Of a stretch of 64,000 nt of DNA, positions 1 through 64,000 are shown one piece after another; positions within the stretch are counted from its first letter, which is position 1; each line of letters starts with the position of its first letter. Under the pieces are notes generated by a model that saw nothing but the letters and a program-made list of their open reading frames with translations, had not been told where the DNA came from and searched no databases. Both the position numbers and the translations under genes were made by a program. The stretch is from NCBI GenBank assembly GCA_016214075.1, contig JACRPI010000005.1:66662-130661 (forward strand), read 5' to 3'. The DNA is from Candidatus Woesearchaeota archaeon (lineage in GTDB: Archaea; Nanobdellota; Nanobdellia; Woesearchaeales; DSVV01).

Positions 1-19
1 AAAACACCAGTGCAATTTT

Positions 20-592
20 TTATTCTCCATATTTCCTCCACTTAATATTGACATATGTTGAATGATTATTAAAAATAATGTGATTATCTTCTATTTCTTT
101 GATTAATGTTTCGTCTTTTGCCTTTTTGTACGATTCAAGCGTCATTCGTATGTCATGTACTTTGTACGGCAATAAATGCAAGGATAGTTCTTCTTTTTTA
201 TCAGAAAGTATCAAAAGATCACAATCAGAATCTTTCGTTGCAGTTCCTCTCGCAAAGCTTCCGAAAAGAACAATAATTCCCTCCGTATGTAATGCCTTAA
301 GAAAGGTACTAAAAAGGGGATACTTTCTCAAGAAAAGCTGCGTTTTGTAGAGTTCTGCATGAGTAAGAGACCATTTTGTCTCCAAGGTATCAAGATGCAG
401 TGCAAAGTATTTATTTTTGCCTTCAATCGTGCTTTTGAGAATCTTTGCATTTTCCAGTGCTCCAACAATATTTTGTGTGGTTTTCAAAGGTATTTTTGTT
501 AAGACACTTATCTCCCGCAAATAAAATTTCTTCTTATAATCTTTGAGATACAGTTGCAAGACATCCAATTCGCTGTTTCTTTTTAGGTACAT
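20..592 (-). CDS. HTH-fused MNT-type nucleotidyltransferase
   Basis: 190 residues. The N-terminal ~70 residues look like a winged helix (REISVLTKIPLKTTQNIVGAL). Residues ~108-130 carry the nucleotidyltransferase signature GSFARGTATKDSDCDLLIL, with the paired aspartates that bind metal in the MNT/pol-beta fold. Family knowledge: stand-alone MNT proteins often act as antitoxins of HEPN toxins or as small nucleotidyl transferases. No HEPN gene lies next to it in the window; its downstream side reaches the window edge. The ATG at 592 is chosen because an AT-rich TATA-like stretch (about 615-622) lies ~25 bases upstream, giving a leaderless transcript. A perfect palindrome sits between TATA and start, so autoregulation by the HTH part is plausible. 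The fold call is firm; the biological role is inferred. Confidence 0.8.
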   Translation of the reverse strand: MYLKRNSELDVLQLYLKDYKKKFYLREISVLTKIPLKTTQNIVGALENAKILKSTIEGKNKYFALHLDTLETKWSLTHAELYKTQLFLRKYPLFSTFLKALHTEGIIVLFGSFARGTATKDSDCDLLILSDKKEELSLHLLPYKVHDIRMTLESYKKAKDETLIKEIEDNHIIFNNHSTYVNIKWRKYGE

Positions 593-593
593 A

Positions 594-611
594 TGTATCT
601 ATTTAGATACA
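594..611. promoter_or_regulatory. Palindromic operator at the NTase gene start
   Basis: Perfect inverted repeat TGTATCTA-TT-TAGATACA, 8-bp arms with a 2-bp spacer. It begins 2 bases upstream of the minus-strand ATG at 592 and lies between that ATG and the likely TATA box, so a bound protein would block initiation. The winged-helix domain encoded by the adjacent gene is the natural candidate to bind it (inference). Confidence 0.6.
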
Positions 612-720
612 GTGCTTAATAAAGTTTTCTCCTTTTCTTTCTAACTTCTCAAACTACTCTCCTCCAGTAGCAACACCAACAATAACCTTTAAATAACACC
701 GCTCAAGACAATAAAGTACG

Positions 721-1272
721 ATGACAGAAACAACAGCGTTAGTGCGACTCAGCGATATTGTGGATTATCAAGGGGATCCAAGAGATGCGTACCAAGCAGT
801 AGTTTCAGGTCTAGAAAGAGGAACAATTATTACATCTCTTTCATCGTGGGAAGATGTGGGGTGTATACAATACGCGGTTGCTACAAATTCTCAAGCATGG
901 TATGCTCATCTTGAAGCGCAAGACAATCCTGCTGTTATTGAGGAAGCGCTTATTCTTCGCCAGCTCTTGCTTGACGCGGCGCTGGAGATGATGATTACAA
1001 GCGTTGATGGTGTTGATCCGCATGACTTGCTTCAGCTTTTGACAGAAAAAGTAGCGACAGATCGATTTTATGGAACACCAATTGGAAGGAATTTTGAACA
1101 ATCTGTTGAAAGATGTCTCCAAGAGGGAGCTCCTGTTGACGCAGATGCAGTGGCGTTGCTTCGTCTCAAGTTGCGTGAAAGCGCTCGCGCAGTTCCTCAG
1201 AATCATATTCTTGCTCATTATGTTGCGGATAAATTTGTTGCGGGCTATCAAAGCAGATATTCTGCTCTCTAA
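721..1272 (+). CDS. Conserved-looking protein of unknown function
   Basis: 183 residues, no signal peptide or membrane segment, mostly predicted helix, mildly acidic. I do not recognise a family. A TATA-like CTTTAAATAA at about 690 lies ~25-30 bases before the ATG at 721, so the gene is probably leaderless with its own promoter. It stands alone between the NTase gene (divergent) and the surface-protein locus. The reading frame is uninterrupted and its codon choice resembles its neighbours, which supports a real gene. Confidence 0.6.
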   Translation: MTETTALVRLSDIVDYQGDPRDAYQAVVSGLERGTIITSLSSWEDVGCIQYAVATNSQAWYAHLEAQDNPAVIEEALILRQLLLDAALEMMITSVDGVDPHDLLQLLTEKVATDRFYGTPIGRNFEQSVERCLQEGAPVDADAVALLRLKLRESARAVPQNHILAHYVADKFVAGYQSRYSAL

Positions 1273-1353
1273 TTTCTCTCTCGACAATTTCCAAACCTTT
1301 ATATATCTCTAAACCCCAAAAATCTCTTATTGTTCGGGAAAAGGGGAGATGTT

Positions 1354-3648
1354 GTGAAAAAGAGGGTCAGTAAACATATTTTTCATTCCAAAAAAGCGCA
1401 AGTCACGGTCTTTATTATAATCGGAATTCTCCTTATTGCGACAGTCGCGACAATTATTTATTTTCAAACGCAGTTCAAAAAAACACCAACATTCGAGCTT
1501 TCTGAAGATCCGGTGACGGCATATATCCAGCAATGTCTCGTTGACGTCACAGAAGAAGCAGTGCTTTTAGCAGGTCAGCGTGGTGGGTATCTCTACGAAG
1601 AAGCATTGAGCGATAAAGAAAAAGAAATCCTGCAACTCACTCCATTTAACAGCGATGTCCTCCTCCTCGCGAACGGAAAACAACAGCTTCCATACTGGTA
1701 TTATCAGAAAGCAGATGGTATTGATCGTGTCGCAATTCCAGAATTAGAAAAGACTGTTGAAGGAGATAATTCAATCCAAGATCAAATAGAACGATACATC
1801 GAAGAAAAAATGCCAGATTGTCTCAACAATTTTGAAGCGTTAACTCAAGCAGGACTAGAAATAGAACAAACAGGAAATCTCAGTATAGAAACAACACTCA
1901 ACGAAAACAGCGTGGACATCACCGCGACACTTCCGATAAATATAATCCAGGAAAGTGCGACAACAACGCAAGAATCGTTCTCCGCGCTTGTTCCAGTTGC
2001 GCTAAAAAAATCATACACGCTCGCGAGAGGAATTGCGGAGCATGAACTCGATACGCTTTTCCTCGAGCAGCAGACAAGAAATCTCCTCGCGATGTACAGT
2101 CAGGTGGACAAAGAGTATCTTCCGCCGATGGCAGGCGGTCTCAGATTTGAGCCATGCGCGAATCGCGTCTTTTGGTTTTATAATGCGGTCGAGACTGATG
2201 TGCAGCAAATGCTTGCGGGAAATATTCCTTATCTAAAAATCGCGGGAACAAACTATGGCGAAATTACAATTGATAAAAAAATGGAAGCGGATGATGAAAC
2301 ACGGGAGCTCAGACAAGGAGTTTTCGATGGATTCACGCAATATCTTGATGAACAGCTTCTTGGGGATATGTCCTACGACACCATGACTGCGTCGATAAAT
2401 TATCAAACAAATTATCCTATGGAATTATATTTTGGAAACAATGTAGGGTATGGACTTCTTCAGCCAAGTGTTTTTGAAATCAATATCCTCATCGCGAATC
2501 TTTGTATGTTTGAGTACAATTATCTTTACAACCTCAAATACCCTGTTGTTGTTTCTGTTGTTGATCCGGAAAGTACAATTGAAGGCAATGCGTTTGTGTT
2601 CCAGTTCCCGATGCAAGTCGTCATTAAAAATAATTATCCGAGAGTAAAACTGAACGACGTGCTTAGAGACGTGTATAGAATTCCAGAAACAACAGATGAG
2701 CCAACGTATCAGTGTGATCCAGAGCAACGTCTGAGTGGAGAAAGTACAGTCACGGTAGAAGATCCAAAAGGCGCACCTGTAGACGGCGCAGTGATTACAT
2801 TCCAGTGCGGTCCAACGTATGTGTATGAGTATGACATAAATGGAACAGTAAGCGCGGTGAATAAATTTGCAGACACCTGTCACATGGGAACAACAGATGA
2901 GAATGGAGAACTCTCCACGACATTCCCTCCATGCATTGGATCTGGTGTGATTACGGTGCAGCATCCAAATTATGTGGAGAAGAGCGCGGCGACAGGAGAC
3001 ATTGTGCAGGGAAAATCCTTTGAAGAAACAATCAAATTAGATAAAGTGTACACAAGAGAAATCACTATTCAGAAATATTTCATTGCGCCGCCAGGTCCAA
3101 CAAATGAAGAAGGTATTGGCGTGCATCTCGATGAAGCTGGAAATGTGATCGCGTGCAACGTGAATATGGATCCAAAAGAATTTTTTAGCTACGAATCAGC
3201 GATTATCAGCTTAACAAAACTCGACACAGAAAATGGAATGTTGAACGCAGCGCCGATCGCGGTGTATGAAGTTGCGACAGGTGAACCAACGACATTGGAT
3301 ATTGCGCCAGGAGAATATTATGTAGATATTATGTTGCTTAGAGAAGAACGATATATGGGAGAAATGACAATTAAAGCAAACAGTGAATCATTGCAAACAA
3401 CATCAACAGTTGGAACAGAAACGATTTATTATCCAGAAGAGGATGTGTTAATTCCACAAACGTTCACTGGCGGTGCGGTGTTCCTTTGGAATGTGACTGC
3501 GGCGGAATTAGAAAGCGATGATATGGTACAGTTCAGTGTGTTTGACGAAGGACCGCCAACAACTGTGGAGCAAGTAGGCGCGCCATTATTACATCGAGAA
3601 GCATGTGCGAATTTATTGCCAGAGTTAGTGGAGCCGAATGTGGAGTAA
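1354..3648 (+). CDS. Prepilin-like large surface protein (paralogue A)
   Basis: About 764 residues from a GTG at 1354, chosen because GGGGAG lies 6 bases upstream; an in-frame TTG at 1330 is less likely. The N terminus is basic, then KKAQVTVFIIIGILLIATV, a hydrophobic segment directly after K-K-A-Q. This is the arrangement cleaved by archaeal prepilin peptidase (class III signal). The next ~120 residues (QCLVDVTEEAVLLAGQRGGYLY, LPYWYYQ, DCLNNFEAL) match the protein at 12405-14375, so the two are paralogues. The C-terminal half looks like beta-sandwich, with a carboxypeptidase-regulatory-like stretch around residues 465-545. Likely exposed at the cell surface. Function unknown; a minor pilin or cell-surface scaffold is a guess. 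Confidence 0.75.
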   Translation: MKKRVSKHIFHSKKAQVTVFIIIGILLIATVATIIYFQTQFKKTPTFELSEDPVTAYIQQCLVDVTEEAVLLAGQRGGYLYEEALSDKEKEILQLTPFNSDVLLLANGKQQLPYWYYQKADGIDRVAIPELEKTVEGDNSIQDQIERYIEEKMPDCLNNFEALTQAGLEIEQTGNLSIETTLNENSVDITATLPINIIQESATTTQESFSALVPVALKKSYTLARGIAEHELDTLFLEQQTRNLLAMYSQVDKEYLPPMAGGLRFEPCANRVFWFYNAVETDVQQMLAGNIPYLKIAGTNYGEITIDKKMEADDETRELRQGVFDGFTQYLDEQLLGDMSYDTMTASINYQTNYPMELYFGNNVGYGLLQPSVFEINILIANLCMFEYNYLYNLKYPVVVSVVDPESTIEGNAFVFQFPMQVVIKNNYPRVKLNDVLRDVYRIPETTDEPTYQCDPEQRLSGESTVTVEDPKGAPVDGAVITFQCGPTYVYEYDINGTVSAVNKFADTCHMGTTDENGELSTTFPPCIGSGVITVQHPNYVEKSAATGDIVQGKSFEETIKLDKVYTREITIQKYFIAPPGPTNEEGIGVHLDEAGNVIACNVNMDPKEFFSYESAIISLTKLDTENGMLNAAPIAVYEVATGEPTTLDIAPGEYYVDIMLLREERYMGEMTIKANSESLQTTSTVGTETIYYPEEDVLIPQTFTGGAVFLWNVTAAELESDDMVQFSVFDEGPPTTVEQVGAPLLHREACANLLPELVEPNVE

Positions 3649-3737
3649 TAAAATGATACAGAAGACACAGCACGCAGAAGAAAAAAAGAAAACAGAAAAA
3701 GCACTACAAATACACAACACTCACCCTCAAGACCTTG

Positions 3738-3781
3738 TACTGTCAGGGGGACCCATTGCACTTGAGTGCAATGGGGTTTTA
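3738..3781 (+). repeat. GTCAGGGGGACCC hairpin element, copy E1
   Basis: TGTCAGGGGGACCC leader followed by a 10-bp perfect stem (CCCATTGCAC / GTGCAATGGG, loop TTGA) and GGTTTT. It lies ~95 bases after the stop at 3648 and ~70 before the next start. The leader recurs at 25302 and 28191 and, reversed, at 60360, with other stem sequences; 46041 has a shortened leader. The 200-base gap 3649-3848 holds nothing else that I can identify. Confidence 0.75.
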
Positions 3782-3848
3782 TGGAGTTAGTGTAAATATA
3801 AAATAATCACGCAAACAATTTTAACGAGAAAAAAACGAAGCGAAAACA

Positions 3849-6800
3849 ATGAAACAAAAAAGAATCAAACAATTAATAGCGCTCTTCATGATCTTCCTAT
3901 TTACTTCTCTCCCTGTTGCGTTTGCGTCAACAACAATGACCATAAACTCCTACGCGGGAAAAGATGAGGTCGCCGGCTACCTCAGCACGTACGATGATTA
4001 CCTTGCAGTAGAAGTAGAAGTGACACCTGATACTGAAACCGACACATTCGCAAACTTCTCAGAAGACAATATTTATGTTAATGTGTTCGGTAAAAAAGAA
4101 GCGTTTGACAGCTGCGAACAAGATGGCGATGACTACATCTGCGCATACACGACAAGTACAGCGGATAGAACAGCGGCAGAAAAAACCCTCACCATATCAG
4201 TAATAGATGACGACAGCAGTATTGCTGCGGAAGAAGAAACAACAGTGTACATTGATGGAGAAAATCCAACATTCGTAAGCGCAAGGTATCCAAATTATTT
4301 TACCGACGCGGTAAACATTTCTGTTGAATTGGAAGATGAAACATGTACATCATGTGGCAGTGATGTGTGCAGCGGTTTTGATCGCTTGGAAATATGGATG
4401 AACAACACAATCAAGCAAAACATTTCAATAAATGGTGAAGCAGGAGATTGTGATTATGAAACTGTTTTCGAAACATCAGTCACTGATCTTGGGGCGAGTG
4501 AAGGTGCGCAACAAATCTGTCTTTACATCTACGATAATGTGCAAAACACGAACAAACGTTGCAGTAGTATTACTGTTGACAGCCAAGGTCCTTCAATTTC
4601 CACATCATCCTTTGTCATAAAAGATGATAACCAAAACCCTATCGAGCACATCAGCGATACAGCAATTCACGCGACAGTTTCTGTCAACATCACAGAAACA
4701 GGCGCTGGATTAGACACAAGCACAGTCTATGCGAATCTCTCCAATCTCAACGATGAAATTGAAGAAGATTATAATGAAATGGAAGCGGCGTGTGATGAGT
4801 ATGAAGATGGTTTGTTCATTTGCTCATGGGATATATATGTAGACACAGCAGAAACAAGTGCGACAGTAAAAATTTATGCAGAAGACAATGCGGGAAATAG
4901 CAATGTCCTCACAAAAACAGTGGGATTTATTGAAGACAGCACAGCGCCGATTGTGGTAAGCCTCACTTCTGCGTTTGATGATTATTTCAATGCAAAGAAT
5001 AATACACTCACGTTAGAAATTCAAGAAGACGGAAGCGGGTTTGATGATCTCAATGTATATCTTGATCTGAGTGAATTGCAGTTAGGAAGCAAGCAGGCAG
5101 ATTCATGTTCTCAATCTGGCACAAGCTGGTATTGCTACTGGGAAAGCTTTGCGATTCCAAGTTCAGTGTCGCACGGAGAAAATATTGATATTGTGCCAGA
5201 TGTGGTGACAGATGACGCGGGCAATGATTTCGACGCTACAACAGTGGAAGAAGTATCATTTGTCTACGATGAAGAAGCGCCAATCTTTCTGAACGTCACC
5301 ATGGGCGCGCTCGGCAGAGAAGCGGATGTCATTACAGAAGGCGATGTCGTTTATATCCTCGCGTATCTTGAAGAGGATGTCAGCGGATTAGAAGAAAGCA
5401 ATGTTCTTGCGGATTATAGCGCCTTTGAAGACAGCAATGAAAATGAAGAAGCGTCCTATTGTACAGAAGTCAATGATAATATTTGGGAATGTTATTGGGA
5501 ATATACAGGAGCGCTTGATACTGGAGAAGATGTTGAGCTCACGATGATTGCGACAGATAACGCGGGCAACACAAAAGACAGCGATGATGACGATGTCGTC
5601 GCGGAAAGTCATGTTGTCAGCATTGTTGAAGGCGAAGTAGATTATTGGGACGCGGAAGCAGACGTTGATGATCTTCCGTATTTGAATCCAAACTTTTTGT
5701 ATTTCACGAGCAGTGGCACGATTATTCGATTAGACACAGAGTTAGAATCAGCGTCAGGAACTGTTCCCTACATCCATGCGTACCAAATCCAATCCTGTCA
5801 GGCAGGAGTGTTCCTTGCGGAAAATCAGACAGCTGCGGTCAGTATGTATGACGCGGCGATTGTCGGACAATATTATTATGACACAGCAGATAAAAGCGCG
5901 AAATATGCGCTCGTCAACATTCCGTCGTTCTTTTATGGAAAAGTAAATATGACCGTGAGTGAAGGAAGTACAATCGAAATTACTTGTACTGCGACAGTCA
6001 CGCAGGCGCGATCGATGTACGCGGATATTTATTCACCAGATGAAGAAGTAAATATTACAACCTCTGTTCCGTTGATGGGTGGTTTGTATACAGAGCCAAG
6101 TCTTGCGTCTGTGGATAAAATTCAGACAATGGCGAAATTTATTGAAACATTGGGAAAAATCACCAACTTCCTCGGAAAATGGACAGAATGGGGAACAAAG
6201 ATTTGCAGTCCGATTAATGGAGTTCGCGTCATTGCGAATAATTTAGTGACTATTTTGAAAGCAATAAACACATTGGCAGTCGGAGAAGCGACAGGTGTTG
6301 TTGCAGGTGGTGTGAAAGTCACGAATACACTAAACAATGTATGGTACGGATATTATTCAAAGGATGAAGTTGCTTCTGCAAAAGGAGAAACAATCACGCA
6401 GACAGAAGTAGGAGATACAGGGGTAATGGAAAACCAATATAGAAGCGGCGGTGCTCCATTCTCGAACAAATACAAGATGCTTAGTTTAGGATACCTTTGC
6501 GACACTGTCCTCTGCGAAAGTTGTTCAGAAAACTGGAACGAATTACTGTTGAAAGGACAGAGAGGAGAAACAGAAACAATAGGTGGCTATGTTGGTGGAG
6601 AATGGGTTCCAAACTTGCTCGGACAAAAATTCACCTTCCCCTTCAATCCACGAGAAAACTTAGTGATTGCGTTAGTTTGCAATCCTCCTTGTGTGCCAGG
6701 ATTATACGCGCAGTTGAATGTGTATTATCAAATTTTGATTGCCTACAATACGTGCTTGAATGTCGCGGTCGCGAAAGGAGAAGATGTCATGCAGTGTGAG

Positions 6801-7178
6801 CAGTTCCTCAGCGCGCAGATTTGTCAGAATGTCGTGAATGCGTTCTTCTGGCATTGGTTTTACGGATTGAAGAATCTTGTTGTTGCGAATGCAGTGGGAC
6901 AAGTCTTTGACTTCATCAAAGAAACAGTGTTCAATTGTCCGACAGGAGAAGATAGCGAAGCAAATCCAATCCCATTGTGTAGTACATGGCGGGGCATTAT
7001 GGCATTAACGACAATAGTCACCACAGTGGTCGATACAGTAAATACTGTACAAGGCTTGTTTAACATGAATTGGAATTTGACAGGCAATGAAACTGCTGAA
7101 GAACAGCAGGACGCGTTAGAAACAGATGTGGAAACAAATATTGGCGATCAGTTAGGAACAACACCGAGTTATGGGTAG
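3849..7178 (+). CDS. Large secreted protein with Ig-like domains
   Basis: 1109 residues. A clear Sec signal (basic KQKRIKQ, hydrophobic core, LPVAFA cleavage region) closely matches the signal of the 2021-residue protein at 14539 (LFTSLPVAFA versus LFTTLPVAFA). Residues ~30-600 form about five beta-sandwich Ig-like units with recurring W/C pairs (YICAY, FICSWD, WYCYWES, WECYWEY) and 'DNAGN' turns. Residues ~700-1100 are different: Cys-rich, with hydrophobic stretches (around 735-790, 950-1010 and 1050-1080) that may be membrane-associated. PIN toxin gene 1 starts 4 bases after its stop codon, so the two are probably co-transcribed. Surface location is well supported; its role is unknown. Confidence 0.75.
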   Translation: MKQKRIKQLIALFMIFLFTSLPVAFASTTMTINSYAGKDEVAGYLSTYDDYLAVEVEVTPDTETDTFANFSEDNIYVNVFGKKEAFDSCEQDGDDYICAYTTSTADRTAAEKTLTISVIDDDSSIAAEEETTVYIDGENPTFVSARYPNYFTDAVNISVELEDETCTSCGSDVCSGFDRLEIWMNNTIKQNISINGEAGDCDYETVFETSVTDLGASEGAQQICLYIYDNVQNTNKRCSSITVDSQGPSISTSSFVIKDDNQNPIEHISDTAIHATVSVNITETGAGLDTSTVYANLSNLNDEIEEDYNEMEAACDEYEDGLFICSWDIYVDTAETSATVKIYAEDNAGNSNVLTKTVGFIEDSTAPIVVSLTSAFDDYFNAKNNTLTLEIQEDGSGFDDLNVYLDLSELQLGSKQADSCSQSGTSWYCYWESFAIPSSVSHGENIDIVPDVVTDDAGNDFDATTVEEVSFVYDEEAPIFLNVTMGALGREADVITEGDVVYILAYLEEDVSGLEESNVLADYSAFEDSNENEEASYCTEVNDNIWECYWEYTGALDTGEDVELTMIATDNAGNTKDSDDDDVVAESHVVSIVEGEVDYWDAEADVDDLPYLNPNFLYFTSSGTIIRLDTELESASGTVPYIHAYQIQSCQAGVFLAENQTAAVSMYDAAIVGQYYYDTADKSAKYALVNIPSFFYGKVNMTVSEGSTIEITCTATVTQARSMYADIYSPDEEVNITTSVPLMGGLYTEPSLASVDKIQTMAKFIETLGKITNFLGKWTEWGTKICSPINGVRVIANNLVTILKAINTLAVGEATGVVAGGVKVTNTLNNVWYGYYSKDEVASAKGETITQTEVGDTGVMENQYRSGGAPFSNKYKMLSLGYLCDTVLCESCSENWNELLLKGQRGETETIGGYVGGEWVPNLLGQKFTFPFNPRENLVIALVCNPPCVPGLYAQLNVYYQILIAYNTCLNVAVAKGEDVMQCEQFLSAQICQNVVNAFFWHWFYGLKNLVVANAVGQVFDFIKETVFNCPTGEDSEANPIPLCSTWRGIMALTTIVTTVVDTVNTVQGLFNMNWNLTGNETAEEQQDALETDVETNIGDQLGTTPSYG

Positions 7179-7181
7179 AAA

Positions 7182-7706
7182 ATGGAAAAAAGAATACTGC
7201 TTGATACAAATGTGTATGGGAAACTAGTTGAAGATACATTCATTTTTCCTTTATTACTAGATCAAAAAACGTGTAATAATCTTGTTGTTTATGGTACTGA
7301 TGTTATTAGAAAAGAACTTCGCGCGATATCAAAGAAAGCGACAGATAAAAAAGGTCAGAAGATTAGGTTGTATACATTATATGTCTATGATAACCTTATA
7401 ACAAAAGCGAATCATACTTTGAGAGTGAATAATTTTATTGAATGTTTGGCGCAATTATACATGAATGGATATAAGATAAGAGGTGGTGGAGTTGGAGAAG
7501 CAGAGATCAAAAATGATTTCCTGATAGTTGCATGTGCAACATTGCATAATTTAGATATTGTTATCTCAGATGATAAGCGGACGATGCTCAGCACAGCTGC
7601 TCTTGCTGCGTACAAATGGGTTAATCAAAAACAAGGTTTTCAAAATCCAAATTATATGCACTATATTACATTTAGAGATAAATTACTTAAGAAGGGTGGT
7701 ATTTAA
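7182..7706 (+). CDS. PIN-domain ribonuclease toxin 1
   Basis: 174 residues. PIN-fold acidic residues are visible: Asp8 in LLDTNVYG, the Glu in IRKEL (~45), the Asp in NDFLIV (~111) and SDDKRTM (~130). PIN toxins of VapC type cleave tRNA, rRNA or mRNA and are restrained by a small antitoxin. The start lies 3 bases after the stop of the secreted-protein gene. The last 20 bases overlap the 3' end of an opposing small gene (7687-7812). Paralogues lie at 8196 and 10890 in the same arrangement. Fold confident; toxin role inferred from family and context. Confidence 0.8.
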   Translation: MEKRILLDTNVYGKLVEDTFIFPLLLDQKTCNNLVVYGTDVIRKELRAISKKATDKKGQKIRLYTLYVYDNLITKANHTLRVNNFIECLAQLYMNGYKIRGGGVGEAEIKNDFLIVACATLHNLDIVISDDKRTMLSTAALAAYKWVNQKQGFQNPNYMHYITFRDKLLKKGGI

Positions 7707-7812
7707 TGAATGCGCGCAATGCTTTCATAAACTCGGGATCTTTTTTAGCTTCCTCGACCTCTTTAATAAACGCTTTTACTGTTTTCCATTTATACTTTGT
7801 TTTCTTTTCCAT
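7687..7812 (-). CDS. Small antitoxin-like protein 1
   Basis: 41 residues from the ATG at 7812 (MEKKTKYK...). The core EVEEAKKDPEFMKALRAFIK is shared with the small proteins at 8699-8833 (DIENAKKDPEFVKALKRFIK) and 11398-11526 (EIEKAKRDPEFVKALKAFIR), each converging on a PIN gene. The open frame extends upstream to 7905, but that part is repeated promoter DNA, so the inner ATG is preferred. A TATA-like ATTTAAATATA lies just upstream. Highly charged, single amphipathic helix. An antitoxin role is inferred from strict pairing with PIN genes; no experiment is known to me. Confidence 0.65.
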   Translation of the reverse strand: MEKKTKYKWKTVKAFIKEVEEAKKDPEFMKALRAFIKYHPS

Positions 7813-7820
7813 AATAACAA

Positions 7821-8022
7821 TAACGCAACCATTATATTTAAATTTTACTATAAAAAAGCAACAAATCGCCAAGCAGTGCAAGATACACGCACCAGCAACA
7901 TCCACATAGTATATTTATATAATTATTAGTAAATAAAAAATACAAAAAAGAGAAGGAAAAACACACAGGAAATTGGAATGAAATCCCACCAAAGAAAATA
8001 TTACGGAAGTTTGTTTGTGATT
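7821..8022. repeat. Duplicated divergent-promoter region, copy 1
   Basis: This stretch recurs at 8842-9043 at a constant offset of 1021 bases with only a few mismatches. It covers the antitoxin promoter, an ACACGCACCAGCA box, a TATA-like TATATTTATATAA, the ribosome-binding region and the first 15 codons of the MKSHQ protein. It therefore marks a duplication of the whole secreted gene/PIN/antitoxin unit. Confidence 0.85.
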
Positions 8023-8199
8023 ATAGTAAACGCACTAAATAATTGTGATAGGAGTAGTGCGTTTACTATCCCTCTGAGGCGATATACCCATTCAATAATA
8101 AATCGCCTCAGAGATATGTTTTTGATAGTAGCGACAGCGATGTTGTTGACGAATTATGAAAATAAGGATTTGGTGGGGATGGCGGTGATTCCTCTATGA
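7978..8199 (+). pseudogene. Truncated, element-interrupted copy of the MKSHQ surface gene
   Basis: 73-codon open frame. The first 15 codons match the start of the gene at 8999. Then 93 bp (31 codons, in frame) of two-hairpin DNA intervene, after which MFLIVATAMLLT resumes the match, fading after ~20 more codons at GMAVIPL. The other ~590 residues of the full-length gene are missing. The stop TGA overlaps the ATG of PIN gene 2 (ATGA), so translation through the remnant could still feed the toxin gene. Best read as a decayed duplicate that may persist as a leader peptide; a functional small membrane peptide cannot be excluded. Confidence 0.75.
8023..8115. mobile_element. Two-hairpin element, copy 1 (inside the MKSHQ remnant)
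   Basis: Exactly 93 bp absent from the intact paralogue (GTGATT|ATGTTTTT at 9038-9051). Hairpin 1: 15-bp perfect arms 8023-8037 and 8055-8069, 17-base loop. Hairpin 2: 12-bp arms 8072-8083 and 8102-8113, 18-base loop. No target duplication beyond an ambiguous AT; the left flank is TTAT. Similar layouts occur at 24188 and 48376. The lack of target duplication and the paired terminal hairpins resemble IS200/IS605-derived non-autonomous elements, but the stems differ in sequence between copies. Confidence 0.7.
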
Positions 8200-8711
8200 A
8201 ACGAATACTGCTCGATACAAATGTGTATGGAAGATTAATGGAAGATAAGGAATTTTTGTCTCGATTACTGATATTAGTCCCTTCTTTCTTTGTGGTATAT
8301 GGTTCTACTATTATTAGGCAGGAGTTGCGTGACATTTCTAAAAAGGCAAAATTTCAGGGAAAAAGTAAAAGAACATTTGCGCTTTCTGTTTACGATGCTT
8401 TTATTAGAAAAGAGAACCACACACTCCAAAACACAGATCTTATTCTTCTCATTGCGCATAAATATTTTGAAGCATATAAACAAAAAAAAGGAAGCTTCTC
8501 CTTTGATGAGTTGCTTGTTGACTTTACGCTTGTTGCTCTTGCGTCATTTCATAAATTAGATCTTATTGTTTCTAATGATAAGAGAACTATGGTATCAGAT
8601 AAAGCGAAGGCAGCATTTTCTCAAGTAAACACTCAATATCAATTAAGAACTCCTGAATTTTACACTTATGAAAATTTTAAAAAGTATGTGGGAGGAAATC
8701 AACTACGATGA
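8196..8711 (+). CDS. PIN-domain ribonuclease toxin 2
   Basis: 171 residues, starting in an ATGA overlap with the truncated surface gene. PIN motifs: LLDTNVYGRL, IRQELRD, VDFTLVALAS and SNDKRTM; the penultimate acidic pair reads ND rather than DD. More divergent from PIN 1 and PIN 3 than they are from each other, particularly in the middle and at the C terminus. It converges with its partner at 8699-8833, overlapping by 13 bases. The surface gene that normally precedes these PIN genes has decayed here, yet toxin and partner are both intact, which argues that the pair is selected on its own. Confidence 0.78.
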   Translation: MKRILLDTNVYGRLMEDKEFLSRLLILVPSFFVVYGSTIIRQELRDISKKAKFQGKSKRTFALSVYDAFIRKENHTLQNTDLILLIAHKYFEAYKQKKGSFSFDELLVDFTLVALASFHKLDLIVSNDKRTMVSDKAKAAFSQVNTQYQLRTPEFYTYENFKKYVGGNQLR

Positions 8712-8833
8712 GCACTCAATTTAATAAAACGCTTCAAAGCTTTAACGAATTCAGGATCTTTCTTAGCGTTTTCAATATCTCTGAGCAGCTTTTGTACTTT
8801 TTTATCCTCTGCCAACGATTTTTCTTGTTTCAT
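8699..8833 (-). CDS. Small antitoxin-like protein 2
   Basis: 44 residues from the ATG at 8833 (47 if the in-frame ATG at 8842 is used; the latter sits ~22-25 bases from the ATTTAAATATA box and would suit a leaderless start). Core DIENAKKDPEFVKALKRFIK as in the two sister proteins, with a variable Lys/Glu-rich N terminus. Its stop lies inside the 3' end of PIN gene 2. Inferred antitoxin of that PIN protein. Confidence 0.65.
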   Translation of the reverse strand: MKQEKSLAEDKKVQKLLRDIENAKKDPEFVKALKRFIKLSAHRS

Positions 8834-8841
8834 ACCACTCA

Positions 8842-9043
8842 TAACGCAAGTATTATATTTAAATCTTACTATAAAAAAGCAACAAATCGCCAAGCAGTGC
8901 AAGGTACACGCACCAGCAACATCCACATAGTATATTTATATAATTATTAGTAAATAAAAAATACAAAAAAGAGAAGGAAAAACACACAGGAAATTGGAAT
9001 GAAATCCCACCAAAAAAAATATTACGGAAGTTTGTTTGTGATT
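8842..9043. repeat. Duplicated divergent-promoter region, copy 2
   Basis: Partner of 7821-8022. It serves as the shared control region between the antitoxin 2 gene (leftward) and the 628-residue surface gene (rightward). It contains an ACACGCACCAGCA box at about 8903 and TATATTTATATAA near 8930. In this copy the coding sequence continues uninterrupted after GTGATT. Confidence 0.85.
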
Positions 9044-10885
9044 ATGTTTTTGATAGTAGCGACAGCGATGTTGTTGACGAGATCAGGAAATAATAATGTG
9101 ACAGGGATGACGACGTTTGAAGAAGGAAATCAAGTCTCTTATCTTTATTATGACGGTACGGATAATGTTATTTACGAAGATTACCTCTATTATCATAATG
9201 GAAATTATTATGTAAAAAATTCAGAAACAGATACAGAGTTAGGTAAAGCCTTTAGTTCATATGGAGATGCTGTAACGTATATGAATGAGCATGTACCTAG
9301 GAGTGCAAAGAAGACTGTTATTAACCTTGAAACTGATTTTTCTGTAATCTCCACCTACACTATAGGGGAAGATGCAGCATACATAAGAACGAAGATTGCT
9401 GATGAAACAGCTAGTCCATTTAATGTAAAAGCTGCAACAACAGCAGACGCACAGACTGTAAGCAAAGCAGGTAAAGTAGAAACTTTTGACTATGCTGAAG
9501 ACACAAACACACTCACTGTAAAGATTGGTGGCTATACTTACGAATATAAAATAGTGGAGATTGGTGGAGAGTATTATGCAGAGAAAACAAGTGGGGGTAC
9601 GAAATTTTACACAGATGAAGCGGGCGTAATCTGGAAATATGAAGGGGAGAAATTAGTAAAGACTGGATCAATCGAGTCTGCTTTTTTAGGTACAGACGAT
9701 AAAGTTCTTCCTGTGTTTAGTGCAGTACTTAGCAATGAAGAAGAAAGAAGATCAACTGCGAAAAAAATGGAAGCATATCAAAAAACAGCAACAGAAATTG
9801 GCGGTGGAGTGACAGGAGAAGACCTCTACGGCGAAGAAACCGCAATCAACGCATACTTAGATCTGAGTGAGAGTACAAAAGGAGTCACCTACGATGTCGC
9901 TTCAGGTTATTACTCAGGAAAAACAAGTGAAGGAACGTATATCTTCCATGATAAAGACGGAAATACTGGAACTTCTGTAACTGTAAGTAAGCAAGACGGG
10001 ACTACTACCACAATTAACATCCTAAAAGAAAAAGGAACACCTCTTGGTAAACCAACATATTATCAATGTACTACCATAGATGAACATGGTATTTGTACTG
10101 CAAAAGTAAAATATTCTGGAGATACATCTGATTTCTCAGATGCGATCACTGATGCAAAAAAAGCAGATGAAGATATACAAGAAGGTATTCAAAAACAAAT
10201 GGAAATATGTAAGAAGCCTGATAATTCTGCTTGTCAATTAAAATCTGGCGATACGCAAATCTCCGCAACCGCACGCCAAACAGCGTTCATGAATCGTATG
10301 TACGCGGAACAAGAAGCAAAAGTGCAAGGACTTATCGCAGGCTGGCTCAATGGATGGCTCGATGAAAAGCTTGGAGGCTGGAGTAGAGGAGTGCCAGCGG
10401 GAATTTGCGCGTACATCTTTGGGTTGGAATACTACAAACAAGACGGCTGGACACGAGTGACAATGAACGCGTCAGTGGATCAGCTTCAGTCACAATTAAT
10501 CGCGAACAGCAGAACAGTGATTATAGAAGGAGAAAAAGAAGAAATTACAGAAGACATGTTCCGCTATGCCTACACAGTAAAATTATTAGCAAATCAATCA
10601 GTGGAGTGGCAAACCTATCTCTACAATAGTTGTACAGGAGAAACATCAGTCGATACATTTTACGATTACGGCTCATTACTTGCGGGCGGATACTTCGCGT
10701 TCCATTATGCAGGAGCAGGAGCGCAGGATATGATTTTCGAGTGCGAGCAAGAAATCTGTCTCTACGATCAAGCGTGTGTTGTCTTTGCAGATGGAAGTAC
10801 ACCAACCTGTGTCAGCTTAGTGCATGGCGCTGGGTTTGAAACACCTGTTGCAGGAAATGATTATGATTGTGCGATCACAGGGTAA
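8999..10885 (+). CDS. Membrane-anchored surface protein (MKSHQ family)
   Basis: 628 residues. N-terminal anchor: basic MKSHQKKYYG then a hydrophobic segment (~residues 11-26) followed by TRSGNNNVTGMTT. Residues ~40-420 are Tyr/Thr/Glu-rich with repeated 'G-x-Y-Y' turns, suggesting beta structure outside the cell. The last ~170 residues hold eight or more cysteines and aromatic segments (GICAYIFGLEYYKQDGW, CTGETSVDTFYDYG). Asn-X-Thr/Ser sites suit glycosylation. I do not recognise the family. PIN gene 3 starts 4 bases after the stop. A decayed duplicate of its 5' end is at 7978. Confidence 0.7.
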   Translation: MKSHQKKYYGSLFVIMFLIVATAMLLTRSGNNNVTGMTTFEEGNQVSYLYYDGTDNVIYEDYLYYHNGNYYVKNSETDTELGKAFSSYGDAVTYMNEHVPRSAKKTVINLETDFSVISTYTIGEDAAYIRTKIADETASPFNVKAATTADAQTVSKAGKVETFDYAEDTNTLTVKIGGYTYEYKIVEIGGEYYAEKTSGGTKFYTDEAGVIWKYEGEKLVKTGSIESAFLGTDDKVLPVFSAVLSNEEERRSTAKKMEAYQKTATEIGGGVTGEDLYGEETAINAYLDLSESTKGVTYDVASGYYSGKTSEGTYIFHDKDGNTGTSVTVSKQDGTTTTINILKEKGTPLGKPTYYQCTTIDEHGICTAKVKYSGDTSDFSDAITDAKKADEDIQEGIQKQMEICKKPDNSACQLKSGDTQISATARQTAFMNRMYAEQEAKVQGLIAGWLNGWLDEKLGGWSRGVPAGICAYIFGLEYYKQDGWTRVTMNASVDQLQSQLIANSRTVIIEGEKEEITEDMFRYAYTVKLLANQSVEWQTYLYNSCTGETSVDTFYDYGSLLAGGYFAFHYAGAGAQDMIFECEQEICLYDQACVVFADGSTPTCVSLVHGAGFETPVAGNDYDCAITG

Positions 10886-10889
10886 TACA

Positions 10890-11417
10890 ATGGAAAAAAG
10901 AATATTGCTGGATACAAGTGTGTATGGGAAATTAGTAGATGATACTCTTTTGTTTGCGCTATTATTAGAAAGAAGAAAAAATAATGAATTTATCATTTAT
11001 GGAAATGAGCTCATCAGAAAAGAACTTCGTGCGACACCTAAATCTTTGTTAAATAAGACGAAAGAAAAAAAGGTACGTCTGTTTGGACTATCTCTTTATA
11101 GCTCTTTAATCACTAAAGAAAATCATGTGTTAAAAATAAATTCTCTCATGGAAAATTTAGCGAAGTTATATTATCAAGAGTACCGAAAAGGAGGGGGAAA
11201 TTTTAGTGCTTTGGAGTTGCATAATGATTTTCTTATGGTCTCCTGTGCAACACTGCATCAATTAGATTTGGTTGTTTCTGATGATCGGCGAACAATGTTT
11301 AGTGATGGCGCATTGCATGCGTATGAAATGGTAAATCACAAAATGGGATTTAGAAATCCGGATTATCTGCTTTATAATGTGTTTAGAGAAAAAATCCTTA
11401 AGAAGAGTGGTATCTAA
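10890..11417 (+). CDS. PIN-domain ribonuclease toxin 3
   Basis: 175 residues from the ATG at 10890, chosen over an upstream in-frame ATG at 10824 because MEKRILLDTSVYGKL aligns with PIN 1 from its first residue and the upstream part overlaps the surface gene. Motifs: LLDTSVYG (Asp8 kept, Asn changed to Ser), IRKELRA, NDFLMVSCA, SDDRRTM. Closest to PIN 1 over its full length. Its final 20 bases overlap the opposing small gene at 11398-11526. Confidence 0.8.
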   Translation: MEKRILLDTSVYGKLVDDTLLFALLLERRKNNEFIIYGNELIRKELRATPKSLLNKTKEKKVRLFGLSLYSSLITKENHVLKINSLMENLAKLYYQEYRKGGGNFSALELHNDFLMVSCATLHQLDLVVSDDRRTMFSDGALHAYEMVNHKMGFRNPDYLLYNVFREKILKKSGI

Positions 11418-11526
11418 TGAACGCTTTCAGTGCTTTGACAAACTCGGGGTCTCTTTTCGCTTTTTCAATTTCATGTATGAGTTTTTGTTCTTTTTTAGTA
11501 AGGGCAAACAATAATTTTTTATCCAT
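11398..11526 (-). CDS. Small antitoxin-like protein 3
   Basis: 42 residues, ATG at 11526, TAA at 11398, found by reading the strand opposite the PIN 3 terminus. It begins MDKKLLFALTKKEQKLI and ends EIEKAKRDPEFVKALKAFIR plus YHSS. The second half aligns residue by residue with the two other small proteins, which confirms that all three are real. A TATA-like TATACTTTACATG region lies just to its right. Inferred antitoxin of PIN 3. Confidence 0.65.
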   Translation of the reverse strand: MDKKLLFALTKKEQKLIHEIEKAKRDPEFVKALKAFIRYHSS

Positions 11527-11599
11527 AAACGTAAATAAAACATGTAAAGTATATAAATTTTACTGATCATAAATTAAAGTAAAAAAAGAGGGGATACTG

Positions 11600-12388
11600 G
11601 TGGGGGAAAAAGAAAGCAAGAGCTTTGCGATTATACAAAGTTGGAAAGCGCTAGACAAATCTATCATACACATCATCTTGTTAGACTTTATCTATTATTC
11701 CATCTTGTTATTCGTCGGATCGTTTTATGTGTACAAAGTCCTTCCGCAGGCGCTTCAACTTCTCGACGCGGCATCGCTTTTACGCGATGAAATCTTTGCG
11801 TCCACTAATGATTTTGTCACGCAGGCAGGATCTATGCTTGATCAATGGACAGAATTCAAAGTATACACTATTGTCATTGGTCTTCTCTTATTCGCAAATT
11901 ATGTGATCTTCAAACATTTCATTTGGTTAAAAATTCAAAAAAAACATCAAGAGCACAAAAAACTCCTCACGCAGCTGGGACAATTCGCGCTCCTGAATCT
12001 CACTATTATTGTAGGAATTGTTCTTTTCCTTGTGGGAAGTTATTACGCGTTTGTCCTCGACACGTTTAACATCATGTTTTTCTTTGTCGCGCCGCTTCTG
12101 TTCATATACACCATGAATCTCGCGCATCCATTATTTACCATGACAGAGAAGTACACAGAAACGTGGAGATTATTTTGGGAAGTAGGAATCAAACAATGCT
12201 ACAAATTCATCATCCCGCATCTCATCATGCTTGCGGGAACAGTCGCGATGATGTGGGTAGTCACCCTGTTGTTAATCCTTCCAAGCGCGCTCTATTTTGT
12301 CTGGTACGTCCTCTGTTTTGCGGCATACTTCACGTGGACAAAACAGTATATTTGGGCAGTCATCAAAAAAGCGCAGGAAAAACAATAA
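11600..12388 (+). CDS. Polytopic membrane protein of the surface locus
   Basis: 262 residues from a GTG at 11600 with GAGGGGAT just upstream. About six membrane segments: near residues 22-47, 85-106, 128-150, 152-175, 200-225 and 227-245. Loops are short, with one charged loop (KIQKKHQEHKK) at ~112-122 that is probably cytoplasmic. The gene ends 16 bases before the second prepilin-like gene and is very likely in its operon. The context suggests a membrane partner for assembly or anchoring of the surface proteins; I do not recognise a family. Confidence 0.7.
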   Translation: MGEKESKSFAIIQSWKALDKSIIHIILLDFIYYSILLFVGSFYVYKVLPQALQLLDAASLLRDEIFASTNDFVTQAGSMLDQWTEFKVYTIVIGLLLFANYVIFKHFIWLKIQKKHQEHKKLLTQLGQFALLNLTIIVGIVLFLVGSYYAFVLDTFNIMFFFVAPLLFIYTMNLAHPLFTMTEKYTETWRLFWEVGIKQCYKFIIPHLIMLAGTVAMMWVVTLLLILPSALYFVWYVLCFAAYFTWTKQYIWAVIKKAQEKQ

Positions 12389-12404
12389 CCTTAAGAATAA
12401 GAAA

Positions 12405-14375
12405 ATGAAAAAAATCAACGTGAAACACAAAAAAATGCAAAAAAAAGCGCAAGTGACGGTGTTCATCATATTGGGACTCTTTATCTTAGTAAGTGTAGGG
12501 ATATTTACCTATTTCACATCAGAAATTTTCAAGTACAAAAATCTTCCAGAACAATTTGTTCCTGTCGCGAAATACGCGGAGCAATGCACAGAAGATGTCC
12601 TCTTACAAGGTATTTTTCAAGCAGGGATGAATGGTGGATATGTCTATCCGCAATATGAAGAAAAGGAAGCGTATCTCAACGCGGGATTTCCAGTGCCATA
12701 TTGGTATCTTGCGGGACAAGATCGTTCTGTGACGCTCGCAAAACTGGAAGCGGATCTCTCGACATATCTTGAACAAAACATAAACAATTGTCTCAACAAT
12801 TTCGCGGCGTTTGATGACGAATTTGATTTTGCGAAAATTCCAGAACAAAACACAACAGCGAAAATAGAAGTGCAACAAAACACTGTCATGATAGACATAG
12901 ATCTCGCGACACAAGTGGGTGATGGCGCAACCACAACTACTCTCCCAACAATCAAAGTCGAAGTAGAAAACAGTATTGGCAATAAACTCTTTTTGGCGTA
13001 TCAAATTATGAAAACAGAAAATGAAGAAGGATTTTTGGAATTTTACACAGATGAAATTATTGCGGCGTCAGATTGGTTACCGTATGAAGGGCTTGATTTT
13101 ACCTGCGCGCCGAAGCGTTGGAAAATAAATGATATGAAATCCTACATCCAGCAAGCAGTCACGACAAATATACAATTCATCATGTTTGAAGGAACAAGCT
13201 ATGAAGAAACAGGAGATTTATACTATGACAATATTTACAAAGTAGATGTGGGCGCAGGAGATGTCGATACTTTGAAAGTCGAAACAACATATAATCCAAG
13301 TTGGGATATGTCTTTGGATGTCCAGCCAAACATCAATGGCATTGTAACAGACATAAAAATGGTAGGTCCGACAATTGCGATTCCATGTATTCATGTGTAT
13401 CATCACAAATACACGACAGAATTTCCAATCTTGTTCGAAATTACTGACGAAGAGAGCAGCGAGTATCCATTCTTTTTTGCGACACCAGTGATCATGCGAA
13501 GAAATGAGCCAGACAGAGAGCGAACAATGCAGCCGTGGCCGAGTGAAATTGACGCTGTGCGAAGCAAAGCATACTGTAGTAATACAACAACCGCGACAGC
13601 GTATCTCCAAAGCGAGGATGGAACAATCAGCACAGAAGAAACAACAGTGGATAATTGGCTGTACACATTAGACATTGTCGCGATGGATAGTGTCTACGGT
13701 TTTGATGAAATCCTGAACAATGTCTCAATAAGTTACCAGTGTGTCCAATTCCTTTGCGATGTCGGCGCGACAATGTATGGCAGTGGAGAAAGTCTTGTGG
13801 GCTATCCTCTTTTATCGTCACCATTCCCAACGTGCGCGAATGGACAGATCATTGCGGAGAAAGAGGGGTATCACACGACAAAAATGTTCCAGACAGTATC
13901 ACAAGACACAGACGGAGGAACAATTTTGCTTCCAATGTATCGCGTGCAACCATTAGATTACGCAATCACTGTCATCCAGAATCATAACAACGTGATTACA
14001 GAGCGTGCGATGGAAGAAGGCGAGCTTGCGGTCATTACTTTGAAAAATGAAGCAAATGAATTTGAGCGCGTGATGGTGCGAGAAGCAAGTGCTGATGAAG
14101 AAACACCAGAGCAGGAAGTAGGTTTTGATAATTTCGAGCTCCTTGTCGGAGATGATATTACCTATGCAGTGGATATTAAGTTGATGAAAGACGATAGGTT
14201 TATAGGAAGTTATGTGTATAATTGGACACCAACAGCGAATGCGGTGAGTGGATCAATGCGTGTTCAACTCTATGTTCCTGTCAAGGATGTCCTTGTGCCA
14301 ACAGATGAAAATTATTTAGAGGCAATCCAGTGGGCAGAGAGCGCGTCACAAGAGTATGCGCCGATATTGTCGTAA
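12405..14375 (+). CDS. Prepilin-like large surface protein (paralogue B)
   Basis: About 656 residues from the ATG at 12405; a longer frame from 12297 overlaps the preceding gene and is rejected. N terminus MKKINVKHKKMQKKAQVTVF, then ILGLFILVSVG, is again K-K-A-Q plus a hydrophobic helix, as in prepilin-peptidase substrates. The following block (YAEQCTEDVLLQGIFQAG, NGGYVY, PYWYLAG, NCLNNFAAF) aligns with the gene at 1354. The C-terminal half is beta-rich, with Cys pairs and a carboxypeptidase-regulatory-like stretch. Two paralogues at either side of the locus could form a heteromeric complex (inference). Confidence 0.75.
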   Translation: MKKINVKHKKMQKKAQVTVFIILGLFILVSVGIFTYFTSEIFKYKNLPEQFVPVAKYAEQCTEDVLLQGIFQAGMNGGYVYPQYEEKEAYLNAGFPVPYWYLAGQDRSVTLAKLEADLSTYLEQNINNCLNNFAAFDDEFDFAKIPEQNTTAKIEVQQNTVMIDIDLATQVGDGATTTTLPTIKVEVENSIGNKLFLAYQIMKTENEEGFLEFYTDEIIAASDWLPYEGLDFTCAPKRWKINDMKSYIQQAVTTNIQFIMFEGTSYEETGDLYYDNIYKVDVGAGDVDTLKVETTYNPSWDMSLDVQPNINGIVTDIKMVGPTIAIPCIHVYHHKYTTEFPILFEITDEESSEYPFFFATPVIMRRNEPDRERTMQPWPSEIDAVRSKAYCSNTTTATAYLQSEDGTISTEETTVDNWLYTLDIVAMDSVYGFDEILNNVSISYQCVQFLCDVGATMYGSGESLVGYPLLSSPFPTCANGQIIAEKEGYHTTKMFQTVSQDTDGGTILLPMYRVQPLDYAITVIQNHNNVITERAMEEGELAVITLKNEANEFERVMVREASADEETPEQEVGFDNFELLVGDDITYAVDIKLMKDDRFIGSYVYNWTPTANAVSGSMRVQLYVPVKDVLVPTDENYLEAIQWAESASQEYAPILS

Positions 14376-14420
14376 ATGAGAAGACAAGTAAAAAAACAAT
14401 CGTTAAGTAAAGAAAAAAAC

Positions 14421-14512
14421 ACGCATCAGAAATATACAACACGCACCAGCAAAGACCTACAACACAATTTATACATTTATTAAAAAATAAAAAAGAGATG
14501 AATTGTGATCAA
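14421..14512. repeat. ACACGCAC-box intergenic repeat, copy F1
   Basis: Contains CACGCATCAG and ACACGCACCAGCAAAGAC, then an AT-rich stretch with AAAAGAGATGAATTGTGA, the inverse of the TCACAATTCATCTCTTTT found at 56478. It fills the 163-base gap before the 2021-residue gene. Part of a degenerate family also seen near 7884, 8905, 25279, 26648, 46037, 56439 and 60385 (reverse). Confidence 0.5.
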
Positions 14513-14538
14513 GCAGCGAGGCGAATTAAACTAGTCAA

Positions 14539-17500
14539 GTGGCGAATAAAAGGTCAAAAATGAAAACAAAATCAAGAAGCAGAAAATTCAGTAAATTCTT
14601 CGTCGCGCTAGTTCTCTCACTCCTCTTCACAACACTCCCTGTTGCCTTTGCGGTGTCGGTGAATCCAAGCTCGATTGTTGTCGAAGTAACAGACACAACC
14701 GCGACAATTGGTTGGACAACAGACACTGCGTCAACAGGCATTATTAATTATGGAAAAACAACATCTGGAATGCAGAGTGTCGCGTCAACAGCAGGGCAGG
14801 CAACAGCGCATGAAGCGTCAATCACAAACATTGAAGATAATCAGTATTATTATTACAATATTCAGGCAACAGACAGCGCGGGAACCTATACGTCAACGTA
14901 CATGAATTTCACGACATTGCCAAAAGCGCCAGAAGATTTGGAAGCGGATGTAGACATAAATTACGTCACTTTATCGTGGACTGAACCAGATGGCGCGCAA
15001 TATTACAATGTCTATCGCAATGGAGCGCTTTCCGCGGTTGCGCCAGGAGAAGAGTATGAAACAAGCGCATTAAGTTACAAAACAACTTACACATTCAAAG
15101 TCACCGCGGTGGATAAATATGGACGAGAAAGCGCGGCGTCAGAAGAAATTTCTGTGACAACAAAAGAGCAGCCAGTGAATATGACATTTGTGCAGGCAAA
15201 TGAAATCACCAAAACAACAGCAGTTGTTTCGTGGCAGACAGACAGAGAAACAAATGCGACAATAAAGTATGGCACAACTAAAACAGTATTAAATCTCTCG
15301 CAGAAAGATAGCGATCTCACGACAACGCATGAGTTCACATTGAAAGATTTGCAGGAAGACACAACGTATTATTATGAAATCATTGCAGCGTCATCAACAG
15401 GAGCAGAAATATATTATTTCAAAACATTGGGCGATGAAACAGCGATTGAAATCATGAATGTCGAATCCAGTGATCCAACACGAAGTACTGTGGAAATTAG
15501 CTGGACAACAAATTATGAAACACGCGGTTCTATCGAATACAGCACAGATGATTCTTTCTCAGAGTCAAAAAGAGAAGATACAGAACAAGTGCAGCACAGC
15601 GAACAACTCAGTGATCTTCTCAGCGGCATGACATATTACTATAAGGTTGTCGTAGACAGCACAGAAAGCGATATCTACAATTTCACCACATCAGAAAGTT
15701 TGTATGATTTCCTTGATCTCGAAGATGTTCCATCATTAGTAAGCAGCGCAACGCTCACGCTAAAGGGAGCAACAGCAGAGAATGGAAAAATATACATTTT
15801 TGTGAACAAAGAAAGTAATCCATATGCGCAAGTAATGATGACTGCGACAGGCACGCAGTTTGAAGCAAATGTCACCTTAAACGCGTACAGTTATGTGGAG
15901 GGCGTGAAAGGAAGAAACATTGTCGAGATTGATTCTTGGGATGAAAATAATAACAAAGCGGTAAAAACCTACACAATCGATACAGATCTTGGTTCACCTT
16001 TACTCACCCTCAACGATATTCCAACCTATATCAACACAAACAAAGTCAATGTTTCAGGATATACAGAACAAAACGCGACAGTCACATTCCTCATTGATGA
16101 AAAAAGTAAAGGATCAATTTATGTCAGTGATGAAACAGGATTTTTCAGTTATCAGGTGGATGTGGGAACATCGACAACAAACCATACGTTTGCAATAGAA
16201 GCGCAAGATTATGCGGCAAATACAGTGAGATATGAAAAAATAATATATGTCGATCGACAAGATCCAAAATTAGATTTCTACACGAGCTTTGCGGAGCAAA
16301 CGCATTACAAATTATTCCGAATTGATGGAAATACAGAACCAGGCGCGGCGATCACCGTCACGAATTATGGCGAATTCTCTGGCTGTGAAACCCCTGAATT
16401 CCAAACAAAGTACGGTGAATGTGACTATCTTGCGAATGTGTATGGGCCCGGTCCGTATCAATCATTAGAAGCGCTTCTCGATCCAACAAGTTTGATGGTG
16501 GATCTTTTATCGATGACTATTGGTGTTCCAACATCAACAGTCGCGGACACTGATGGAAACTTCTCCGTCATTGTTTCCTTGTTTCCAGGAGAAGCGGATC
16601 AGCAGCTGCTCGGGAAAAACACATTAATTTTTAACGTCACCGATCAAGCGGGCAACAAATATGACACGACAAAGCAAGTGAAATATCAACCAAGTTGTAT
16701 TGACTGGGCACTCGCGGAAACAACATCATTCCCAATTAACATTTACACGCAGGATCTTACTGCGGGAGATATCACAGGAAGTTCATTATTCGAATTAAGA
16801 TACATTGGTGGTGGAGTTCCTGAAGTTGGAAAAATCACAGTCAAAGAAGATGAGTCTGGTGGAAAATTGATCGCGCAATCAAGTGTTGATATAGGAACAG
16901 CAGAATCAATGTATTACTCGCAGAGTTATGGTGGATTAGAAAACAGTAATGAATATATCAGCATCAGTTCGCAGACAGTCAAAACAACAGCGTATGACAA
17001 AGACACAGGAAAAGTCTACATTTACGCGCCAGTGACCATCAACAGATACAAAGACAATGTTGATGAGTTGCCAGAACAGATTGGGGTGTATCTTGATGTG
17101 TTTATGAGTTACACAGATGGCAATGGAGATCTCGCGAATTGTCACATGTATCCTGCGGTGAGTTATGATATTCAAAAGCCAGAATCATTTACAAAATGGT
17201 TGAGTCCAACGATGATTAATCAGACAATCGAGTTGCTTGATCAAACAATTAATGTCACCGAATCCGCAGTCAAATATTTGGAGATTACAGCGCGGTGGAC
17301 AACAGTTGCGTGTGGCGCGACGATTGCGTGGAATTATCTGCGAGGATTTGATGGAGGCAATTATGTAGAAGACGTATCTGGAGAACAATGTAACGTCAAT
17401 TTGAAAACAGTGTATTCGGTGTGTGATAGAATCTTGTGTCCAGCGATTCCGCCGAATTGTGATGATAGCAAAATAAAGAGTGAAGGATTGTATAAATACA

Positions 17501-20500
17501 AGGATCCAGATACGGGTCAAACTAAAGAGTGTGCGCAAGATGATGAGAGTTGTAAAGCAGGGTATAATAATGCTGTTGTAAGAAATAATAACATCAGAGC
17601 AGAGCTTGATGATGAATATGATGAGTATAAAGCAACACAAAATCCAGATGCGACATTTGAAAAATTTTATGGAGATACAAAAAAAGCAAATCCTCAAACA
17701 ATTACAGATGCAGAAAATAAAGTTGGTGGAGGCTATGATTTCTCAGCAACAAAACCAAACACGTTTACTTTTGATCAGGATGGAGAAGAGATTACTATCA
17801 AATATTATGCGCTTGATGATAAAGTAAGTGGTGGCAAAACTGCGGAAGACGTGTATGGCGTAGAAGGATGCGCGGATCCGCAGGGAACAAATTCATTGAT
17901 CGTGTTTACTGGACTTGAAAAAGAAGACACGCCAGGTTTCTCCATAGGTGGTTCGACGTCTAAGAAAGGACAGAATGTTTGGTGTTCTCCTAAGACAGTG
18001 GATCAATTAGAAGCGCCATCTGCGAAAAATATTCCCGGCTGCTACAACGAAGAATGCCCGCAATTCGATGATGTCAAATGTTTGGTTGGAAAAGGATCTA
18101 ACATGAATCCTGCGGAAGATTTGTTTGGCAGCCTTCAGTGTGGTTGTATCACAGGAGCGAAAGGACATTTAGAAAACCTATTAAAAATTATGTATGGCGC
18201 GAAAAAATGTTTGCAGCAGGCGCTCATTGGAGAAACAACAGCAGGCTATTGTGAACGATTGATGAGTTATTTTGTGTGCGACATTCTCACGCAAATCTTC
18301 AAGCATATTTTCAATAGTCTCAGTCAGGGAACAGGCGTCGCGGCAGGATTGTTCAGCGAAGATCGTCTTGCGAACTTCCAGCAAAACTCAAAAGATATTT
18401 CTTCTGGATTAAGTAATAGATATGGAAATATTGTGAGTAATCAGCTTGGTCTTTCGACAGATGACATTATCAATAAAGCATGTCTTGCGGCGTTTACTGC
18501 GGATTGGTCAGTGCTTGAAGACGCGTTAGACGCGATTGTCGAAGAAGTTCCTGTTGCGCCAATCGCTGCGGCAGAAGCAACATCACGACCATATGGATAT
18601 GATCCATTTACAGGAAGAATGAGTATCGCGTATAATTTGTATGTGGGTATTGTTCCTGGTGGAGAAACAGAAATAGACGCGTGGCTCGAGTGCGATGAAA
18701 ATTATGAAGGCGACGAATATTGCGCGCAGACAGGAAGCGACAAAATCGATCTTGTGCAAAAAGGAAAAGTTCCTGGCTACATGACAAAAGATGACTTCTT
18801 TGATGAAAATATAATGTACATTGATGAAAATAGTGTGAGCTGGTACAATAAGATGGTACTCCAACTTCATTACAGTGTTGGTGGAGAAGAAGAAACACTG
18901 AAAATTGTCAAACCCATCACAAAGAAAGGAGATATTTCTGTGTTGGATTGCAGATTTTCAACAATAGAAGGAATTACCTGCTCTGTTGGCGCGGAGTTTA
19001 TGGATCTTGCCAATGGAGAAGGCGGTACAGTCCAATTATACAGCGGTTCGCAAGGAACACAATTATCGCCAAAAATCACCACATACTATCCAGGCAATCA
19101 AGTTGCTGCGTTAGTAAAAGTCACGAACGCGTATCCAGATGACTTCTTTTTCCGTGTTGAGAATAGCGAAGACGAATTTGAATACTTTGCGATTGGCGGC
19201 ACAGAAACAGGAGATTACAGAGGGTTGCAGTATTATTTATTGTGGTTGGATGAAGGTGCTGGAAGTGCGTCAGGGTCAGGAAAAACACTACAAGATTGGA
19301 CAGGCAAACTTATTCTTCGAGGAGATGGTGAAGTTGGGTTTATGTTACCAGAAATATTTGATAAAATGAAATTACGGATTTATCCAGTAACTGCGAATGA
19401 TGAGAAAGAAGCAGTAACGTGTGAAATCAGCACATTTGCAGAGCCAGGAAGTGGAGACGTATATGAGAAGCAGTATGGAATAAGAATCAAAGGAACATTG
19501 TATGCTATTACGGATCAAACGTCTTGGGAAAATGTTTGTAAGAAAGATAGCTCCATTGAAGGATGTGGAGATAAATGGGGTACAGAATTAAAAGAAAAAT
19601 ACAGTAGGTTAAGTACTGATGGAGCATACAAATGTATCACAAAATACGATACTCTTTCTTCAATTGATAGAAATCAGGTTGAAAGGATAGAGAATATTAA
19701 ATTTAGCGATGAGATCCTCAATTATAATCCAGAAGAAAAAGAAGAATTCCAAATTACAACAACTGATGCAGAAACAGATGATGGAAAAGAGTATGTCACA
19801 ACAAAATATAGTTCTTCTGCATCAACAACCGCGTCAGGCACCTCCTCCAAATCCTCCACGATCAACGTCCTTGCAGACATAAATGAAAATGGGCAAGGAG
19901 AAACAAAAATTTATTCCAATGATCAGAAACCAAAAGATCAGGCAGTAAAGCTCACCTACACCATGAACAAAGCAGAACCGACAGGAGACAATATCAAACC
20001 AGTATTGCACTTTATTGAACCAGTCACCATCATCGAGCAATCCACAGGATATGTGAATAGTAATAATAAACCTGTGCCAATTGGTTTTACAGCGTGGGAT
20101 GACAAGAATGAAATCCTCACACTATCAGTAGGAATTGTTGGCTATAATGGCTATCAATGTTTAGCAAAATGGAAATGGGATGAAGCGGCAGGACAACTCA
20201 AAGACCAATCATCAACAGATAATAATAACTGCGGTCTCACTGCGACAGATCGATCAATCGGTTTCGAAGACAAACGTCCATCATTTTTCGAATTTGATCT
20301 CACCGTAGATGGTTCTAACATTGTCATCGATGACGACGCGTATTATGATATCACGATTCATGCGGTTGATGAAGATCAGAATGAAGCAGAGCCAGTGATT
20401 AGAAGAATAAGATTCGGAACAAAATTAACCTACGAATATGAAGACATGCTTGTCTGTCTTGGCGGTTCAGAATGTTCTTCAGCATATCAGGAACCAAATA

Positions 20501-20604
20501 TGGATGTTGAAGCAATCGCGTCAGGTTCTGCTGCGGAAGCAAAGAAAGAATCTGAAGAGTCAAGCGGTTCTGATGAGGACGAAGAGTTGACTGCGTTGAC
20601 GTAA
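14539..20604 (+). CDS. Giant secreted FN3-containing protein
   Basis: 2021 residues from a GTG at 14539, or 2014 from the ATG at 14560; both leave a good Sec signal ending LPVAFA. Residues ~40-385 form four fibronectin type III units; the first, third and fourth carry the 'TATIGWTTD', 'AVVSWQTDRETNATIKYG', 'EISWTTNYETRGSIEYS' pattern seen in purple-acid-phosphatase-like FN3 domains. Residues ~395-740 hold Ig-like 'stalk' domains. The middle (~930-1340) is Cys-rich with two hydrophobic regions, recalling the C-terminal part of the 1109-residue protein. The end is Ser/Glu/Asp-rich (EESSGSDEDEEL). Likely the main surface component of this locus; role unknown. Confidence 0.75.
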   Translation: MANKRSKMKTKSRSRKFSKFFVALVLSLLFTTLPVAFAVSVNPSSIVVEVTDTTATIGWTTDTASTGIINYGKTTSGMQSVASTAGQATAHEASITNIEDNQYYYYNIQATDSAGTYTSTYMNFTTLPKAPEDLEADVDINYVTLSWTEPDGAQYYNVYRNGALSAVAPGEEYETSALSYKTTYTFKVTAVDKYGRESAASEEISVTTKEQPVNMTFVQANEITKTTAVVSWQTDRETNATIKYGTTKTVLNLSQKDSDLTTTHEFTLKDLQEDTTYYYEIIAASSTGAEIYYFKTLGDETAIEIMNVESSDPTRSTVEISWTTNYETRGSIEYSTDDSFSESKREDTEQVQHSEQLSDLLSGMTYYYKVVVDSTESDIYNFTTSESLYDFLDLEDVPSLVSSATLTLKGATAENGKIYIFVNKESNPYAQVMMTATGTQFEANVTLNAYSYVEGVKGRNIVEIDSWDENNNKAVKTYTIDTDLGSPLLTLNDIPTYINTNKVNVSGYTEQNATVTFLIDEKSKGSIYVSDETGFFSYQVDVGTSTTNHTFAIEAQDYAANTVRYEKIIYVDRQDPKLDFYTSFAEQTHYKLFRIDGNTEPGAAITVTNYGEFSGCETPEFQTKYGECDYLANVYGPGPYQSLEALLDPTSLMVDLLSMTIGVPTSTVADTDGNFSVIVSLFPGEADQQLLGKNTLIFNVTDQAGNKYDTTKQVKYQPSCIDWALAETTSFPINIYTQDLTAGDITGSSLFELRYIGGGVPEVGKITVKEDESGGKLIAQSSVDIGTAESMYYSQSYGGLENSNEYISISSQTVKTTAYDKDTGKVYIYAPVTINRYKDNVDELPEQIGVYLDVFMSYTDGNGDLANCHMYPAVSYDIQKPESFTKWLSPTMINQTIELLDQTINVTESAVKYLEITARWTTVACGATIAWNYLRGFDGGNYVEDVSGEQCNVNLKTVYSVCDRILCPAIPPNCDDSKIKSEGLYKYKDPDTGQTKECAQDDESCKAGYNNAVVRNNNIRAELDDEYDEYKATQNPDATFEKFYGDTKKANPQTITDAENKVGGGYDFSATKPNTFTFDQDGEEITIKYYALDDKVSGGKTAEDVYGVEGCADPQGTNSLIVFTGLEKEDTPGFSIGGSTSKKGQNVWCSPKTVDQLEAPSAKNIPGCYNEECPQFDDVKCLVGKGSNMNPAEDLFGSLQCGCITGAKGHLENLLKIMYGAKKCLQQALIGETTAGYCERLMSYFVCDILTQIFKHIFNSLSQGTGVAAGLFSEDRLANFQQNSKDISSGLSNRYGNIVSNQLGLSTDDIINKACLAAFTADWSVLEDALDAIVEEVPVAPIAAAEATSRPYGYDPFTGRMSIAYNLYVGIVPGGETEIDAWLECDENYEGDEYCAQTGSDKIDLVQKGKVPGYMTKDDFFDENIMYIDENSVSWYNKMVLQLHYSVGGEEETLKIVKPITKKGDISVLDCRFSTIEGITCSVGAEFMDLANGEGGTVQLYSGSQGTQLSPKITTYYPGNQVAALVKVTNAYPDDFFFRVENSEDEFEYFAIGGTETGDYRGLQYYLLWLDEGAGSASGSGKTLQDWTGKLILRGDGEVGFMLPEIFDKMKLRIYPVTANDEKEAVTCEISTFAEPGSGDVYEKQYGIRIKGTLYAITDQTSWENVCKKDSSIEGCGDKWGTELKEKYSRLSTDGAYKCITKYDTLSSIDRNQVERIENIKFSDEILNYNPEEKEEFQITTTDAETDDGKEYVTTKYSSSASTTASGTSSKSSTINVLADINENGQGETKIYSNDQKPKDQAVKLTYTMNKAEPTGDNIKPVLHFIEPVTIIEQSTGYVNSNNKPVPIGFTAWDDKNEILTLSVGIVGYNGYQCLAKWKWDEAAGQLKDQSSTDNNNCGLTATDRSIGFEDKRPSFFEFDLTVDGSNIVIDDDAYYDITIHAVDEDQNEAEPVIRRIRFGTKLTYEYEDMLVCLGGSECSSAYQEPNMDVEAIASGSAAEAKKESEESSGSDEDEELTALT

Positions 20605-20799
20605 TTCTTTTGTCCTTTGTTCTTTCTCTCTCCTTACATTTCTTCAAAAAAGCACAAATTTTATTGGTTTGTAAGCCCATGACTCTTTTGTCCCACACCT
20701 CACAGAGAAAAACAACAAATATTTATATTAGGGAACGAGTTAACAGAACAGAGAAAGAGAAATATGTAACTCCTAAATAATGAAAATGAGGTAAACTCC

Positions 20800-22656
20800 A
20801 TGTCTAAAAAAACAAAGCAACCAGAATCTATTCAACCAGTACATCAAGCACCAGCAGAGCAGTCAATGTCAGCAATGCAAGTTCCAGCAGATCTTCCAAA
20901 AGAAGCGCAGGAGAGACTTGCGGAAATTAAAGCAAAGCTCGAAAAGTTCCAGAAAAAAGTTGTGGAAAAGTTCGATAAATATATCGCGGCAGTTGGTCTT
21001 CTCCCACCAGAGCGGGGAAAAGATGGGAAGCCAGTAAATACAGAAAAGATTAATGTTATTGTTCTCGTCGATGATACAGACAGCCAGAAAATGTCGAAGC
21101 AGGAACTGAGAGAAAAACTCCAGACAATTATTCTCAAGATCGCGGAAGAAGTGGATAAGAACCTTGTTCCTGATGTTGTTATTTATTCTGAAGTATGGCA
21201 GAGTTGCTATGATGGAAAGTTTGATCTTGTGCAAATGATTGCGATGGCTGCTCCTGTCTATGACACAGGAATGCTTGCGGCAATAAAAATCGCGGAAATT
21301 CACAAATCAATGGTCATCAAGAAATTCGAAAAATACATTGTCAGCTATGTTCTTAGCGGATCATTAGTGCGAGGCCAGGCAACTGCAACCTCTGATATTG
21401 ATGTCTTCATTGTTATCGACGATACAGACGTCAAAAAAATGACACGCGCGGAGCTCAAAGACAAACTCAGGGCAATCATCATTGGTATGGGTATTGAAGC
21501 TGGCGATATGACCGGCATCAAGAACAAGCTCAACATCCAAGTCTACATCTTGACAGACTTCTGGGATAGTTTGAAAGAAGCAAATCCAGTGATCTTTACC
21601 TTGCTCAGAGACGGTGTTCCATTTTATGACAGAGGAATTTTCATGCCGTGGAAACAGCTTTTGAAGATGGGAAAAATCAAGCCATCGCAGGAAGCAATTG
21701 ATCTCTTCATGAATTCAGGAGATCAGATGTTGAAGCGCGTTCGTTTCAAGCTCAAAGAAATTGGGATGGAAGATACATATTACGCGATTTTAACACCATC
21801 ACAAGCAGCATTGATGATGCATGGTATTGCGCCGCCAGCGCCGAGAGAAACAGCGCAGCTCATGCGAGAAATTTTTGTCAAGAAATTAAAGATTTTCGAA
21901 GAAGAGTATGTCAAAATTTTAGAACACAATATTCAAGTGCGAAAAGATCTTGAGCACGGAACAATGAAGGAGCTCACTGGAAAAGAAATTGACAAATTGC
22001 TTGATGACGCGGAAAAATATCTCAAACGTGTTGAACGCTTGTTTACTCAGATTGAAAAAATGCGTGATGAAGATTCTGTTGCGCAGATTTACGAATCTGT
22101 GGTAACTATTATTCGTGACATCCTTCGTTTGGAAGGAGTTGAGCGGGTTAAAGATGCAGATATTGTGAACCTCTTTGAGCATGAAGTTGTGGAGCGGGGG
22201 GTTATCCCCCAAAAATTCCTTCGTATGCTGAAAGAAATTGAGAAGGCGAAGCATGATTATGACGCGAAGAAGATCACAAAGACAGATGTGGATAATGTGC
22301 GCAAAGCGAGCAGTGAGTTTGTGAAATTCATGATTGAGCATCTCCAGAGAAAGCGTGGCAGAGAATTAGAGCGCGCGAAGATTCGTGTGAAGCATGGGAA
22401 TAGATATGGCGAAGTCATCTTGCTTGATGATATTGCGTTTATTATCCATGACATTGATCATGAAGAGAAAGAAATTTCAAAAGCAAAGATCAATCCGAAT
22501 GGAAGTCTTGGCACGCCAGAAGCAACAACGATGGAAGAGCTGGAGAAGCATTTAGTCAAGGTAGAAATCCCAGGCAAAGTCTTCATAAAAGAACCAATGT
22601 TCGAAGATTTGAAGAATATCTTCGGCAAAGATGTGGAGATTTTAGTGAATTATTGA
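20800..22656 (+). CDS. Duplicated nucleotidyltransferase with HEPN-like helical domain
   Basis: 618 residues, ATG at 20800 preceded by TGAGGTAAA. Two related NTase halves: residues ~60-165 lack the GS...R motif but keep INVIVLVDDTD and the helix after it; residues ~172-290 have the full GSLVRGQATATSDIDVFIV. Residues ~330-460 are helical and contain RKDLEH (381-386), which fits the R-X4-6-H motif of HEPN nucleases. The remainder is charged and mixed. Family knowledge: MNT and HEPN domains form toxin-antitoxin pairs in which MNT modifies HEPN; a single-chain fusion would be self-regulated. Single gene with its own TATA box (TATTTATATTAG near 20720). The HEPN assignment is tentative. Confidence 0.7.
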   Translation: MSKKTKQPESIQPVHQAPAEQSMSAMQVPADLPKEAQERLAEIKAKLEKFQKKVVEKFDKYIAAVGLLPPERGKDGKPVNTEKINVIVLVDDTDSQKMSKQELREKLQTIILKIAEEVDKNLVPDVVIYSEVWQSCYDGKFDLVQMIAMAAPVYDTGMLAAIKIAEIHKSMVIKKFEKYIVSYVLSGSLVRGQATATSDIDVFIVIDDTDVKKMTRAELKDKLRAIIIGMGIEAGDMTGIKNKLNIQVYILTDFWDSLKEANPVIFTLLRDGVPFYDRGIFMPWKQLLKMGKIKPSQEAIDLFMNSGDQMLKRVRFKLKEIGMEDTYYAILTPSQAALMMHGIAPPAPRETAQLMREIFVKKLKIFEEEYVKILEHNIQVRKDLEHGTMKELTGKEIDKLLDDAEKYLKRVERLFTQIEKMRDEDSVAQIYESVVTIIRDILRLEGVERVKDADIVNLFEHEVVERGVIPQKFLRMLKEIEKAKHDYDAKKITKTDVDNVRKASSEFVKFMIEHLQRKRGRELERAKIRVKHGNRYGEVILLDDIAFIIHDIDHEEKEISKAKINPNGSLGTPEATTMEELEKHLVKVEIPGKVFIKEPMFEDLKNIFGKDVEILVNY

Positions 22657-22740
22657 AAGTCAGTTTTTGGTTAAGTGTAGCGTCGAATGAAGTGAGCGCA
22701 GAGGGAAAAAACATATAAACTGTCAATCTATACAGTGCTC

Positions 22741-24186
22741 ATGAAGCTTCAAATGAGAATAAGTTGTGTATTCTTTGTATTTTTATTAAGTATTACTGTT
22801 GCATTCGCGGCAGCGCCGACGCATGACGATCCGGTTTTAGCAAGCACTGAAGGCACAGATTTTGATGACGAAGATTTGACAGTCTCCCCGCAAAATTCAG
22901 AAGATGCGGATGGAGACACCATCTATAATATCATCGCGTGGTATAAAGATGGAGCACCGTATCAGGGGATTCATCTTCCATTTGACGATGGAACAGCGAC
23001 CGATTATAGCGGAAACGAGAACACTGTTTCAGGCAATGCGACATATACAACGTCTGGACGAGATGGAACAGGCGCGTATTCTTTTTCAGGAAATACCTAT
23101 CTTGCTACTCCAACAGATGCCTCCATAAGCATGACCACAGCGACAGATGATGTTGTCGCGATGAGTTTCTGGATGAAAACAAAACGAAAAGCGTGGCAGC
23201 CGTTGATGATCAAACAAAAAGAGTACGGCGTTACTATGGGAAGAAATGGTGGGTTTATTCTTTATAGCTGGGGCGATAATTCAGGAGAAATAGGAAGCGG
23301 GTATGCGGATAATACATGGCATTATGTTGTCGCGGTGTTTGAAGAAGGAAGCGAATATCGCATCTATGTTGACGGAACATTGATTGGAACAAAAGCGACA
23401 GCGGATACATCAGCAAGCAGTACGTATGATTTGGAAATGGGAAGCCAGAGAAGTGGGAAGAGTTATTTCAAAGGAACAATGGACGATGTCATTGTTTTCA
23501 ATCACGATCTTTCTGACGGCCAAGTGCAGGCGTTGTATGATTCATATCTTACAGGAGCAAATCCTTTTGAGACGATCGCATCTGATGAAACAACCGCGGG
23601 AGAAACGTGGTATGCGGAAGTAACGCCGACTGATGGAGTAGAAACTGGTGTGACAAAACAGAGTAATGTTATTACAATCATTGTGGCTTCATGCCCTTAC
23701 AGTTGTTCATCGCAACTTTGTCTTTATGAAGATGGATCATTGGTTGCAGAGGTAGATCAAATAGATAGTGCGGCTATGTCTGCTATTGAATATATTCGTG
23801 TTGGTCATGGTTCACAAACGTTTGATAATTTAAAATTGATTATTGATGGTGTAACCTATCTTGAGGAAGATTTTTCTGAAGCTGTGGGTTGCTTTGATAC
23901 AGGATCTGTAAGTAGTGGCTATTATGCAACAGCGGGAACAGACAATAACTGTGCGCTTGGTGCCACATACGACTTATCTCAGTCAGAATGGGCGGTTATT
24001 GTGAATTCATTAACAGGAAATAATAAAGCATATCTTTCACTTCGTTCTTCAACAGCTGATGGCTCAATATGGGCATATCAAGAAGCGTACCAGGCATATC
24101 TTGATGATGGTAATGGAAACCGTGATTATTTTTCTATCCCTGATAAAACAACTGACCATGAATTAGTTATGTGTGGCAATAAATGA
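22741..24186 (+). CDS. Secreted LamG-domain protein
   Basis: About 481 residues from the ATG at 22741; the TATA-like ACATATAAAC ends ~22 bases upstream, which favours this start over the GTG at 22735. Signal peptide with core CVFFVFLLSITVAFA. Residues ~80-265 form a concanavalin-like LamG fold (LPFDDGTATDYSGN, AMSFWMKTK, TWHYVVAVFEEG, YRIYVDGTLIG, GTMDDVIVFN). Flanking parts are short Ig-like pieces. A related LamG unit lies inside the 2885-residue protein at 28761. LamG domains bind carbohydrates or other surface ligands. Its stop touches a two-hairpin element, so the original C terminus may have been longer. Confidence 0.75.
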   Translation: MKLQMRISCVFFVFLLSITVAFAAAPTHDDPVLASTEGTDFDDEDLTVSPQNSEDADGDTIYNIIAWYKDGAPYQGIHLPFDDGTATDYSGNENTVSGNATYTTSGRDGTGAYSFSGNTYLATPTDASISMTTATDDVVAMSFWMKTKRKAWQPLMIKQKEYGVTMGRNGGFILYSWGDNSGEIGSGYADNTWHYVVAVFEEGSEYRIYVDGTLIGTKATADTSASSTYDLEMGSQRSGKSYFKGTMDDVIVFNHDLSDGQVQALYDSYLTGANPFETIASDETTAGETWYAEVTPTDGVETGVTKQSNVITIIVASCPYSCSSQLCLYEDGSLVAEVDQIDSAAMSAIEYIRVGHGSQTFDNLKLIIDGVTYLEEDFSEAVGCFDTGSVSSGYYATAGTDNNCALGATYDLSQSEWAVIVNSLTGNNKAYLSLRSSTADGSIWAYQEAYQAYLDDGNGNRDYFSIPDKTTDHELVMCGNK

Positions 24187-24187
24187 T

Positions 24188-24280
24188 TATAGTCAAGGAC
24201 ACAAGTAATTGAGCAAACAAGTGTCCTTGACTATATTATGGAGAACATTATATTACCCAGTTGTTTATGTTCTCCACTAT
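24188..24280. mobile_element. Two-hairpin element, copy 3
   Basis: Hairpin 1: 15-bp perfect arms 24188-24202 and 24221-24235 around an 18-base loop. Hairpin 2: 9-bp perfect arms 24240-24248 and 24267-24275 around an 18-base loop, then ACTATA. Stem sequences differ from copies 1 and 2, but layout and the TTATAGT left end agree. It begins 2 bases after the LamG gene stop. The rest of the gap to 24432 has a small TTATCG/CGATAA dyad (24315-24334) and a TATA-like ATATTTATATATG near 24364. Confidence 0.7.
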
Positions 24281-24432
24281 AGGTTTGTCAGGTAAGTAAA
24301 CTTCTGCAGTAAAATTATCGGGAAAGAACGATAACTTCCATCTCATTCAAACTCTAAAATACATATTTATATATGAATACTATTCTAAAGAGCAGGTAAA
24401 CATGTATTCAAGTATTCATGGAGGAGAGAAGC

Positions 24433-25197
24433 ATGAAAGAAGAAAAAAACAGTATGATTATGATCGCGTTGGTGATTGGCTTTATTGTCGTGAGCATGCT
24501 CTATGCGTTGAAGAGCGCTCCGGATATCACTGTTGCGGATCAAGAACAGAGAGAAACAATTACAGTGAGCGAAACAGTCGAGCAGGAAACAATGCCTGAT
24601 GAAGCGTATGTCTACATTGAGATCGAATCTCGAGGAGATACAGCGCAGGAAGCAAAAGAAGAGAATGCAAAAGTAAGTGATGCGGTGCTTGACGCGTTGT
24701 ATGAAAGCGGAATAGACAAAGAGAGTGTTGAAACATCATCCTATTATCTTGATGAAGAAAGAAAATGGGACAAAGATACAATGGAGTACATCATCACAGG
24801 GTATACACTCACGAATACGTTAAAAGTAACCACAAGCGATGTTGAAGGAGTTGGTTCTATCATTGACACAGCTGTTGATGCTGGCGCAACAGGAGTAAAT
24901 TCTGTCCAATTCTCGCTCAGCAGAAGCAAAGAGAGTGAAATCAAAGGAGAAGTCCTTGCGCTTGCGGCGGAAAAAGCAAAAACAAAAGCAGAGAATATTG
25001 TGGATGCGATTGACGTTGATTTAGGAGAGTTAGTCAGCATCAGCGAAACGAGTTATTACAATCCATATCCGTGGTATGCGAGGTCAGCAGGATACGACAT
25101 GGCGGTTATGGAAGAAAAGAGCTATGAAACCTCCATCTCTCCGCAAGAGTTAACAGTCAGCGCGACTGTTACATTGACATATGAGATTGTGCAATAG
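24433..25197 (+). CDS. SIMPL/YggE-like membrane-anchored protein
   Basis: 254 residues from the ATG at 24433, which has GGAGGAG eight bases upstream; the ATG at 24418 overlaps that ribosome-binding site and is rejected. One N-terminal membrane anchor (MIMIALVIGFIVVSMLYAL), then a SIMPL domain (DUF541) on the outside: ITVSETVEQETMPDEAYV, VSDAVLDALYESGIDKESVET, GYTLTNTLKVTT, GATGVNSVQFSLS and the closing LTVSATVTLTYEI. Members form oligomeric envelope proteins linked to stress responses in bacteria; the archaeal role is unclear. Single gene. Confidence 0.8.
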   Translation: MKEEKNSMIMIALVIGFIVVSMLYALKSAPDITVADQEQRETITVSETVEQETMPDEAYVYIEIESRGDTAQEAKEENAKVSDAVLDALYESGIDKESVETSSYYLDEERKWDKDTMEYIITGYTLTNTLKVTTSDVEGVGSIIDTAVDAGATGVNSVQFSLSRSKESEIKGEVLALAAEKAKTKAENIVDAIDVDLGELVSISETSYYNPYPWYARSAGYDMAVMEEKSYETSISPQELTVSATVTLTYEIVQ

Positions 25198-25278
25198 TTT
25201 TTTGTTTTTTCTTCTTCTTCTTTCTTTATAATTTTTTAATTACAATTTTAAGAAAAATAATCGCCAACTAAAGCGAAG

Positions 25279-25346
25279 ACACGCACTAGCAGAGACAAAA
25301 ATGTCAGGGGGACCCAAAGCACCACAGTGGTGCTTTGGGGTATTAT
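25279..25346 (+). repeat. GTCAGGGGGACCC hairpin element, copy E2
   Basis: ACACGCACTAGCAGAGACA box, then TGTCAGGGGGACCC and a perfect stem CCCAAAGCACCA / TGGTGCTTTGGG around CAG, then GGTATTATTAAG. The stem sequence and 3' tail match E4 at 46068-46116. It lies in the 253-base gap after the SIMPL gene; a TATA-like ACTATATAAAC at 25420 serves the next gene. Confidence 0.75.
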
Positions 25347-25450
25347 TAAGAAAGAAAAAGCTTATCTTACAAAGCAACGGAAAATCTTAGGAGAAACTAA
25401 AGCTATCTCTCACGGCAAACTATATAAACATCCACTCCAATAAAACCCTC

Positions 25451-26176
25451 ATGGACGAAGAACTCATCGGAAGATTCAATGGCTATGCGCAGTGGGCAGC
25501 AGAAGTGTGTTGGAATAGAAGAACAGATGAAGTCCAGAAGCAGCAGATCATAAACACCATTCGCGTAAATAGAAACGCAGGATTCACGAAAAACAAAGCA
25601 GCAGTAGATGAATTAAAAGCGCTTCTTCAAAAAAAACAAATTCCTGCGACAGAAATGCATATCCAAGTGGCAGGCGACATACGAGAGACACTTAAAGAAT
25701 TAAAAGAACATTTCAAAGACATGCACGCGGAGCTGCATGTAGAAGATATTGTCCACGGAGCAGGACGAGTGCATGAAAACGTCGCAGCGTTATATGATGC
25801 GCTCAAACGTCAGGAAAAAATTCTTCTCAATCTCAATGACGCGGTTTTCGCGGATCTTATTCCTCATCTTTTTTTCCTTTATAACAAAGAAATTCAGCTC
25901 AATCAAAATATAGAGCAGCATAGCCATGGCATGTACAAAAAGAGCGCAAAGGTGGTGAAGCATATCAATCAAAATTATTTCTCTCGCTTAAAGCAAGTTT
26001 CAACAGAAAAACAGTTTTTTGAAGACCACAGAGAAATCTTGCTTGCAACTTATTTGCTCAGTGTTTCTGGAAGAACAGTGGGAAATGTGCATGGCCTAAA
26101 TACGACAGAAGGCAGGCAGGCGGAAGCGGCGTTTATCAGCAGTTTGGCAGAATTAACCACCTTAGTAAAGGGATAA
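25451..26176 (+). CDS. Unknown helical cytoplasmic protein
   Basis: 241 residues, no signal peptide, predicted almost entirely helical with many Lys/Glu/Gln and several His (HVEDIVHGAGRVHENVAAL, NIEQHSHGMYKKSAKVVKH). Its ATG is ~25 bases after a clear TATA box, indicating a leaderless transcript. I recognise no family. The helical bundle with regularly spaced His/Glu could be structural; I see no catalytic motif. Confidence 0.6.
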   Translation: MDEELIGRFNGYAQWAAEVCWNRRTDEVQKQQIINTIRVNRNAGFTKNKAAVDELKALLQKKQIPATEMHIQVAGDIRETLKELKEHFKDMHAELHVEDIVHGAGRVHENVAALYDALKRQEKILLNLNDAVFADLIPHLFFLYNKEIQLNQNIEQHSHGMYKKSAKVVKHINQNYFSRLKQVSTEKQFFEDHREILLATYLLSVSGRTVGNVHGLNTTEGRQAEAAFISSLAELTTLVKG

Positions 26177-26313
26177 GAAGCTCTTTTGGAACAAGAACCG
26201 CGGTAAAGGAAGCAAAGAACCATTTTCTCCGACGGTAAAATCAGAAAACTTTATATACTTCTTCTTCTCAGAAAGAAACATGTTGAAATGTAAGTGTTTC
26301 AATAAGGACTGAG

Positions 26314-26553
26314 GTGGTTAAAATAGCAGCAAAAAAAGTAGCAAAGGTAGGAGTTAAGAAAGAAAAGGGGTATCTCTATTTTATAGATAAAAAAGGAAAC
26401 GTCGCGCGCGCGAAAATGTCTCGCGGCAAAAACAAGAAAGGAAAAGCAAAACAAGAAGTTGTTGCGAAGCCAGGAGTCAAAAAAGAATCAGGATATCTGT
26501 ACTTTATTGACAAAGACGGAGACGTCTCCCGAGCGGCAATGGCGAGAAGATAG
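26314..26553 (+). CDS. Small basic two-repeat protein (GYLYFIDK motif)
   Basis: 79 residues. Two copies of a ~30-residue unit: GVKKEKGYLYFIDKKGNVAR and GVKKESGYLYFIDKDGDVSR, each followed by a short A-x-M-x-R tail and joined by a Lys-rich linker. Strongly basic, no signal. The start is a GTG within GAGGTGG; a TATA-like TTTATATACTTC lies ~60 bases upstream. Small basic duplicated proteins like this are often nucleic-acid binding (ribosome- or chromatin-associated), but that is inference. Confidence 0.6.
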   Translation: MVKIAAKKVAKVGVKKEKGYLYFIDKKGNVARAKMSRGKNKKGKAKQEVVAKPGVKKESGYLYFIDKDGDVSRAAMARR

Positions 26554-26644
26554 ACCTTTTATTGATTTTTCTTTTTTTTATTTTTTATACCAATTCTCAT
26601 AGTCATTTTGTTGATGAACAATTTCTAAAATATTTTTTATCCCC

Positions 26645-26760
26645 AAAACACGCACTAGTAGAGTCCTGTATCACAATTCATCCTTTTGTTATTTAATAAA
26701 AGATAAAGACATAGAGATTCAAAAGCAGTTGAGCGATTATAGAAAAGAGTGGCGATTCAA
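26645..26760. repeat. ACACGCAC-box intergenic repeat, copy F2
   Basis: AACACGCACTAGTAGAGTCCT, then TCACAATTCATCCTTTTGTT and ATAAAGACATAGAGATTCAA with two GCGATT boxes. AGTCCT...TCACAATTCATC recurs at 56470-56490, and ATAAAGACAT-G-GATT recurs at 28076-28097. It occupies the gap between the small basic gene and folC. Confidence 0.5.
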
Positions 26761-26789
26761 ACACTAAGTAAACAAACAAAAGAAATGAC

Positions 26790-27986
26790 TCATCTGTAAA
26801 TCTCCCCAACAGTGTAAAAACTCCCAGTCACAACGATCAAATCCTGTTTTCCAGAAATCCTTTTTGCCCGTTCCAGCGCAGCAGGAACTGCTTCAACGAC
26901 TTCAGCATCCATTCCATATTCCTTTTCAAGATATCGTTGAATCTGTGCGGGTTCAAGTGCGCGATGGCTGTTTGGTTTTGTCGCAATAATAATTCCAGCG
27001 ACAGGAACAACTTGATCAAGCATCAGTTTCCATTCTTTGTCCGCGAGAATTCCAACAACAATAATAATTCGTTTATAATCTCTTTCATCCTTCAACTTTC
27101 GCAATTCTTTTGCAAGCTGGCTCATCCCGCCAGGATTGTGCGCAACATCCACAAGCACATTCTGTTCAATAAACTCCAGTCTTCCGTGCCAGGTGGTTGT
27201 TCGCAGTCCTTCTGCGATGTGCACTTTCGCAATCATTATCTCTTTCTTCTTGAGCGCTTCAAGCGCAGCGATAACAACCCCTGCGTTTTCTTTCTGCATT
27301 TCTCCTTGGAGAGAAAGGTCATATGCATCAGTAGGTTTTGCGTAAACAAGTTCTGTATTTTTCTCTTTGCAAACTTCCTGAATCACTGAGAGCGCTTCTC
27401 CTGTCGCGGCAGTCACGCAAATGCTGTTTTCTTTGATAATCCCTGCCTTTTCCCGCGCAATCTCCTGTTCCGATTTCCCAAGTCGCTGTGTATGTTCCAA
27501 ACTAATGTTGGTAATCACACTAAGAGTACTTTGAACAACATTTGTGGAGTCCAGTCTGCCACCAAGTCCTACTTCAATAACACTAAAATCCACATGATTA
27601 TCTGCAAAATAAAGAAACCCAAGAACAGTCATGACTTCAAAAAAACTTTCAGTGGTGACAAAAGGTCGAACACGATCAACAAGGCAGGCAAAATCGTTTT
27701 TTGAAATCTCCTGATTGTTCATTCTGATGCGTTCAGTGATTCGAGAAATGTGTGGAGAAGTATAAAGCCCGACAGTATATCCAGCAACATGAAGAATCTT
27801 CGCGAGCATCGCGCAGACAGATCCCTTGCCGTTTGTGCCAGTGACGTGCAGAATTGTTCCGAGTTTTTTTTCAGGGTGCTTCAATTTCTTGAGAAGCGCT
27901 CGTGTCGTGTCAAGATTCCATTCTCGTTCAAGAGTGTTTTCTTTCTCCAGAGTTTCAAGCCATGCGGTTGCTTGTTGGTAGTTCAT
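26790..27986 (-). CDS. folC: Folylpolyglutamate/dihydrofolate synthase (Mur-ligase family)
   Basis: 398 residues from the ATG at 27986; TATAATAT a little upstream points to a near-leaderless start, and a TTG nine bases earlier is rejected. Order of motifs: P-loop HVTGTNGKGS (~47-56), YTSPHISRITERIR, FFEVMTVLGFLYF, EVGLGGRLDSTN, NISLEHTQRLG, the carbamylated-Lys region EKAGIIK, then HGRLEF, DVAHNPGG and GILADKEW. The enzyme adds glutamate to folates (or the archaeal pterin-cofactor equivalent) using ATP. Length and motifs are complete. Single gene, no other folate gene nearby. Confidence 0.92.
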   Translation of the reverse strand: MNYQQATAWLETLEKENTLEREWNLDTTRALLKKLKHPEKKLGTILHVTGTNGKGSVCAMLAKILHVAGYTVGLYTSPHISRITERIRMNNQEISKNDFACLVDRVRPFVTTESFFEVMTVLGFLYFADNHVDFSVIEVGLGGRLDSTNVVQSTLSVITNISLEHTQRLGKSEQEIAREKAGIIKENSICVTAATGEALSVIQEVCKEKNTELVYAKPTDAYDLSLQGEMQKENAGVVIAALEALKKKEIMIAKVHIAEGLRTTTWHGRLEFIEQNVLVDVAHNPGGMSQLAKELRKLKDERDYKRIIIVVGILADKEWKLMLDQVVPVAGIIIATKPNSHRALEPAQIQRYLEKEYGMDAEVVEAVPAALERAKRISGKQDLIVVTGSFYTVGEIYR

Positions 27987-28190
27987 AAAAGTCAAATATT
28001 ATACAGAATATAAAAAAGTAATGGTGCCACAATACATTTCGAGTGATATAAATTTTTTCTTTGACATCAAATAAAAATAAAGACATGGGGATTTTCAAGC
28101 ACTGCTGGGTGATTGTTTTATGTAGTAAGGCAATTCACGCACAGGCTTAGCGAAGCTTTGTTCAGTAAAACACGCATCAGTAACACAAAC

Positions 28191-28232
28191 TGTCAGGGGG
28201 ACCCAATGCTCCTGTAGAGCATTGGGGTTTTA
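28191..28232 (+). repeat. GTCAGGGGGACCC hairpin element, copy E3
   Basis: TGTCAGGGGGACCC with a 10-bp stem CCCAATGCTC / GAGCATTGGG, loop CTGTA, then GTTTT. A CACGCATCAG box precedes it by ~20 bases. The whole gap 27987-28360 (374 bases) also holds an F2-like stretch at 28070-28110 and the TATA box GTTTAAATAAG (28335) for the HTH gene. Confidence 0.75.
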
Positions 28233-28360
28233 AGGAAGTAAAATAAACAGAAATTGGACCGACCCCTTTTTAGGGGAATTTTCATATTCATCACTCTCAA
28301 GTTTACTCAAAAACTGCGAACCTTTATGCAAACGTTTAAATAAGATGAAATATCAAAAAA

Positions 28361-28771
28361 ATGCAAAAAGGGGTGGGTGATATTACACGCAAAGGGGTGC
28401 GTGTCCAGGAGTTGCTCTTGGAACGTATTAAGAAAGAGGATCATCTTATTTCTACAAGACAGCTTGCCCTCATTTTGAATCTTTCTTGGCATACAGTACA
28501 GCAGCATTGTCTTTCGCTTCAGGTAAAAAAAAAGATTGATGGCTTTCAAATTGCTGGATCTTATTTGTGGATTCGAAAAGGTTCTTTCATAGTAAAAAAA
28601 CAAGAAGATGAAACACTTCTCCAAACATTTCTTGATACAGAAATAAAAAAACTGAAAGATGAAATCAATATTTTGAAACAAAAGAAAATAGAATCAAAAA
28701 CTTCTCAAAAAATACGAGAGAGAGAAACAACAGCGCAGAATAGTGCGGGAGGTGAAAAAAATGTGGAATAA
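28361..28771 (+). CDS. Small helix-turn-helix regulator
   Basis: 136 residues. Residues ~10-75 resemble a winged helix (RVQELLLERIKKEDHLISTR, ALILNLSWHTVQQHCLSL then a 'GSYLWIRKG' wing). Residues ~80-136 are a Lys/Glu-rich probable coiled coil. Its ATG lies ~25 bases after a TATA box. The last 11 bases overlap the ATG of the giant surface gene, whose ribosome-binding site lies inside this frame, so expression is probably coupled. A role in controlling that gene is inferred from the overlap. Confidence 0.65.
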   Translation: MQKGVGDITRKGVRVQELLLERIKKEDHLISTRQLALILNLSWHTVQQHCLSLQVKKKIDGFQIAGSYLWIRKGSFIVKKQEDETLLQTFLDTEIKKLKDEINILKQKKIESKTSQKIRERETTAQNSAGGEKNVE

Positions 28772-31700
28772 AAAAATTTCAGAGAAAATGCTGATATTCT
28801 TTTTCGCGCTCGTGACTGTATTTTCTCTTTCCTCTTTAACAGTCGGCGCGGTATTCGCCAATTGTCCAGGTGATACCACAAACGGCTGGTGGGATATTTC
28901 CAACACGCAGACAGTGAACACCACTGAAACCATTGTATGCGAATACATTAACATTACATCCACAGGAAAATTGTATGTGAACAGCAGCATGGGTAATTTT
29001 ACAGTCAACATTACTGTCGGCAATCTCACGATTCAGGCAGGCGGAGAAATCAACGGATCAGGGACAGGGTTTGAGAACGCGTCAGGAGAAGGAGGAGCAG
29101 TAAGTGGCGCGGGTCCAGGAGGCGCTGGGCACGGCGGAAGAGGAGGCGGAGGAGGAACGGTTGGATTCAATGGGGGAAATCAGTATGGATCCCCGCTTGA
29201 GCCGCGAACGTTGGGAAGCGGCGGCGGTGGAGCACAGGGTGGTGATGGCGGGGGTGCTGTTCTGATTAACGTCTCCAACATTACCTGGGTGAATGGGACG
29301 ATCGCGATCAATGGCGAACCCTCAAAAACAGGATCCCAGGGAGGAGGTGGCGCAGGAGGATCATTATATCTTGATACAGATTCTTTGCTGGGGACAGGAA
29401 CAATCCAGGCGAAAGGCGGTCAGGGAAGAGATACTACAAATGATGGAGGTTCTGGCGGCGGCGGACGAATCGCGGTGTACTACAAATCAAGTGGCGAAGG
29501 ATTTAGTTTCAACAACACCAATGTCGAAAGTCTTGATTCCCCTGGAACAGGAGCGACGGGTGATCAAGGAACAGCAGTGTTCATTGATAAAGATGATAAG
29601 AATTTGTACATTGTTGGCGGCTTCGACTTCACGCTCGCGACATATAATTACAGTAACGTGACTGTTGAGCATGCGTGGCTGCGAGCAAATAATACATTTG
29701 AGTTCAACGCGACAAATTTTGTCAATACAGGCGGTCGTGTCACAAACATAACCTGTTATAATACCTCGCATGATTTCACTATTCGAACGCTTCGAGTTTT
29801 AGGTCTTGATAATGTGAATATAACAGATAGCGGAAGAAGTTATAGCGAGTGCGGAAATATCACGATTCATCGTTTGGAAACAAGAACAAATTATACAGTC
29901 AGCGTATTAACAATTCTCTCCAATAAAACATTGATATTCAACGTCAGTAATGATGACCTTGTCCTGCGATCAACGTTTTTGTTTGGAAATTTGAACATCA
30001 CCAATCTGACGAATATGAGCATAGACCGTTTGTCGTCGCTGAACGCGACAGGCATGGGAAATAAAAATGGAACATTTGAAGGAAAAGGAGCAGATGGCGG
30101 TTCAAATATAGCGGCAGGTGGTGGAGGGTATGGTGGTATTGGTGGAATAAGTGAGGATAATGCTCTTGGCGGTCCACAATATGGCGATCCATTCGCGCCT
30201 GGGTTGTTTGGTTCTCCAGGTGGAGCGGGAAGCAATGGCGCGTTTCTCGCGACAGCGGGAGGAGGAATCATTTATCTGAACATCTCAGGAACATTGTGGA
30301 ATAATGGAACAATTGTCGTGGATGGAGAAGATCAAAAAGTGACATCAGGAAATCGCGGCGGAGCAGGGTCAGGCGGAAGTATCTGGATTGACACCACAAA
30401 TTATTATGGGACTGGATCATTATCCGCGATGGGCGGGCAAACGCCAAGTGCCGCGGAAGCAGCAGGAACAGGCGGTGGCGGAAGAATCGCGGTCTATTAT
30501 AACACGACAAATAGCGAAGTATTTTTTAATACAACAAATGTGCAGTCACAGGATTCCGCGGATCCAACTGCAGGGGCTGGTCATCCTGGCACAGCTATTT
30601 TTATGGACAAAAATGATAAAAATCTCTACATTGTCGGTGGTTTCGATTTCACGCTTCCAACCTACAATTACAGCAACGTGACTGTCGAGCACGCGTTCCT
30701 GCGAATCAATAGATCATTTGAGTTCAACGCGACGAATTTTGTCAATACAGGTGGTCGTGTCACAAACATAACCTGTTATAATACCTCGCATGATTTCACT
30801 ATTCGAACGCTTCGAGTTTTAGGTCTTGATAATGTGAATATAACAGATAGCGGAAGAAGTTATAGCGAGTGCGGAAATATCACTATTCATCGTTTGGAAA
30901 CAAGAACAAATTATACAGTCAGCGTATTAACAATTCTCTCCAACAAAACATTGATCTTTAATGTCACAAGCGATGATCTTGTTTTACAATCAACGTTTTT
31001 GTTTGGAAATTTGAACATCACCAATCTGACGAATATGAGCATAGACCGTTTGTCGTCGCTGAACGCGACAGGCATGGGAAATAAAAATGGAACATTTGAA
31101 GGAAAAGGAGCGAATGGGGGTACAACCCAAGGAGGAGGTGGCGGAGGGTATGGGGGAATAGGAGCGCTCTCAGAAACGAGTAATGTAGGTGGTACACCTT
31201 ATGGTGATTCTTTTGCTCCTCGGTTGTTTGGTTCTCCGGGAGGAGCGGGTTCTAACGGAGCAAATAGAGGAACAGCAGGAGGAGGAATTATTTATCTCAA
31301 TATTTCAGGAACATTGTGGAACAACGGAACAATTGCTGTGGATGGCGAGGATAATAAATATACAGGAAGCAATGCAGGCGGTGCTGGCTCAGGAGGCTCT
31401 CTCTGGATCGAAACAACAAATTATTATGGAACAGGCGTCTTGTTTGCGAGGGGCGGAAATACTCCAGCCGCGGCACAGGCAGGCGGGACAGGCGCTGGTG
31501 GAAGAATCGCTGTTTATTATAACACGACAAATAGCGAAGTCTTTTTTAATAGTTCATCAGTCGCCGGACAAGAGTCTCCCGATACAACAGTAGGTATAGG
31601 CGATCCAGGCACAGCTCTTTTTATAGACAAAAATGATAGAAACCTGTATGTCGTTCAAGGTTTTGAATTTACGCTCGCGACATATAATTACAGCAACGTG

Positions 31701-34700
31701 ACTATTGAGCACGCGTTTTTGCGTATCAACAATACATTTGAATTGAACGCGACGACTTTTGTCAATACTGGAGGCAGAGTAACAAACATGACCTGTTATA
31801 ATGCGTCGCATGATGTGACGTTCCGCGTGTTGCAGGTTGTTGACGTGGATAATTTTAATTGGAGTGACAGGGGTAAAAATTTTAATGAGTGCGGGAATGT
31901 GTCTATTCACAGAACAGAAGTGCGGACGAATTATTCCATTTCCTTTTCAACGATTGAATCAAATGGGACGCTGAAGTTTAACGTGACTGATGATGATCTC
32001 ACGTTGACAAAAACAATTTTCTTTGGGAACATGAACTTCACTGTGGTCAACATGACTATCAATGGAACATCATCATTAATCGCTAAGTTCCGTGGATATG
32101 GGAATGGAACAGGACCAGGGACAGGGACAACAGGATCATCAGGAGGAGGCGCTGGATATGGTGGCGCGGGAGGAGCAGGACAAGGAGGAGAGGCAGGAGG
32201 TTCGACATACGGGAGCAATCTGACCCCAAATGATGTAGGAAGTGGTGGCGCGGGATCAAAAACAGAGGAGGGAGGAAACGGCGGTGGAGCGATTTTTATC
32301 AACGCGAGCAATAGACTTGAAATAAACGGAACAATAAACGCGAGTGGAAGGCAAGGATTCGTAGGACAAACAGGTGGCGGCTCAGGGGGAAGTATCTGGT
32401 TATGGACACGAATTTTGAATGGAACAGGAAATCTTTCCGCGCATGGGGGAGATGGCGCAGCGGGGGTATTTGATGGCGGCGGCGGCGGTGGCGGACGAAT
32501 CGCTGTCTATTTTAGAAACGATCAAACGAATGGATTTAGTCGTGATGTGAATGGTGGAGAAGGGAATAGTGGAACAGATGGCGCTGCAGGAACAGTAGAA
32601 TTTTTGCAGACAAATGATACGATCGCGCCAACAGTAATAAATCTACAACCTCCTTCAGACAGGACTGCTCCTGCTCGCGCGATTATTAATCTGACAGTCA
32701 ATGTGACAGATAATGACGAAGTACAAGTTGTTCTGATCAATATAACGTATCCAGATAATACGTCAACAGGTCAGCTCTCCAGTCTTCTAAATCTGACAAA
32801 AGTGGGGACACGGTACAATTTCAGCTTTGGAGATACCACCATGCTTGGAACGTACAATATTACGTACATCGCGAATGACACTTCTGGAAATATAAATGAT
32901 ACCACAAAAACAAACTTCACCATTCTTGTCAACGCCGCGCCAACACAGGGCACACCTATTCTCAACACAACGTTGGGGCAGAATACGACATTGGAAAATC
33001 TCACTGTCTACAATATTTCCACGGCGGATGTGGATAATGAGTCTGTCAAGAATATCATAACATGGTACAGAAATAACACTATTCTCACCATTCTGAATGT
33101 TCCAATGGAAGGAGGCAGCAATATATCTGATACAAAAGATTATGGAGTCACTGCGACAAATGGCGCTGTTGATGGCCCGTTTCGGAACGCGACAGGGGGC
33201 TATGATGGGAAAGGCGCGTATAATTTTGATGGAAAAAATGATGTCATTAGTTGGGACAATGAAACTTTTTTTGATATAACTACAGAACTCTCTGTTGAGT
33301 TCTGGTTTAGAAGGCAAGGATACGGACTTACGGTAACACCACAGTTGGAAGTAATGATTGCGAAAGGTCAGGCAACGCCAGGAGGTTTTTTTGTAGGGTT
33401 TAACAGTTCAGAGAGCAAACTTATCGCCGGAGTAAATAATCTCAAAATGCCGGGAAATAGCGTTATCCAGAATAACACCTGGTATCATGTGGTGGTTTCA
33501 TACAACACAACGAACGTGAGTCTCTATGTTGATGGAGTCTTGGATGCCAGCAAAGGACATAGTGGTCTTGTCCTGAATAATGTGAACATAACAATAGGAG
33601 GTTTCGCGGTAGCAGGCAGACCATTTAATGGAACTATTGACGATGTGAGAATTTGGAATGTCTCCTTGACAGCAGGGCAGGCAGAGGCGTTGTACAGAAA
33701 TCTTACCAACACGCTCGTGAGCGATCAGTTGAAAGCAGGTGAAACATGGAACGCTTCAATAACGCCGAATGATGGGGGCATGGATGGAACAACGAAAGTC
33801 AGCACAGCGGTGACCATTTCGCAGGATACAACAGCGCCAAGTGTCACGAATGTTCGTCCAGTCGCGAATAATTTTACAAAACAAAGTGTTGTCGCGAATA
33901 TCAGCGCGACTGTAACAGATGGTATTGCCGTTGACAGCGTGCGGGCAAACGTGACCTATCCGGACAATACAACAAAAGAACAGCTTGTTCTTGTAAAAAT
34001 AGGAAACATCTACAATTATAGTTTTGGGAACACCTCTACGCAGGGGCATTACAATGTGACCTTTATCGCGAATGACTCTGTCGGAAATATAAACAGCACA
34101 GAAAAAACAAACTTCACTGTGGATTCAACAGCTCCGAGCGTGCGCTTGCTTGTTCCAGTGGCAGAAACTTCTTTCACAAATGGAACAGTGATTAATGTGA
34201 GTACAACAGTGACTGATGAATTCCTCAATGTCGATGTTGTCCTCGGGAATATCACCTGGCCGGATAATACAACAAAAGAACAGTTCCGTCTGGAAAAGGT
34301 AGGAAGTATTTACAATTACAGTTATCCCAACGCGACAGCGCAGGCAGGGGTGTATAACCTTACATTTATCGCGAATGATACAAATGGCAACATTAATGCA
34401 ACTGAAAAAACAAACTTCACTATGAACGCGACAATAGTAAGCGCGGGAATCGACATCGCGAATACCACCAACATCACCTTCAGCCCAGATCCAATCAGGC
34501 AAAATGATCGTGTTTCATTCAACGCGACGTTTAATGTCACGGGAAATCTCAACGCGACAGGATTAAATGTCACATTAACAGTGGACAACGCGTTTATTAC
34601 CTCAACATCGTTTAATCTGGAAAATGGAACAACGCGAGTAGTAGAACTCAATTGGACAGCGGAGAATGGAACACACGCGATCAGAATAAACGCGGACGCG

Positions 34701-37418
34701 AATAACACCTTCGATACAGAAACGTTTGAAAATAATAATAATGCGACCGCAACTATTACTATCTTCAATGTCTCTGTCCTCAATTTCACCAGTCCGTCGC
34801 AGAACGCGGAAATCATACGAGGAAAAGACACGAATTCTTTGCCAGGAGAAGACACACTGAAGAAAGTCAGCAACTTCACGACGATTCAGGCAAGGGTCTA
34901 CAATAAATACGCGACAGGAGTTGGAGTCAATTCAAACTGTACGTATTATTTCAACAATACAATCTTCCTGGGATGGAATCAAACCAACACGACAGGAGAG
35001 TGTACATTCACGTATGATCACACGATTTACGCGACAGCTGTTTACAATATTACGGTCAATTATACCAACCTCAACACGACAAATTATCTTGCAGATAGCA
35101 ATAATTCGCTGATTGATAATGAATCTCTTATTGATCTTAGTAAAGTAGAAATTGATCTTGACGCGGAAAATCAGCGCACAGGAAGTGTCTATAATCCAGG
35201 AGATGTTGCGGTGATGAATATCACAGTCACGAAAAACAGCACTGCGTTTGATCCAAATAAGTTCATTGTCGAAGTCAAAGATCCAGGAACAGAGTGTAAC
35301 ACCGCAGGAGGTATCTTCTTCAATCATACGTATCCTGGAGATGTTGTCCGCCTCAGTACAGGACTATTCCAAAGCTACTCTGTTTTAGAAGTTGATACAG
35401 ATATCCACTGGTGCCTTGTCGTCAATAATTCAGCAGGAGCTCCTCTCGCTTCGGCGTCGCATTCCGATAAAGAAGTGACAAACACCAATGCAAACAGAGC
35501 AAATTTCACAATACTAAATTCCGAGTCACAGGGAGACGACGCTGTCTTTGACGATGTAAACATAACGTTCTTCAGCAGCAGAGGAAATTACAAAATCTTT
35601 GACAGAAATTTCAGTACAACAGATGGAGGAGAGAATAGAGTCTTGACATTGAATGAAGGATATAATGTCTTGTTTAGACATCCGGGAAGACAGGAACAAC
35701 TCAATATTACCGGTTTGAACATTACAGCGGGAAACAAATCACTCCCATTTAATTTGTTGATTAATTACAGCGGCGTTCTTCCCGTGCGATTTACTAATCT
35801 GACAGACATTATTGCCTTCAATAATTCAGGATTCACATTCACCAGCGCGAACATAACGTTGCAAAAATCAAATCTCAGTGTAAACAAGATTGTGCATTGC
35901 ACGAATTGGAACTTCAGCGCAGGCGCATGCATTGGATTATGGGAAATTAATCAGACAAGCGCTTACGCGAATTTTGGAGAGAACGCAACGCACATGTGGT
36001 TCCAAGTATCAGGATTCACTGCGTACGCTGGAGGAAATGGATCAAACGTGAATCTCACGATTTATGATCAGACAGATGTAGAAGGTGGTTCAGTCGAGGC
36101 GCAGACAGGAAATAATATTAATTTTACCGCGAATTATACAAGAGCGGTGGATAATGTGACTATTACAGGAGCAAGCTGTAATATTTCGTTTAGCACAGCG
36201 CCGCTTGAACCTTCCGCGATGACGTTTGATAATACGAAACAAATCTACAATTTCACAAGAACCTTTAACACGACTGGAAACTTCACCTGGAACGCGACCT
36301 GTGGTGCAGCATCTTTCGACACGCTGACCGCGGTGGACACAATTGAAGTCTCAGACACCACCGCGCCAACAGTGAGCGCGATTAGTCCGACAAGTATTAC
36401 GTCAGCACAGCAGTACACATTTAGCGCGACAGTGACAGATGGAAGCAGTCCATTAACCTGCAATTTGTTTATTAACAATGCGAATGACGGAGCGATGACA
36501 GTCTCAGGAACAACAGCAAGCAGAGTTGCGAGTTTCAATGTTTCTTCACAACAAAAGATTCTGTTCTACGCGAATTGCACAGATCCTTCTGGAAATAACG
36601 GATTTAACATCACAAATGTGAGTGTTGCTCCTCAGGAATTGGGTGGCGGAAATCCTGGTGGAGGGGCTCGTGCAGGAGGAGAATCAAGTGCAGCGACTGC
36701 GGATGGTCTTGAAGGAGGCACAACATATCTCAATCTTGGAAAAGGAGATATTATTTCAATAAAAGAGAAAAATGTTGATAGTTCTGTCAAAGTTCTGGCA
36801 GTCTATCCAAATTCTGTCCGTATGGATGTAGGTGGAGTGTATAATGTTGTTCTGCTGGAAGGATTATTTAGAAGATATGATCTGAACAACAATGGAATTT
36901 TGGAAACAACCATTTATGTGGATGATGTAGTCTCGTATTCAAAAGTAGCAATTAGTATTTTGGTGGAGGAAGATGGTGGAACAACGGCGCGGTCTTCACA
37001 GTTCTTTGATGTGCTTGGAACGATTTGGCAGCGCGTTGTTGGCGAGCAGGAACCTGCTGTTGAAATAACAGAAAAAACAGGAGAAGAGCAGGAAGAGCTT
37101 TCTCCTGCTGAAGAACTACAACAAGTGGAACAGTCAAAAGAAAGTTATACAAAGAGAGTATTGAATTTCATGGTTGAGTTTGGCGAGTATGTCAAGAGCA
37201 AAGGAGGTATGACAGGGAGTGTTGTAGCAGCGCAAGGAGAAAATCTTCAAGGAATTATAAGTAGTCCTGCGCAAAAAGCAGTGCTTGTTTCCATCCTTAC
37301 ACTTGGAGTGCTTGTTCCTGCAATTACTGGTTCGTATGTGTATAGAAAGAAGTATAGCAAGAGAAAAAATAAACTTGCAGAAGAGCTTGAAGAAGAGATG
37401 AAGTATAAAGGACTTTAA
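28761..37418 (+). CDS. Giant repetitive membrane-anchored surface protein
   Basis: About 2885 residues from the ATG at 28761 (GGGAGGTG six bases upstream; an in-frame GTG at 28743 is rejected). Sec signal ending VGAVFA. Residues ~30-1290 hold four similar units, three of them with a 340-residue period, that combine Gly-rich loops (GGGGYGGIGG, AGGGIIYLN) with a beta-helix-like NYSNVTVEHA part. Then Ig-like units, a LamG domain (~1490-1640), further Ig-like domains, a CARDB-like domain (~1890-2010) and more beta domains. C terminus: Glu-rich spacer, TGSVVA, one membrane helix (VLVSILTLGVLVPAITGSYVY) and a Lys/Glu tail. Dozens of Asn-X-Thr/Ser sites imply heavy N-glycosylation. Probable adhesin or stalk. 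Confidence 0.8.
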   Translation: MWNKKISEKMLIFFFALVTVFSLSSLTVGAVFANCPGDTTNGWWDISNTQTVNTTETIVCEYINITSTGKLYVNSSMGNFTVNITVGNLTIQAGGEINGSGTGFENASGEGGAVSGAGPGGAGHGGRGGGGGTVGFNGGNQYGSPLEPRTLGSGGGGAQGGDGGGAVLINVSNITWVNGTIAINGEPSKTGSQGGGGAGGSLYLDTDSLLGTGTIQAKGGQGRDTTNDGGSGGGGRIAVYYKSSGEGFSFNNTNVESLDSPGTGATGDQGTAVFIDKDDKNLYIVGGFDFTLATYNYSNVTVEHAWLRANNTFEFNATNFVNTGGRVTNITCYNTSHDFTIRTLRVLGLDNVNITDSGRSYSECGNITIHRLETRTNYTVSVLTILSNKTLIFNVSNDDLVLRSTFLFGNLNITNLTNMSIDRLSSLNATGMGNKNGTFEGKGADGGSNIAAGGGGYGGIGGISEDNALGGPQYGDPFAPGLFGSPGGAGSNGAFLATAGGGIIYLNISGTLWNNGTIVVDGEDQKVTSGNRGGAGSGGSIWIDTTNYYGTGSLSAMGGQTPSAAEAAGTGGGGRIAVYYNTTNSEVFFNTTNVQSQDSADPTAGAGHPGTAIFMDKNDKNLYIVGGFDFTLPTYNYSNVTVEHAFLRINRSFEFNATNFVNTGGRVTNITCYNTSHDFTIRTLRVLGLDNVNITDSGRSYSECGNITIHRLETRTNYTVSVLTILSNKTLIFNVTSDDLVLQSTFLFGNLNITNLTNMSIDRLSSLNATGMGNKNGTFEGKGANGGTTQGGGGGGYGGIGALSETSNVGGTPYGDSFAPRLFGSPGGAGSNGANRGTAGGGIIYLNISGTLWNNGTIAVDGEDNKYTGSNAGGAGSGGSLWIETTNYYGTGVLFARGGNTPAAAQAGGTGAGGRIAVYYNTTNSEVFFNSSSVAGQESPDTTVGIGDPGTALFIDKNDRNLYVVQGFEFTLATYNYSNVTIEHAFLRINNTFELNATTFVNTGGRVTNMTCYNASHDVTFRVLQVVDVDNFNWSDRGKNFNECGNVSIHRTEVRTNYSISFSTIESNGTLKFNVTDDDLTLTKTIFFGNMNFTVVNMTINGTSSLIAKFRGYGNGTGPGTGTTGSSGGGAGYGGAGGAGQGGEAGGSTYGSNLTPNDVGSGGAGSKTEEGGNGGGAIFINASNRLEINGTINASGRQGFVGQTGGGSGGSIWLWTRILNGTGNLSAHGGDGAAGVFDGGGGGGGRIAVYFRNDQTNGFSRDVNGGEGNSGTDGAAGTVEFLQTNDTIAPTVINLQPPSDRTAPARAIINLTVNVTDNDEVQVVLINITYPDNTSTGQLSSLLNLTKVGTRYNFSFGDTTMLGTYNITYIANDTSGNINDTTKTNFTILVNAAPTQGTPILNTTLGQNTTLENLTVYNISTADVDNESVKNIITWYRNNTILTILNVPMEGGSNISDTKDYGVTATNGAVDGPFRNATGGYDGKGAYNFDGKNDVISWDNETFFDITTELSVEFWFRRQGYGLTVTPQLEVMIAKGQATPGGFFVGFNSSESKLIAGVNNLKMPGNSVIQNNTWYHVVVSYNTTNVSLYVDGVLDASKGHSGLVLNNVNITIGGFAVAGRPFNGTIDDVRIWNVSLTAGQAEALYRNLTNTLVSDQLKAGETWNASITPNDGGMDGTTKVSTAVTISQDTTAPSVTNVRPVANNFTKQSVVANISATVTDGIAVDSVRANVTYPDNTTKEQLVLVKIGNIYNYSFGNTSTQGHYNVTFIANDSVGNINSTEKTNFTVDSTAPSVRLLVPVAETSFTNGTVINVSTTVTDEFLNVDVVLGNITWPDNTTKEQFRLEKVGSIYNYSYPNATAQAGVYNLTFIANDTNGNINATEKTNFTMNATIVSAGIDIANTTNITFSPDPIRQNDRVSFNATFNVTGNLNATGLNVTLTVDNAFITSTSFNLENGTTRVVELNWTAENGTHAIRINADANNTFDTETFENNNNATATITIFNVSVLNFTSPSQNAEIIRGKDTNSLPGEDTLKKVSNFTTIQARVYNKYATGVGVNSNCTYYFNNTIFLGWNQTNTTGECTFTYDHTIYATAVYNITVNYTNLNTTNYLADSNNSLIDNESLIDLSKVEIDLDAENQRTGSVYNPGDVAVMNITVTKNSTAFDPNKFIVEVKDPGTECNTAGGIFFNHTYPGDVVRLSTGLFQSYSVLEVDTDIHWCLVVNNSAGAPLASASHSDKEVTNTNANRANFTILNSESQGDDAVFDDVNITFFSSRGNYKIFDRNFSTTDGGENRVLTLNEGYNVLFRHPGRQEQLNITGLNITAGNKSLPFNLLINYSGVLPVRFTNLTDIIAFNNSGFTFTSANITLQKSNLSVNKIVHCTNWNFSAGACIGLWEINQTSAYANFGENATHMWFQVSGFTAYAGGNGSNVNLTIYDQTDVEGGSVEAQTGNNINFTANYTRAVDNVTITGASCNISFSTAPLEPSAMTFDNTKQIYNFTRTFNTTGNFTWNATCGAASFDTLTAVDTIEVSDTTAPTVSAISPTSITSAQQYTFSATVTDGSSPLTCNLFINNANDGAMTVSGTTASRVASFNVSSQQKILFYANCTDPSGNNGFNITNVSVAPQELGGGNPGGGARAGGESSAATADGLEGGTTYLNLGKGDIISIKEKNVDSSVKVLAVYPNSVRMDVGGVYNVVLLEGLFRRYDLNNNGILETTIYVDDVVSYSKVAISILVEEDGGTTARSSQFFDVLGTIWQRVVGEQEPAVEITEKTGEEQEELSPAEELQQVEQSKESYTKRVLNFMVEFGEYVKSKGGMTGSVVAAQGENLQGIISSPAQKAVLVSILTLGVLVPAITGSYVYRKKYSKRKNKLAEELEEEMKYKGL
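29640..32500 (+). repeat. 1020-bp tandem repeats inside the giant surface gene
   Basis: The stretch starting GTCAATACAGGCGGTCGTGT at 29720 recurs at 30740 and, diverged, at 31760: spacing exactly 1020 bp (340 codons). Copies 1 and 2 are almost identical for about 200 bp (29735-29935 against 30755-30955) and again across 29980-30090 against 31000-31110, while the Gly-rich intervals between differ more. The fourth unit is partial and diverged. This suggests recent duplication or gene conversion. Confidence 0.85.
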
Positions 37419-37424
37419 GAAAAT

Positions 37425-38351
37425 CTACCAACCATTAAATTCAACAGGTGCTGTTTCTTTTTTGTCCCATGGAGAGGGAAGAGGATTTGCCTTCCAAAGT
37501 TGCGTATCATAAGAATTCTCATCTCTTGGCTCAGGTTTTATAATAACTGTTGCAGTGAGGTACGCATGAGTGGCTGGTGCTTGGTATGATCCATCTGTTG
37601 GTAAATACTGAACAAATCCTTGAAAAATAGAGTCTCTTGGGTATTGTTCCTGGAGTTTTTCCGATGGTATAATGCGAAGCGTGACACGGTAAAAATCGCT
37701 TGCAGGAAGAGGGAAAGGAAGCGTGTATGTATAATCTTGCGAAGCTGTAGTTCTCTTTTCCTCTGCTTTAACAGAATTAGTGCGCTTCAGTTCTGGATAG
37801 GTAGAGTCGTTTGAATATGGTTGAACAAACGCTGCAAGAAGTGCTTGATAAGAAGGATCTTGAAGAATTGCATCATGAGGATATGCTGCGTTACTGATAA
37901 TTGTTCCAAGACTGTTCTGGACTTCTACGTGAAGCGTCGAGAGAGTGGGTACATCATAAACAGAAACAGCAAGTTCAAGAGAATCATGGGCATTGTAGAT
38001 CTTGACATCATGATGGCTGAGATTATAGCGAGTGGCGGATCTATCTGCATACAAATCATAATCAGCTGCTAAACACCAGTGAATCTGCGTTGTCTTTGTG
38101 AGTGTATTATATAATTCACAAGCGTGTGCTGGGCTCAACATCTGGTCTGCTATGAAAGCCAATTCCTCTTGGACATCTTCAGGAAGTGACGGATATTTTT
38201 GATTTTTAAGAGGAATAAGTTCTACAGAACCAGGAAAAAAACTTGCTAATTCAGTAGGGGTGCGTTGAGATCTAAATTCTTCAGCATAAACGCTGTAAGA
38301 AGATACTAATGCTGTACTGGCAAAAATAAATGCTTTGTATGTTTGTACCAT
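37425..38351 (-). CDS. Secreted protein of unknown function
   Basis: 308 residues. N-terminal signal (AFIFASTALVSSYSVYA, cleavage near YAEE). The mature part has few Cys (ACELYNTL, HWCLAADYD), a beta-rich middle and a Pro-rich end (PLPSPWDKKETAPVEF). I recognise no family. The gene converges on the giant surface gene with a 6-base gap, so both probably end in a shared terminator region. Its upstream region has an A/T-rich TATA candidate (TTTATAAATTATTAAC near 38370-38385). Confidence 0.6.
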   Translation of the reverse strand: MVQTYKAFIFASTALVSSYSVYAEEFRSQRTPTELASFFPGSVELIPLKNQKYPSLPEDVQEELAFIADQMLSPAHACELYNTLTKTTQIHWCLAADYDLYADRSATRYNLSHHDVKIYNAHDSLELAVSVYDVPTLSTLHVEVQNSLGTIISNAAYPHDAILQDPSYQALLAAFVQPYSNDSTYPELKRTNSVKAEEKRTTASQDYTYTLPFPLPASDFYRVTLRIIPSEKLQEQYPRDSIFQGFVQYLPTDGSYQAPATHAYLTATVIIKPEPRDENSYDTQLWKANPLPSPWDKKETAPVEFNGW

Positions 38352-38439
38352 ATTACCACTAAGAAATAGTTAATAATTTATAAAAGTTATGGCGTATCTG
38401 GCAAGTGCTTTGTGGTGCGTCAGAGAGATAATCTGCGTA

Positions 38440-38637
38440 CTATTTCGTTCTTTTGCTTCCGCCTGTTTTGTACGGACTAAACTGTCCTTTTGCTTTTTGT
38501 GATGTTTTGTGTTCTGGATAAATTTCGTAAAGAGCAGATTCGTCATAGCCGCATTTTTCACAAATAAGAATATTAATGTCCATATATAATTGAGTTTTTG
38601 TTTTTGCAGATCCACATTTCGGGCAATGTTTTGTCAT
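38440..38637 (-). CDS. Small zinc-ribbon protein
   Basis: 65 residues from the ATG at 38637 (a purine-rich AAGAGAAGAAAG lies upstream; the frame reaches 38766, but that part overlaps repeat-like DNA). Two CxxC knuckles: CPKCGSAKTK and CEKCGYDES, 20-odd residues apart, as in TFIIS/RPB9-type zinc ribbons. The C-terminal tail FSPYKTGGSKRTK is basic. Likely binds nucleic acid or a ribosome/transcription partner; the exact role is unknown. The 225-base gap to 38862 contains a GTCGCCAAGCACTGCA motif resembling the boxes near 7866 and 8886. Confidence 0.7.
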   Translation of the reverse strand: MTKHCPKCGSAKTKTQLYMDINILICEKCGYDESALYEIYPEHKTSQKAKGQFSPYKTGGSKRTK

Positions 38638-38862
38638 TTTGTTTCTTTCTTCTCTTATCAGTATTGCTAAGTAACGCAGTCTTAGTTTTTTAGTGCTGCT
38701 GAGTGTAACGAAGCGCACCTCGCTTCCAATTGGCGAAAGAATTGTCGCCAAGCACTGCACATACACTCTTTAGCTATTATTTATTTAATTTATCAAATAT
38801 TTCAAAATGGATTGAAGAGTGTATTGACTTTGCGAATATTTGGCTTTGTTTGCGATTCTTTC

Positions 38863-40038
38863 CTATCGTATGAACGTAATAATAGTGTTATAATTCTTTT
38901 TATTTCTATTCAATTTATACCCTCTTGCAGCATCCTGCATCCCTTTTTTGTCCACATGAATTCCTTTCTTTTCTAATAACAATGTAATTCTTGTTGCAGT
39001 GATAAATTGCACCACTTGCGTGATGTTCTTTGGATCTTCTGTATGTCTGCAGCGTTCAAAGTCAATCATGATAGGAATTCCTTTTCTGATAATGATATGT
39101 TTGTCGGGGTGATTCATTTCATATTTATTGATGCCCAAAGAATCAAGAAGATACATTTGTTGTAAAAGTTTTTTGATCATAGAAAGAATGTCTTTTTTCT
39201 GATGTGTTTGAATAAATTCCTCAAATAAATATCCTTCAATAAGTTCCATCACAAGAAACGTCTCTGTTGCAAAGAAAAGTGTTGGTCCAATGTGATGCGG
39301 ATTCAGTTTTTTCAACCATGTTGCTTCAAATTGCACAGTGGAAAGTGTTATTGCGTCAGGTCGTTGTATTTTCACCACCACTGCTTTTCGTTTATACACT
39401 CCTTTATACACCAACCCTCGTTTTCCTTTTGCGAAATAATGAACATCTGTTATTTTATGTTTTTCAAGTTCTTTGAGAAGCGCTGATTTTGTGATCGCAT
39501 ACACATATAATGTTTCAAAGGAAATGTGTTGCTGATCAATTTCTTTTGCTTCGAAAAGATTCTTTTTAATAATCTCATCAATAATATGCTTTTTAGAAAA
39601 CGAGCTGAAAAGAAGAAGAACTGTTCCATCAGGAGCAAGATAGTTGTTCACCGCAGCAAGAAATCGTTCAATAAGTTCATATCCTTTTTTTCCTGCGTCT
39701 AAGGTTATGTCTGGAGCTCGTGGATTGGTCGGAAGATACGGCGGATTGAAGATGATGCAATCAAATTTATCTGCTTTTATGTTCGAGAAAAGATCACCTT
39801 GTTTAAACGTTATTTTCTCCTTTTTAATAATTTTTTTGCAGTGATCAATCACTCCTTTCTGAACATCTACCGCAAGAACTGTTTGGACGTTTGCACACTG
39901 TGCTGCTGTTTCTGCGAGAATCCCAGAACCAGTTCCTATCTCCAGGACGGTTCCTTTTGCGTATTCCTTAATGTGCTTTTGGATGAGAAAGCTGTCTTCT
40001 GCAGGTTCGTATAGAATGAAGGTTTCTTTTGTTCTCAT
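38863..40038 (-). CDS. HemK-like methyltransferase fused to a RIO/COG2112-like kinase
   Basis: 391 residues. Residues ~1-185: class I SAM methyltransferase with VLEIGTGSGIL and the NPPY motif (FNPPYLPTN), as in HemK/PrmC and HemK2, which methylate the GGQ glutamine of release factors. Residues ~190-391: protein-kinase-like lobe with GKRGLVYKGVYKRKAVVVKI (Lys for ATP), FLVMELIEGYLFEEF, NHPDKHIIIRKGIPIMIDFE (catalytic loop and a DFE in place of DFG), close to small archaeal atypical kinases. The frame is continuous with no inner stop, so the fusion is real in this sequence. It suggests a link between translation-termination methylation and phosphorylation; that is inference. Confidence 0.78.
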   Translation of the reverse strand: MRTKETFILYEPAEDSFLIQKHIKEYAKGTVLEIGTGSGILAETAAQCANVQTVLAVDVQKGVIDHCKKIIKKEKITFKQGDLFSNIKADKFDCIIFNPPYLPTNPRAPDITLDAGKKGYELIERFLAAVNNYLAPDGTVLLLFSSFSKKHIIDEIIKKNLFEAKEIDQQHISFETLYVYAITKSALLKELEKHKITDVHYFAKGKRGLVYKGVYKRKAVVVKIQRPDAITLSTVQFEATWLKKLNPHHIGPTLFFATETFLVMELIEGYLFEEFIQTHQKKDILSMIKKLLQQMYLLDSLGINKYEMNHPDKHIIIRKGIPIMIDFERCRHTEDPKNITQVVQFITATRITLLLEKKGIHVDKKGMQDAARGYKLNRNKKNYNTIITFIR

Positions 40039-40046
40039 GTTCCGCG

Positions 40047-40526
40047 CTAAAATCTGGTGTCCATTTCTCCAAAGTATTCCTTAATTCTGGTCACAATCGT
40101 TGGAAGCAGGAACTGCGAAAACTTTTCATCGTAATGTGTGGAGAGTGTTCCAAATTCAATGATGCGGTAGCTGCTTTTCACTTTTTCTACAAGCAATAAC
40201 TCACGCAATCGTTTGATCTGTCTGCGCACGTTGGATGGCGCAATCCCCAACTGCGCTAAATTATACTTCTTTCGTATGCCAATAACTTTTTCATTAATCT
40301 CTTCTGAGCTGAGCATTGTTTTTTCCTTTTTCGCGAGGAGCATTGCCATAAGAACATCGACAACAACGTCTCTGCTGTCTCCAGGCTGTAAGAGTCCAAC
40401 ACCTAAGCAGAATTTGCGAACAAGTTCTCGATCTTCGAGACCAAGGGGTTTCTCGTATCTTCTCAGGGTGACTTCCATTAATGGGGTATCTCGTGTTTTA
40501 GTTGGTTTTTTTGCTGTTTCTGCCAT
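40047..40526 (-). CDS. Winged-helix regulatory protein
   Basis: 159 residues from the ATG at 40526 (MAETAKK...); in-frame ATGs at 40547 and 40595 are possible. Motifs: LRRYEKPLG, FCLGVGLLQPGDSRDVVVDV (strikingly regular), IRKKYNLAQLGIAPSNVRRQIKRLRELLLVEKV (helix-turn-helix with wing) and FLLPTIVTRIKEYFGEMD. I recall similar proteins in related archaea without a firm function. It ends 8 bases before the methyltransferase-kinase gene on the same strand, so they may be one operon. A copy of the TGTCCAGTG dyad lies 190 bases upstream. Confidence 0.65.
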   Translation of the reverse strand: MAETAKKPTKTRDTPLMEVTLRRYEKPLGLEDRELVRKFCLGVGLLQPGDSRDVVVDVLMAMLLAKKEKTMLSSEEINEKVIGIRKKYNLAQLGIAPSNVRRQIKRLRELLLVEKVKSSYRIIEFGTLSTHYDEKFSQFLLPTIVTRIKEYFGEMDTRF

Positions 40527-40693
40527 TTTGACACAACCGAATACCATCAGGGTATTCTCTGGAGGGGTGGTATGAGCGTTGTGCTCAAGAACCACTGAGT
40601 CTTTAGTTCATGCCACCAGTCTTTATTAACCAGTAGTTCTTGACAACCTCAAATGATTTTTGCTTAAATGTTATAATCATATCTTAAACAGAA

Positions 40694-40790
40694 CTTCTAT
40701 ATATACTTCACGCTCGCATGTCCAGTGGAGGAAGTGGATTCACTTTACTGAGAATAAAAGCACTGGACAAGGGGATTTGGGGAGTGGGAA
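40694..40790 (-). promoter_or_regulatory. TGTCCAGTG dyad upstream element, copy R1
   Basis: Arms TGTCCAGTG (40719-40727) and CACTGGACA (40761-40769), 33 bp apart, with an inner AAGTG-GATT-CACTT. On the minus strand a TATA-like TATATATAG follows at ~40697. It sits between the winged-helix regulator gene (minus) and the cyclase-family gene (plus). Four sister copies lie at 42412, 44670, 45863 and 52716. Confidence 0.7.
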
Positions 40791-40843
40791 AGGTGGAGTT
40801 TCAGTCTAAACCTATTTATATCTGGACTTTTATCTATATTTTT

Positions 40844-41449
40844 ATGAAATATTTGGATTTAACAATGCCAATTGATGAGAAAACACCAACTTTTCCAGGT
40901 GATCCACCAATAAAAATCAAACGTGAGAATGTGAAAGAACACACATACGGAAAAACATTTCTAGAAATACATACGCATGTATCAACTCATATAGATGCTC
41001 CTTCTCACATGATTGAAAATGGAAAAACGTTAAGCGATTTTTCAATAAACAAGTTTATTGGGGAAGCAATTGTCATTGATGTCAGAGGGCAGAAAAACAT
41101 TGAGTCTGACTTATCAAAAGTGAAGAAGCATGATATTGTCTTTTTTCTGACGTCACATGCAGATAAAGCGTGTGCTTCGGATTATTTTGAAAACAATCCT
41201 GTAATAACAGAGAAAACTGCTCAGCAATTAGTTGAAAAAGGCATAAGTATCGTTGGTTTAGATTCTTTTACTCCTGATAATGAACCATATGATGTTCACA
41301 AAATATTTCTTAAAAGAGATATTCTCATAGTTGAGAACCTCAGTCATTTAGAGAAATTATCAGGGCAACGATTTACCTGTTTTATCCTGCCTATGAAAAT
41401 AACTGATGCAGATGGCGCACCTTGTCGAGTAGTTGCTGCAGTCAATTAA
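40844..41449 (+). CDS. Cyclase-family (KynB-like) metal-dependent hydrolase
   Basis: 201 residues from the ATG at 40844; the TATA-like CTATTTATATC ~28 bases upstream makes this start more likely than the one at 40718, which would run through the R1 repeat. Residues ~44-57 HTHVSTHIDAPSHM match the metal-binding HxGTHxDxPxH pattern of the cyclase superfamily (arylformamidase and related amidohydrolases), although Gly is replaced by Ser. Further motifs: GLDSFTPDN and ILIVENLSHLEKL. The substrate cannot be told from sequence; no tryptophan-degradation genes are nearby. Confidence 0.82.
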   Translation: MKYLDLTMPIDEKTPTFPGDPPIKIKRENVKEHTYGKTFLEIHTHVSTHIDAPSHMIENGKTLSDFSINKFIGEAIVIDVRGQKNIESDLSKVKKHDIVFFLTSHADKACASDYFENNPVITEKTAQQLVEKGISIVGLDSFTPDNEPYDVHKIFLKRDILIVENLSHLEKLSGQRFTCFILPMKITDADGAPCRVVAAVN

Positions 41450-41464
41450 TGTGGGTACGTACAT

Positions 41465-42391
41465 TCATTTCAACCCAAGCTTATCCAACAGCTTGAATGC
41501 TTCTTTGTCAAATCTTGAGAAAGCAAACCATTTTTTGCCCAAGTCTTTTAATGATGCTCCAAAATGGTACACTTCTTTATTGTCAATTATCAGAAATCTG
41601 TCGTGTGACTGCGTAAATTCTTTCACTTCAACAAACGGATATTGTAAATTATATTTAGCCAAGTCAAGGGATAATTGTTTAGGAATCTCTTTAGTGAAGA
41701 TAGTAACTGCTACATTTTTATTTCTCTTGCTAAACAGCGTCAAGACAGAATCATCAATATAATTGTCAATGAGAACTATGGAGATATGAGCATTTCTCAT
41801 GATGTCTGAAACAAATTTGTATGAATCAAATATCTGTCCATCAAAAAATATGCCTTTCTCTGGCTTTATGTCTCTGCTTTGGAGGGCATCGAATATATCA
41901 TCAAATTTTTTATCATGTTCAATCTGTTTTGTCTCAACAACATCCAATCTATGAAATATCTGTGCGTTTGAAGAGATAAATCTTCTCATAGCGACAAATG
42001 TACTCATTATTTGAATGCTCACTTTTATTGCAGTTCCACTTCTTAAGACCCCTGAAAGCATAGCTACACCCTGCTCTGTAAAAGCATAAGGTAAATATCT
42101 CCTTCCACCATATTCTAATCTTGAGGTGCCAAATTGGAACCTTAAATCTTTTGTGTTTGAGGTCACAACTTGTGACTTCAAGGTATCAAATTCCTTTAGT
42201 GAGATTTGAAACATAAAATCATTAGGAAATCGCTCGCTATTCCTTTTTACAGCTCTATTAATCTGTTTTGTCTCTACATTATAAAGCACTGCAAGATCTG
42301 CATCAAGCATCACTTGCATACCTCTTAGGGTGTAAATTTTATTCTTTATTTTATCTGTGCTTGATAATGCTAGATTGATTTCTTTAGCCAT
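41465..42391 (-). CDS. ORF6N-domain protein with a PLD-like C-terminal part
   Basis: 308 residues. Residues ~15-110: ORF6N DNA-binding domain (IYTLRGMQVMLDADLAVLY, TKQINRAVKRN, RFPNDFMFQIS, LPYAFTEQGVAMLSGVLRS). A linker helix (~140-175) follows, then residues ~180-308 resemble a phospholipase-D-like half-domain (ISIVLIDNYIDDSVLTLF, SHDRFLIIDNKEVYHFGASL) in which the HxK motif is reduced to H-D-R. ORF6N proteins are typical of viruses and mobile elements. The promoter region carries the R2 dyad. One of three virus-type genes in 41-46 kb. Confidence 0.82.
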   Translation of the reverse strand: MAKEINLALSSTDKIKNKIYTLRGMQVMLDADLAVLYNVETKQINRAVKRNSERFPNDFMFQISLKEFDTLKSQVVTSNTKDLRFQFGTSRLEYGGRRYLPYAFTEQGVAMLSGVLRSGTAIKVSIQIMSTFVAMRRFISSNAQIFHRLDVVETKQIEHDKKFDDIFDALQSRDIKPEKGIFFDGQIFDSYKFVSDIMRNAHISIVLIDNYIDDSVLTLFSKRNKNVAVTIFTKEIPKQLSLDLAKYNLQYPFVEVKEFTQSHDRFLIIDNKEVYHFGASLKDLGKKWFAFSRFDKEAFKLLDKLGLK

Positions 42392-42411
42392 GAAATGAGA
42401 CTCTTTTCAGA

Positions 42412-42506
42412 TTTTATATATCTCACACTGGCGTGTCTAGTGGGGGAAGTGGATTCACTTTACTGAGAATAAGAGCACTGGACAGCGTGGTTTGTCTTGT
42501 GCTATC
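42412..42506 (-). promoter_or_regulatory. TGTCCAGTG dyad upstream element, copy R2
   Basis: Arms TGTCTAGTG (42434-42442) and CACTGGACA (42476-42484), 33 bp apart; the inner AAGTGGATTCACTTTACTG is identical to R1. On the minus strand the element ends at the TATA box (GATATATAAAAT, ~42413-42424), about 22 bases before the ORF6N start. Confidence 0.75.
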
Positions 42507-43725
42507 TTCTAAATCGTGATCCCTGTTGAGATCTAGATCTTCTTGAACGCCCTCGTTGCTGTTGTGGAGGAGGGCGAGCAATTACTCCAGAAGCATTTTG
42601 GGCGTGATCGGAATGATAAGGATGAGGCATCACTTCAACTTTCAAACGGATTAACCGTTCAATATCGCGAAGATAATCTCTCTCGTCAGCAGCGCAAAAA
42701 GAATACGCTGTTCCGCCAGCCCCTGCCCGTGCGGTTCTCCCAATTCGGTGCACATAATTTTCAGGTCCGTTAGGAAGTTCAAAATTAATAACGTGAGAAA
42801 TATCATCAATATCAATCCCGCGGGCAGCAATGTCCGTCGCAACCAGAACTTTAGTTCTGCCTGATTTAAAATTCGCGAGCGCGAGTGTTCGGGCGCCTTG
42901 TGATTTATTGCCATGAATCGCGAATGTTTCGATGTTATGGCTGCAAAGATACGCAGCGACTTTATTTGCGCGATGCTTTGTACGGGTAAACACTAAGACA
43001 CGAGTAAGGTGTTTTTGCAGCAAGAGTTCTAAAAGGAGTTTTTCTTTCACTGTGGTGTCCACAAAAAAAACGCATTGTTTGATGCGTTCAGCAGTGGTTG
43101 CTTGTGGCGCAACTTCAACACGAACTGGATTCGTGAGCAGTTGATGCGCAAGCTGCGTTACTTGCGGGGACATAGTCGCGGAGAAAAAAAGTGATTGTCG
43201 TCTAGGAGGTAACTTTGCGATAATTTTTTTGATATCATGAATAAATCCCATATCAAGCATTCGATCCGCTTCATCGAGAACGAAGAACTCAATGTCTTTT
43301 AAGCTTACTTCACATTGATTCATTAAATCAAGCAGTCGTCCTGGTGTTGCGACAATAATATCAACGCCTCGGGAGATTGCATTGACTTGTGGTCCTTGAC
43401 CAACCCCGCCAAAAATAACAGTATGTTTGAATCTAAGAAATTGACCATACGCAGTAAAACTCTCCCCTATCTGCGCGGCAAGTTCTCGTGTTGGTGCAAG
43501 AACCAGTACACGAACCACTCGCGGATATTTTTCAGTCATGCGCTGAAGAATAGGGAGGACAAACGCGGCAGTTTTACCTGTTCCTGTTTGAGCGATGCCA
43601 ATGAGATCTTTGCCTGCGAGAAGGTCAGGAATAGATTTCAATTGAATAGGAGTAGGCGTTGTATATCCTTGCTTTGCAAGCGCTTTTTGAAGCGGTTCGA
43701 TGAGATGCAGTTGTTGGAATGTCAT
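42502..43725 (-). CDS. DEAD-box RNA helicase, RhlE-like
   Basis: 407 residues. Full motif set: Q motif ([16 protein letters not shown]), [27 protein letters not shown] ([10 protein letters not shown]), SAT, then [12 protein letters not shown] and [10 protein letters not shown]. The tail ([23 protein letters not shown]) is Arg/Ser/Gln-rich, as in RNA-binding tails. ATP-dependent RNA unwinding, probably in ribosome assembly or RNA decay. The sequence is of the bacterial RhlE kind, which suggests lateral origin (inference). It has its own TATA-like TTATATAAAA near 43742. It lies among the virus-type genes but lacks their dyad element. Confidence 0.92.
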
Positions 43726-43824
43726 TGTTAGAGATAATTATTTTATATAAAACAGAGGGGTGTTTTTAAACGTATTGGTTGGTCAGGTTATTTTCAAGAA
43801 GAAGAGAATAAAAGCAAGGATTTC

Positions 43825-44649
43825 TTATTTCTCCAATCGCTTCACTTTTTCTGGAGTTTCCAGATAATTGTCAGAACTCACTATTGATTTTCCAATTCTT
43901 TTTTCAATATCTTTGCGCGTTGCTCCTGCAACATCGCCGCCATCTTTCGCGTCTTTCTTTAAAGCAGGTAATTTCTCAGAATCTCTTTCTTTAGTTAATC
44001 TTGTTGTTGTTGCTTCTCCGAGCATCGTGAGAATAAGTTCCATGTCATCCATGTGATCACGCAGATTTTGTTTGCTGAGATTTTTGTGCTCTTTGTATTC
44101 TTCCACTGTTTTTCCAAATGTTGCTTTGGAGATTTCATTGGTCAGTATTGCAAAGTCTTTGTTTTCCTGTGCTCCTCGTGCTTTCCATTCATCAGTGAGT
44201 TCTTGTCGTACAGCGATTCCTCGTGTTCGCTTTTCAATCCATTCATCAGAGTATCCTTTGAGTCTGTATACATCCTTCATTCGTTCCATCGAGAGTTCAG
44301 GATTTTCAATCTCCTGCACACGTTCATATCCCACTTTCGCGAGCCATTGTTTGAACGGTTCAGCTTTCGGAGAAGGAATGGATTGGATGATGCGGAAGAT
44401 GCCTTCTGTGCTTGCACAGTTTATATTTTGTACACCCCCTGCTGTGGGAAATGAGAGGGGGGTGGCAATTTGCCCCCACCCTTGAGAGAGAATCTCATCA
44501 CGTCTGCGCATATCTTTAATGTACCCTTTAGGGTCTTTAGAATCAGTAAGAACTGAAATAACATCCTCTATCACAAACCACCATTTGGCATTATACCATG
44601 CTCTTCTGATCTGTTTATTCTCAAATAGCACAAGAGACTTTTGTTCCAT
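43825..44649 (-). CDS. BRO-N family protein (antirepressor/DinD-like)
   Basis: 274 residues from the ATG at 44649; the longer frame to 44718 is promoter repeat DNA shared with the RhuM gene. Residues ~1-115: BRO-N domain (VLFENKQIRRAWYNAKWWFV, EDVISVLTDSKDPKGYIKDM, CASTEGIFRIIQSIPSPKAE, FKQWLAKVGYERVQE). Residues ~130-230 are helical and carry the conserved KGYSDEWIEKRTRGIAVRQE, known from prophage antirepressor and DinD-like proteins. Probably DNA binding; role in a former virus or in host regulation unknown. Confidence 0.83.
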   Translation of the reverse strand: MEQKSLVLFENKQIRRAWYNAKWWFVIEDVISVLTDSKDPKGYIKDMRRRDEILSQGWGQIATPLSFPTAGGVQNINCASTEGIFRIIQSIPSPKAEPFKQWLAKVGYERVQEIENPELSMERMKDVYRLKGYSDEWIEKRTRGIAVRQELTDEWKARGAQENKDFAILTNEISKATFGKTVEEYKEHKNLSKQNLRDHMDDMELILTMLGEATTTRLTKERDSEKLPALKKDAKDGGDVAGATRKDIEKRIGKSIVSSDNYLETPEKVKRLEK

Positions 44650-44669
44650 ACAAAAGGTGTTAACTTCAT

Positions 44670-44765
44670 TCTTTATATATCTCACGCTGACGTGTCCAGT
44701 GTGAGGAGTGCACTGCATTTACTGAGAATAAAAGCACTGGACAGAGTGGTTTGTCTTGTGATAGT
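44670..44765 (-). promoter_or_regulatory. TGTCCAGTG dyad upstream element, copy R3
   Basis: Arms TGTCCAGTG (44693-44701) and CACTGGACA (44735-44743), 33 bp apart. The TATA box (ATATATAAAG on the minus strand, 44671-44680) and the sequence down to the start codon also match R4, so the whole promoter is duplicated between the BRO-N and RhuM genes. Confidence 0.78.
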
Positions 44766-44783
44766 TCTTTGGTTTGTTTTGAA

Positions 44784-45842
44784 TTAATCTTTTTGTTCTA
44801 ATAATTTTTTAGTGACTTTGTCAAAATCAGATTCGAACAAATTATCTTGAACTATTCGATACTTTTCAAATTCGCTTTCTGCATGCTGTTTTGCAATCTC
44901 TGCGGTTATTTCACCTGCGGATTTTAATATTTCTCTTTCATCAAATTCTAAGAACAAATCAAGTCTTTTTGACCAATCTTCCATGGTCATAGGTATTTTT
45001 CTTTTTGCCCTTTCTTCTGCTAAATCAAGGTATGCACTGACTATTCTTCCTAAAGATTCTAATTCTTTTTTTGTTAAGTAATTTTTTGCAATGGATACGT
45101 CGGTCTTGAGTATTCTACCCTTAGGAGAATTTCTCCATGATGTTAAACCCATATAATCTTTCTTGCTATCTGCTCTTTTCACAATTAATTCTGGCGCAGT
45201 ATGTTTGTGTATTGCATAATGGAGTTTATTTTGAACTTTAGCGAAGAATTCTCTAGTTGTTTCTGCGTTTTTATTATAATCTAAGCTTGTTGCATAAAGA
45301 TCAGTTATTTTTTGGTAGAAATTTCGTTCACTTAATCGTATTTCCCTAATTTCAGCTAAAAGTTCATCAAAGTAATTCTTATTTAAATAATTTCCATTTT
45401 CTAGTCTTTTTTTGTCTAAAACATATCCTTTGATTGCAAATTCTTTAATAATTCTTGTTGCCCAAATCCTAAACTGAGTGGCTCTCTGTGAATTTACCCG
45501 ATATCCAAGAGAAATGATTGCATCTAAGTTGTAAAAATCTACCTCTCTTTGCACACTTCTATTCGCTTCATTTTGAACTATTCTGAATTTCCTAATAGTT
45601 GATTTTTCGTTTAATTCTTTAGATTCATATATATTTTTAAGGTGTTCATTTATTGTGGGAACAGTAACATCAAACAGCTTTGCCATCATTTTCTGTGATA
45701 ACCAAAGAGTCTCCTCCGCATACTTTACTTCAATAGAATCTTCTCCTGACTGTGCAGTAAATATAAGGAATTCAGCAGTGCTGTTTCTTATAGCAAGATC
45801 TTTAGTCATTTTAATGGTCTCCAGAGGATTTTCATCAGCCAT
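44784..45842 (-). CDS. RhuM-family protein
   Basis: 352 residues from the ATG at 45842; an extension to 46040 is rejected because it reads through the R4 repeat. RhuM signature throughout: EFLIFTAQSGEDSIEVKYAE, ETLWLSQKMMAKLFDV, INEHLKNIYESKEL, REVDFYNLDAIISLGYRVNS, ATQFRIWATRIIKEF, then the helical half with RLSERNFYQKITDLYATSLD and DYMGLTSWR. RhuM is found on pathogenicity islands, prophages and in DPANN genomes; biochemical function is unknown and the N-terminal part is a probable DNA-binding domain. Confidence 0.88.
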   Translation of the reverse strand: MADENPLETIKMTKDLAIRNSTAEFLIFTAQSGEDSIEVKYAEETLWLSQKMMAKLFDVTVPTINEHLKNIYESKELNEKSTIRKFRIVQNEANRSVQREVDFYNLDAIISLGYRVNSQRATQFRIWATRIIKEFAIKGYVLDKKRLENGNYLNKNYFDELLAEIREIRLSERNFYQKITDLYATSLDYNKNAETTREFFAKVQNKLHYAIHKHTAPELIVKRADSKKDYMGLTSWRNSPKGRILKTDVSIAKNYLTKKELESLGRIVSAYLDLAEERAKRKIPMTMEDWSKRLDLFLEFDEREILKSAGEITAEIAKQHAESEFEKYRIVQDNLFESDFDKVTKKLLEQKD

Positions 45843-45862
45843 ACAAAAGGTGTTAACTTCCT

Positions 45863-45962
45863 TCTTTATATATCTCACGCTGGCGTGTCGAGTGGGGGTT
45901 GTGGATTGTATTTTCTGAGAATAAGAACACTGGACAGAGTGGTTTGGGGAGTGTGAGGAAGG
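45863..45962 (-). promoter_or_regulatory. TGTCCAGTG dyad upstream element, copy R4
   Basis: Arms TGTCGAGTG (45886-45894) and CACTGGACA (45928-45936), 33 bp apart. ATATATAAAG on the minus strand sits right beside it, ~22-30 bases from the RhuM ATG. The inner hairpin of R1/R2 is not kept (GTGGATTGTATTTT), so only the outer arms and spacing are constant. Confidence 0.75.
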
Positions 45963-46035
45963 GGAGGGGCGCTGGACAAAGTGTGTTTTTGTTGTCATTA
46001 TTTTTTTGTTTCCTAAAAATACCTTTATCATAAAA

Positions 46036-46122
46036 TACACGCACCAACTGCATGAACGCAGTGGGGACCCAAAGCACCACGTTAAAAAAAGAAATGGTGC
46101 TTTGGGGTATTATTAAGAAATA
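46036..46122 (+). repeat. GGGGACCC hairpin element, copy E4
   Basis: ATACACGCACCAACTGCATGA box, then GTGGGGACCC and stem CCCAAAGCACCA (46068-46079) / TGGTGCTTTGGG (46095-46106) with a 15-base A-rich loop, then GTATTATTAAGAAA. It has the stem and tail of E2 but a longer loop and only a shortened leader. Lies between the RhuM promoter and the 3' end of the TFB gene. Confidence 0.7.
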
Positions 46123-46170
46123 ATTTTATCAAAGTGAATAATAAAAGTAATAAAGAAAATAAACAAAAAC

Positions 46171-47094
46171 CTACTTCTTCTTCTTTTTCGTCTTCTTAAT
46201 CTCTTTCTCAAGATCAAGTTCATCGAGTAATTCCTTATATCGATTACGAATAGTAACTTCTGTCACGCCAGCAACATCAGCAACTTCCCGCTGTGTTCGT
46301 TTCTCACCGTGAACAAGAGCGCTCACATAAAGCGCGGCAGCTGCGATTCCTGTTGGTCCTCGTCCAGAAGTTAATTCACACTTCTGTGCGCGATCCAAAA
46401 TCTCAATTGCTTTACTTTGCGTCTCAGCAGTTAATTTAAGAGCAGAAGCAAATCGTGCGATATAATCTACAGGATTGCTTGGTAAAATAGTAATCCCTAA
46501 TTCACGAGTGACAAACCGATACGTTCGTCCAATTTCTTTCTTCTCAATACCCGACGCTTCAGAAAGTTCATCAAGCGTTCGTGGAACGTCGTGTCTGCGA
46601 CAAGCAGCGTAAAGAGCTCCTGCGACAACACTTTCCATACTTCGACCACGAACCAATCCACGTTGAACAGCGTGCGTATAAATTCGCGCGGATTCTTCTT
46701 CAACGCTTTCAGGCAGTTTCAAGAATGAACTCACTCGTTTTAATTCTGCAAGTGCTAATTTCAGGTTTCGTTCGATTGCAGTGCTGATTCTGTACTGCCA
46801 TTTACGAAGTCTATAAAATTTATTTCTCTCGCGACTCCCAAGCTGATAAAGATCAGCTTTTCGTCCAACTTCAGTTCCTAATCCTCTATCATATTGGGTA
46901 TACGTCATTGGCGCGCCAGTTCGTCTTCGTTTGTCAGCGCCATCACTGTCAAATTCACGCCATTCTTGACCGAAGTCAACCATCTTTTCTTCAACAACAA
47001 GACCGCAGTCTTTACAGATGATTTCTCCTTTTTCTTTGTTCCAGAATAAATTGACGCCAGCGCATTCTGGGCATTTTTTAACGAATTGAGCCAT
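46171..47094 (-). CDS. tfb: Transcription initiation factor TFIIB
   Basis: 307 residues from the ATG at 47094, with GGGGGAAAA close upstream. N-terminal zinc ribbon CPECAGVN...CKDCGLV; B-finger region with EWREFDSDGADKRRRTGAPM; two cyclin folds (~110-200 and ~205-295) including GRSMESVVAGALYAACR and GRGPTGIAAAALYVSAL. The tail is poly-Lys. It recruits RNA polymerase to TATA/TBP. Complete and typical in length. It is the strongest single indicator that the window is archaeal. The 102-base gap to the next gene is upstream promoter sequence. Confidence 0.96.
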   Translation of the reverse strand: MAQFVKKCPECAGVNLFWNKEKGEIICKDCGLVVEEKMVDFGQEWREFDSDGADKRRRTGAPMTYTQYDRGLGTEVGRKADLYQLGSRERNKFYRLRKWQYRISTAIERNLKLALAELKRVSSFLKLPESVEEESARIYTHAVQRGLVRGRSMESVVAGALYAACRRHDVPRTLDELSEASGIEKKEIGRTYRFVTRELGITILPSNPVDYIARFASALKLTAETQSKAIEILDRAQKCELTSGRGPTGIAAAALYVSALVHGEKRTQREVADVAGVTEVTIRNRYKELLDELDLEKEIKKTKKKKK

Positions 47095-47276
47095 GGTTTT
47101 CCCCCGAGATTTTATGCAGAATGAGACAGTCTCATCACAAACAGCATAAGTGTTATTCTGACTTACATTCCCCAACGCAAGTTAAATTTATAAATAGTAG
47201 AGGGTCAGAATTTATAAACTTTCCGGTAACTTTTCAAAGAATTCGACGAGAAGAAAAAAAGAAGAAAGAAAAAATC

Positions 47277-47447
47277 TTACTTCAATTTAGCTGCTGTTTC
47301 TTTAGAAACAACGCGCCAGCATTCATGCGGTCCGCATTCGGATTTAGCGACAATAAAGTTTCGTCCGCTTTTGGTAACGAGTCTGTATTTGTCTGTCTTA
47401 AATTTCTTTTTGCTTTTCACGTCATAAAATTCTTGTGCTTGTGGCAT
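47277..47447 (-). CDS. Small basic protein of 56 residues
   Basis: ATG at 47447, TAA at 47277. It begins MPQAQEFYDVKSKKKFKTD and continues with a YRLVTKSGRNFIVAKS strand pair, ECGPHECWRVVS with two Cys/His close together, and a Lys-rich end. GAGGTG lies upstream on the minus strand. The compact basic beta fold with C-G-P-H-E-C resembles small archaeal zinc or nucleic-acid-binding proteins; I do not assign a family. It follows the CBS gene's divergent promoter and precedes TFB on the same strand. Confidence 0.65.
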   Translation of the reverse strand: MPQAQEFYDVKSKKKFKTDKYRLVTKSGRNFIVAKSECGPHECWRVVSKETAAKLK

Positions 47448-47654
47448 AGGGTACACCTCGGTTTTTTGATTGATTAAAGGAAAATGACGAATAACTCGCC
47501 GATAATTCTCCTTCCAGCTTCTTCACGGGCAAAAGGGCTATAAAAACATTGCGGTTGCACACTGCTTTACACAGGAAAAAACAATAATTTTCCAAGAAGT
47601 TCATTTCTTAATAGTAACACATATTTAAATAGAAGTAAGGACCAAAAACAAAGC

Positions 47655-48152
47655 ATGGGGAGTACAGTTCTACAAAACGAAGCAGAATACAGAGAAGTCC
47701 ATCACTGGATGACGAAGAAAGTTATAACTATAAGCAGGAAAGAAAACCTGTTACACGCAGCAAAAAAGATGGCAAAAAATAATATCAGCAGTTTGGTCGT
47801 TGAAGAAAATAACAAACCTATTGGAATCATAACAGAACGAGATTATCTAAAGAAAGTAGTCCTTGAGGAAAAAGAGCCGCACAAACATCTCGTCGAAGAA
47901 GTCATGACACTAAGTGTCCGATTCCTTCCAGAGGACGCGGATATCATCAGCGCGTTCGCGTTAATGAAAAAGTATCACATCAGGCGTTTCCCTGTCATAA
48001 ACAGAAATGGAGAACTCACCGGAATTCTCACGCAGAAAGATCTTCTTGAAGGCATGGCGCATATTATCCAGCGTTTGGATTGGAAATTAGTAAGAACAAA
48101 AATCGCGTTTTCAGAATTCACAAAGCATTTAGACGATGTGGATGTTATCTGA
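47655..48152 (+). CDS. Tandem CBS-domain protein
   Basis: 165 residues. Two CBS domains: residues ~17-75 (WMTKKVITISRKENLLHAAK, NNISSLVVEE, PIGIITERDYLKKVV) and ~80-140 (VMTLSVRFLPEDADIISAFA, YHIRRFPVINRNGELTGILT). Such pairs bind adenosine nucleotides and act as energy or ligand sensors, here without a fused effector. A TATA-like ATATTTAAATAG lies ~30 bases upstream. The 55-residue membrane protein gene follows by 33 bases and may be in the same operon. Confidence 0.9.
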   Translation: MGSTVLQNEAEYREVHHWMTKKVITISRKENLLHAAKKMAKNNISSLVVEENNKPIGIITERDYLKKVVLEEKEPHKHLVEEVMTLSVRFLPEDADIISAFALMKKYHIRRFPVINRNGELTGILTQKDLLEGMAHIIQRLDWKLVRTKIAFSEFTKHLDDVDVI

Positions 48153-48185
48153 GGAAAGTGTCAGATAATTAGGGAAGGTGAAAAA

Positions 48186-48353
48186 ATGGTCAACAAAAAA
48201 ACAAAAAATATTGTCTTTTGGGTTGGAGTAGGAATAGTCGTCGTAACGCACATCTATATGCTTGTTGCAGGTTTGCCGCAATCACAGATGACGGGTCATG
48301 CGCTCCTTAATCTCGTCGCAGCAGGATTACTAGTGTACGGAAGAAAAGCGTAA
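48186..48353 (+). CDS. Small two-helix membrane protein (55 residues)
   Basis: Start ATG at 48186 with GGAAGGTG about 6 bases upstream; TAA at 48353. Two hydrophobic segments: IVFWVGVGIVVVTHIYML and HALLNLVAAGLLVYG, joined by a short PQSQMTG turn, with Lys at both ends, so both termini are probably cytoplasmic. No family recognised. A two-hairpin element begins ~5 bases after its stop. Confidence 0.65.
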   Translation: MVNKKTKNIVFWVGVGIVVVTHIYMLVAGLPQSQMTGHALLNLVAAGLLVYGRKA

Positions 48354-48357
48354 ATTT

Positions 48358-48470
48358 ATAGTAAACGACACAAGTATAGTGAATGTGCCAAATATTCGAA
48401 CAAAGAAATGCGCATTCACTATCCAGATGAGGTGATACAAATGTTCGATAATAAATCACCTCAGCTATAT
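48358..48470. mobile_element. Two-hairpin element, copy 2
   Basis: Hairpin 1: 13-bp arms 48376-48388 and 48410-48422 with one position that pairs only as G-U; loop of 21 bases. Hairpin 2: 8-bp arms 48429-48436 and 48455-48462; loop of 18 bases. Its lead-in ATAGTAAACGACACAAGT (48358-48375) nearly equals the start of copy 3 (ATAGTCAAGGACACAAGT). The rest of the gap to 48529 holds TATTATATATCTTGAC near 48505, the promoter of the next gene. Confidence 0.68.
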
Positions 48471-48529
48471 AATTTATTCATGTCCGCCACTATTATGTCA
48501 TTATTATTATATATCTTGACGCTTCTCCA

Positions 48530-49075
48530 ATGAAGATGAACATTACATTAACAGTCCTTCTTTCTTGTACTTCTCCCGAAACAGATACCGCGCAGCTTCA
48601 TCCGCAAACAAGATACTTTCCAGAAATAGTAGAAACAGAAAATCTTCACTATGCAGCATCTTTAGATGCGTTACGAGTTGATATGACTGCGTATTATTTT
48701 TTTGTTAATGACGAGTATTGTCTTGCGCCGCTTCAAGAAGCGTTATCCACTCTTGCGACGTATGATTTGTCAGGGACAGTGTATGTTCCTGCATTTCCAA
48801 CAGAACCAGGAAAACAAACGTTTGCTGATGCTCCTCTACACGTAAAGGAATGGGGAACAACATATATTGGTTTAAATGATATCATCTTCCGGCAAAAGAC
48901 TCCTCTCGAAGCAATATTCTACGATCCTCTTGGTGATACAGTAGGAGAACGTGATTATCGTCGTATAACAGATTACGCAGTTGTTGCGCCAGAAAGTTTG
49001 TACGCCCAATTTATGGAGTTCGCGGCACAACGGGAAGCGCGGCCAGAAGTGCATGTATACTCTTGTCATAAGTAA
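48530..49075 (+). CDS. Putative lipoprotein of unknown function
   Basis: 181 residues, ATG ~25 bases after a TATA box (leaderless). A short hydrophobic start MKMNITLTVLLSC gives a possible lipobox LLSC, after which CTSPETD would be the mature end. The rest is mixed alpha/beta, Tyr- and Pro-rich, with DYAVVAPESLYAQFMEF near the end. I recognise no family. The signal is short, so a cytoplasmic protein is also possible. Confidence 0.5.
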   Translation: MKMNITLTVLLSCTSPETDTAQLHPQTRYFPEIVETENLHYAASLDALRVDMTAYYFFVNDEYCLAPLQEALSTLATYDLSGTVYVPAFPTEPGKQTFADAPLHVKEWGTTYIGLNDIIFRQKTPLEAIFYDPLGDTVGERDYRRITDYAVVAPESLYAQFMEFAAQREARPEVHVYSCHK

Positions 49076-49129
49076 TGATATCACTAAACAGAAGTAACTT
49101 TTATAAATTATTGTCATTTTCTTGCTTGT

Positions 49130-50077
49130 ATGACTTCAAGAAAAACTGTGTACACAATGGCAGGAATGCTCGGAGCGAGTGTTCTGTTTATTGCTTTGGA
49201 TGATGGTCCTGACAAAAAAGCGCCAGTGCAAGCTTCTTCAGCTCAAGCTTCTGACGTTGTCCCTTCTTCAGTTCTTGAGCATGTTTCTTCTTTTCATGAA
49301 ACGTATTTCACGAATGTGGAACATATAGCAGGAAAAGGACTCCCTGCGGAATTAGAAGACTTGACACTTCATCTCTTCCTTCAGGTTCATGATGGAGATG
49401 GAATACAAACAGATGAGAGGGGCGCAAATTGTCAATTAGGAATTTACAGACAGCTTGAAGCACTCTATCGAAACAAGAAGATTACAGGAGTATTTTTTGA
49501 AGGGTATAGAATTGGTTTTGATTATATTGATAACTTAGCAGGTTGGGATTGGTCAGAAGATAAAATTCAAGCAAAAAAACGTGAAATCGTCAATGCGGAT
49601 GATCAAAAACTAAAGGATCTTTTCCAAGTTCCAGAAAATGAATTTGGTGATCACAATGATACAAGTGAATTATTTCCAGTGCAATATGGAAAAATACCAA
49701 CTCTTTTAGTAACAGGATGGGAGGATAAAGCATTATCTCCTCAAGATATGGTTGATTTTGGAAAAGTTATTGGAAGATATGGAGAACTCTATAATCTTCC
49801 TCATCGTACAGAAGCGCAAGAGCAAGAGGTAAAAGCATTAGAACCAGCTGCGTTAGCGTTTGTTGCTCGTCATCAAGACAGAACTCGACAAGCGTATGAT
49901 AATTCTCTCCTTACCATGGCAAATGTATTCGCTGCATATCCTTCACTTCCACATGGGTACGCAGTGATTATTGGTGCGGCGCACGCAGATGACCTTTCTC
50001 TTCATGGATCTGCGCAGGCGGACATTACATCAAAGTCAGTTTATCCTAACGCGAAGATTTATCGTTGTAAACTATAG
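49130..50077 (+). CDS. Exported protein, possibly TraB/GumN-like
   Basis: 315 residues. N-terminal signal or anchor (KTVYTMAGMLGASVLFIAL). After a Ser/Ala-rich linker the domain has DLTLHLFLQVHDGDG, a central GVFFEGYRIGFDYID and, near the C terminus, GYAVIIGAAHADDL. The EG...GAAH spacing vaguely recalls TraB/PrgY/GumN proteins, which have Glu- and His-containing GxxH motifs; this is a weak resemblance. A TATA-like TTTTATAAATTA lies ~30 bases upstream. Confidence 0.5.
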   Translation: MTSRKTVYTMAGMLGASVLFIALDDGPDKKAPVQASSAQASDVVPSSVLEHVSSFHETYFTNVEHIAGKGLPAELEDLTLHLFLQVHDGDGIQTDERGANCQLGIYRQLEALYRNKKITGVFFEGYRIGFDYIDNLAGWDWSEDKIQAKKREIVNADDQKLKDLFQVPENEFGDHNDTSELFPVQYGKIPTLLVTGWEDKALSPQDMVDFGKVIGRYGELYNLPHRTEAQEQEVKALEPAALAFVARHQDRTRQAYDNSLLTMANVFAAYPSLPHGYAVIIGAAHADDLSLHGSAQADITSKSVYPNAKIYRCKL

Positions 50078-50085
50078 AATAATTT

Positions 50086-52692
50086 TTACTTCCTCCCCTT
50101 CTCCAAACTAATTTTCGCCAAAACCAATTCATGCATGCGCTGCAAAAAGGCGATCTTATCCTCAATCTTCAACACATCCATAAAGCCTTGCAACGCAATA
50201 TTAAACGCGAATGGCGTAGGAATCTTGGTCTGAATTTCAACAAGTCTAATCTTCCCCTCCTCAATTTCGCGCAAAACCTTCTTTGAGTTTTCAATTTCCA
50301 TCAAATCTTCAAGTACTTCACGTCGAGCTTCCTTGAGAATACAAAAATCATCAGAAATCCTTTTCACCGCGCTCATCAAAATCATCGAACTCACTTGCTG
50401 CCGTCCAGCATTCTTCTGTCTTCCCATGTAATTCCGCAAAATCATAAAGCCACGAGTCGCGCAATGTCTAAACCGCCGTTTCAAAATCTCTGTCTGATCA
50501 ATCGCGTGCTTCATTACTAAATCAAGTTTATCAGATTTCAATGTCTTTAATGCCTTCACTGCGTCAATCTTCTTTGCGAATCCAACATAAAATCCATTAT
50601 CGTTCATGCCTATTTCGACATCGCGATGTTCCATCCGCGCAATCGCAAACGCGACTCCTCTACTCAACACGTCATTCACCCTTCTGCCAAAAAGCGTGTG
50701 AAAAATAATCTTGTTTTGTTTATTATCAGTATAATGTTCGATTAAAATCTTGCGATCAGAAGGAAAATGCCCGGCATACTCGTATTGTTCAGCAAAATAA
50801 TTGTACAACGCTTCAGAACTATTTGCATCCACATACAGATACTCGTGAATAAAATCCAAAATATCCTTCTTCGATTTATCATGCTTAAATTTATCTTCCA
50901 TTAAAAATCTGAAGTGCCCAATTTCATTTGCGAGATCAAAACTCAACGGCAACATATCAGAAAACCAGCTTGGCACAGTAGGAGGTCGATTCGATGTCGC
51001 GACAACTTGCGCGACCATGCCACGAGAAAATTTGAATTGGTAGGTATCGCCGCCTAAAATAAATACATCTCCTGGTCGAAGTTTCTCCAAGAATCCTTCA
51101 TCAATGTGACCAATAGTTTGTGTTCCAACTTTGACGATCACAAAACTTTCATCAGGAATAGTGCCGAGATTGGTCATGTAAATAATTCTACCCAATTTCC
51201 CACGTTTACCCAATTTGCCATCCTGTCTCCAGATTTTCGCGAAGATGTGTCGATCTTCAAGGGTGGTAAATTCTCCTGCTAAATACAACAAAACCTCAAG
51301 ATAATCAGTATGTTTCAAATCACGATAACAATAACTCCTCTTCACTAACTGAAAGAGTTCTTCTTCATCCCACACTTGCATGAGCGCGAGTCCATCAATG
51401 TACTGCGCAAGAACATCCAAACAGTTTACAGGAATGTGAATTTTATCGATCTTTTTCTCAACAGCTGCTTTCAACAACACACTGCACTCGACAAGATCAT
51501 CTCTGTCCATCACAATAATGCGGCCTTTGACAGTTTCATGCAATTTGTGTCCAGCTCGTCCAGCTCTTTGAAGAAACCGCGCGACTGATTTTGGCGAGCT
51601 GAGACAAATAACAAGATCAATGTAACCAATATCAATTCCTAACTCCAGAGACGTGCTGCACACCACGCATTTCAGTTTTCCTTCGCGAAGACGTCGCTCC
51701 AAATTCTGTCGCAGTTCCTTGCCCAGACTTCCGTGATGCGCGCCAATGTTGTCTGTATAATTTTTTGGAAATTTGTGTTTCAGATGATCAACCACTCGTT
51801 CCGTAGCGCTTCGTGTATTCGTAAAGATAAGCGTTGTTTTATGTTGCTGCACAAGATCATCAATAACTTTGTACATTGCAGCGTGCATAACTTCATGCGC
51901 TGTTCCGATAAGATCTGGAACAGGACAAATAACTTGTAAATCCAGTTTTTTAAGAAATTGCACATCCACAATCTGACAGTTGCGCGAAGAGCCGACAAGA
52001 AATCCAGCGACTTTCTCGAGGGGCGCGACAGTCGCGCTTAGTCCAATACGGGTAATGTGCGGCGCGATAAAAGAAAGTGTTTCGAGCGCGAGAGAAAGAT
52101 GAACCCCGCGTTTATTGTCTGCGATCGCGTGCACTTCATCAATAACAACCCATTCCACGTTGCGAAGATGTTCCACAAACTTAATGCTTGCGAGCATGAT
52201 TGCAAGACTTTCTGGCGTGGTAATGAGAATGTGTGGTGGTGTTTTGAGCATCTTGGATTTTTCATAAGAAGTTGTATCTCCTGTCCGAATACCGACACGA
52301 ATTCCTAATTTTTTACCTGCAATATTTTCCATTTGTTCAAGCGGCTCAACAAGATTCTTGTGAATATCATTGGAAAGCGCGCGCAGGGGACTCACATAAA
52401 CACAATAAACGCGATCCTGCAATGTTCCTTTTTCGCTGTGATCAATGAGTTCATTCAGTACAGCGCCAAAGGCGGACAGTGTTTTTCCAGAACCAGTTGG
52501 CGCGCTGACGAGCGTATTAATGCGACAATGAATGTTGTAAATAGAATACCGTTGCGGTTCGCTAAAGCTTGTAAACTTTTCGAAGAACAATTGTTTGAGA
52601 AGCGGATGTAAAATACTTGTGGTCAAACTATCTTCATGCGGCTTTTCCATGAATTCTATTTTTCCAGTCGTTTCACTGCTTGGGTTTGTCAT
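50086..52692 (-). CDS. lhr: Lhr-type ATP-dependent helicase
   Basis: 868 residues, the usual archaeal Lhr-core length (bacterial Lhr is ~1500). Motifs: Q-like FTSFSEPQRYSIY, Walker A SAPTGSGKT, VYVSPLRALSNDI, TPESLAIML, DEVH (VVIDEVHAIADNKRG), LSAT, then STSLELGIDIG and QRAGRAGH. The C-terminal ~400 residues fit the winged-helix and Lhr-specific domain. 3'-5' ATP-dependent DNA/RNA helicase linked to repair. A TATA box (GATTTATAACC, minus strand) lies ~25 bases before the ATG, and dyad element R5 lies just beyond it. Confidence 0.93.
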   Translation of the reverse strand: MTNPSSETTGKIEFMEKPHEDSLTTSILHPLLKQLFFEKFTSFSEPQRYSIYNIHCRINTLVSAPTGSGKTLSAFGAVLNELIDHSEKGTLQDRVYCVYVSPLRALSNDIHKNLVEPLEQMENIAGKKLGIRVGIRTGDTTSYEKSKMLKTPPHILITTPESLAIMLASIKFVEHLRNVEWVVIDEVHAIADNKRGVHLSLALETLSFIAPHITRIGLSATVAPLEKVAGFLVGSSRNCQIVDVQFLKKLDLQVICPVPDLIGTAHEVMHAAMYKVIDDLVQQHKTTLIFTNTRSATERVVDHLKHKFPKNYTDNIGAHHGSLGKELRQNLERRLREGKLKCVVCSTSLELGIDIGYIDLVICLSSPKSVARFLQRAGRAGHKLHETVKGRIIVMDRDDLVECSVLLKAAVEKKIDKIHIPVNCLDVLAQYIDGLALMQVWDEEELFQLVKRSYCYRDLKHTDYLEVLLYLAGEFTTLEDRHIFAKIWRQDGKLGKRGKLGRIIYMTNLGTIPDESFVIVKVGTQTIGHIDEGFLEKLRPGDVFILGGDTYQFKFSRGMVAQVVATSNRPPTVPSWFSDMLPLSFDLANEIGHFRFLMEDKFKHDKSKKDILDFIHEYLYVDANSSEALYNYFAEQYEYAGHFPSDRKILIEHYTDNKQNKIIFHTLFGRRVNDVLSRGVAFAIARMEHRDVEIGMNDNGFYVGFAKKIDAVKALKTLKSDKLDLVMKHAIDQTEILKRRFRHCATRGFMILRNYMGRQKNAGRQQVSSMILMSAVKRISDDFCILKEARREVLEDLMEIENSKKVLREIEEGKIRLVEIQTKIPTPFAFNIALQGFMDVLKIEDKIAFLQRMHELVLAKISLEKGRK

Positions 52693-52715
52693 TATTATTG
52701 AAGGAAGAACAAAAG

Positions 52716-52802
52716 GTTATAAATCTTACTCGTGTTTGTCGAGTGGAGGAAGTGCGATCCTTTGTCGAGAGTAAAAGCACTGGACAAGAAGAAATGGCTA
52801 GT
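52716..52802 (-). promoter_or_regulatory. TGTCCAGTG dyad upstream element, copy R5
   Basis: Arms TGTCGAGTG (52737-52745) and CACTGGACA (52778-52786), 32 bp apart. It directly abuts the TATA box of lhr on one side and the truncated rlmH 3' end on the other. The inner sequence (AAGTGCGATCCTTT) retains only part of the R1/R2 inner hairpin. Confidence 0.72.
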
Positions 52803-52805
52803 GCT

Positions 52806-52892
52806 ACTTCTGATACTTCCTTCCACTGTTAATCATCCAACTTCTATAGATCTGTTCAACAAGTAATCCCTGCGCAATCTCATGAGGAAACG
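52806..52892 (-). pseudogene. Displaced 3' end of rlmH (87 bp)
   Basis: Ungapped match to 54112-54198, the last 87 bases of rlmH, with 6 mismatches. Read on the minus strand it encodes FPHEIAQGLLVEQIYRSWMI plus NSGRKYQK and a TAG stop; the live gene has HV for QG at two adjacent positions and a TGA stop. Apart from those adjacent residues (and the differing stop), the changes are silent. It has no start and no 5' part. It forms the left boundary of the NTase-pair island. Confidence 0.88.
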
Positions 52893-52949
52893 CAACTAAT
52901 AACAGAAATTACCACAATCTTTATATATACCATAACCTTTATTATAATT

Positions 52950-53597
52950 ATGCTTATAAAAATAGACGAATCAGCTTTTTCAACTATCTTTGGGAAAGTA
53001 GAAATAGCTACCATAAATAAAAGAATGCAAGGAGCACCTTTAACACAAGTAGAACGCAACTATTTATCACGTTCCATTCGTCCAAAATTGCGAGCTGCAA
53101 GAATCATAACTGAACAAAAAATGCTAGACCAACTTACCAAAGGCAGTCCAGAAAGAGAGCGGATAGAATATAATCTCAACAGATATGGCTATCCTTTGTT
53201 CGCCATAACAAAAAGAAAATCATTGCTTTTATCTATTGAGGAGCTTATTGCGTTAATTCTCACAAAATACCGTTCTCCAAGATATATTGAAGCAATTCCA
53301 TTCCTCTTTCTTAAAAATAAAATTGACGCTTGGAAGATGTTAGAGCTTGCGTCTCAATTTCAGATCAAAAATGAGATAGGGTATCTTCTCGAGACAGCGT
53401 TTCTCATAAAACCAATCCCTCAATTAAAAAAATTATTATCATTTCTTAAAAAAAATAAAGAAAAAAATCTGGCGTTTTTAGCAGAGGGGGATTATGAATT
53501 TCTTCTCAAGACAACACCAATACGTCTCAGGAAATGGAATCTGCTTGGAAGATTTTTTGATAGTGATTTTCTTGAAAAAGCAAAGGTGATTTTGTGA
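52950..53597 (+). CDS. Partner protein of the NTase pair (putative antitoxin)
   Basis: 215 residues, ATG ~25 bases after a TATA box (TTTATATATACC). All-helical, basic, with a region EYNLNRYGYPLFAITKRKSL that may be a wing of an HTH domain, and Arg-rich NYLSRSIRPKLRAARII. Its TGA overlaps the GTG of the next gene (GTGA). The arrangement, an upstream helical protein overlapping an NTase gene, fits abortive-infection AbiE-like or related toxin-antitoxin pairs, where the first gene is the antitoxin. Family not recognised with certainty. Confidence 0.55.
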   Translation: MLIKIDESAFSTIFGKVEIATINKRMQGAPLTQVERNYLSRSIRPKLRAARIITEQKMLDQLTKGSPERERIEYNLNRYGYPLFAITKRKSLLLSIEELIALILTKYRSPRYIEAIPFLFLKNKIDAWKMLELASQFQIKNEIGYLLETAFLIKPIPQLKKLLSFLKKNKEKNLAFLAEGDYEFLLKTTPIRLRKWNLLGRFFDSDFLEKAKVIL

Positions 53598-54103
53598 TTG
53601 ACAAGAGTGAGTTGTTGGCATGGCTTGCTGAAAAAGACAAAATCTTAGAGAAGGAAATAATTCTTGTTGCGGTTGGAGGAACAGCAATGACACTTTTAGG
53701 TTTGAAATCCTCTACTATTGACGTAGATTTTTGTCTCAGTGCTGCTCAGAAAAAAATATTCGAAAAATTGATAACAAAACGAGATAAGAACTGGAAAGTT
53801 GACTTGTTTACAGATGGCTACATTTTCTCTGAGCAGCTTCCACATGATTATGTTGACAAAGCAGAAGAGATCAAAAGGTTAAATCATGTTGTCTTAAAGG
53901 CTCTTGCTCCTGTGGATATTGTCATTACTAAAGCAGCGCGGTTAAATGCGCGGGATGAGGAGGATATTGCAGCGTTAGTAAAATTTGTGAACAAAGAAGA
54001 GCTTATCAAACGGTTTGAAAAAGTAGTAACAACCTATGCGGGAAAAGAGGAAGAGTATCGATATCATTTTGGAATTATTCTCAAAAGATTTTTTAATCAA
54101 TAG
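53594..54103 (+). CDS. Nucleotidyltransferase-like protein (AbiEii/DUF6036 type)
   Basis: 169 residues from a GTG in the GTGA overlap. NTase hallmarks: VAVGGTAMTLLGLKSSTIDV (the GG...A and the D-x-D pair, here IDVDF), then VDLFTD with the third acidic residue. A helical tail carries LAPVDIVITKAARLNARDEE, common to AbiEii/DUF6036 and related toxins; the motif K-x-x-R-x-x-x-R/D-x-x-D is recognisable. Such enzymes modify RNA or tRNA when freed from the antitoxin. Converges on rlmH with a 6-base gap. Confidence 0.75.
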   Translation: MIDKSELLAWLAEKDKILEKEIILVAVGGTAMTLLGLKSSTIDVDFCLSAAQKKIFEKLITKRDKNWKVDLFTDGYIFSEQLPHDYVDKAEEIKRLNHVVLKALAPVDIVITKAARLNARDEEDIAALVKFVNKEELIKRFEKVVTTYAGKEEEYRYHFGIILKRFFNQ

Positions 54104-54109
54104 AAAAGA

Positions 54110-54568
54110 TCACTTCTGATACTTTCTTCCACTGTTAATCATCCAACTTCTATAAATTTGTTCAACAAGCAATACATGCGCAATCTCATGAGGAAACGTC
54201 ATTGGTGACAAGGACAAAAGAACGTGCGCTTTTTTCTTCACCGCATCCGAAAGTCCATACGCGCCGCCAATCACAAAAATAACTCTCTTTTCTGCGTTCT
54301 TCTTCAAAAAGTCAGCGAACCCAACACTATTCAGCAGCTTCCCTTCTTCAGATAATGCAATAATAAAACAATCATTTTTCATCGCTTCTATTTTCTCAAG
54401 CAATCGATCTCCTTCTTTTTTCCGAACAGCGTCAACATCATTGGTTGCTTTCTCTTCTTTGACAGACAAAACAGTAATCTTTTCAGAAGAAAGCCGCTTC
54501 AGATATTCTTGAACAAGCGCGATAATGTTTCTGTCTTTCAATGTTCCAACAGTGAGAATGGTGATCAT
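54110..54568 (-). CDS. rlmH: 23S rRNA m3-pseudouridine methyltransferase (SPOUT)
   Basis: 152 residues, normal length. SPOUT knot motifs: MITILTVGTLKDRNI start, FIIALSEEGKLLNSVGFADF, VIFVIGGAYGLSDAV (the SAM-binding glycine loop), LSLSPMTFPHEIAHVLLVEQ, IYRSWMINSGRKYQK end, of which the last 28 codons are repeated at 52806. The enzyme methylates pseudouridine in helix 69 of large-subunit rRNA (position 1915 in E. coli). The VIT1-like gene lies 6 bases upstream, so they are probably co-transcribed. Confidence 0.94.
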   Translation of the reverse strand: MITILTVGTLKDRNIIALVQEYLKRLSSEKITVLSVKEEKATNDVDAVRKKEGDRLLEKIEAMKNDCFIIALSEEGKLLNSVGFADFLKKNAEKRVIFVIGGAYGLSDAVKKKAHVLLSLSPMTFPHEIAHVLLVEQIYRSWMINSGRKYQK

Positions 54569-54574
54569 GCTTGC

Positions 54575-55348
54575 TCACGCAGTCACGCCAAAAATCAATC
54601 CAATCATATATCCAACGAGCGCAGCAACTGTTCCAATCAGTGCCATTTCTAAACCAGATTTCTTCCAATCTAATTCAAACCATCGTGCTTTCAGGACACC
54701 AACGCCAAATAATATCGCAGCGCAAATCCCAACAGCAACATACGTTGCATATTGAACAGAAAAAATAAAATAAGGAAGTAATGGGATAATGGAACCGATA
54801 AGCGACGCGATCCCCACAAAAAATCCTTTTTTCAGTGGATTTTCATATTCGTCAGGAAACATGCGGAGTTCTTCTGTCATCATCGTGTTGAGCCAGAGTT
54901 CTTTGTCAGAAGTAATTTTCTTGACAATACTATCCAACTGTTTGCCGCGGAATCCTTTGTTATAATAAATTTCCCGAACTTCTTCAATTTCAAGATCAGG
55001 AACATTCTCGATTTCTTTAGTCTCTCGTTCTAATTCTGCGTAATAATATTCCTTTGCTGCTTTTGTGGAAGTATAAACAACAGCGCCCATGGAAATGGAT
55101 TCAGCGAATGTCGCGGCAAGTCCAGAAACAAGAATAACGTGAAAATCATTGGTCGCGGTCGCGACTCCAAGAACAATTCCCAAAACATTGACAAGTCCAT
55201 CTTGTCCACCGAGAATCGCGTCTTTCAATAATGGACCGCCAAATGATTGTCGTGCCTCAACATGCTTTTTGTGATGTTTTAACGCTTCAGAACGAGCATA
55301 CTCTTTCCCATCTTGTTTTGGAATATTATAATCTTTTAATTTTGCCAT
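54575..55348 (-). CDS. VIT1/CCC1-family membrane transporter
   Basis: 257 residues from the ATG at 55348. Membrane segments near residues ~52-75 (GGQDGLVNVLGIVLGV), ~78-100, ~175-200, ~203-225 and ~232-255, with a long Glu-rich cytosolic domain (~105-165) bearing ELERETKEIENVPDLE, as in iron/manganese transporters of the VIT1 family. The first segment contains the expected Asp/Gly-rich DGLVN. Likely imports Fe2+ or Mn2+ into, or exports it from, the cytoplasm. Sits between a small membrane protein gene and rlmH on the same strand. Confidence 0.88.
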   Translation of the reverse strand: MAKLKDYNIPKQDGKEYARSEALKHHKKHVEARQSFGGPLLKDAILGGQDGLVNVLGIVLGVATATNDFHVILVSGLAATFAESISMGAVVYTSTKAAKEYYYAELERETKEIENVPDLEIEEVREIYYNKGFRGKQLDSIVKKITSDKELWLNTMMTEELRMFPDEYENPLKKGFFVGIASLIGSIIPLLPYFIFSVQYATYVAVGICAAILFGVGVLKARWFELDWKKSGLEMALIGTVAALVGYMIGLIFGVTA

Positions 55349-55352
55349 GATG

Positions 55353-55658
55353 CTACTCTTTTTTCTCAATCACTTCTTCAATTTGTTCGATAACTACTTC
55401 TTGCTCATTTCCTTTTGTTTTGGTCTTTTTAATAGTTTGCTCTGTTCGCTGCGTATATCCTGGCGCGTTTGTCCTGAATTTATACAATGCATATTTGAAT
55501 CGTCTGTTGAGATAAAAGATAAAAGAAAGTAACGCGAAAAGAACAACGATAACAAGAATGATTGCCGCAATAACGCCAAAAAATAAAATTCCTAATGCAA
55601 GCGCGACAGGAAGTAAGATAAAACCGAGGATGATCCATATAATTTTTCGTAGTTCCAT
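55353..55658 (-). CDS. Small two-TM membrane protein
   Basis: 101 residues. Two adjacent hydrophobic helices (IIWIILGFILLPVALALGIL, FFGVIAAIILVIVVLFALLS) and then a charged tail with repeated Lys/Glu (RRFKYALYKFRTNAPGYTQR and an acidic end). The stop is 4 bases before the VIT1-like ATG, so translation is probably coupled. No family recognised. Confidence 0.65.
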   Translation of the reverse strand: MELRKIIWIILGFILLPVALALGILFFGVIAAIILVIVVLFALLSFIFYLNRRFKYALYKFRTNAPGYTQRTEQTIKKTKTKGNEQEVVIEQIEEVIEKKE

Positions 55659-55690
55659 TATTTCACCAAAACCTAAAGTTCTATATTATT

Positions 55691-56350
55691 CTACCTGCTT
55701 TTCGCAACGCCAACGCGATCGCAGTACGAAAAAACAGCGCATTTACTGCATAAAGGACTGATGGGTTTACAAATGTTTTGTCCCCACGCGACAAGATAGT
55801 CATTGTAAGGAATCCAGTATTCTGTCGGCAATTTTTTCCGTAGCGCGAATTCTGTTTCATCAGGCATTTTTGTTTTTACATATCCTAGTCTGTTCGAAAT
55901 TCTGTGGACATGTGTGTCCACGCAAATCCCCAATTTCCCATATCCTTGGGTTAATACAAGATTCGCGGTTTTCCGTCCAACACCTGGCAATGTCAATAGC
56001 ACGTCAATCTCGTCAGGAACTTTGCCATCAAACTGCTCAAGTAATATTCTGCAAATTTCTGGGATTCGTTTTGCTTTGGTGATGTAAAAACCAACAGGAT
56101 AAATTGCTTCTTCTATTTTTTTGATGGGCAGTTTTTGCATATCTATCGGATTATCCGCGAGCGCGAATAATCTGTCTGTTGCTTTGCTAGTCGTGCTGTC
56201 TTTTGTCCGCAAGCTGAGTACAGTGGAGATTAATGCTTTGAATGGATTTCTTCCTTCTCTGATCGCGTATTCGCTGACAATGGGAAGCGGCAATTTCTTG
56301 ACTTCTCTTTCAAGAATGTTCATCACTGTTGGGACATCTTTTTGTTGCAT
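55691..56350 (-). CDS. nth: Endonuclease III
   Basis: 219 residues. HhH-GPD order: ALISTVLSLRTKDSTTSKAT; helix-hairpin-helix LPGVGRKTANLVL with catalytic Lys in GRKTAN; catalytic Asp in CVDTHVHRISNRLGYV; four-Cys iron-sulfur cluster CKPISPLCSKCAVFSYC. Bifunctional DNA glycosylase/AP lyase removing oxidised pyrimidines. The start at 56350 has TATA-like GATATAAAAAATATAC some 20 bases upstream. Single gene. Confidence 0.95.
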   Translation of the reverse strand: MQQKDVPTVMNILEREVKKLPLPIVSEYAIREGRNPFKALISTVLSLRTKDSTTSKATDRLFALADNPIDMQKLPIKKIEEAIYPVGFYITKAKRIPEICRILLEQFDGKVPDEIDVLLTLPGVGRKTANLVLTQGYGKLGICVDTHVHRISNRLGYVKTKMPDETEFALRKKLPTEYWIPYNDYLVAWGQNICKPISPLCSKCAVFSYCDRVGVAKSR

Positions 56351-56684
56351 AGGAAGAGTCTGTGAGTGGTGATATAAAAAATATACTGCTCAGTGTTCGC
56401 AGTAAGAACTAAACAAAGCAATAGGTAAACAACACAGACACGCACCATCACAAACATTCGCTCAGCAAAGTCCTTTCTCACAATTCATCTCTTTTGTTTT
56501 TGTTAAAAGAGTATAAAAAAACAAAAAACACTCGAAGCGATCTATTTTCGTCCAAACAATGTGACGAAAATAATCATTATGTGCCCTCGACGGAGTTACT
56601 ATCTACTAATAGAAACGTGAACAATAATCTTTTTATATAGCGTCAGATTACATAGCATTATATTTGGGTGTGGGGGTAATTAGG
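56351..56684. other. Intergenic region with repeat copy F3 and a hairpin
   Basis: 334 bases without a gene. 56436-56515: GACACGCACCATCACAAACA, AGTCCTTTCTCACAATTCATC and T-rich tail of the ACACGCAC repeat family. 56543-56572: perfect 10-bp stem TATTTTCGTC / GACGAAAATA with a 10-base loop. 56629-56640: CTTTTTATATAG, the TATA box for the surface gene, leaving a ~25-base leader before GGGTGTGGGGG and the ATG at 56685. Confidence 0.6.
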
Positions 56685-59600
56685 ATGAGAAATAACAGTG
56701 GAGTATCTTTTCTATTAAGCATATTTTTGATTGCAATACTTTTGACTGCGCAGGTTGCGGCAGGTATTTTAGTGATTGGCGCGACAGAAGTCGCGGATCC
56801 AGTTGATGTATCTGATGATATTGAATTTGTCGCGGATGTTCTCGAATTTGATGGAGAAACAACATCTTCTGTTGTTTTGACGATTGACAGTACTTCTTAT
56901 CCCATGACCCTCACAGGAAGTAATTACACCCTCACGTTAGCGGCATCCACACTGAGTTCAGGAGCAGCTCTATACCCTTATGATGTTTTAGCAACAGGAA
57001 GTGCAGGAAATACAAGCACACTTTCTTCTGATGTCACTGTTGGTGATTTAGTTGATCCAACTATTGACGCAGAATCTGTTCCGCTCACTGTTTGTTATGG
57101 TGATGATATAGGTGTTTTCGCTTCTGTTTCTGATAACGTTGCAGTTTCTTATGTTGCAATTAATATTGACGGAACAGATTATCCTCTTTCAGATCTCGTT
57201 GGCGACCCAACATATAATTACGCAGAACCAATTCCTTCTATTCCATTTGGAATTTCCTCGCTTGTCTACAATATGTACGCAGAAGATAGTTCAGGAAACT
57301 TTGAAACAGGCTCTCCAGGATTTATTGATGTATACGATTGTATTGCGCCAACAATCAGCACTATTGTTGAAGTAACTGATCCAGTAGAATATGGTTCTTC
57401 AATTACAATAACTGCGGATGTTACTGATGATATCAGTGGCGTTGACAGCGTTGAACTCAGCATTGGTTCAGATATTTACACAATGACTCAAGTTGGTTCT
57501 TCTGATACATATTCTGTTGACATTCCAACAACAGGAATGACACTAGGAAGTCAAGCATATACAATTACTGCAACAGATGGAAGTACAGATGCAAACGAAG
57601 CAACTGAAATAGGAGACTTTACTGTTGTCGATACAACAATTCCCGTGATCACGTTAGTTGGCGTAAATCCGCAGACGATTGAAGTTGGAGATGCATATGC
57701 AGAGTTGGGAGCGACTGCAACAGATAATTATGATGGCGACATCACAAGCAGCATTTCAATTGACGCGACAGCGGTTGATACAAGCACATTAGGTTCTTAC
57801 ACAGTAACATATGATGTGAGTGATTCATCAGGAAACGATGCGACACAAGTTACTCGAACCGTAAATGTTGTCGATACAACAATTCCAGTCATCACGTTAG
57901 TTGGCGCGAATCCTCAAACAATTGAAGTTGGAGATGCGTATACAGAATTGGGCGCAACAGCGTTGGACAATTATGACGGTGACATCACAACAAGTATTTC
58001 CATTGACGCGACAGCGGTTGATACAAGTACATTAGGTTCCTACACGGTAACATATGATGTGTCAGACAGCAGTGGCAATGCAGCAACAACAGTAACACGA
58101 ACCGTAAATGTTGTCGATACAACAATTCCCGTCATCACGTTAGTTGGCGCGAATCCTCAAACAATTGAAGTTGGAGATGCGTATACAGAATTGGGCGCAA
58201 CAGCGTTGGACAATTATGACGGCGATATCACAAGCAGTATTTCAATTGACGCGACAGCGGTTGATACAAGTACATTAGGTTCCTACACAGTAACGTATGA
58301 TGTTTCAGACAGCAGTGGTAATGCAGCAACACAAGTTACTCGAACAGTAGATGTTGTTGATACAACAGCTCCAGTCATCGTCTTAACAGGCGCAGATCCG
58401 CAAACAGTTGAACTTGATGATTCTTATACAGAATTGGGCGCGACAGCAACAGACAATTATGATGGCGACATCACAAGCAGTATTTCGATTGACGCGTCCG
58501 CAGTTGACACAAGCACATTAGGTTCTTACACAGTGATGTATGATGTGAGTGATTCATCAGGAAACGATGCGACACAAGTTACTCGAACAGTAGATGTTGT
58601 CGATACAACAGCTCCAGTAATAGTCGATATTGATGTAGCGCCAAACCCTGTGGAATTAGGAACATTGGTTAGCTTCACAGCAGACATAACTGATAATGAA
58701 GGAGTAGGATTTGTTGTATTGGAGATTGATGGCAGTGCATACATTATGACATACAACACAGGAAGCGGCGAATATGAATACACTGATTTTGATACAGCAG
58801 TACTCGGATCAGCAGGAAATTTCACCTACAACGTGACTGTTGTCGATACATCATTCAATGATGATGAAGAAAGTGATATTTTAGAAGTCATTGATGCAGA
58901 AGCACCAGTCATCACCATGCTCGGCAATGATCCAGAAACAGTCGAAGCCGCGACAACTTACACAGACGCGGGAGCAACAGCAGAAGACAATGTTGATGGA
59001 GATCTCACTGCGGACATTATCACAGTAAACCTCGTTGATACAAGTGCTGTAGGCGTCTATGAAGTGCGATATAACGTCACCGACAGCGCAGGCAACATGG
59101 CAAATGAAACACGAATTGTTATCGTGGAAGACACAACAGCGCCAGTCATCACCGTCTTAGGAAACAATCCTGAAACAGTACAACTTGGTGATTCCTACAC
59201 AGATGCGGGAGCAACCGCGACAGATAGTCTTGATGGAGATCTTACCTCTTCAATTATCCCATCTGGAACAGTGGATACTACTGTTATCGCAACATACACA
59301 ATAACGTATGATGTAACTGACAGTGAAGGAAACAGTGCGACAGCAACACGAACAGTCAACGTTGTCGACACAACAACTCCAACAATGAGTACAAGTGTTT
59401 CACCAAATCCAGTGAGCCAAAATGATTCTGTAACATTCACTGCTGATGTGACAGACAATGACGCGGTAGCTTCTGTCGAACTTACGATTAATGGAGTAAC
59501 AGAACCAATGCCAAATACAGGGGGCACAACCTACGAATACATCCTTGACACAACAGGAATGGCGTTAGGATATTACCCATATACTATTGTCGCGACAGAC

Positions 59601-60242
59601 AGTTCAGGCAATACAGTCACTGCGACAGGAACAGTACGAGTGACCATCGTCTCGCCAATGACTGTCCATATTAACGCGGACAAAACAAGCGGCGAAGAAG
59701 ACCTTGATGTTTCCTTTGCGTCGTATGTTGATGCGGGCGGCCTTGCGCCGTTTACCTATGTCTGGGACTTTGGTAATGGAGACACAGACAGCAACAAGAA
59801 CGTACGGCATGTCTTTACAAAAGATGGAACATACGTGGTGACGTTGACTGTCTATGACCAATACGGCAATGAAGGATCAGACAGTGTTACCATCACAGTA
59901 ACTGATGAAGAAACAAACAACAATCCAAGAAATAACATCAGACTTGATGAAGTAGATTTATCGAATGATGTTGTGCAAGCAGGAGATGTCCTTGAAGCGT
60001 TTGTCAGTATTGAAAATATTGGACAGAGCAGATTGGAAAACATCGCGTTGACGATTGTCATTCCAGATCTCGGTCTTGTTGCGACATCAACAGCGGAAGA
60101 TATCCGAACAGGAGATGCTGATGAGTTCTCTGTTGCGCTTGATATTCCAGAAGACGTTCCTCCTGGAGTGTATGATGTGCGAATCATAGTCAGCAATGAC
60201 GAAATGAAACGCGTCAAGCACAGAGACATTGTGATTGAATAG
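56685..60242 (+). CDS. Secreted surface protein with tandem Ig-like (DUF5011-type) repeats and PKD
   Basis: About 1185 residues from the ATG at 56685; an in-frame TTG at 56664 is rejected. Signal: FLLSIFLIAILLTAQVAA. Residues ~25-310: Ig-like domains. Residues ~313-640: four nearly identical 81-residue units (DTTIPVITLVGANPQTIEVG, NYDGDITSSI, VDTSTLGSYTVTYDVSDSSG), typical of bacterial surface Ig-like/HYR domains. Two more diverged copies follow (~745-910). Then a PKD domain (~1005-1080, YVWDFGNGDTDSNKNVRHVF) and a CARDB/S-layer-like end. No C-terminal membrane helix, so attachment must be indirect. Likely adhesin or S-layer-associated stalk. Confidence 0.85.
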   Translation: MRNNSGVSFLLSIFLIAILLTAQVAAGILVIGATEVADPVDVSDDIEFVADVLEFDGETTSSVVLTIDSTSYPMTLTGSNYTLTLAASTLSSGAALYPYDVLATGSAGNTSTLSSDVTVGDLVDPTIDAESVPLTVCYGDDIGVFASVSDNVAVSYVAINIDGTDYPLSDLVGDPTYNYAEPIPSIPFGISSLVYNMYAEDSSGNFETGSPGFIDVYDCIAPTISTIVEVTDPVEYGSSITITADVTDDISGVDSVELSIGSDIYTMTQVGSSDTYSVDIPTTGMTLGSQAYTITATDGSTDANEATEIGDFTVVDTTIPVITLVGVNPQTIEVGDAYAELGATATDNYDGDITSSISIDATAVDTSTLGSYTVTYDVSDSSGNDATQVTRTVNVVDTTIPVITLVGANPQTIEVGDAYTELGATALDNYDGDITTSISIDATAVDTSTLGSYTVTYDVSDSSGNAATTVTRTVNVVDTTIPVITLVGANPQTIEVGDAYTELGATALDNYDGDITSSISIDATAVDTSTLGSYTVTYDVSDSSGNAATQVTRTVDVVDTTAPVIVLTGADPQTVELDDSYTELGATATDNYDGDITSSISIDASAVDTSTLGSYTVMYDVSDSSGNDATQVTRTVDVVDTTAPVIVDIDVAPNPVELGTLVSFTADITDNEGVGFVVLEIDGSAYIMTYNTGSGEYEYTDFDTAVLGSAGNFTYNVTVVDTSFNDDEESDILEVIDAEAPVITMLGNDPETVEAATTYTDAGATAEDNVDGDLTADIITVNLVDTSAVGVYEVRYNVTDSAGNMANETRIVIVEDTTAPVITVLGNNPETVQLGDSYTDAGATATDSLDGDLTSSIIPSGTVDTTVIATYTITYDVTDSEGNSATATRTVNVVDTTTPTMSTSVSPNPVSQNDSVTFTADVTDNDAVASVELTINGVTEPMPNTGGTTYEYILDTTGMALGYYPYTIVATDSSGNTVTATGTVRVTIVSPMTVHINADKTSGEEDLDVSFASYVDAGGLAPFTYVWDFGNGDTDSNKNVRHVFTKDGTYVVTLTVYDQYGNEGSDSVTITVTDEETNNNPRNNIRLDEVDLSNDVVQAGDVLEAFVSIENIGQSRLENIALTIVIPDLGLVATSTAEDIRTGDADEFSVALDIPEDVPPGVYDVRIIVSNDEMKRVKHRDIVIE
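57624..58600 (+). repeat. 243-bp tandem DNA repeats inside the Ig-like gene
   Basis: GTTGTCGATACAACA-type junctions occur at 57624, 57867, 58110, 58353 and 58596: exactly 243 bp (81 codons) apart. Units 2 and 3 are the most alike (for example TTGGCGCGAATCCTCAAACA in both). The high DNA identity, beyond protein constraint, implies recent expansion; copy number could vary by recombination. Confidence 0.88.
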
Positions 60243-60327
60243 TTTTTTTATTTTATTTATTTTTTTGTTCTTTCTTCTTTTCTTGATTTCTATATTTCTT
60301 TGTTTCTTTACAAAAATATTTCATAAA

Positions 60328-60392
60328 GACCCCATTGCTGACGCAATGGGTCCCCCTGACATTTTTGCTTTTGCGGGTGCGTGTATTTTCTC
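60328..60392 (-). repeat. GTCAGGGGGACCC hairpin element, copy E5 (reverse)
   Basis: On the minus strand: ATACACGCACCCGCAAAAGCA, TGTCAGGGGGACCC, then stem CCCATTGC / GCAATGGG with loop GTCA. It lies between the convergent ends of the surface gene (60242) and the OB-fold gene (60518). The 275-base gap also has a T-rich run just after 60242 (possible terminator) and a GGCGATT box at 60430 on the minus strand. Confidence 0.72.
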
Positions 60393-60517
60393 TCTTGCCG
60401 CTGAGCAAAGATTCACTTTGCCTCTGAATCGCCAGACAGTCCTAATGAATCCCTATTCCTTTATTATTTTTTTATTATACAAATATCAAGAAACGGTGAA
60501 ATAAAGAGAGAAACAAT

Positions 60518-60868
60518 TCAAGAATCTCTATACAAATACTTTTCCCCAACTATCTGCAATCTTCCTTTATACTCCTGCACTTTCCCAGAAACAAGAACAT
60601 CCTCACCAGAAAAGACATCCTCAATCTCCTGAAAGAAAACAACAGGAAACAGTTCTCCGTCATCTTCCAGTGTAATGAATGTCATTCCATCTCCAAGAGA
60701 AATCTTCGAAACAGTGCCTGAAATAGAAACAGTTTGCCCAACATAGTCAGGGGTAATCAAAGAAATCTCTATTTCCTTTGCTTCAAGATTCTCGGAAAGA
60801 AAAAACAAAGACACAATGCCAAGTGCCGCAACAAGCAGACAAATACGCAATAATTTTGTTTCGTTCAT
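60518..60868 (-). CDS. Membrane-anchored OB-fold protein
   Basis: 116 residues. One N-terminal membrane segment (LLRICLLVAALGIVSLFFL), then a small OB fold: ITPDYVGQTVSISGTVSKIS, MTFITLEDDGELFPVVFF, EDVLVSGKVQEYKGRLQIVG. The pattern is that of the tRNA_anti/YgdI-like OB domain, so the outside portion might bind nucleic acid or sugar. Ten bases downstream of the RelE-like gene's stop on the same strand, so probably co-transcribed with it. Confidence 0.75.
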   Translation of the reverse strand: MNETKLLRICLLVAALGIVSLFFLSENLEAKEIEISLITPDYVGQTVSISGTVSKISLGDGMTFITLEDDGELFPVVFFQEIEDVFSGEDVLVSGKVQEYKGRLQIVGEKYLYRDS

Positions 60869-60877
60869 CGTTTCACC

Positions 60878-61213
60878 TCAATACTTAAATCTTCGTTCAT
60901 ACTCTTTATGATCAAACCATTCCAAGATCACGCTAATAATCACAAGATCTTCTTGTTCAATACTATATAGAAGTCTCCAGCCATTTGGAAGATTATACTT
61001 CCAAAGATTCTTAACCGCATACTTTACTTGGTATTCTTTAGGAATAAGATGTTTGCGAAGTTGTATCCCTGAAAATGCATTTTGTTCTATAGTCTGCACC
61101 GCTTTATGGACTGCTTCAAACAGTTGTCTATCACTATAATCGCCCTCTTTCAGAGAGTAGAATGCAATCTTTAGTTTATCATCAGCGAATCGTGCGACGG
61201 AAGGTCTTTTCAT
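60878..61213 (-). CDS. RelE/ParE-like toxin
   Basis: 111 residues. The end NGWRLLYSIEQEDLVIISVI plus LEWFDHKEYERRF is the RelE-superfamily C-terminal pattern (Arg, Tyr and a closing H-K-x-Y-E-R-R). The N-terminal helices KAVQTIEQNAFSGIQLRKHL and KYAVKNLWKYNLPNGWRLL also fit. RelE-type toxins cut mRNA on the ribosome. The gene's first 32 bases overlap the end of an upstream gene on the same strand, its likely antitoxin. Confidence 0.78.
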   Translation of the reverse strand: MKRPSVARFADDKLKIAFYSLKEGDYSDRQLFEAVHKAVQTIEQNAFSGIQLRKHLIPKEYQVKYAVKNLWKYNLPNGWRLLYSIEQEDLVIISVILEWFDHKEYERRFKY

Positions 61214-61496
61214 CGTTTTCTAACCCCAGATGTGTTTTTTTCAGCCATGATCTTGCTGATTCTGGATACCATATCCAGCCTATTTTTCCTTCCGCATCGA
61301 TTGAAAGCTTGTGAGAATACAGTAAATAATCAATGATCACACAATACGTTTGGTACATCATTTTTTTAGGCAATGATTCCCAAAGTTTTCTTTTTTTGAA
61401 TTCGCCATCATGCTGTTTGATGAATGTTTCTACCATAAGGACTGTGTCTAATCGAGGTGAACGTGATAATGAGAGCGCTTTTTTCTTTTTTAGCAT
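61182..61496 (-). CDS. Putative antitoxin partner of the RelE-like gene
   Basis: 104 residues from the ATG at 61496; longer starts at 61520 and 61556 exist, but the TATA-like ATTTAAATAAAAT at ~61525 is ~28 bases from 61496 and would make it leaderless. Helical, basic N terminus (MLKKKKALSLSRSPRLDTV), then MMYQTYCVIIDYLLYSHKLS and a wing-like GKIGWIWYPES, which suggests a winged helix. Overlaps the toxin gene by 32 bases. Antitoxin role inferred from this overlap. Confidence 0.6.
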   Translation of the reverse strand: MLKKKKALSLSRSPRLDTVLMVETFIKQHDGEFKKRKLWESLPKKMMYQTYCVIIDYLLYSHKLSIDAEGKIGWIWYPESARSWLKKTHLGLENDEKTFRRTIR

Positions 61497-61699
61497 GTTA
61501 TATCGATTGATATAACTCATTTTATTTAAATTTTTTTGAAATTGAAACATTTTCATAACTCAATCCTCGCATTTCCCCTTTTTAAAACCAGCAGAAAGAG
61601 CGTTGACAAAATGTATACTTTTGAAACAAATAAAATAACTCCGTAACAGTGGTAAACAACCAAAACCTTTATATATCTCCTCATTGGAAAGAATATAAT

Positions 61700-62500
61700 A
61701 TGGTAATAATGCAACAACAAAGGGCTATGGCAAATTTTGTGACGAAGTTAGTAGAAACAGCAGACCGTTATGATATAAGAGAAAAGACTGATGATCATCT
61801 TCTTGTCGCGCAAAAAAGAGAGATTGCAAGAAATCCAGAACATCCTGTTCAAGTGTACATTGCGCTTCTTACAGGAAATATGACTATCGCAGAATATAAT
61901 CGTTTGGTCGGACAAAATACACAGCAAGGCGTCTACACTGCAAATGTTTTCTACAAAGATGGGGAAACAGCGATGGTACGACTTGGAGCGCGAGGACATG
62001 TCAAAGGAAATGACAGAAGTCTCAAATTATATTGTAAAACAGATATAGACAAGATGGTTCATCTCAGAGGTTTAGAAGCGCGGGTTCTTGAGATAGAGCG
62101 TCCAGCAGAGACGCTTGTTTATTATCAGCCAGAAACAGCGCGCCTTCCAGAATCATTGCGTGGATATGAAATGCGGTCTGTAACATTAGATTACACCCAT
62201 CTCGAGCCAGGAGATAAAGGATATGGGTTTAGAGAAGGAAAACAAACAGCGGCAGATTACCGACTTGCGGAAGAAGTATATCAGCGACTGGCTTCTGACA
62301 GTGTCATGTTCAAAGATACAGGATCAAGAAGATATACGATGAACATTGTTCCGCCTACCGCACAACCAATACAAGTTGCTCCTCTTCCACAACCACTACA
62401 TCGTGTTTCAGATTCACAGCCAACACTAATTTCTCGAGAGCAAATAACAGCTCCTTCTACAACTGTGCGCGGAAAGCAATTACCATTATTTGGAAAGTAA
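61700..62500 (+). CDS. Unknown cytoplasmic protein
   Basis: 266 residues from the ATG at 61700, ~30 bases after the TATA box CTTTATATATCTC; a start at 61649 would lie upstream of that box and is rejected. Helical N-terminal part (~1-75), then a beta-rich domain (GVYTANVFYKDGETAMVRLG, DYTHLEPGDKGYGFREGKQ) and a Pro/Gln-rich tail (IVPPTAQPIQVAPLPQPLH) ending KQLPLFGK. The terminal QLPLFGK resembles clamp-binding (PIP-like, QxxLF) peptides seen on archaeal replication proteins; worth testing. Family unknown. Confidence 0.55.
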   Translation: MVIMQQQRAMANFVTKLVETADRYDIREKTDDHLLVAQKREIARNPEHPVQVYIALLTGNMTIAEYNRLVGQNTQQGVYTANVFYKDGETAMVRLGARGHVKGNDRSLKLYCKTDIDKMVHLRGLEARVLEIERPAETLVYYQPETARLPESLRGYEMRSVTLDYTHLEPGDKGYGFREGKQTAADYRLAEEVYQRLASDSVMFKDTGSRRYTMNIVPPTAQPIQVAPLPQPLHRVSDSQPTLISREQITAPSTTVRGKQLPLFGK

Positions 62501-62501
62501 A

Positions 62502-62687
62502 TTACTTCCAATATTTCATCGGCAGAACAAAAACCAACCACAGCACACCAAATCCAAGAAAGAAATACAGTGAATCATAAGGTGCTACCTTAGTGTACGC
62601 GGTAAAAATAACATAATAAAGAAAATGAGTGACAGTAAGTAAAATACCTATTCCAGCAAATATTTTTTTAAAAAAAGACGATGTCAT
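62502..62687 (-). CDS. Two-TM small membrane protein
   Basis: 61 residues. Two hydrophobic stretches: IFAGIGILLTVTHFLYYVIF and YFFLGFGVLWLVFVLPM, joined by a short polar turn. The ATG overlaps the TGA of the lipoprotein gene upstream (ATGA), so it is the third gene of the 63642-62502 operon. Ends one base from the opposing gene at 62500. No family recognised. Confidence 0.65.
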   Translation of the reverse strand: MTSSFFKKIFAGIGILLTVTHFLYYVIFTAYTKVAPYDSLYFFLGFGVLWLVFVLPMKYWK

Positions 62688-63169
62688 GGGGGAGTTATTT
62701 GTTCTAGTGCTTTTATATCTTCTGTTCTTTTAATCTCTTCTCCAACAGCGAGAAGACCAGAGAGATATTTTTGCTGATGAAAGGATTTCTCATCGGCAGG
62801 GAGAAAATCATACAGAATCATTGCGCCAGTGTCAAGAGAAATGATCAAGGAAACTCCTCCTGACACACCAAGATCCACGTATTCATAATGAGGATTTTTT
62901 CCTTCTTGGAACAAAAGAACATCGTCAATATACTCACCACTATCGCCAGAAGGTTTGTAAAGAACTGTGTATTCTTCTCTTCCACTTTCATATTGCGCCC
63001 AGTAATATCCTTCATGTATTTGCTCTTTTTGGATAACAGAAGCAGCGACAAGTCGCGCGATGGGAACAGTAGAATAAATGTGAACATTCGCGGACTCGAT
63101 TGTCTGTGGCTTTGGAGCGCAAGCACCGAGAAGCAAAGCAACTAATGCGGACGCTGCGCCTTTTCTCAC
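62684..63169 (-). CDS. Putative lipoprotein
   Basis: 161 residues from a GTG in a GTGA overlap with the preceding gene. Signal with lipobox LGAC (ASALVALLLGACAPKP), so the mature Cys would be lipid-modified. Mature domain: IYSTVPIARLVAASVIQKEQ, GYYWAQYESGREEYTVLY, VSLIISLDTGAMILYDFLP. Family unknown. The signature resembles bacterial lipoproteins; the operon pairs it with a second lipoprotein and a small membrane protein. Confidence 0.7.
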   Translation of the reverse strand: MRKGAASALVALLLGACAPKPQTIESANVHIYSTVPIARLVAASVIQKEQIHEGYYWAQYESGREEYTVLYKPSGDSGEYIDDVLLFQEGKNPHYEYVDLGVSGGVSLIISLDTGAMILYDFLPADEKSFHQQKYLSGLLAVGEEIKRTEDIKALEQITPP

Positions 63170-63642
63170 AATAATCCCTCACGTTTCATTTCACGATATA
63201 CTTTTCGTACGACTGTCATATATTCATGAGAAACAAATGCCTGAAATTCGGGTTTTGTCGCTGTAACTGGAATTGGAGTTGCTGTTCCATCGAGAACAAC
63301 ATCATCAAGCGTATCATTGAGTCCAAAATCAATACAAGTATGGTCAAGTTTTTCAAAACTAAAATAAAAAATATCGTCGCTATAATCAAATGGCTTGTTT
63401 AAATCCATGTAACAAATACTGAGAGGTCCTGCGCCAGTATGAAGCGCGCCGCATTTCGCCCCTCTTCCCCCATCTTGGCCATGGTCGCGAAGATACGATG
63501 CAATCTCCTGTGTTTTTGTGGTAGGTTCAGGAAACTGAGGACTATCATAAACTTTACGCGCTTCAAATTCTTTATTATGGAGAGAAGTACACCCAGACGC
63601 AAGCATTCCTGCAAGCATTCCTCCTAAAATTGTTCTTTTCAT
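63166..63642 (-). CDS. Putative lipoprotein, first gene of the operon
   Basis: 158 residues from the ATG at 63642; a longer frame to 63900 reads through promoter DNA and is rejected. Lipobox ASGC (GGMLAGMLASGCTSLHN). Mature part with three Cys (GAKCGALH, LSICYMD, HTCIDFG) and DDIFYFSFEKLDHTCIDFGL. Family unknown. Heads the three-gene overlapping operon on the minus strand. Confidence 0.7.
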   Translation of the reverse strand: MKRTILGGMLAGMLASGCTSLHNKEFEARKVYDSPQFPEPTTKTQEIASYLRDHGQDGGRGAKCGALHTGAGPLSICYMDLNKPFDYSDDIFYFSFEKLDHTCIDFGLNDTLDDVVLDGTATPIPVTATKPEFQAFVSHEYMTVVRKVYREMKREGLL

Positions 63643-63762
63643 GAACAAAAGAAACCGCTTTCCTCTTAAAAAAGTTCTGACACGACTTGAATAAACTATT
63701 CTAAAGTAACAACAAGCAAACTCTAAACCTCTAAACTCAAGCAAAAACAGGCAAAAAAAGAA

Positions 63763-63840
63763 ACCTTTATATAGTAGTTCGTCCATATTAGTATACAGAA
63801 ATGTATATTGGTAGCAAAGAGATGTGCACCAATATGGTTC
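63763..63840 (+). promoter_or_regulatory. Promoter and 5'-leader hairpin of the last gene
   Basis: CCTTTATATAGTAG (63763-) is a TATA-like box on the plus strand. 63805-63812 / 63828-63835 form an 8-bp stem ATATTGGT / ACCAATAT with a 15-base loop, preceded by a smaller TATAC-GTATA stem at ~63792. The ~100-base leader before the start at 63893 is unusually long compared with the leaderless neighbours. Confidence 0.45.
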
Positions 63841-63892
63841 AACGGCAACAAGTGTACTCAAAACAAAGACAACAGTGAAACAGGTGGTATGA

Positions 63893-64000
63893 TTGGACAT
63901 AGAACGATTAAAAAAATTAAATGCATTGGCAGGTGAATTAAAACATCAGGGAATCGCGAGCAACCACGAAGATGCTGCGTTTTTGGCAGTAACAATGGTC
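63893..64000 (+). CDS. 5' end of a gene cut by the window edge
   Basis: Open frame from a TTG at 63893 (GGTGG about 6 bases upstream), running off the end: begins M/L-DIERLKKLNALAGELKHQ and continues GIASNHEDAAFLAVTMV. Helical, charged. An ATG at 63890 in another frame stops within 16 codons. Too short to assign a family. Confidence 0.5.
   Translation, partial: MDIERLKKLNALAGELKHQGIASNHEDAAFLAVTMV

Follow-up and report, generated by a model that had tools for sequence, protein, structure and literature searches.

Methicillin resistance spreads on elements whose classic docking site is the 3' end of rlmH and, to our knowledge, such docking has been known so far from Firmicutes. In E. coli, e14 and phage 21 bring an alternative gene end to icd, with mostly silent changes; these elements are bacterial, encode their own integrase and use a gene other than rlmH. 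Within Firmicutes, insertion at rlmH is established for both the staphylococcal and the enterococcal cassette chromosomes (SCC and ECC, respectively), the att repeats of the latter being about 50 bp long with the core TATCATAA (PMC6222049). The C-terminal tail of RlmH is catalytic and conserved (PMC5430550). Among archaea, a report on the iMGEs of Thaumarchaeota describes elements, such as NitEve-E2, that replace the 3' ends of protein-coding genes, new stop codon included; a search of that report for rlmH gave no match (PMC6563490). A literature search found no report of insertion at rlmH in archaea.

The window, that is, the whole 64,000-nt stretch analysed here, comes from a Woesearchaeota MAG (G000) and carries an intact rlmH whose last 29 codons recur on the far side of a small island (Table 1). 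The preliminary description of this DNA had put the repeat at 87 bases with 6 mismatches, and both a repeat search and BLAST confirmed this: the copies have the same orientation, align without gaps and are identical at 81 of 87 positions (93.1%; BLAST E 1.4e-30 within the window). Local alignment of the two flanks of the island scores 41 SD above shuffles, and the repeat has only two copies in the whole G000 genome. The displaced copy, as had also been claimed, retains the frame and a stop, reading FPHEIAQGLLVEQIYRSWMINSGRKYQK up to a TAG codon; the stop codons lie just outside the 87-nt repeat proper and differ, with TGA in the gene and TAG in the displaced copy. The tail-to-tail distance is 1306 bp. 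Likewise, the 1.2-kb island was found to hold an overlapping gene pair alone, ORF1 and a nucleotidyltransferase (NTase) gene that share 4 nt being its sole ORFs.

Table 1. Features of the rlmH locus in the window (positions counted from the first letter of the window)
Feature	Position	Strand	Remarks
Lhr-type helicase gene	50086..52692	-	Orthologue in G001; presumably the gene that followed rlmH until the insertion
Genus-specific promoter-type repeat, one copy	52737..52788	-	TGTCCAGTG...CACTGGACA arms; between the displaced rlmH stop and the Lhr gene
Displaced rlmH 3' end, probably the former chromosomal end	52806..52892	-	Stop TAG at 52804-52806
Presumed cassette promoter	52893..52949	+	TTTATATATACC TATA-like box, with similar boxes in G024 and G025; predicted from sequence
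ORF1, 215-aa helical protein, HTH-like	52950..53597	+	Possible DNA-binding antitoxin or regulator
DUF6036 nucleotidyltransferase, possible toxin	53594..54103	+	PF19502, E 1.1e-10
Proximal 87-nt repeat copy, the present functional rlmH 3' end	54112..54198	-	
rlmH (23S rRNA pseudouridine methyltransferase)	54110..54568	-	Intact, stop TGA; Pfam SPOUT_MTase, E 1.8e-43

Of the six mismatches between the tails, four are synonymous; under neutral hits, so low a number of amino acid changes has P 0.035. The nearest relative fetched, G001 (JACRKI010000180.1), belongs to the same genus, with 71% amino acid identity in rlmH, and the proximal tail has the G001 state at 6 of the 7 polarisable differing sites, the TGA stop included. 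Over the same 89 nt, the G000 and G001 tails are 79% identical, compared with 93% for the repeat pair, so that the repeat seems to be more recent than the separation of G000 and G001. When the rlmH tail was tested for mosaicism against G001, its higher identity proved to be nothing special, the N-terminal part being equally similar; the assembly of G002 has no match to rlmH. The displaced tail runs right up to the promoter-type repeat of Lhr, where the native gene end would lie.

We surveyed the 3' flanks of 62 rlmH loci from the order, up to 15 kb long where the contig allowed. A displaced in-frame tail is present at two of these, the window (score 1.00) and G310:C58 (L243; 0.89), against a next best score of 0.41 and a maximum of 0.42 in a reverse-strand control; the other 60 have a single rlmH 3' end, and eight more rlmH loci with 1.5-kb flanks yielded no new case. 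G310 represents another archaeal family, and its contig is judged archaeal from the Alba gene upstream, a typical neighbour of rlmH in archaea. In this contig, 12 bp separate rlmH from chrA (chromate transporter; PF02417, E 2.4e-86), beyond which comes the displaced tail, 11 codons reading VTIIKGRPYHK up to the stop, at a tail-to-tail distance of 1302 bp; the near-equality of this spacing with that in the window may be due to chance. Over their last 33 nt, the G310 tails are 79% identical; the 7 differences, TGA versus TAA included, are all synonymous, a pattern with P of ~2e-5 under neutral hits. The G+C content of the insert is 0.50 versus 0.42 for rlmH. The expectation in the preliminary description that different cargo would be found between such repeats elsewhere is thus borne out by chrA in another family; the companion expectation of relatives with a single gene end holds for the 60 loci of the order, whereas the visible sequence of the close relatives includes no empty site (the G001 contig ends in ORF1).

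The control set comprised the 1,368 ORFs with 150 or more codons in the archaeal DNA retrieved, ~1,306 of them other than rlmH. Comparable non-paralogous tail duplications occur in 1-2 of these ~1,306 ORFs. In the clear case (L283/G091, near 15835-16110), a second version of the last 13 codons lies 174 bp downstream, the two differing by a pair of silent changes and one change of Ala to Thr; the other is an ORF inside a repeat of G025, and L284 and the PIN genes of the window were set aside as tandem paralogues. The window has three PIN-domain-like paralogues interleaved with large secreted or membrane proteins at 7181-11462, with a 226-bp repeat of 95% identity. The excess of tail duplications at rlmH (P 0.006-0.011, based on two events) supports the end of this gene as a preferred site; the L283 case indicates that other gene ends are usable too. 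Altogether, mobile DNA seems to land repeatedly at the rlmH tail in archaea, as it does in staphylococci.

The cargo of the window island is an operon of ORF1 and the NTase gene. The NTase contains the motif of its fold (GGT...DVDF, for hGGT..DVD); in ORF1, the N-terminal part is swapped for a different one in G003/G291, and the C-terminal part is conserved. Single-sequence structure predictions for ORF1 and the NTase were of low confidence (pLDDT 54 and 44, respectively), profile searches against PDB gave no convincing relative, PADLOC left the operon unmatched, and an Rfam scan detected nothing at the island. A toxin-antitoxin role is a guess prompted by the gene organisation and the NTase family. 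Like AbiE-type and other NTase toxin-antitoxin operons, this one is an overlapping pair in which a possible DNA-binding protein comes first and a Pol-beta-type NTase follows; unlike AbiE, the NTase belongs to DUF6036 rather than AbiEii, and PADLOC does not recognise the pair, which is known here from its sequence. No relative of the NTase was found in phages and plasmids; in IMG/VR, searches for relatives of the operon and of the window rlmH and for the tail pattern all came back empty. Separately, a 31-kb IMG/VR contig, L301 (IMGVR_UViG_3300034684_000212), is possibly a provirus at the rlmH of another host: it starts with a truncated rlmH, the 3' end of which is directed into an HNH gene and uncharacterised phage-like genes.

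The operon is present in ~20 genomes of the order, and its neighbours differ in every genome where they can be read, so that it acts like a mobile gene pair. A convergent gene commonly ends 2-12 bp away from the NTase stop; in G001, this NTase and rlmH stand tail to tail, with 2 bp between the NTase and the rlmH stop, and the contig ends inside ORF1. Framing direct repeats are conspicuous only in G000 and G025, and the remaining operon loci have none clearly above background. In G025, the operon lies between local 220-bp direct repeats (83% identity) that recur beside the neighbouring cassette(s). The G025 locus (L081; G025:C53:1-10000) is an array of defence-like cassettes in one orientation, with homologous repeats of up to 220 bp between them; the cassettes are this operon and, judged by eye, an HTH-like/HEPN-like pair and an AlbA-like protein. 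Third-position identity of the NTase between G000 and G001, 0.65, is the highest among the genuine orthologue pairs (0.35-0.57 for the others; 0.50 for rlmH), which suggests that the operon was exchanged after G000 and G001 parted; the direct synonymous contrast of the NTase with rlmH has P 0.046, which is weak on its own.

The promoter-type repeat that borders the displaced tail is ~75-90 nt long and consists of CACAAGACA, the TGTCCAGTG...CACTGGACA arms, CACGC..GCGTG and a TATA box. There are a dozen copies in G000, including others in the window at 40694-40789, 42413-42504, 44646-44763 and 45839-45956, and more in G001/G002. These copies often precede genes of the Bro-N, RhuM, ORF6N and KilA-N types, and one precedes Lhr; the repeat may serve as a common operator or mark where a cassette ends. 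In G001, the Lhr helicase (L122; G001:C128:1-1884) contains an apparent intein ending HN|C in the QRAGRAGH motif; the Lhr of G000 has none.

How, then, did the gene end come to be present twice? The mostly synonymous differences and the retained stops imply that the tails diverged as working gene ends, in different lineages, and were combined later; a relic copy would lose its coding character. The G001-like state of the proximal tail, together with the position of the displaced one against the Lhr repeat, favours the view that the displaced tail is the original end in the host and that the proximal tail came with the operon. We lean, on balance, towards the insertion at this site of a recombinase-less cassette that carried a substitute rlmH 3' end and was served by machinery in trans. 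The cassette would consist of the promoter, ORF1, the NTase gene and the substitute end, ~1.3 kb as a putative circle. Small and non-autonomous, it would enter at the rlmH 3' end; its own tail, with the TGA stop, would join rlmH and restore the gene, and the original tail of the host, with the TAG stop, would presumably be pushed 1.3 kb off, to lie beside the promoter of the next gene, Lhr. A site-specific integrase or recombinase would act in trans, because the cassette encodes none: neither the window island (ORF1 and NTase only) nor that of G310 (chrA only) contains a recombinase gene. A recombinase elsewhere in the genome had been anticipated, and G000 does encode two tyrosine recombinases (C27 and C8) outside the island; these are candidates only and could act in trans on the cassette.

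The main rival, which we consider unlikely, dispenses with a dedicated enzyme: a related species with a G001-like arrangement would have donated a piece of DNA, linear or circular, and one crossover within the 3' end of rlmH would have captured it, leaving two diverged tails. G001 displays just such a donor arrangement, with the operon adjoining rlmH, the coding-type differences suit a foreign allele, and 87 nt at 93% identity are marginal but possible for homologous recombination. G310, however, fits this course of events poorly, since 33 nt at 79% identity are too short and too diverged for ordinary homologous recombination, and the use of the same gene end in two families would be left unexplained. 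The position of the operon next to rlmH in both G000 and G001, at a spacing of 2-6 bp, can also be read as a sign that it stood there before the two species split, with slippage or a segmental duplication copying the tail across it later, in G000; indeed, the operon in G001 is so close to the rlmH stop that it may be old at this site, and the apparent youth of the repeat would agree. A free copy should nevertheless decay neutrally, yet in the window the stop was kept and synonymous differences predominate, and in G310 no other kind of difference occurs, so that local duplication appears improbable. A long target-site duplication, or recombination within a cassette array as in G025, would account for the repeat beginning 9 nt past the NTase stop and ending 58-81 nt before ORF1 in both G025 and G000; we regard it as very improbable because the G025 repeats are local array repeats rather than gene tails, and at the other operon loci framing repeats do not rise clearly above background.

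The insertion of a recombinase-less cassette, our preferred reading, bears on the parallel with staphylococcal SCC drawn in the preliminary description. That parallel stands insofar as there is an insertion at an archaeal rlmH 3' end with the gene end duplicated; it does not extend to a recombinase in either island or to the core TATCATAA in the window copy. The SCC core is found in both G310 copies, and TATCAGAA takes its place in both window copies. Because ccr genes are missing and, in the window, the core as well, SCC membership was rejected: the window island is SCC-like in site and architecture but is not an SCC member. SCC and ECC share with the archaeal cases insertion at the rlmH 3' end, a direct duplicate of the gene end, variable cargo and an rlmH that is kept intact; the archaeal cases differ in their host, in the size of the islands (1.2 kb, with 1-2 genes), in the lack of ccrAB and in repeats of 87 and 33 nt. 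By eye, the island boundaries are the rlmH tails, not integron-type GTTRRRY/RYYYAAC hairpins. Compared with elements that restore the 3' end of their target gene, the window island has a functional substitute end and mainly silent differences but no integrase of its own. The Thaumarchaeota iMGEs likewise integrate 3'-distally and supply a new end and stop; as described there, they are large multigene elements with short att sites that target genes for a Zn-finger protein, an AsnC regulator, EF-2 and others (PMC6563490). More tentatively, and with some doubt, we suggest that the order could have a cassette-chromosome system of its own, in which a recombinase specific for the rlmH tail would move recombinase-less one-operon cassettes in trans. 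Such a system, if real, would have arisen independently of SCC, because the RlmH tail, catalytic and conserved, offers the same stable target.

The use of the rlmH site in two archaeal families, with cargo as small as an NTase operon or a chromate transporter, suggests that the site is favoured because the tail of RlmH is catalytic and conserved, and it points to a possible route by which small archaeal genomes acquire single genes.
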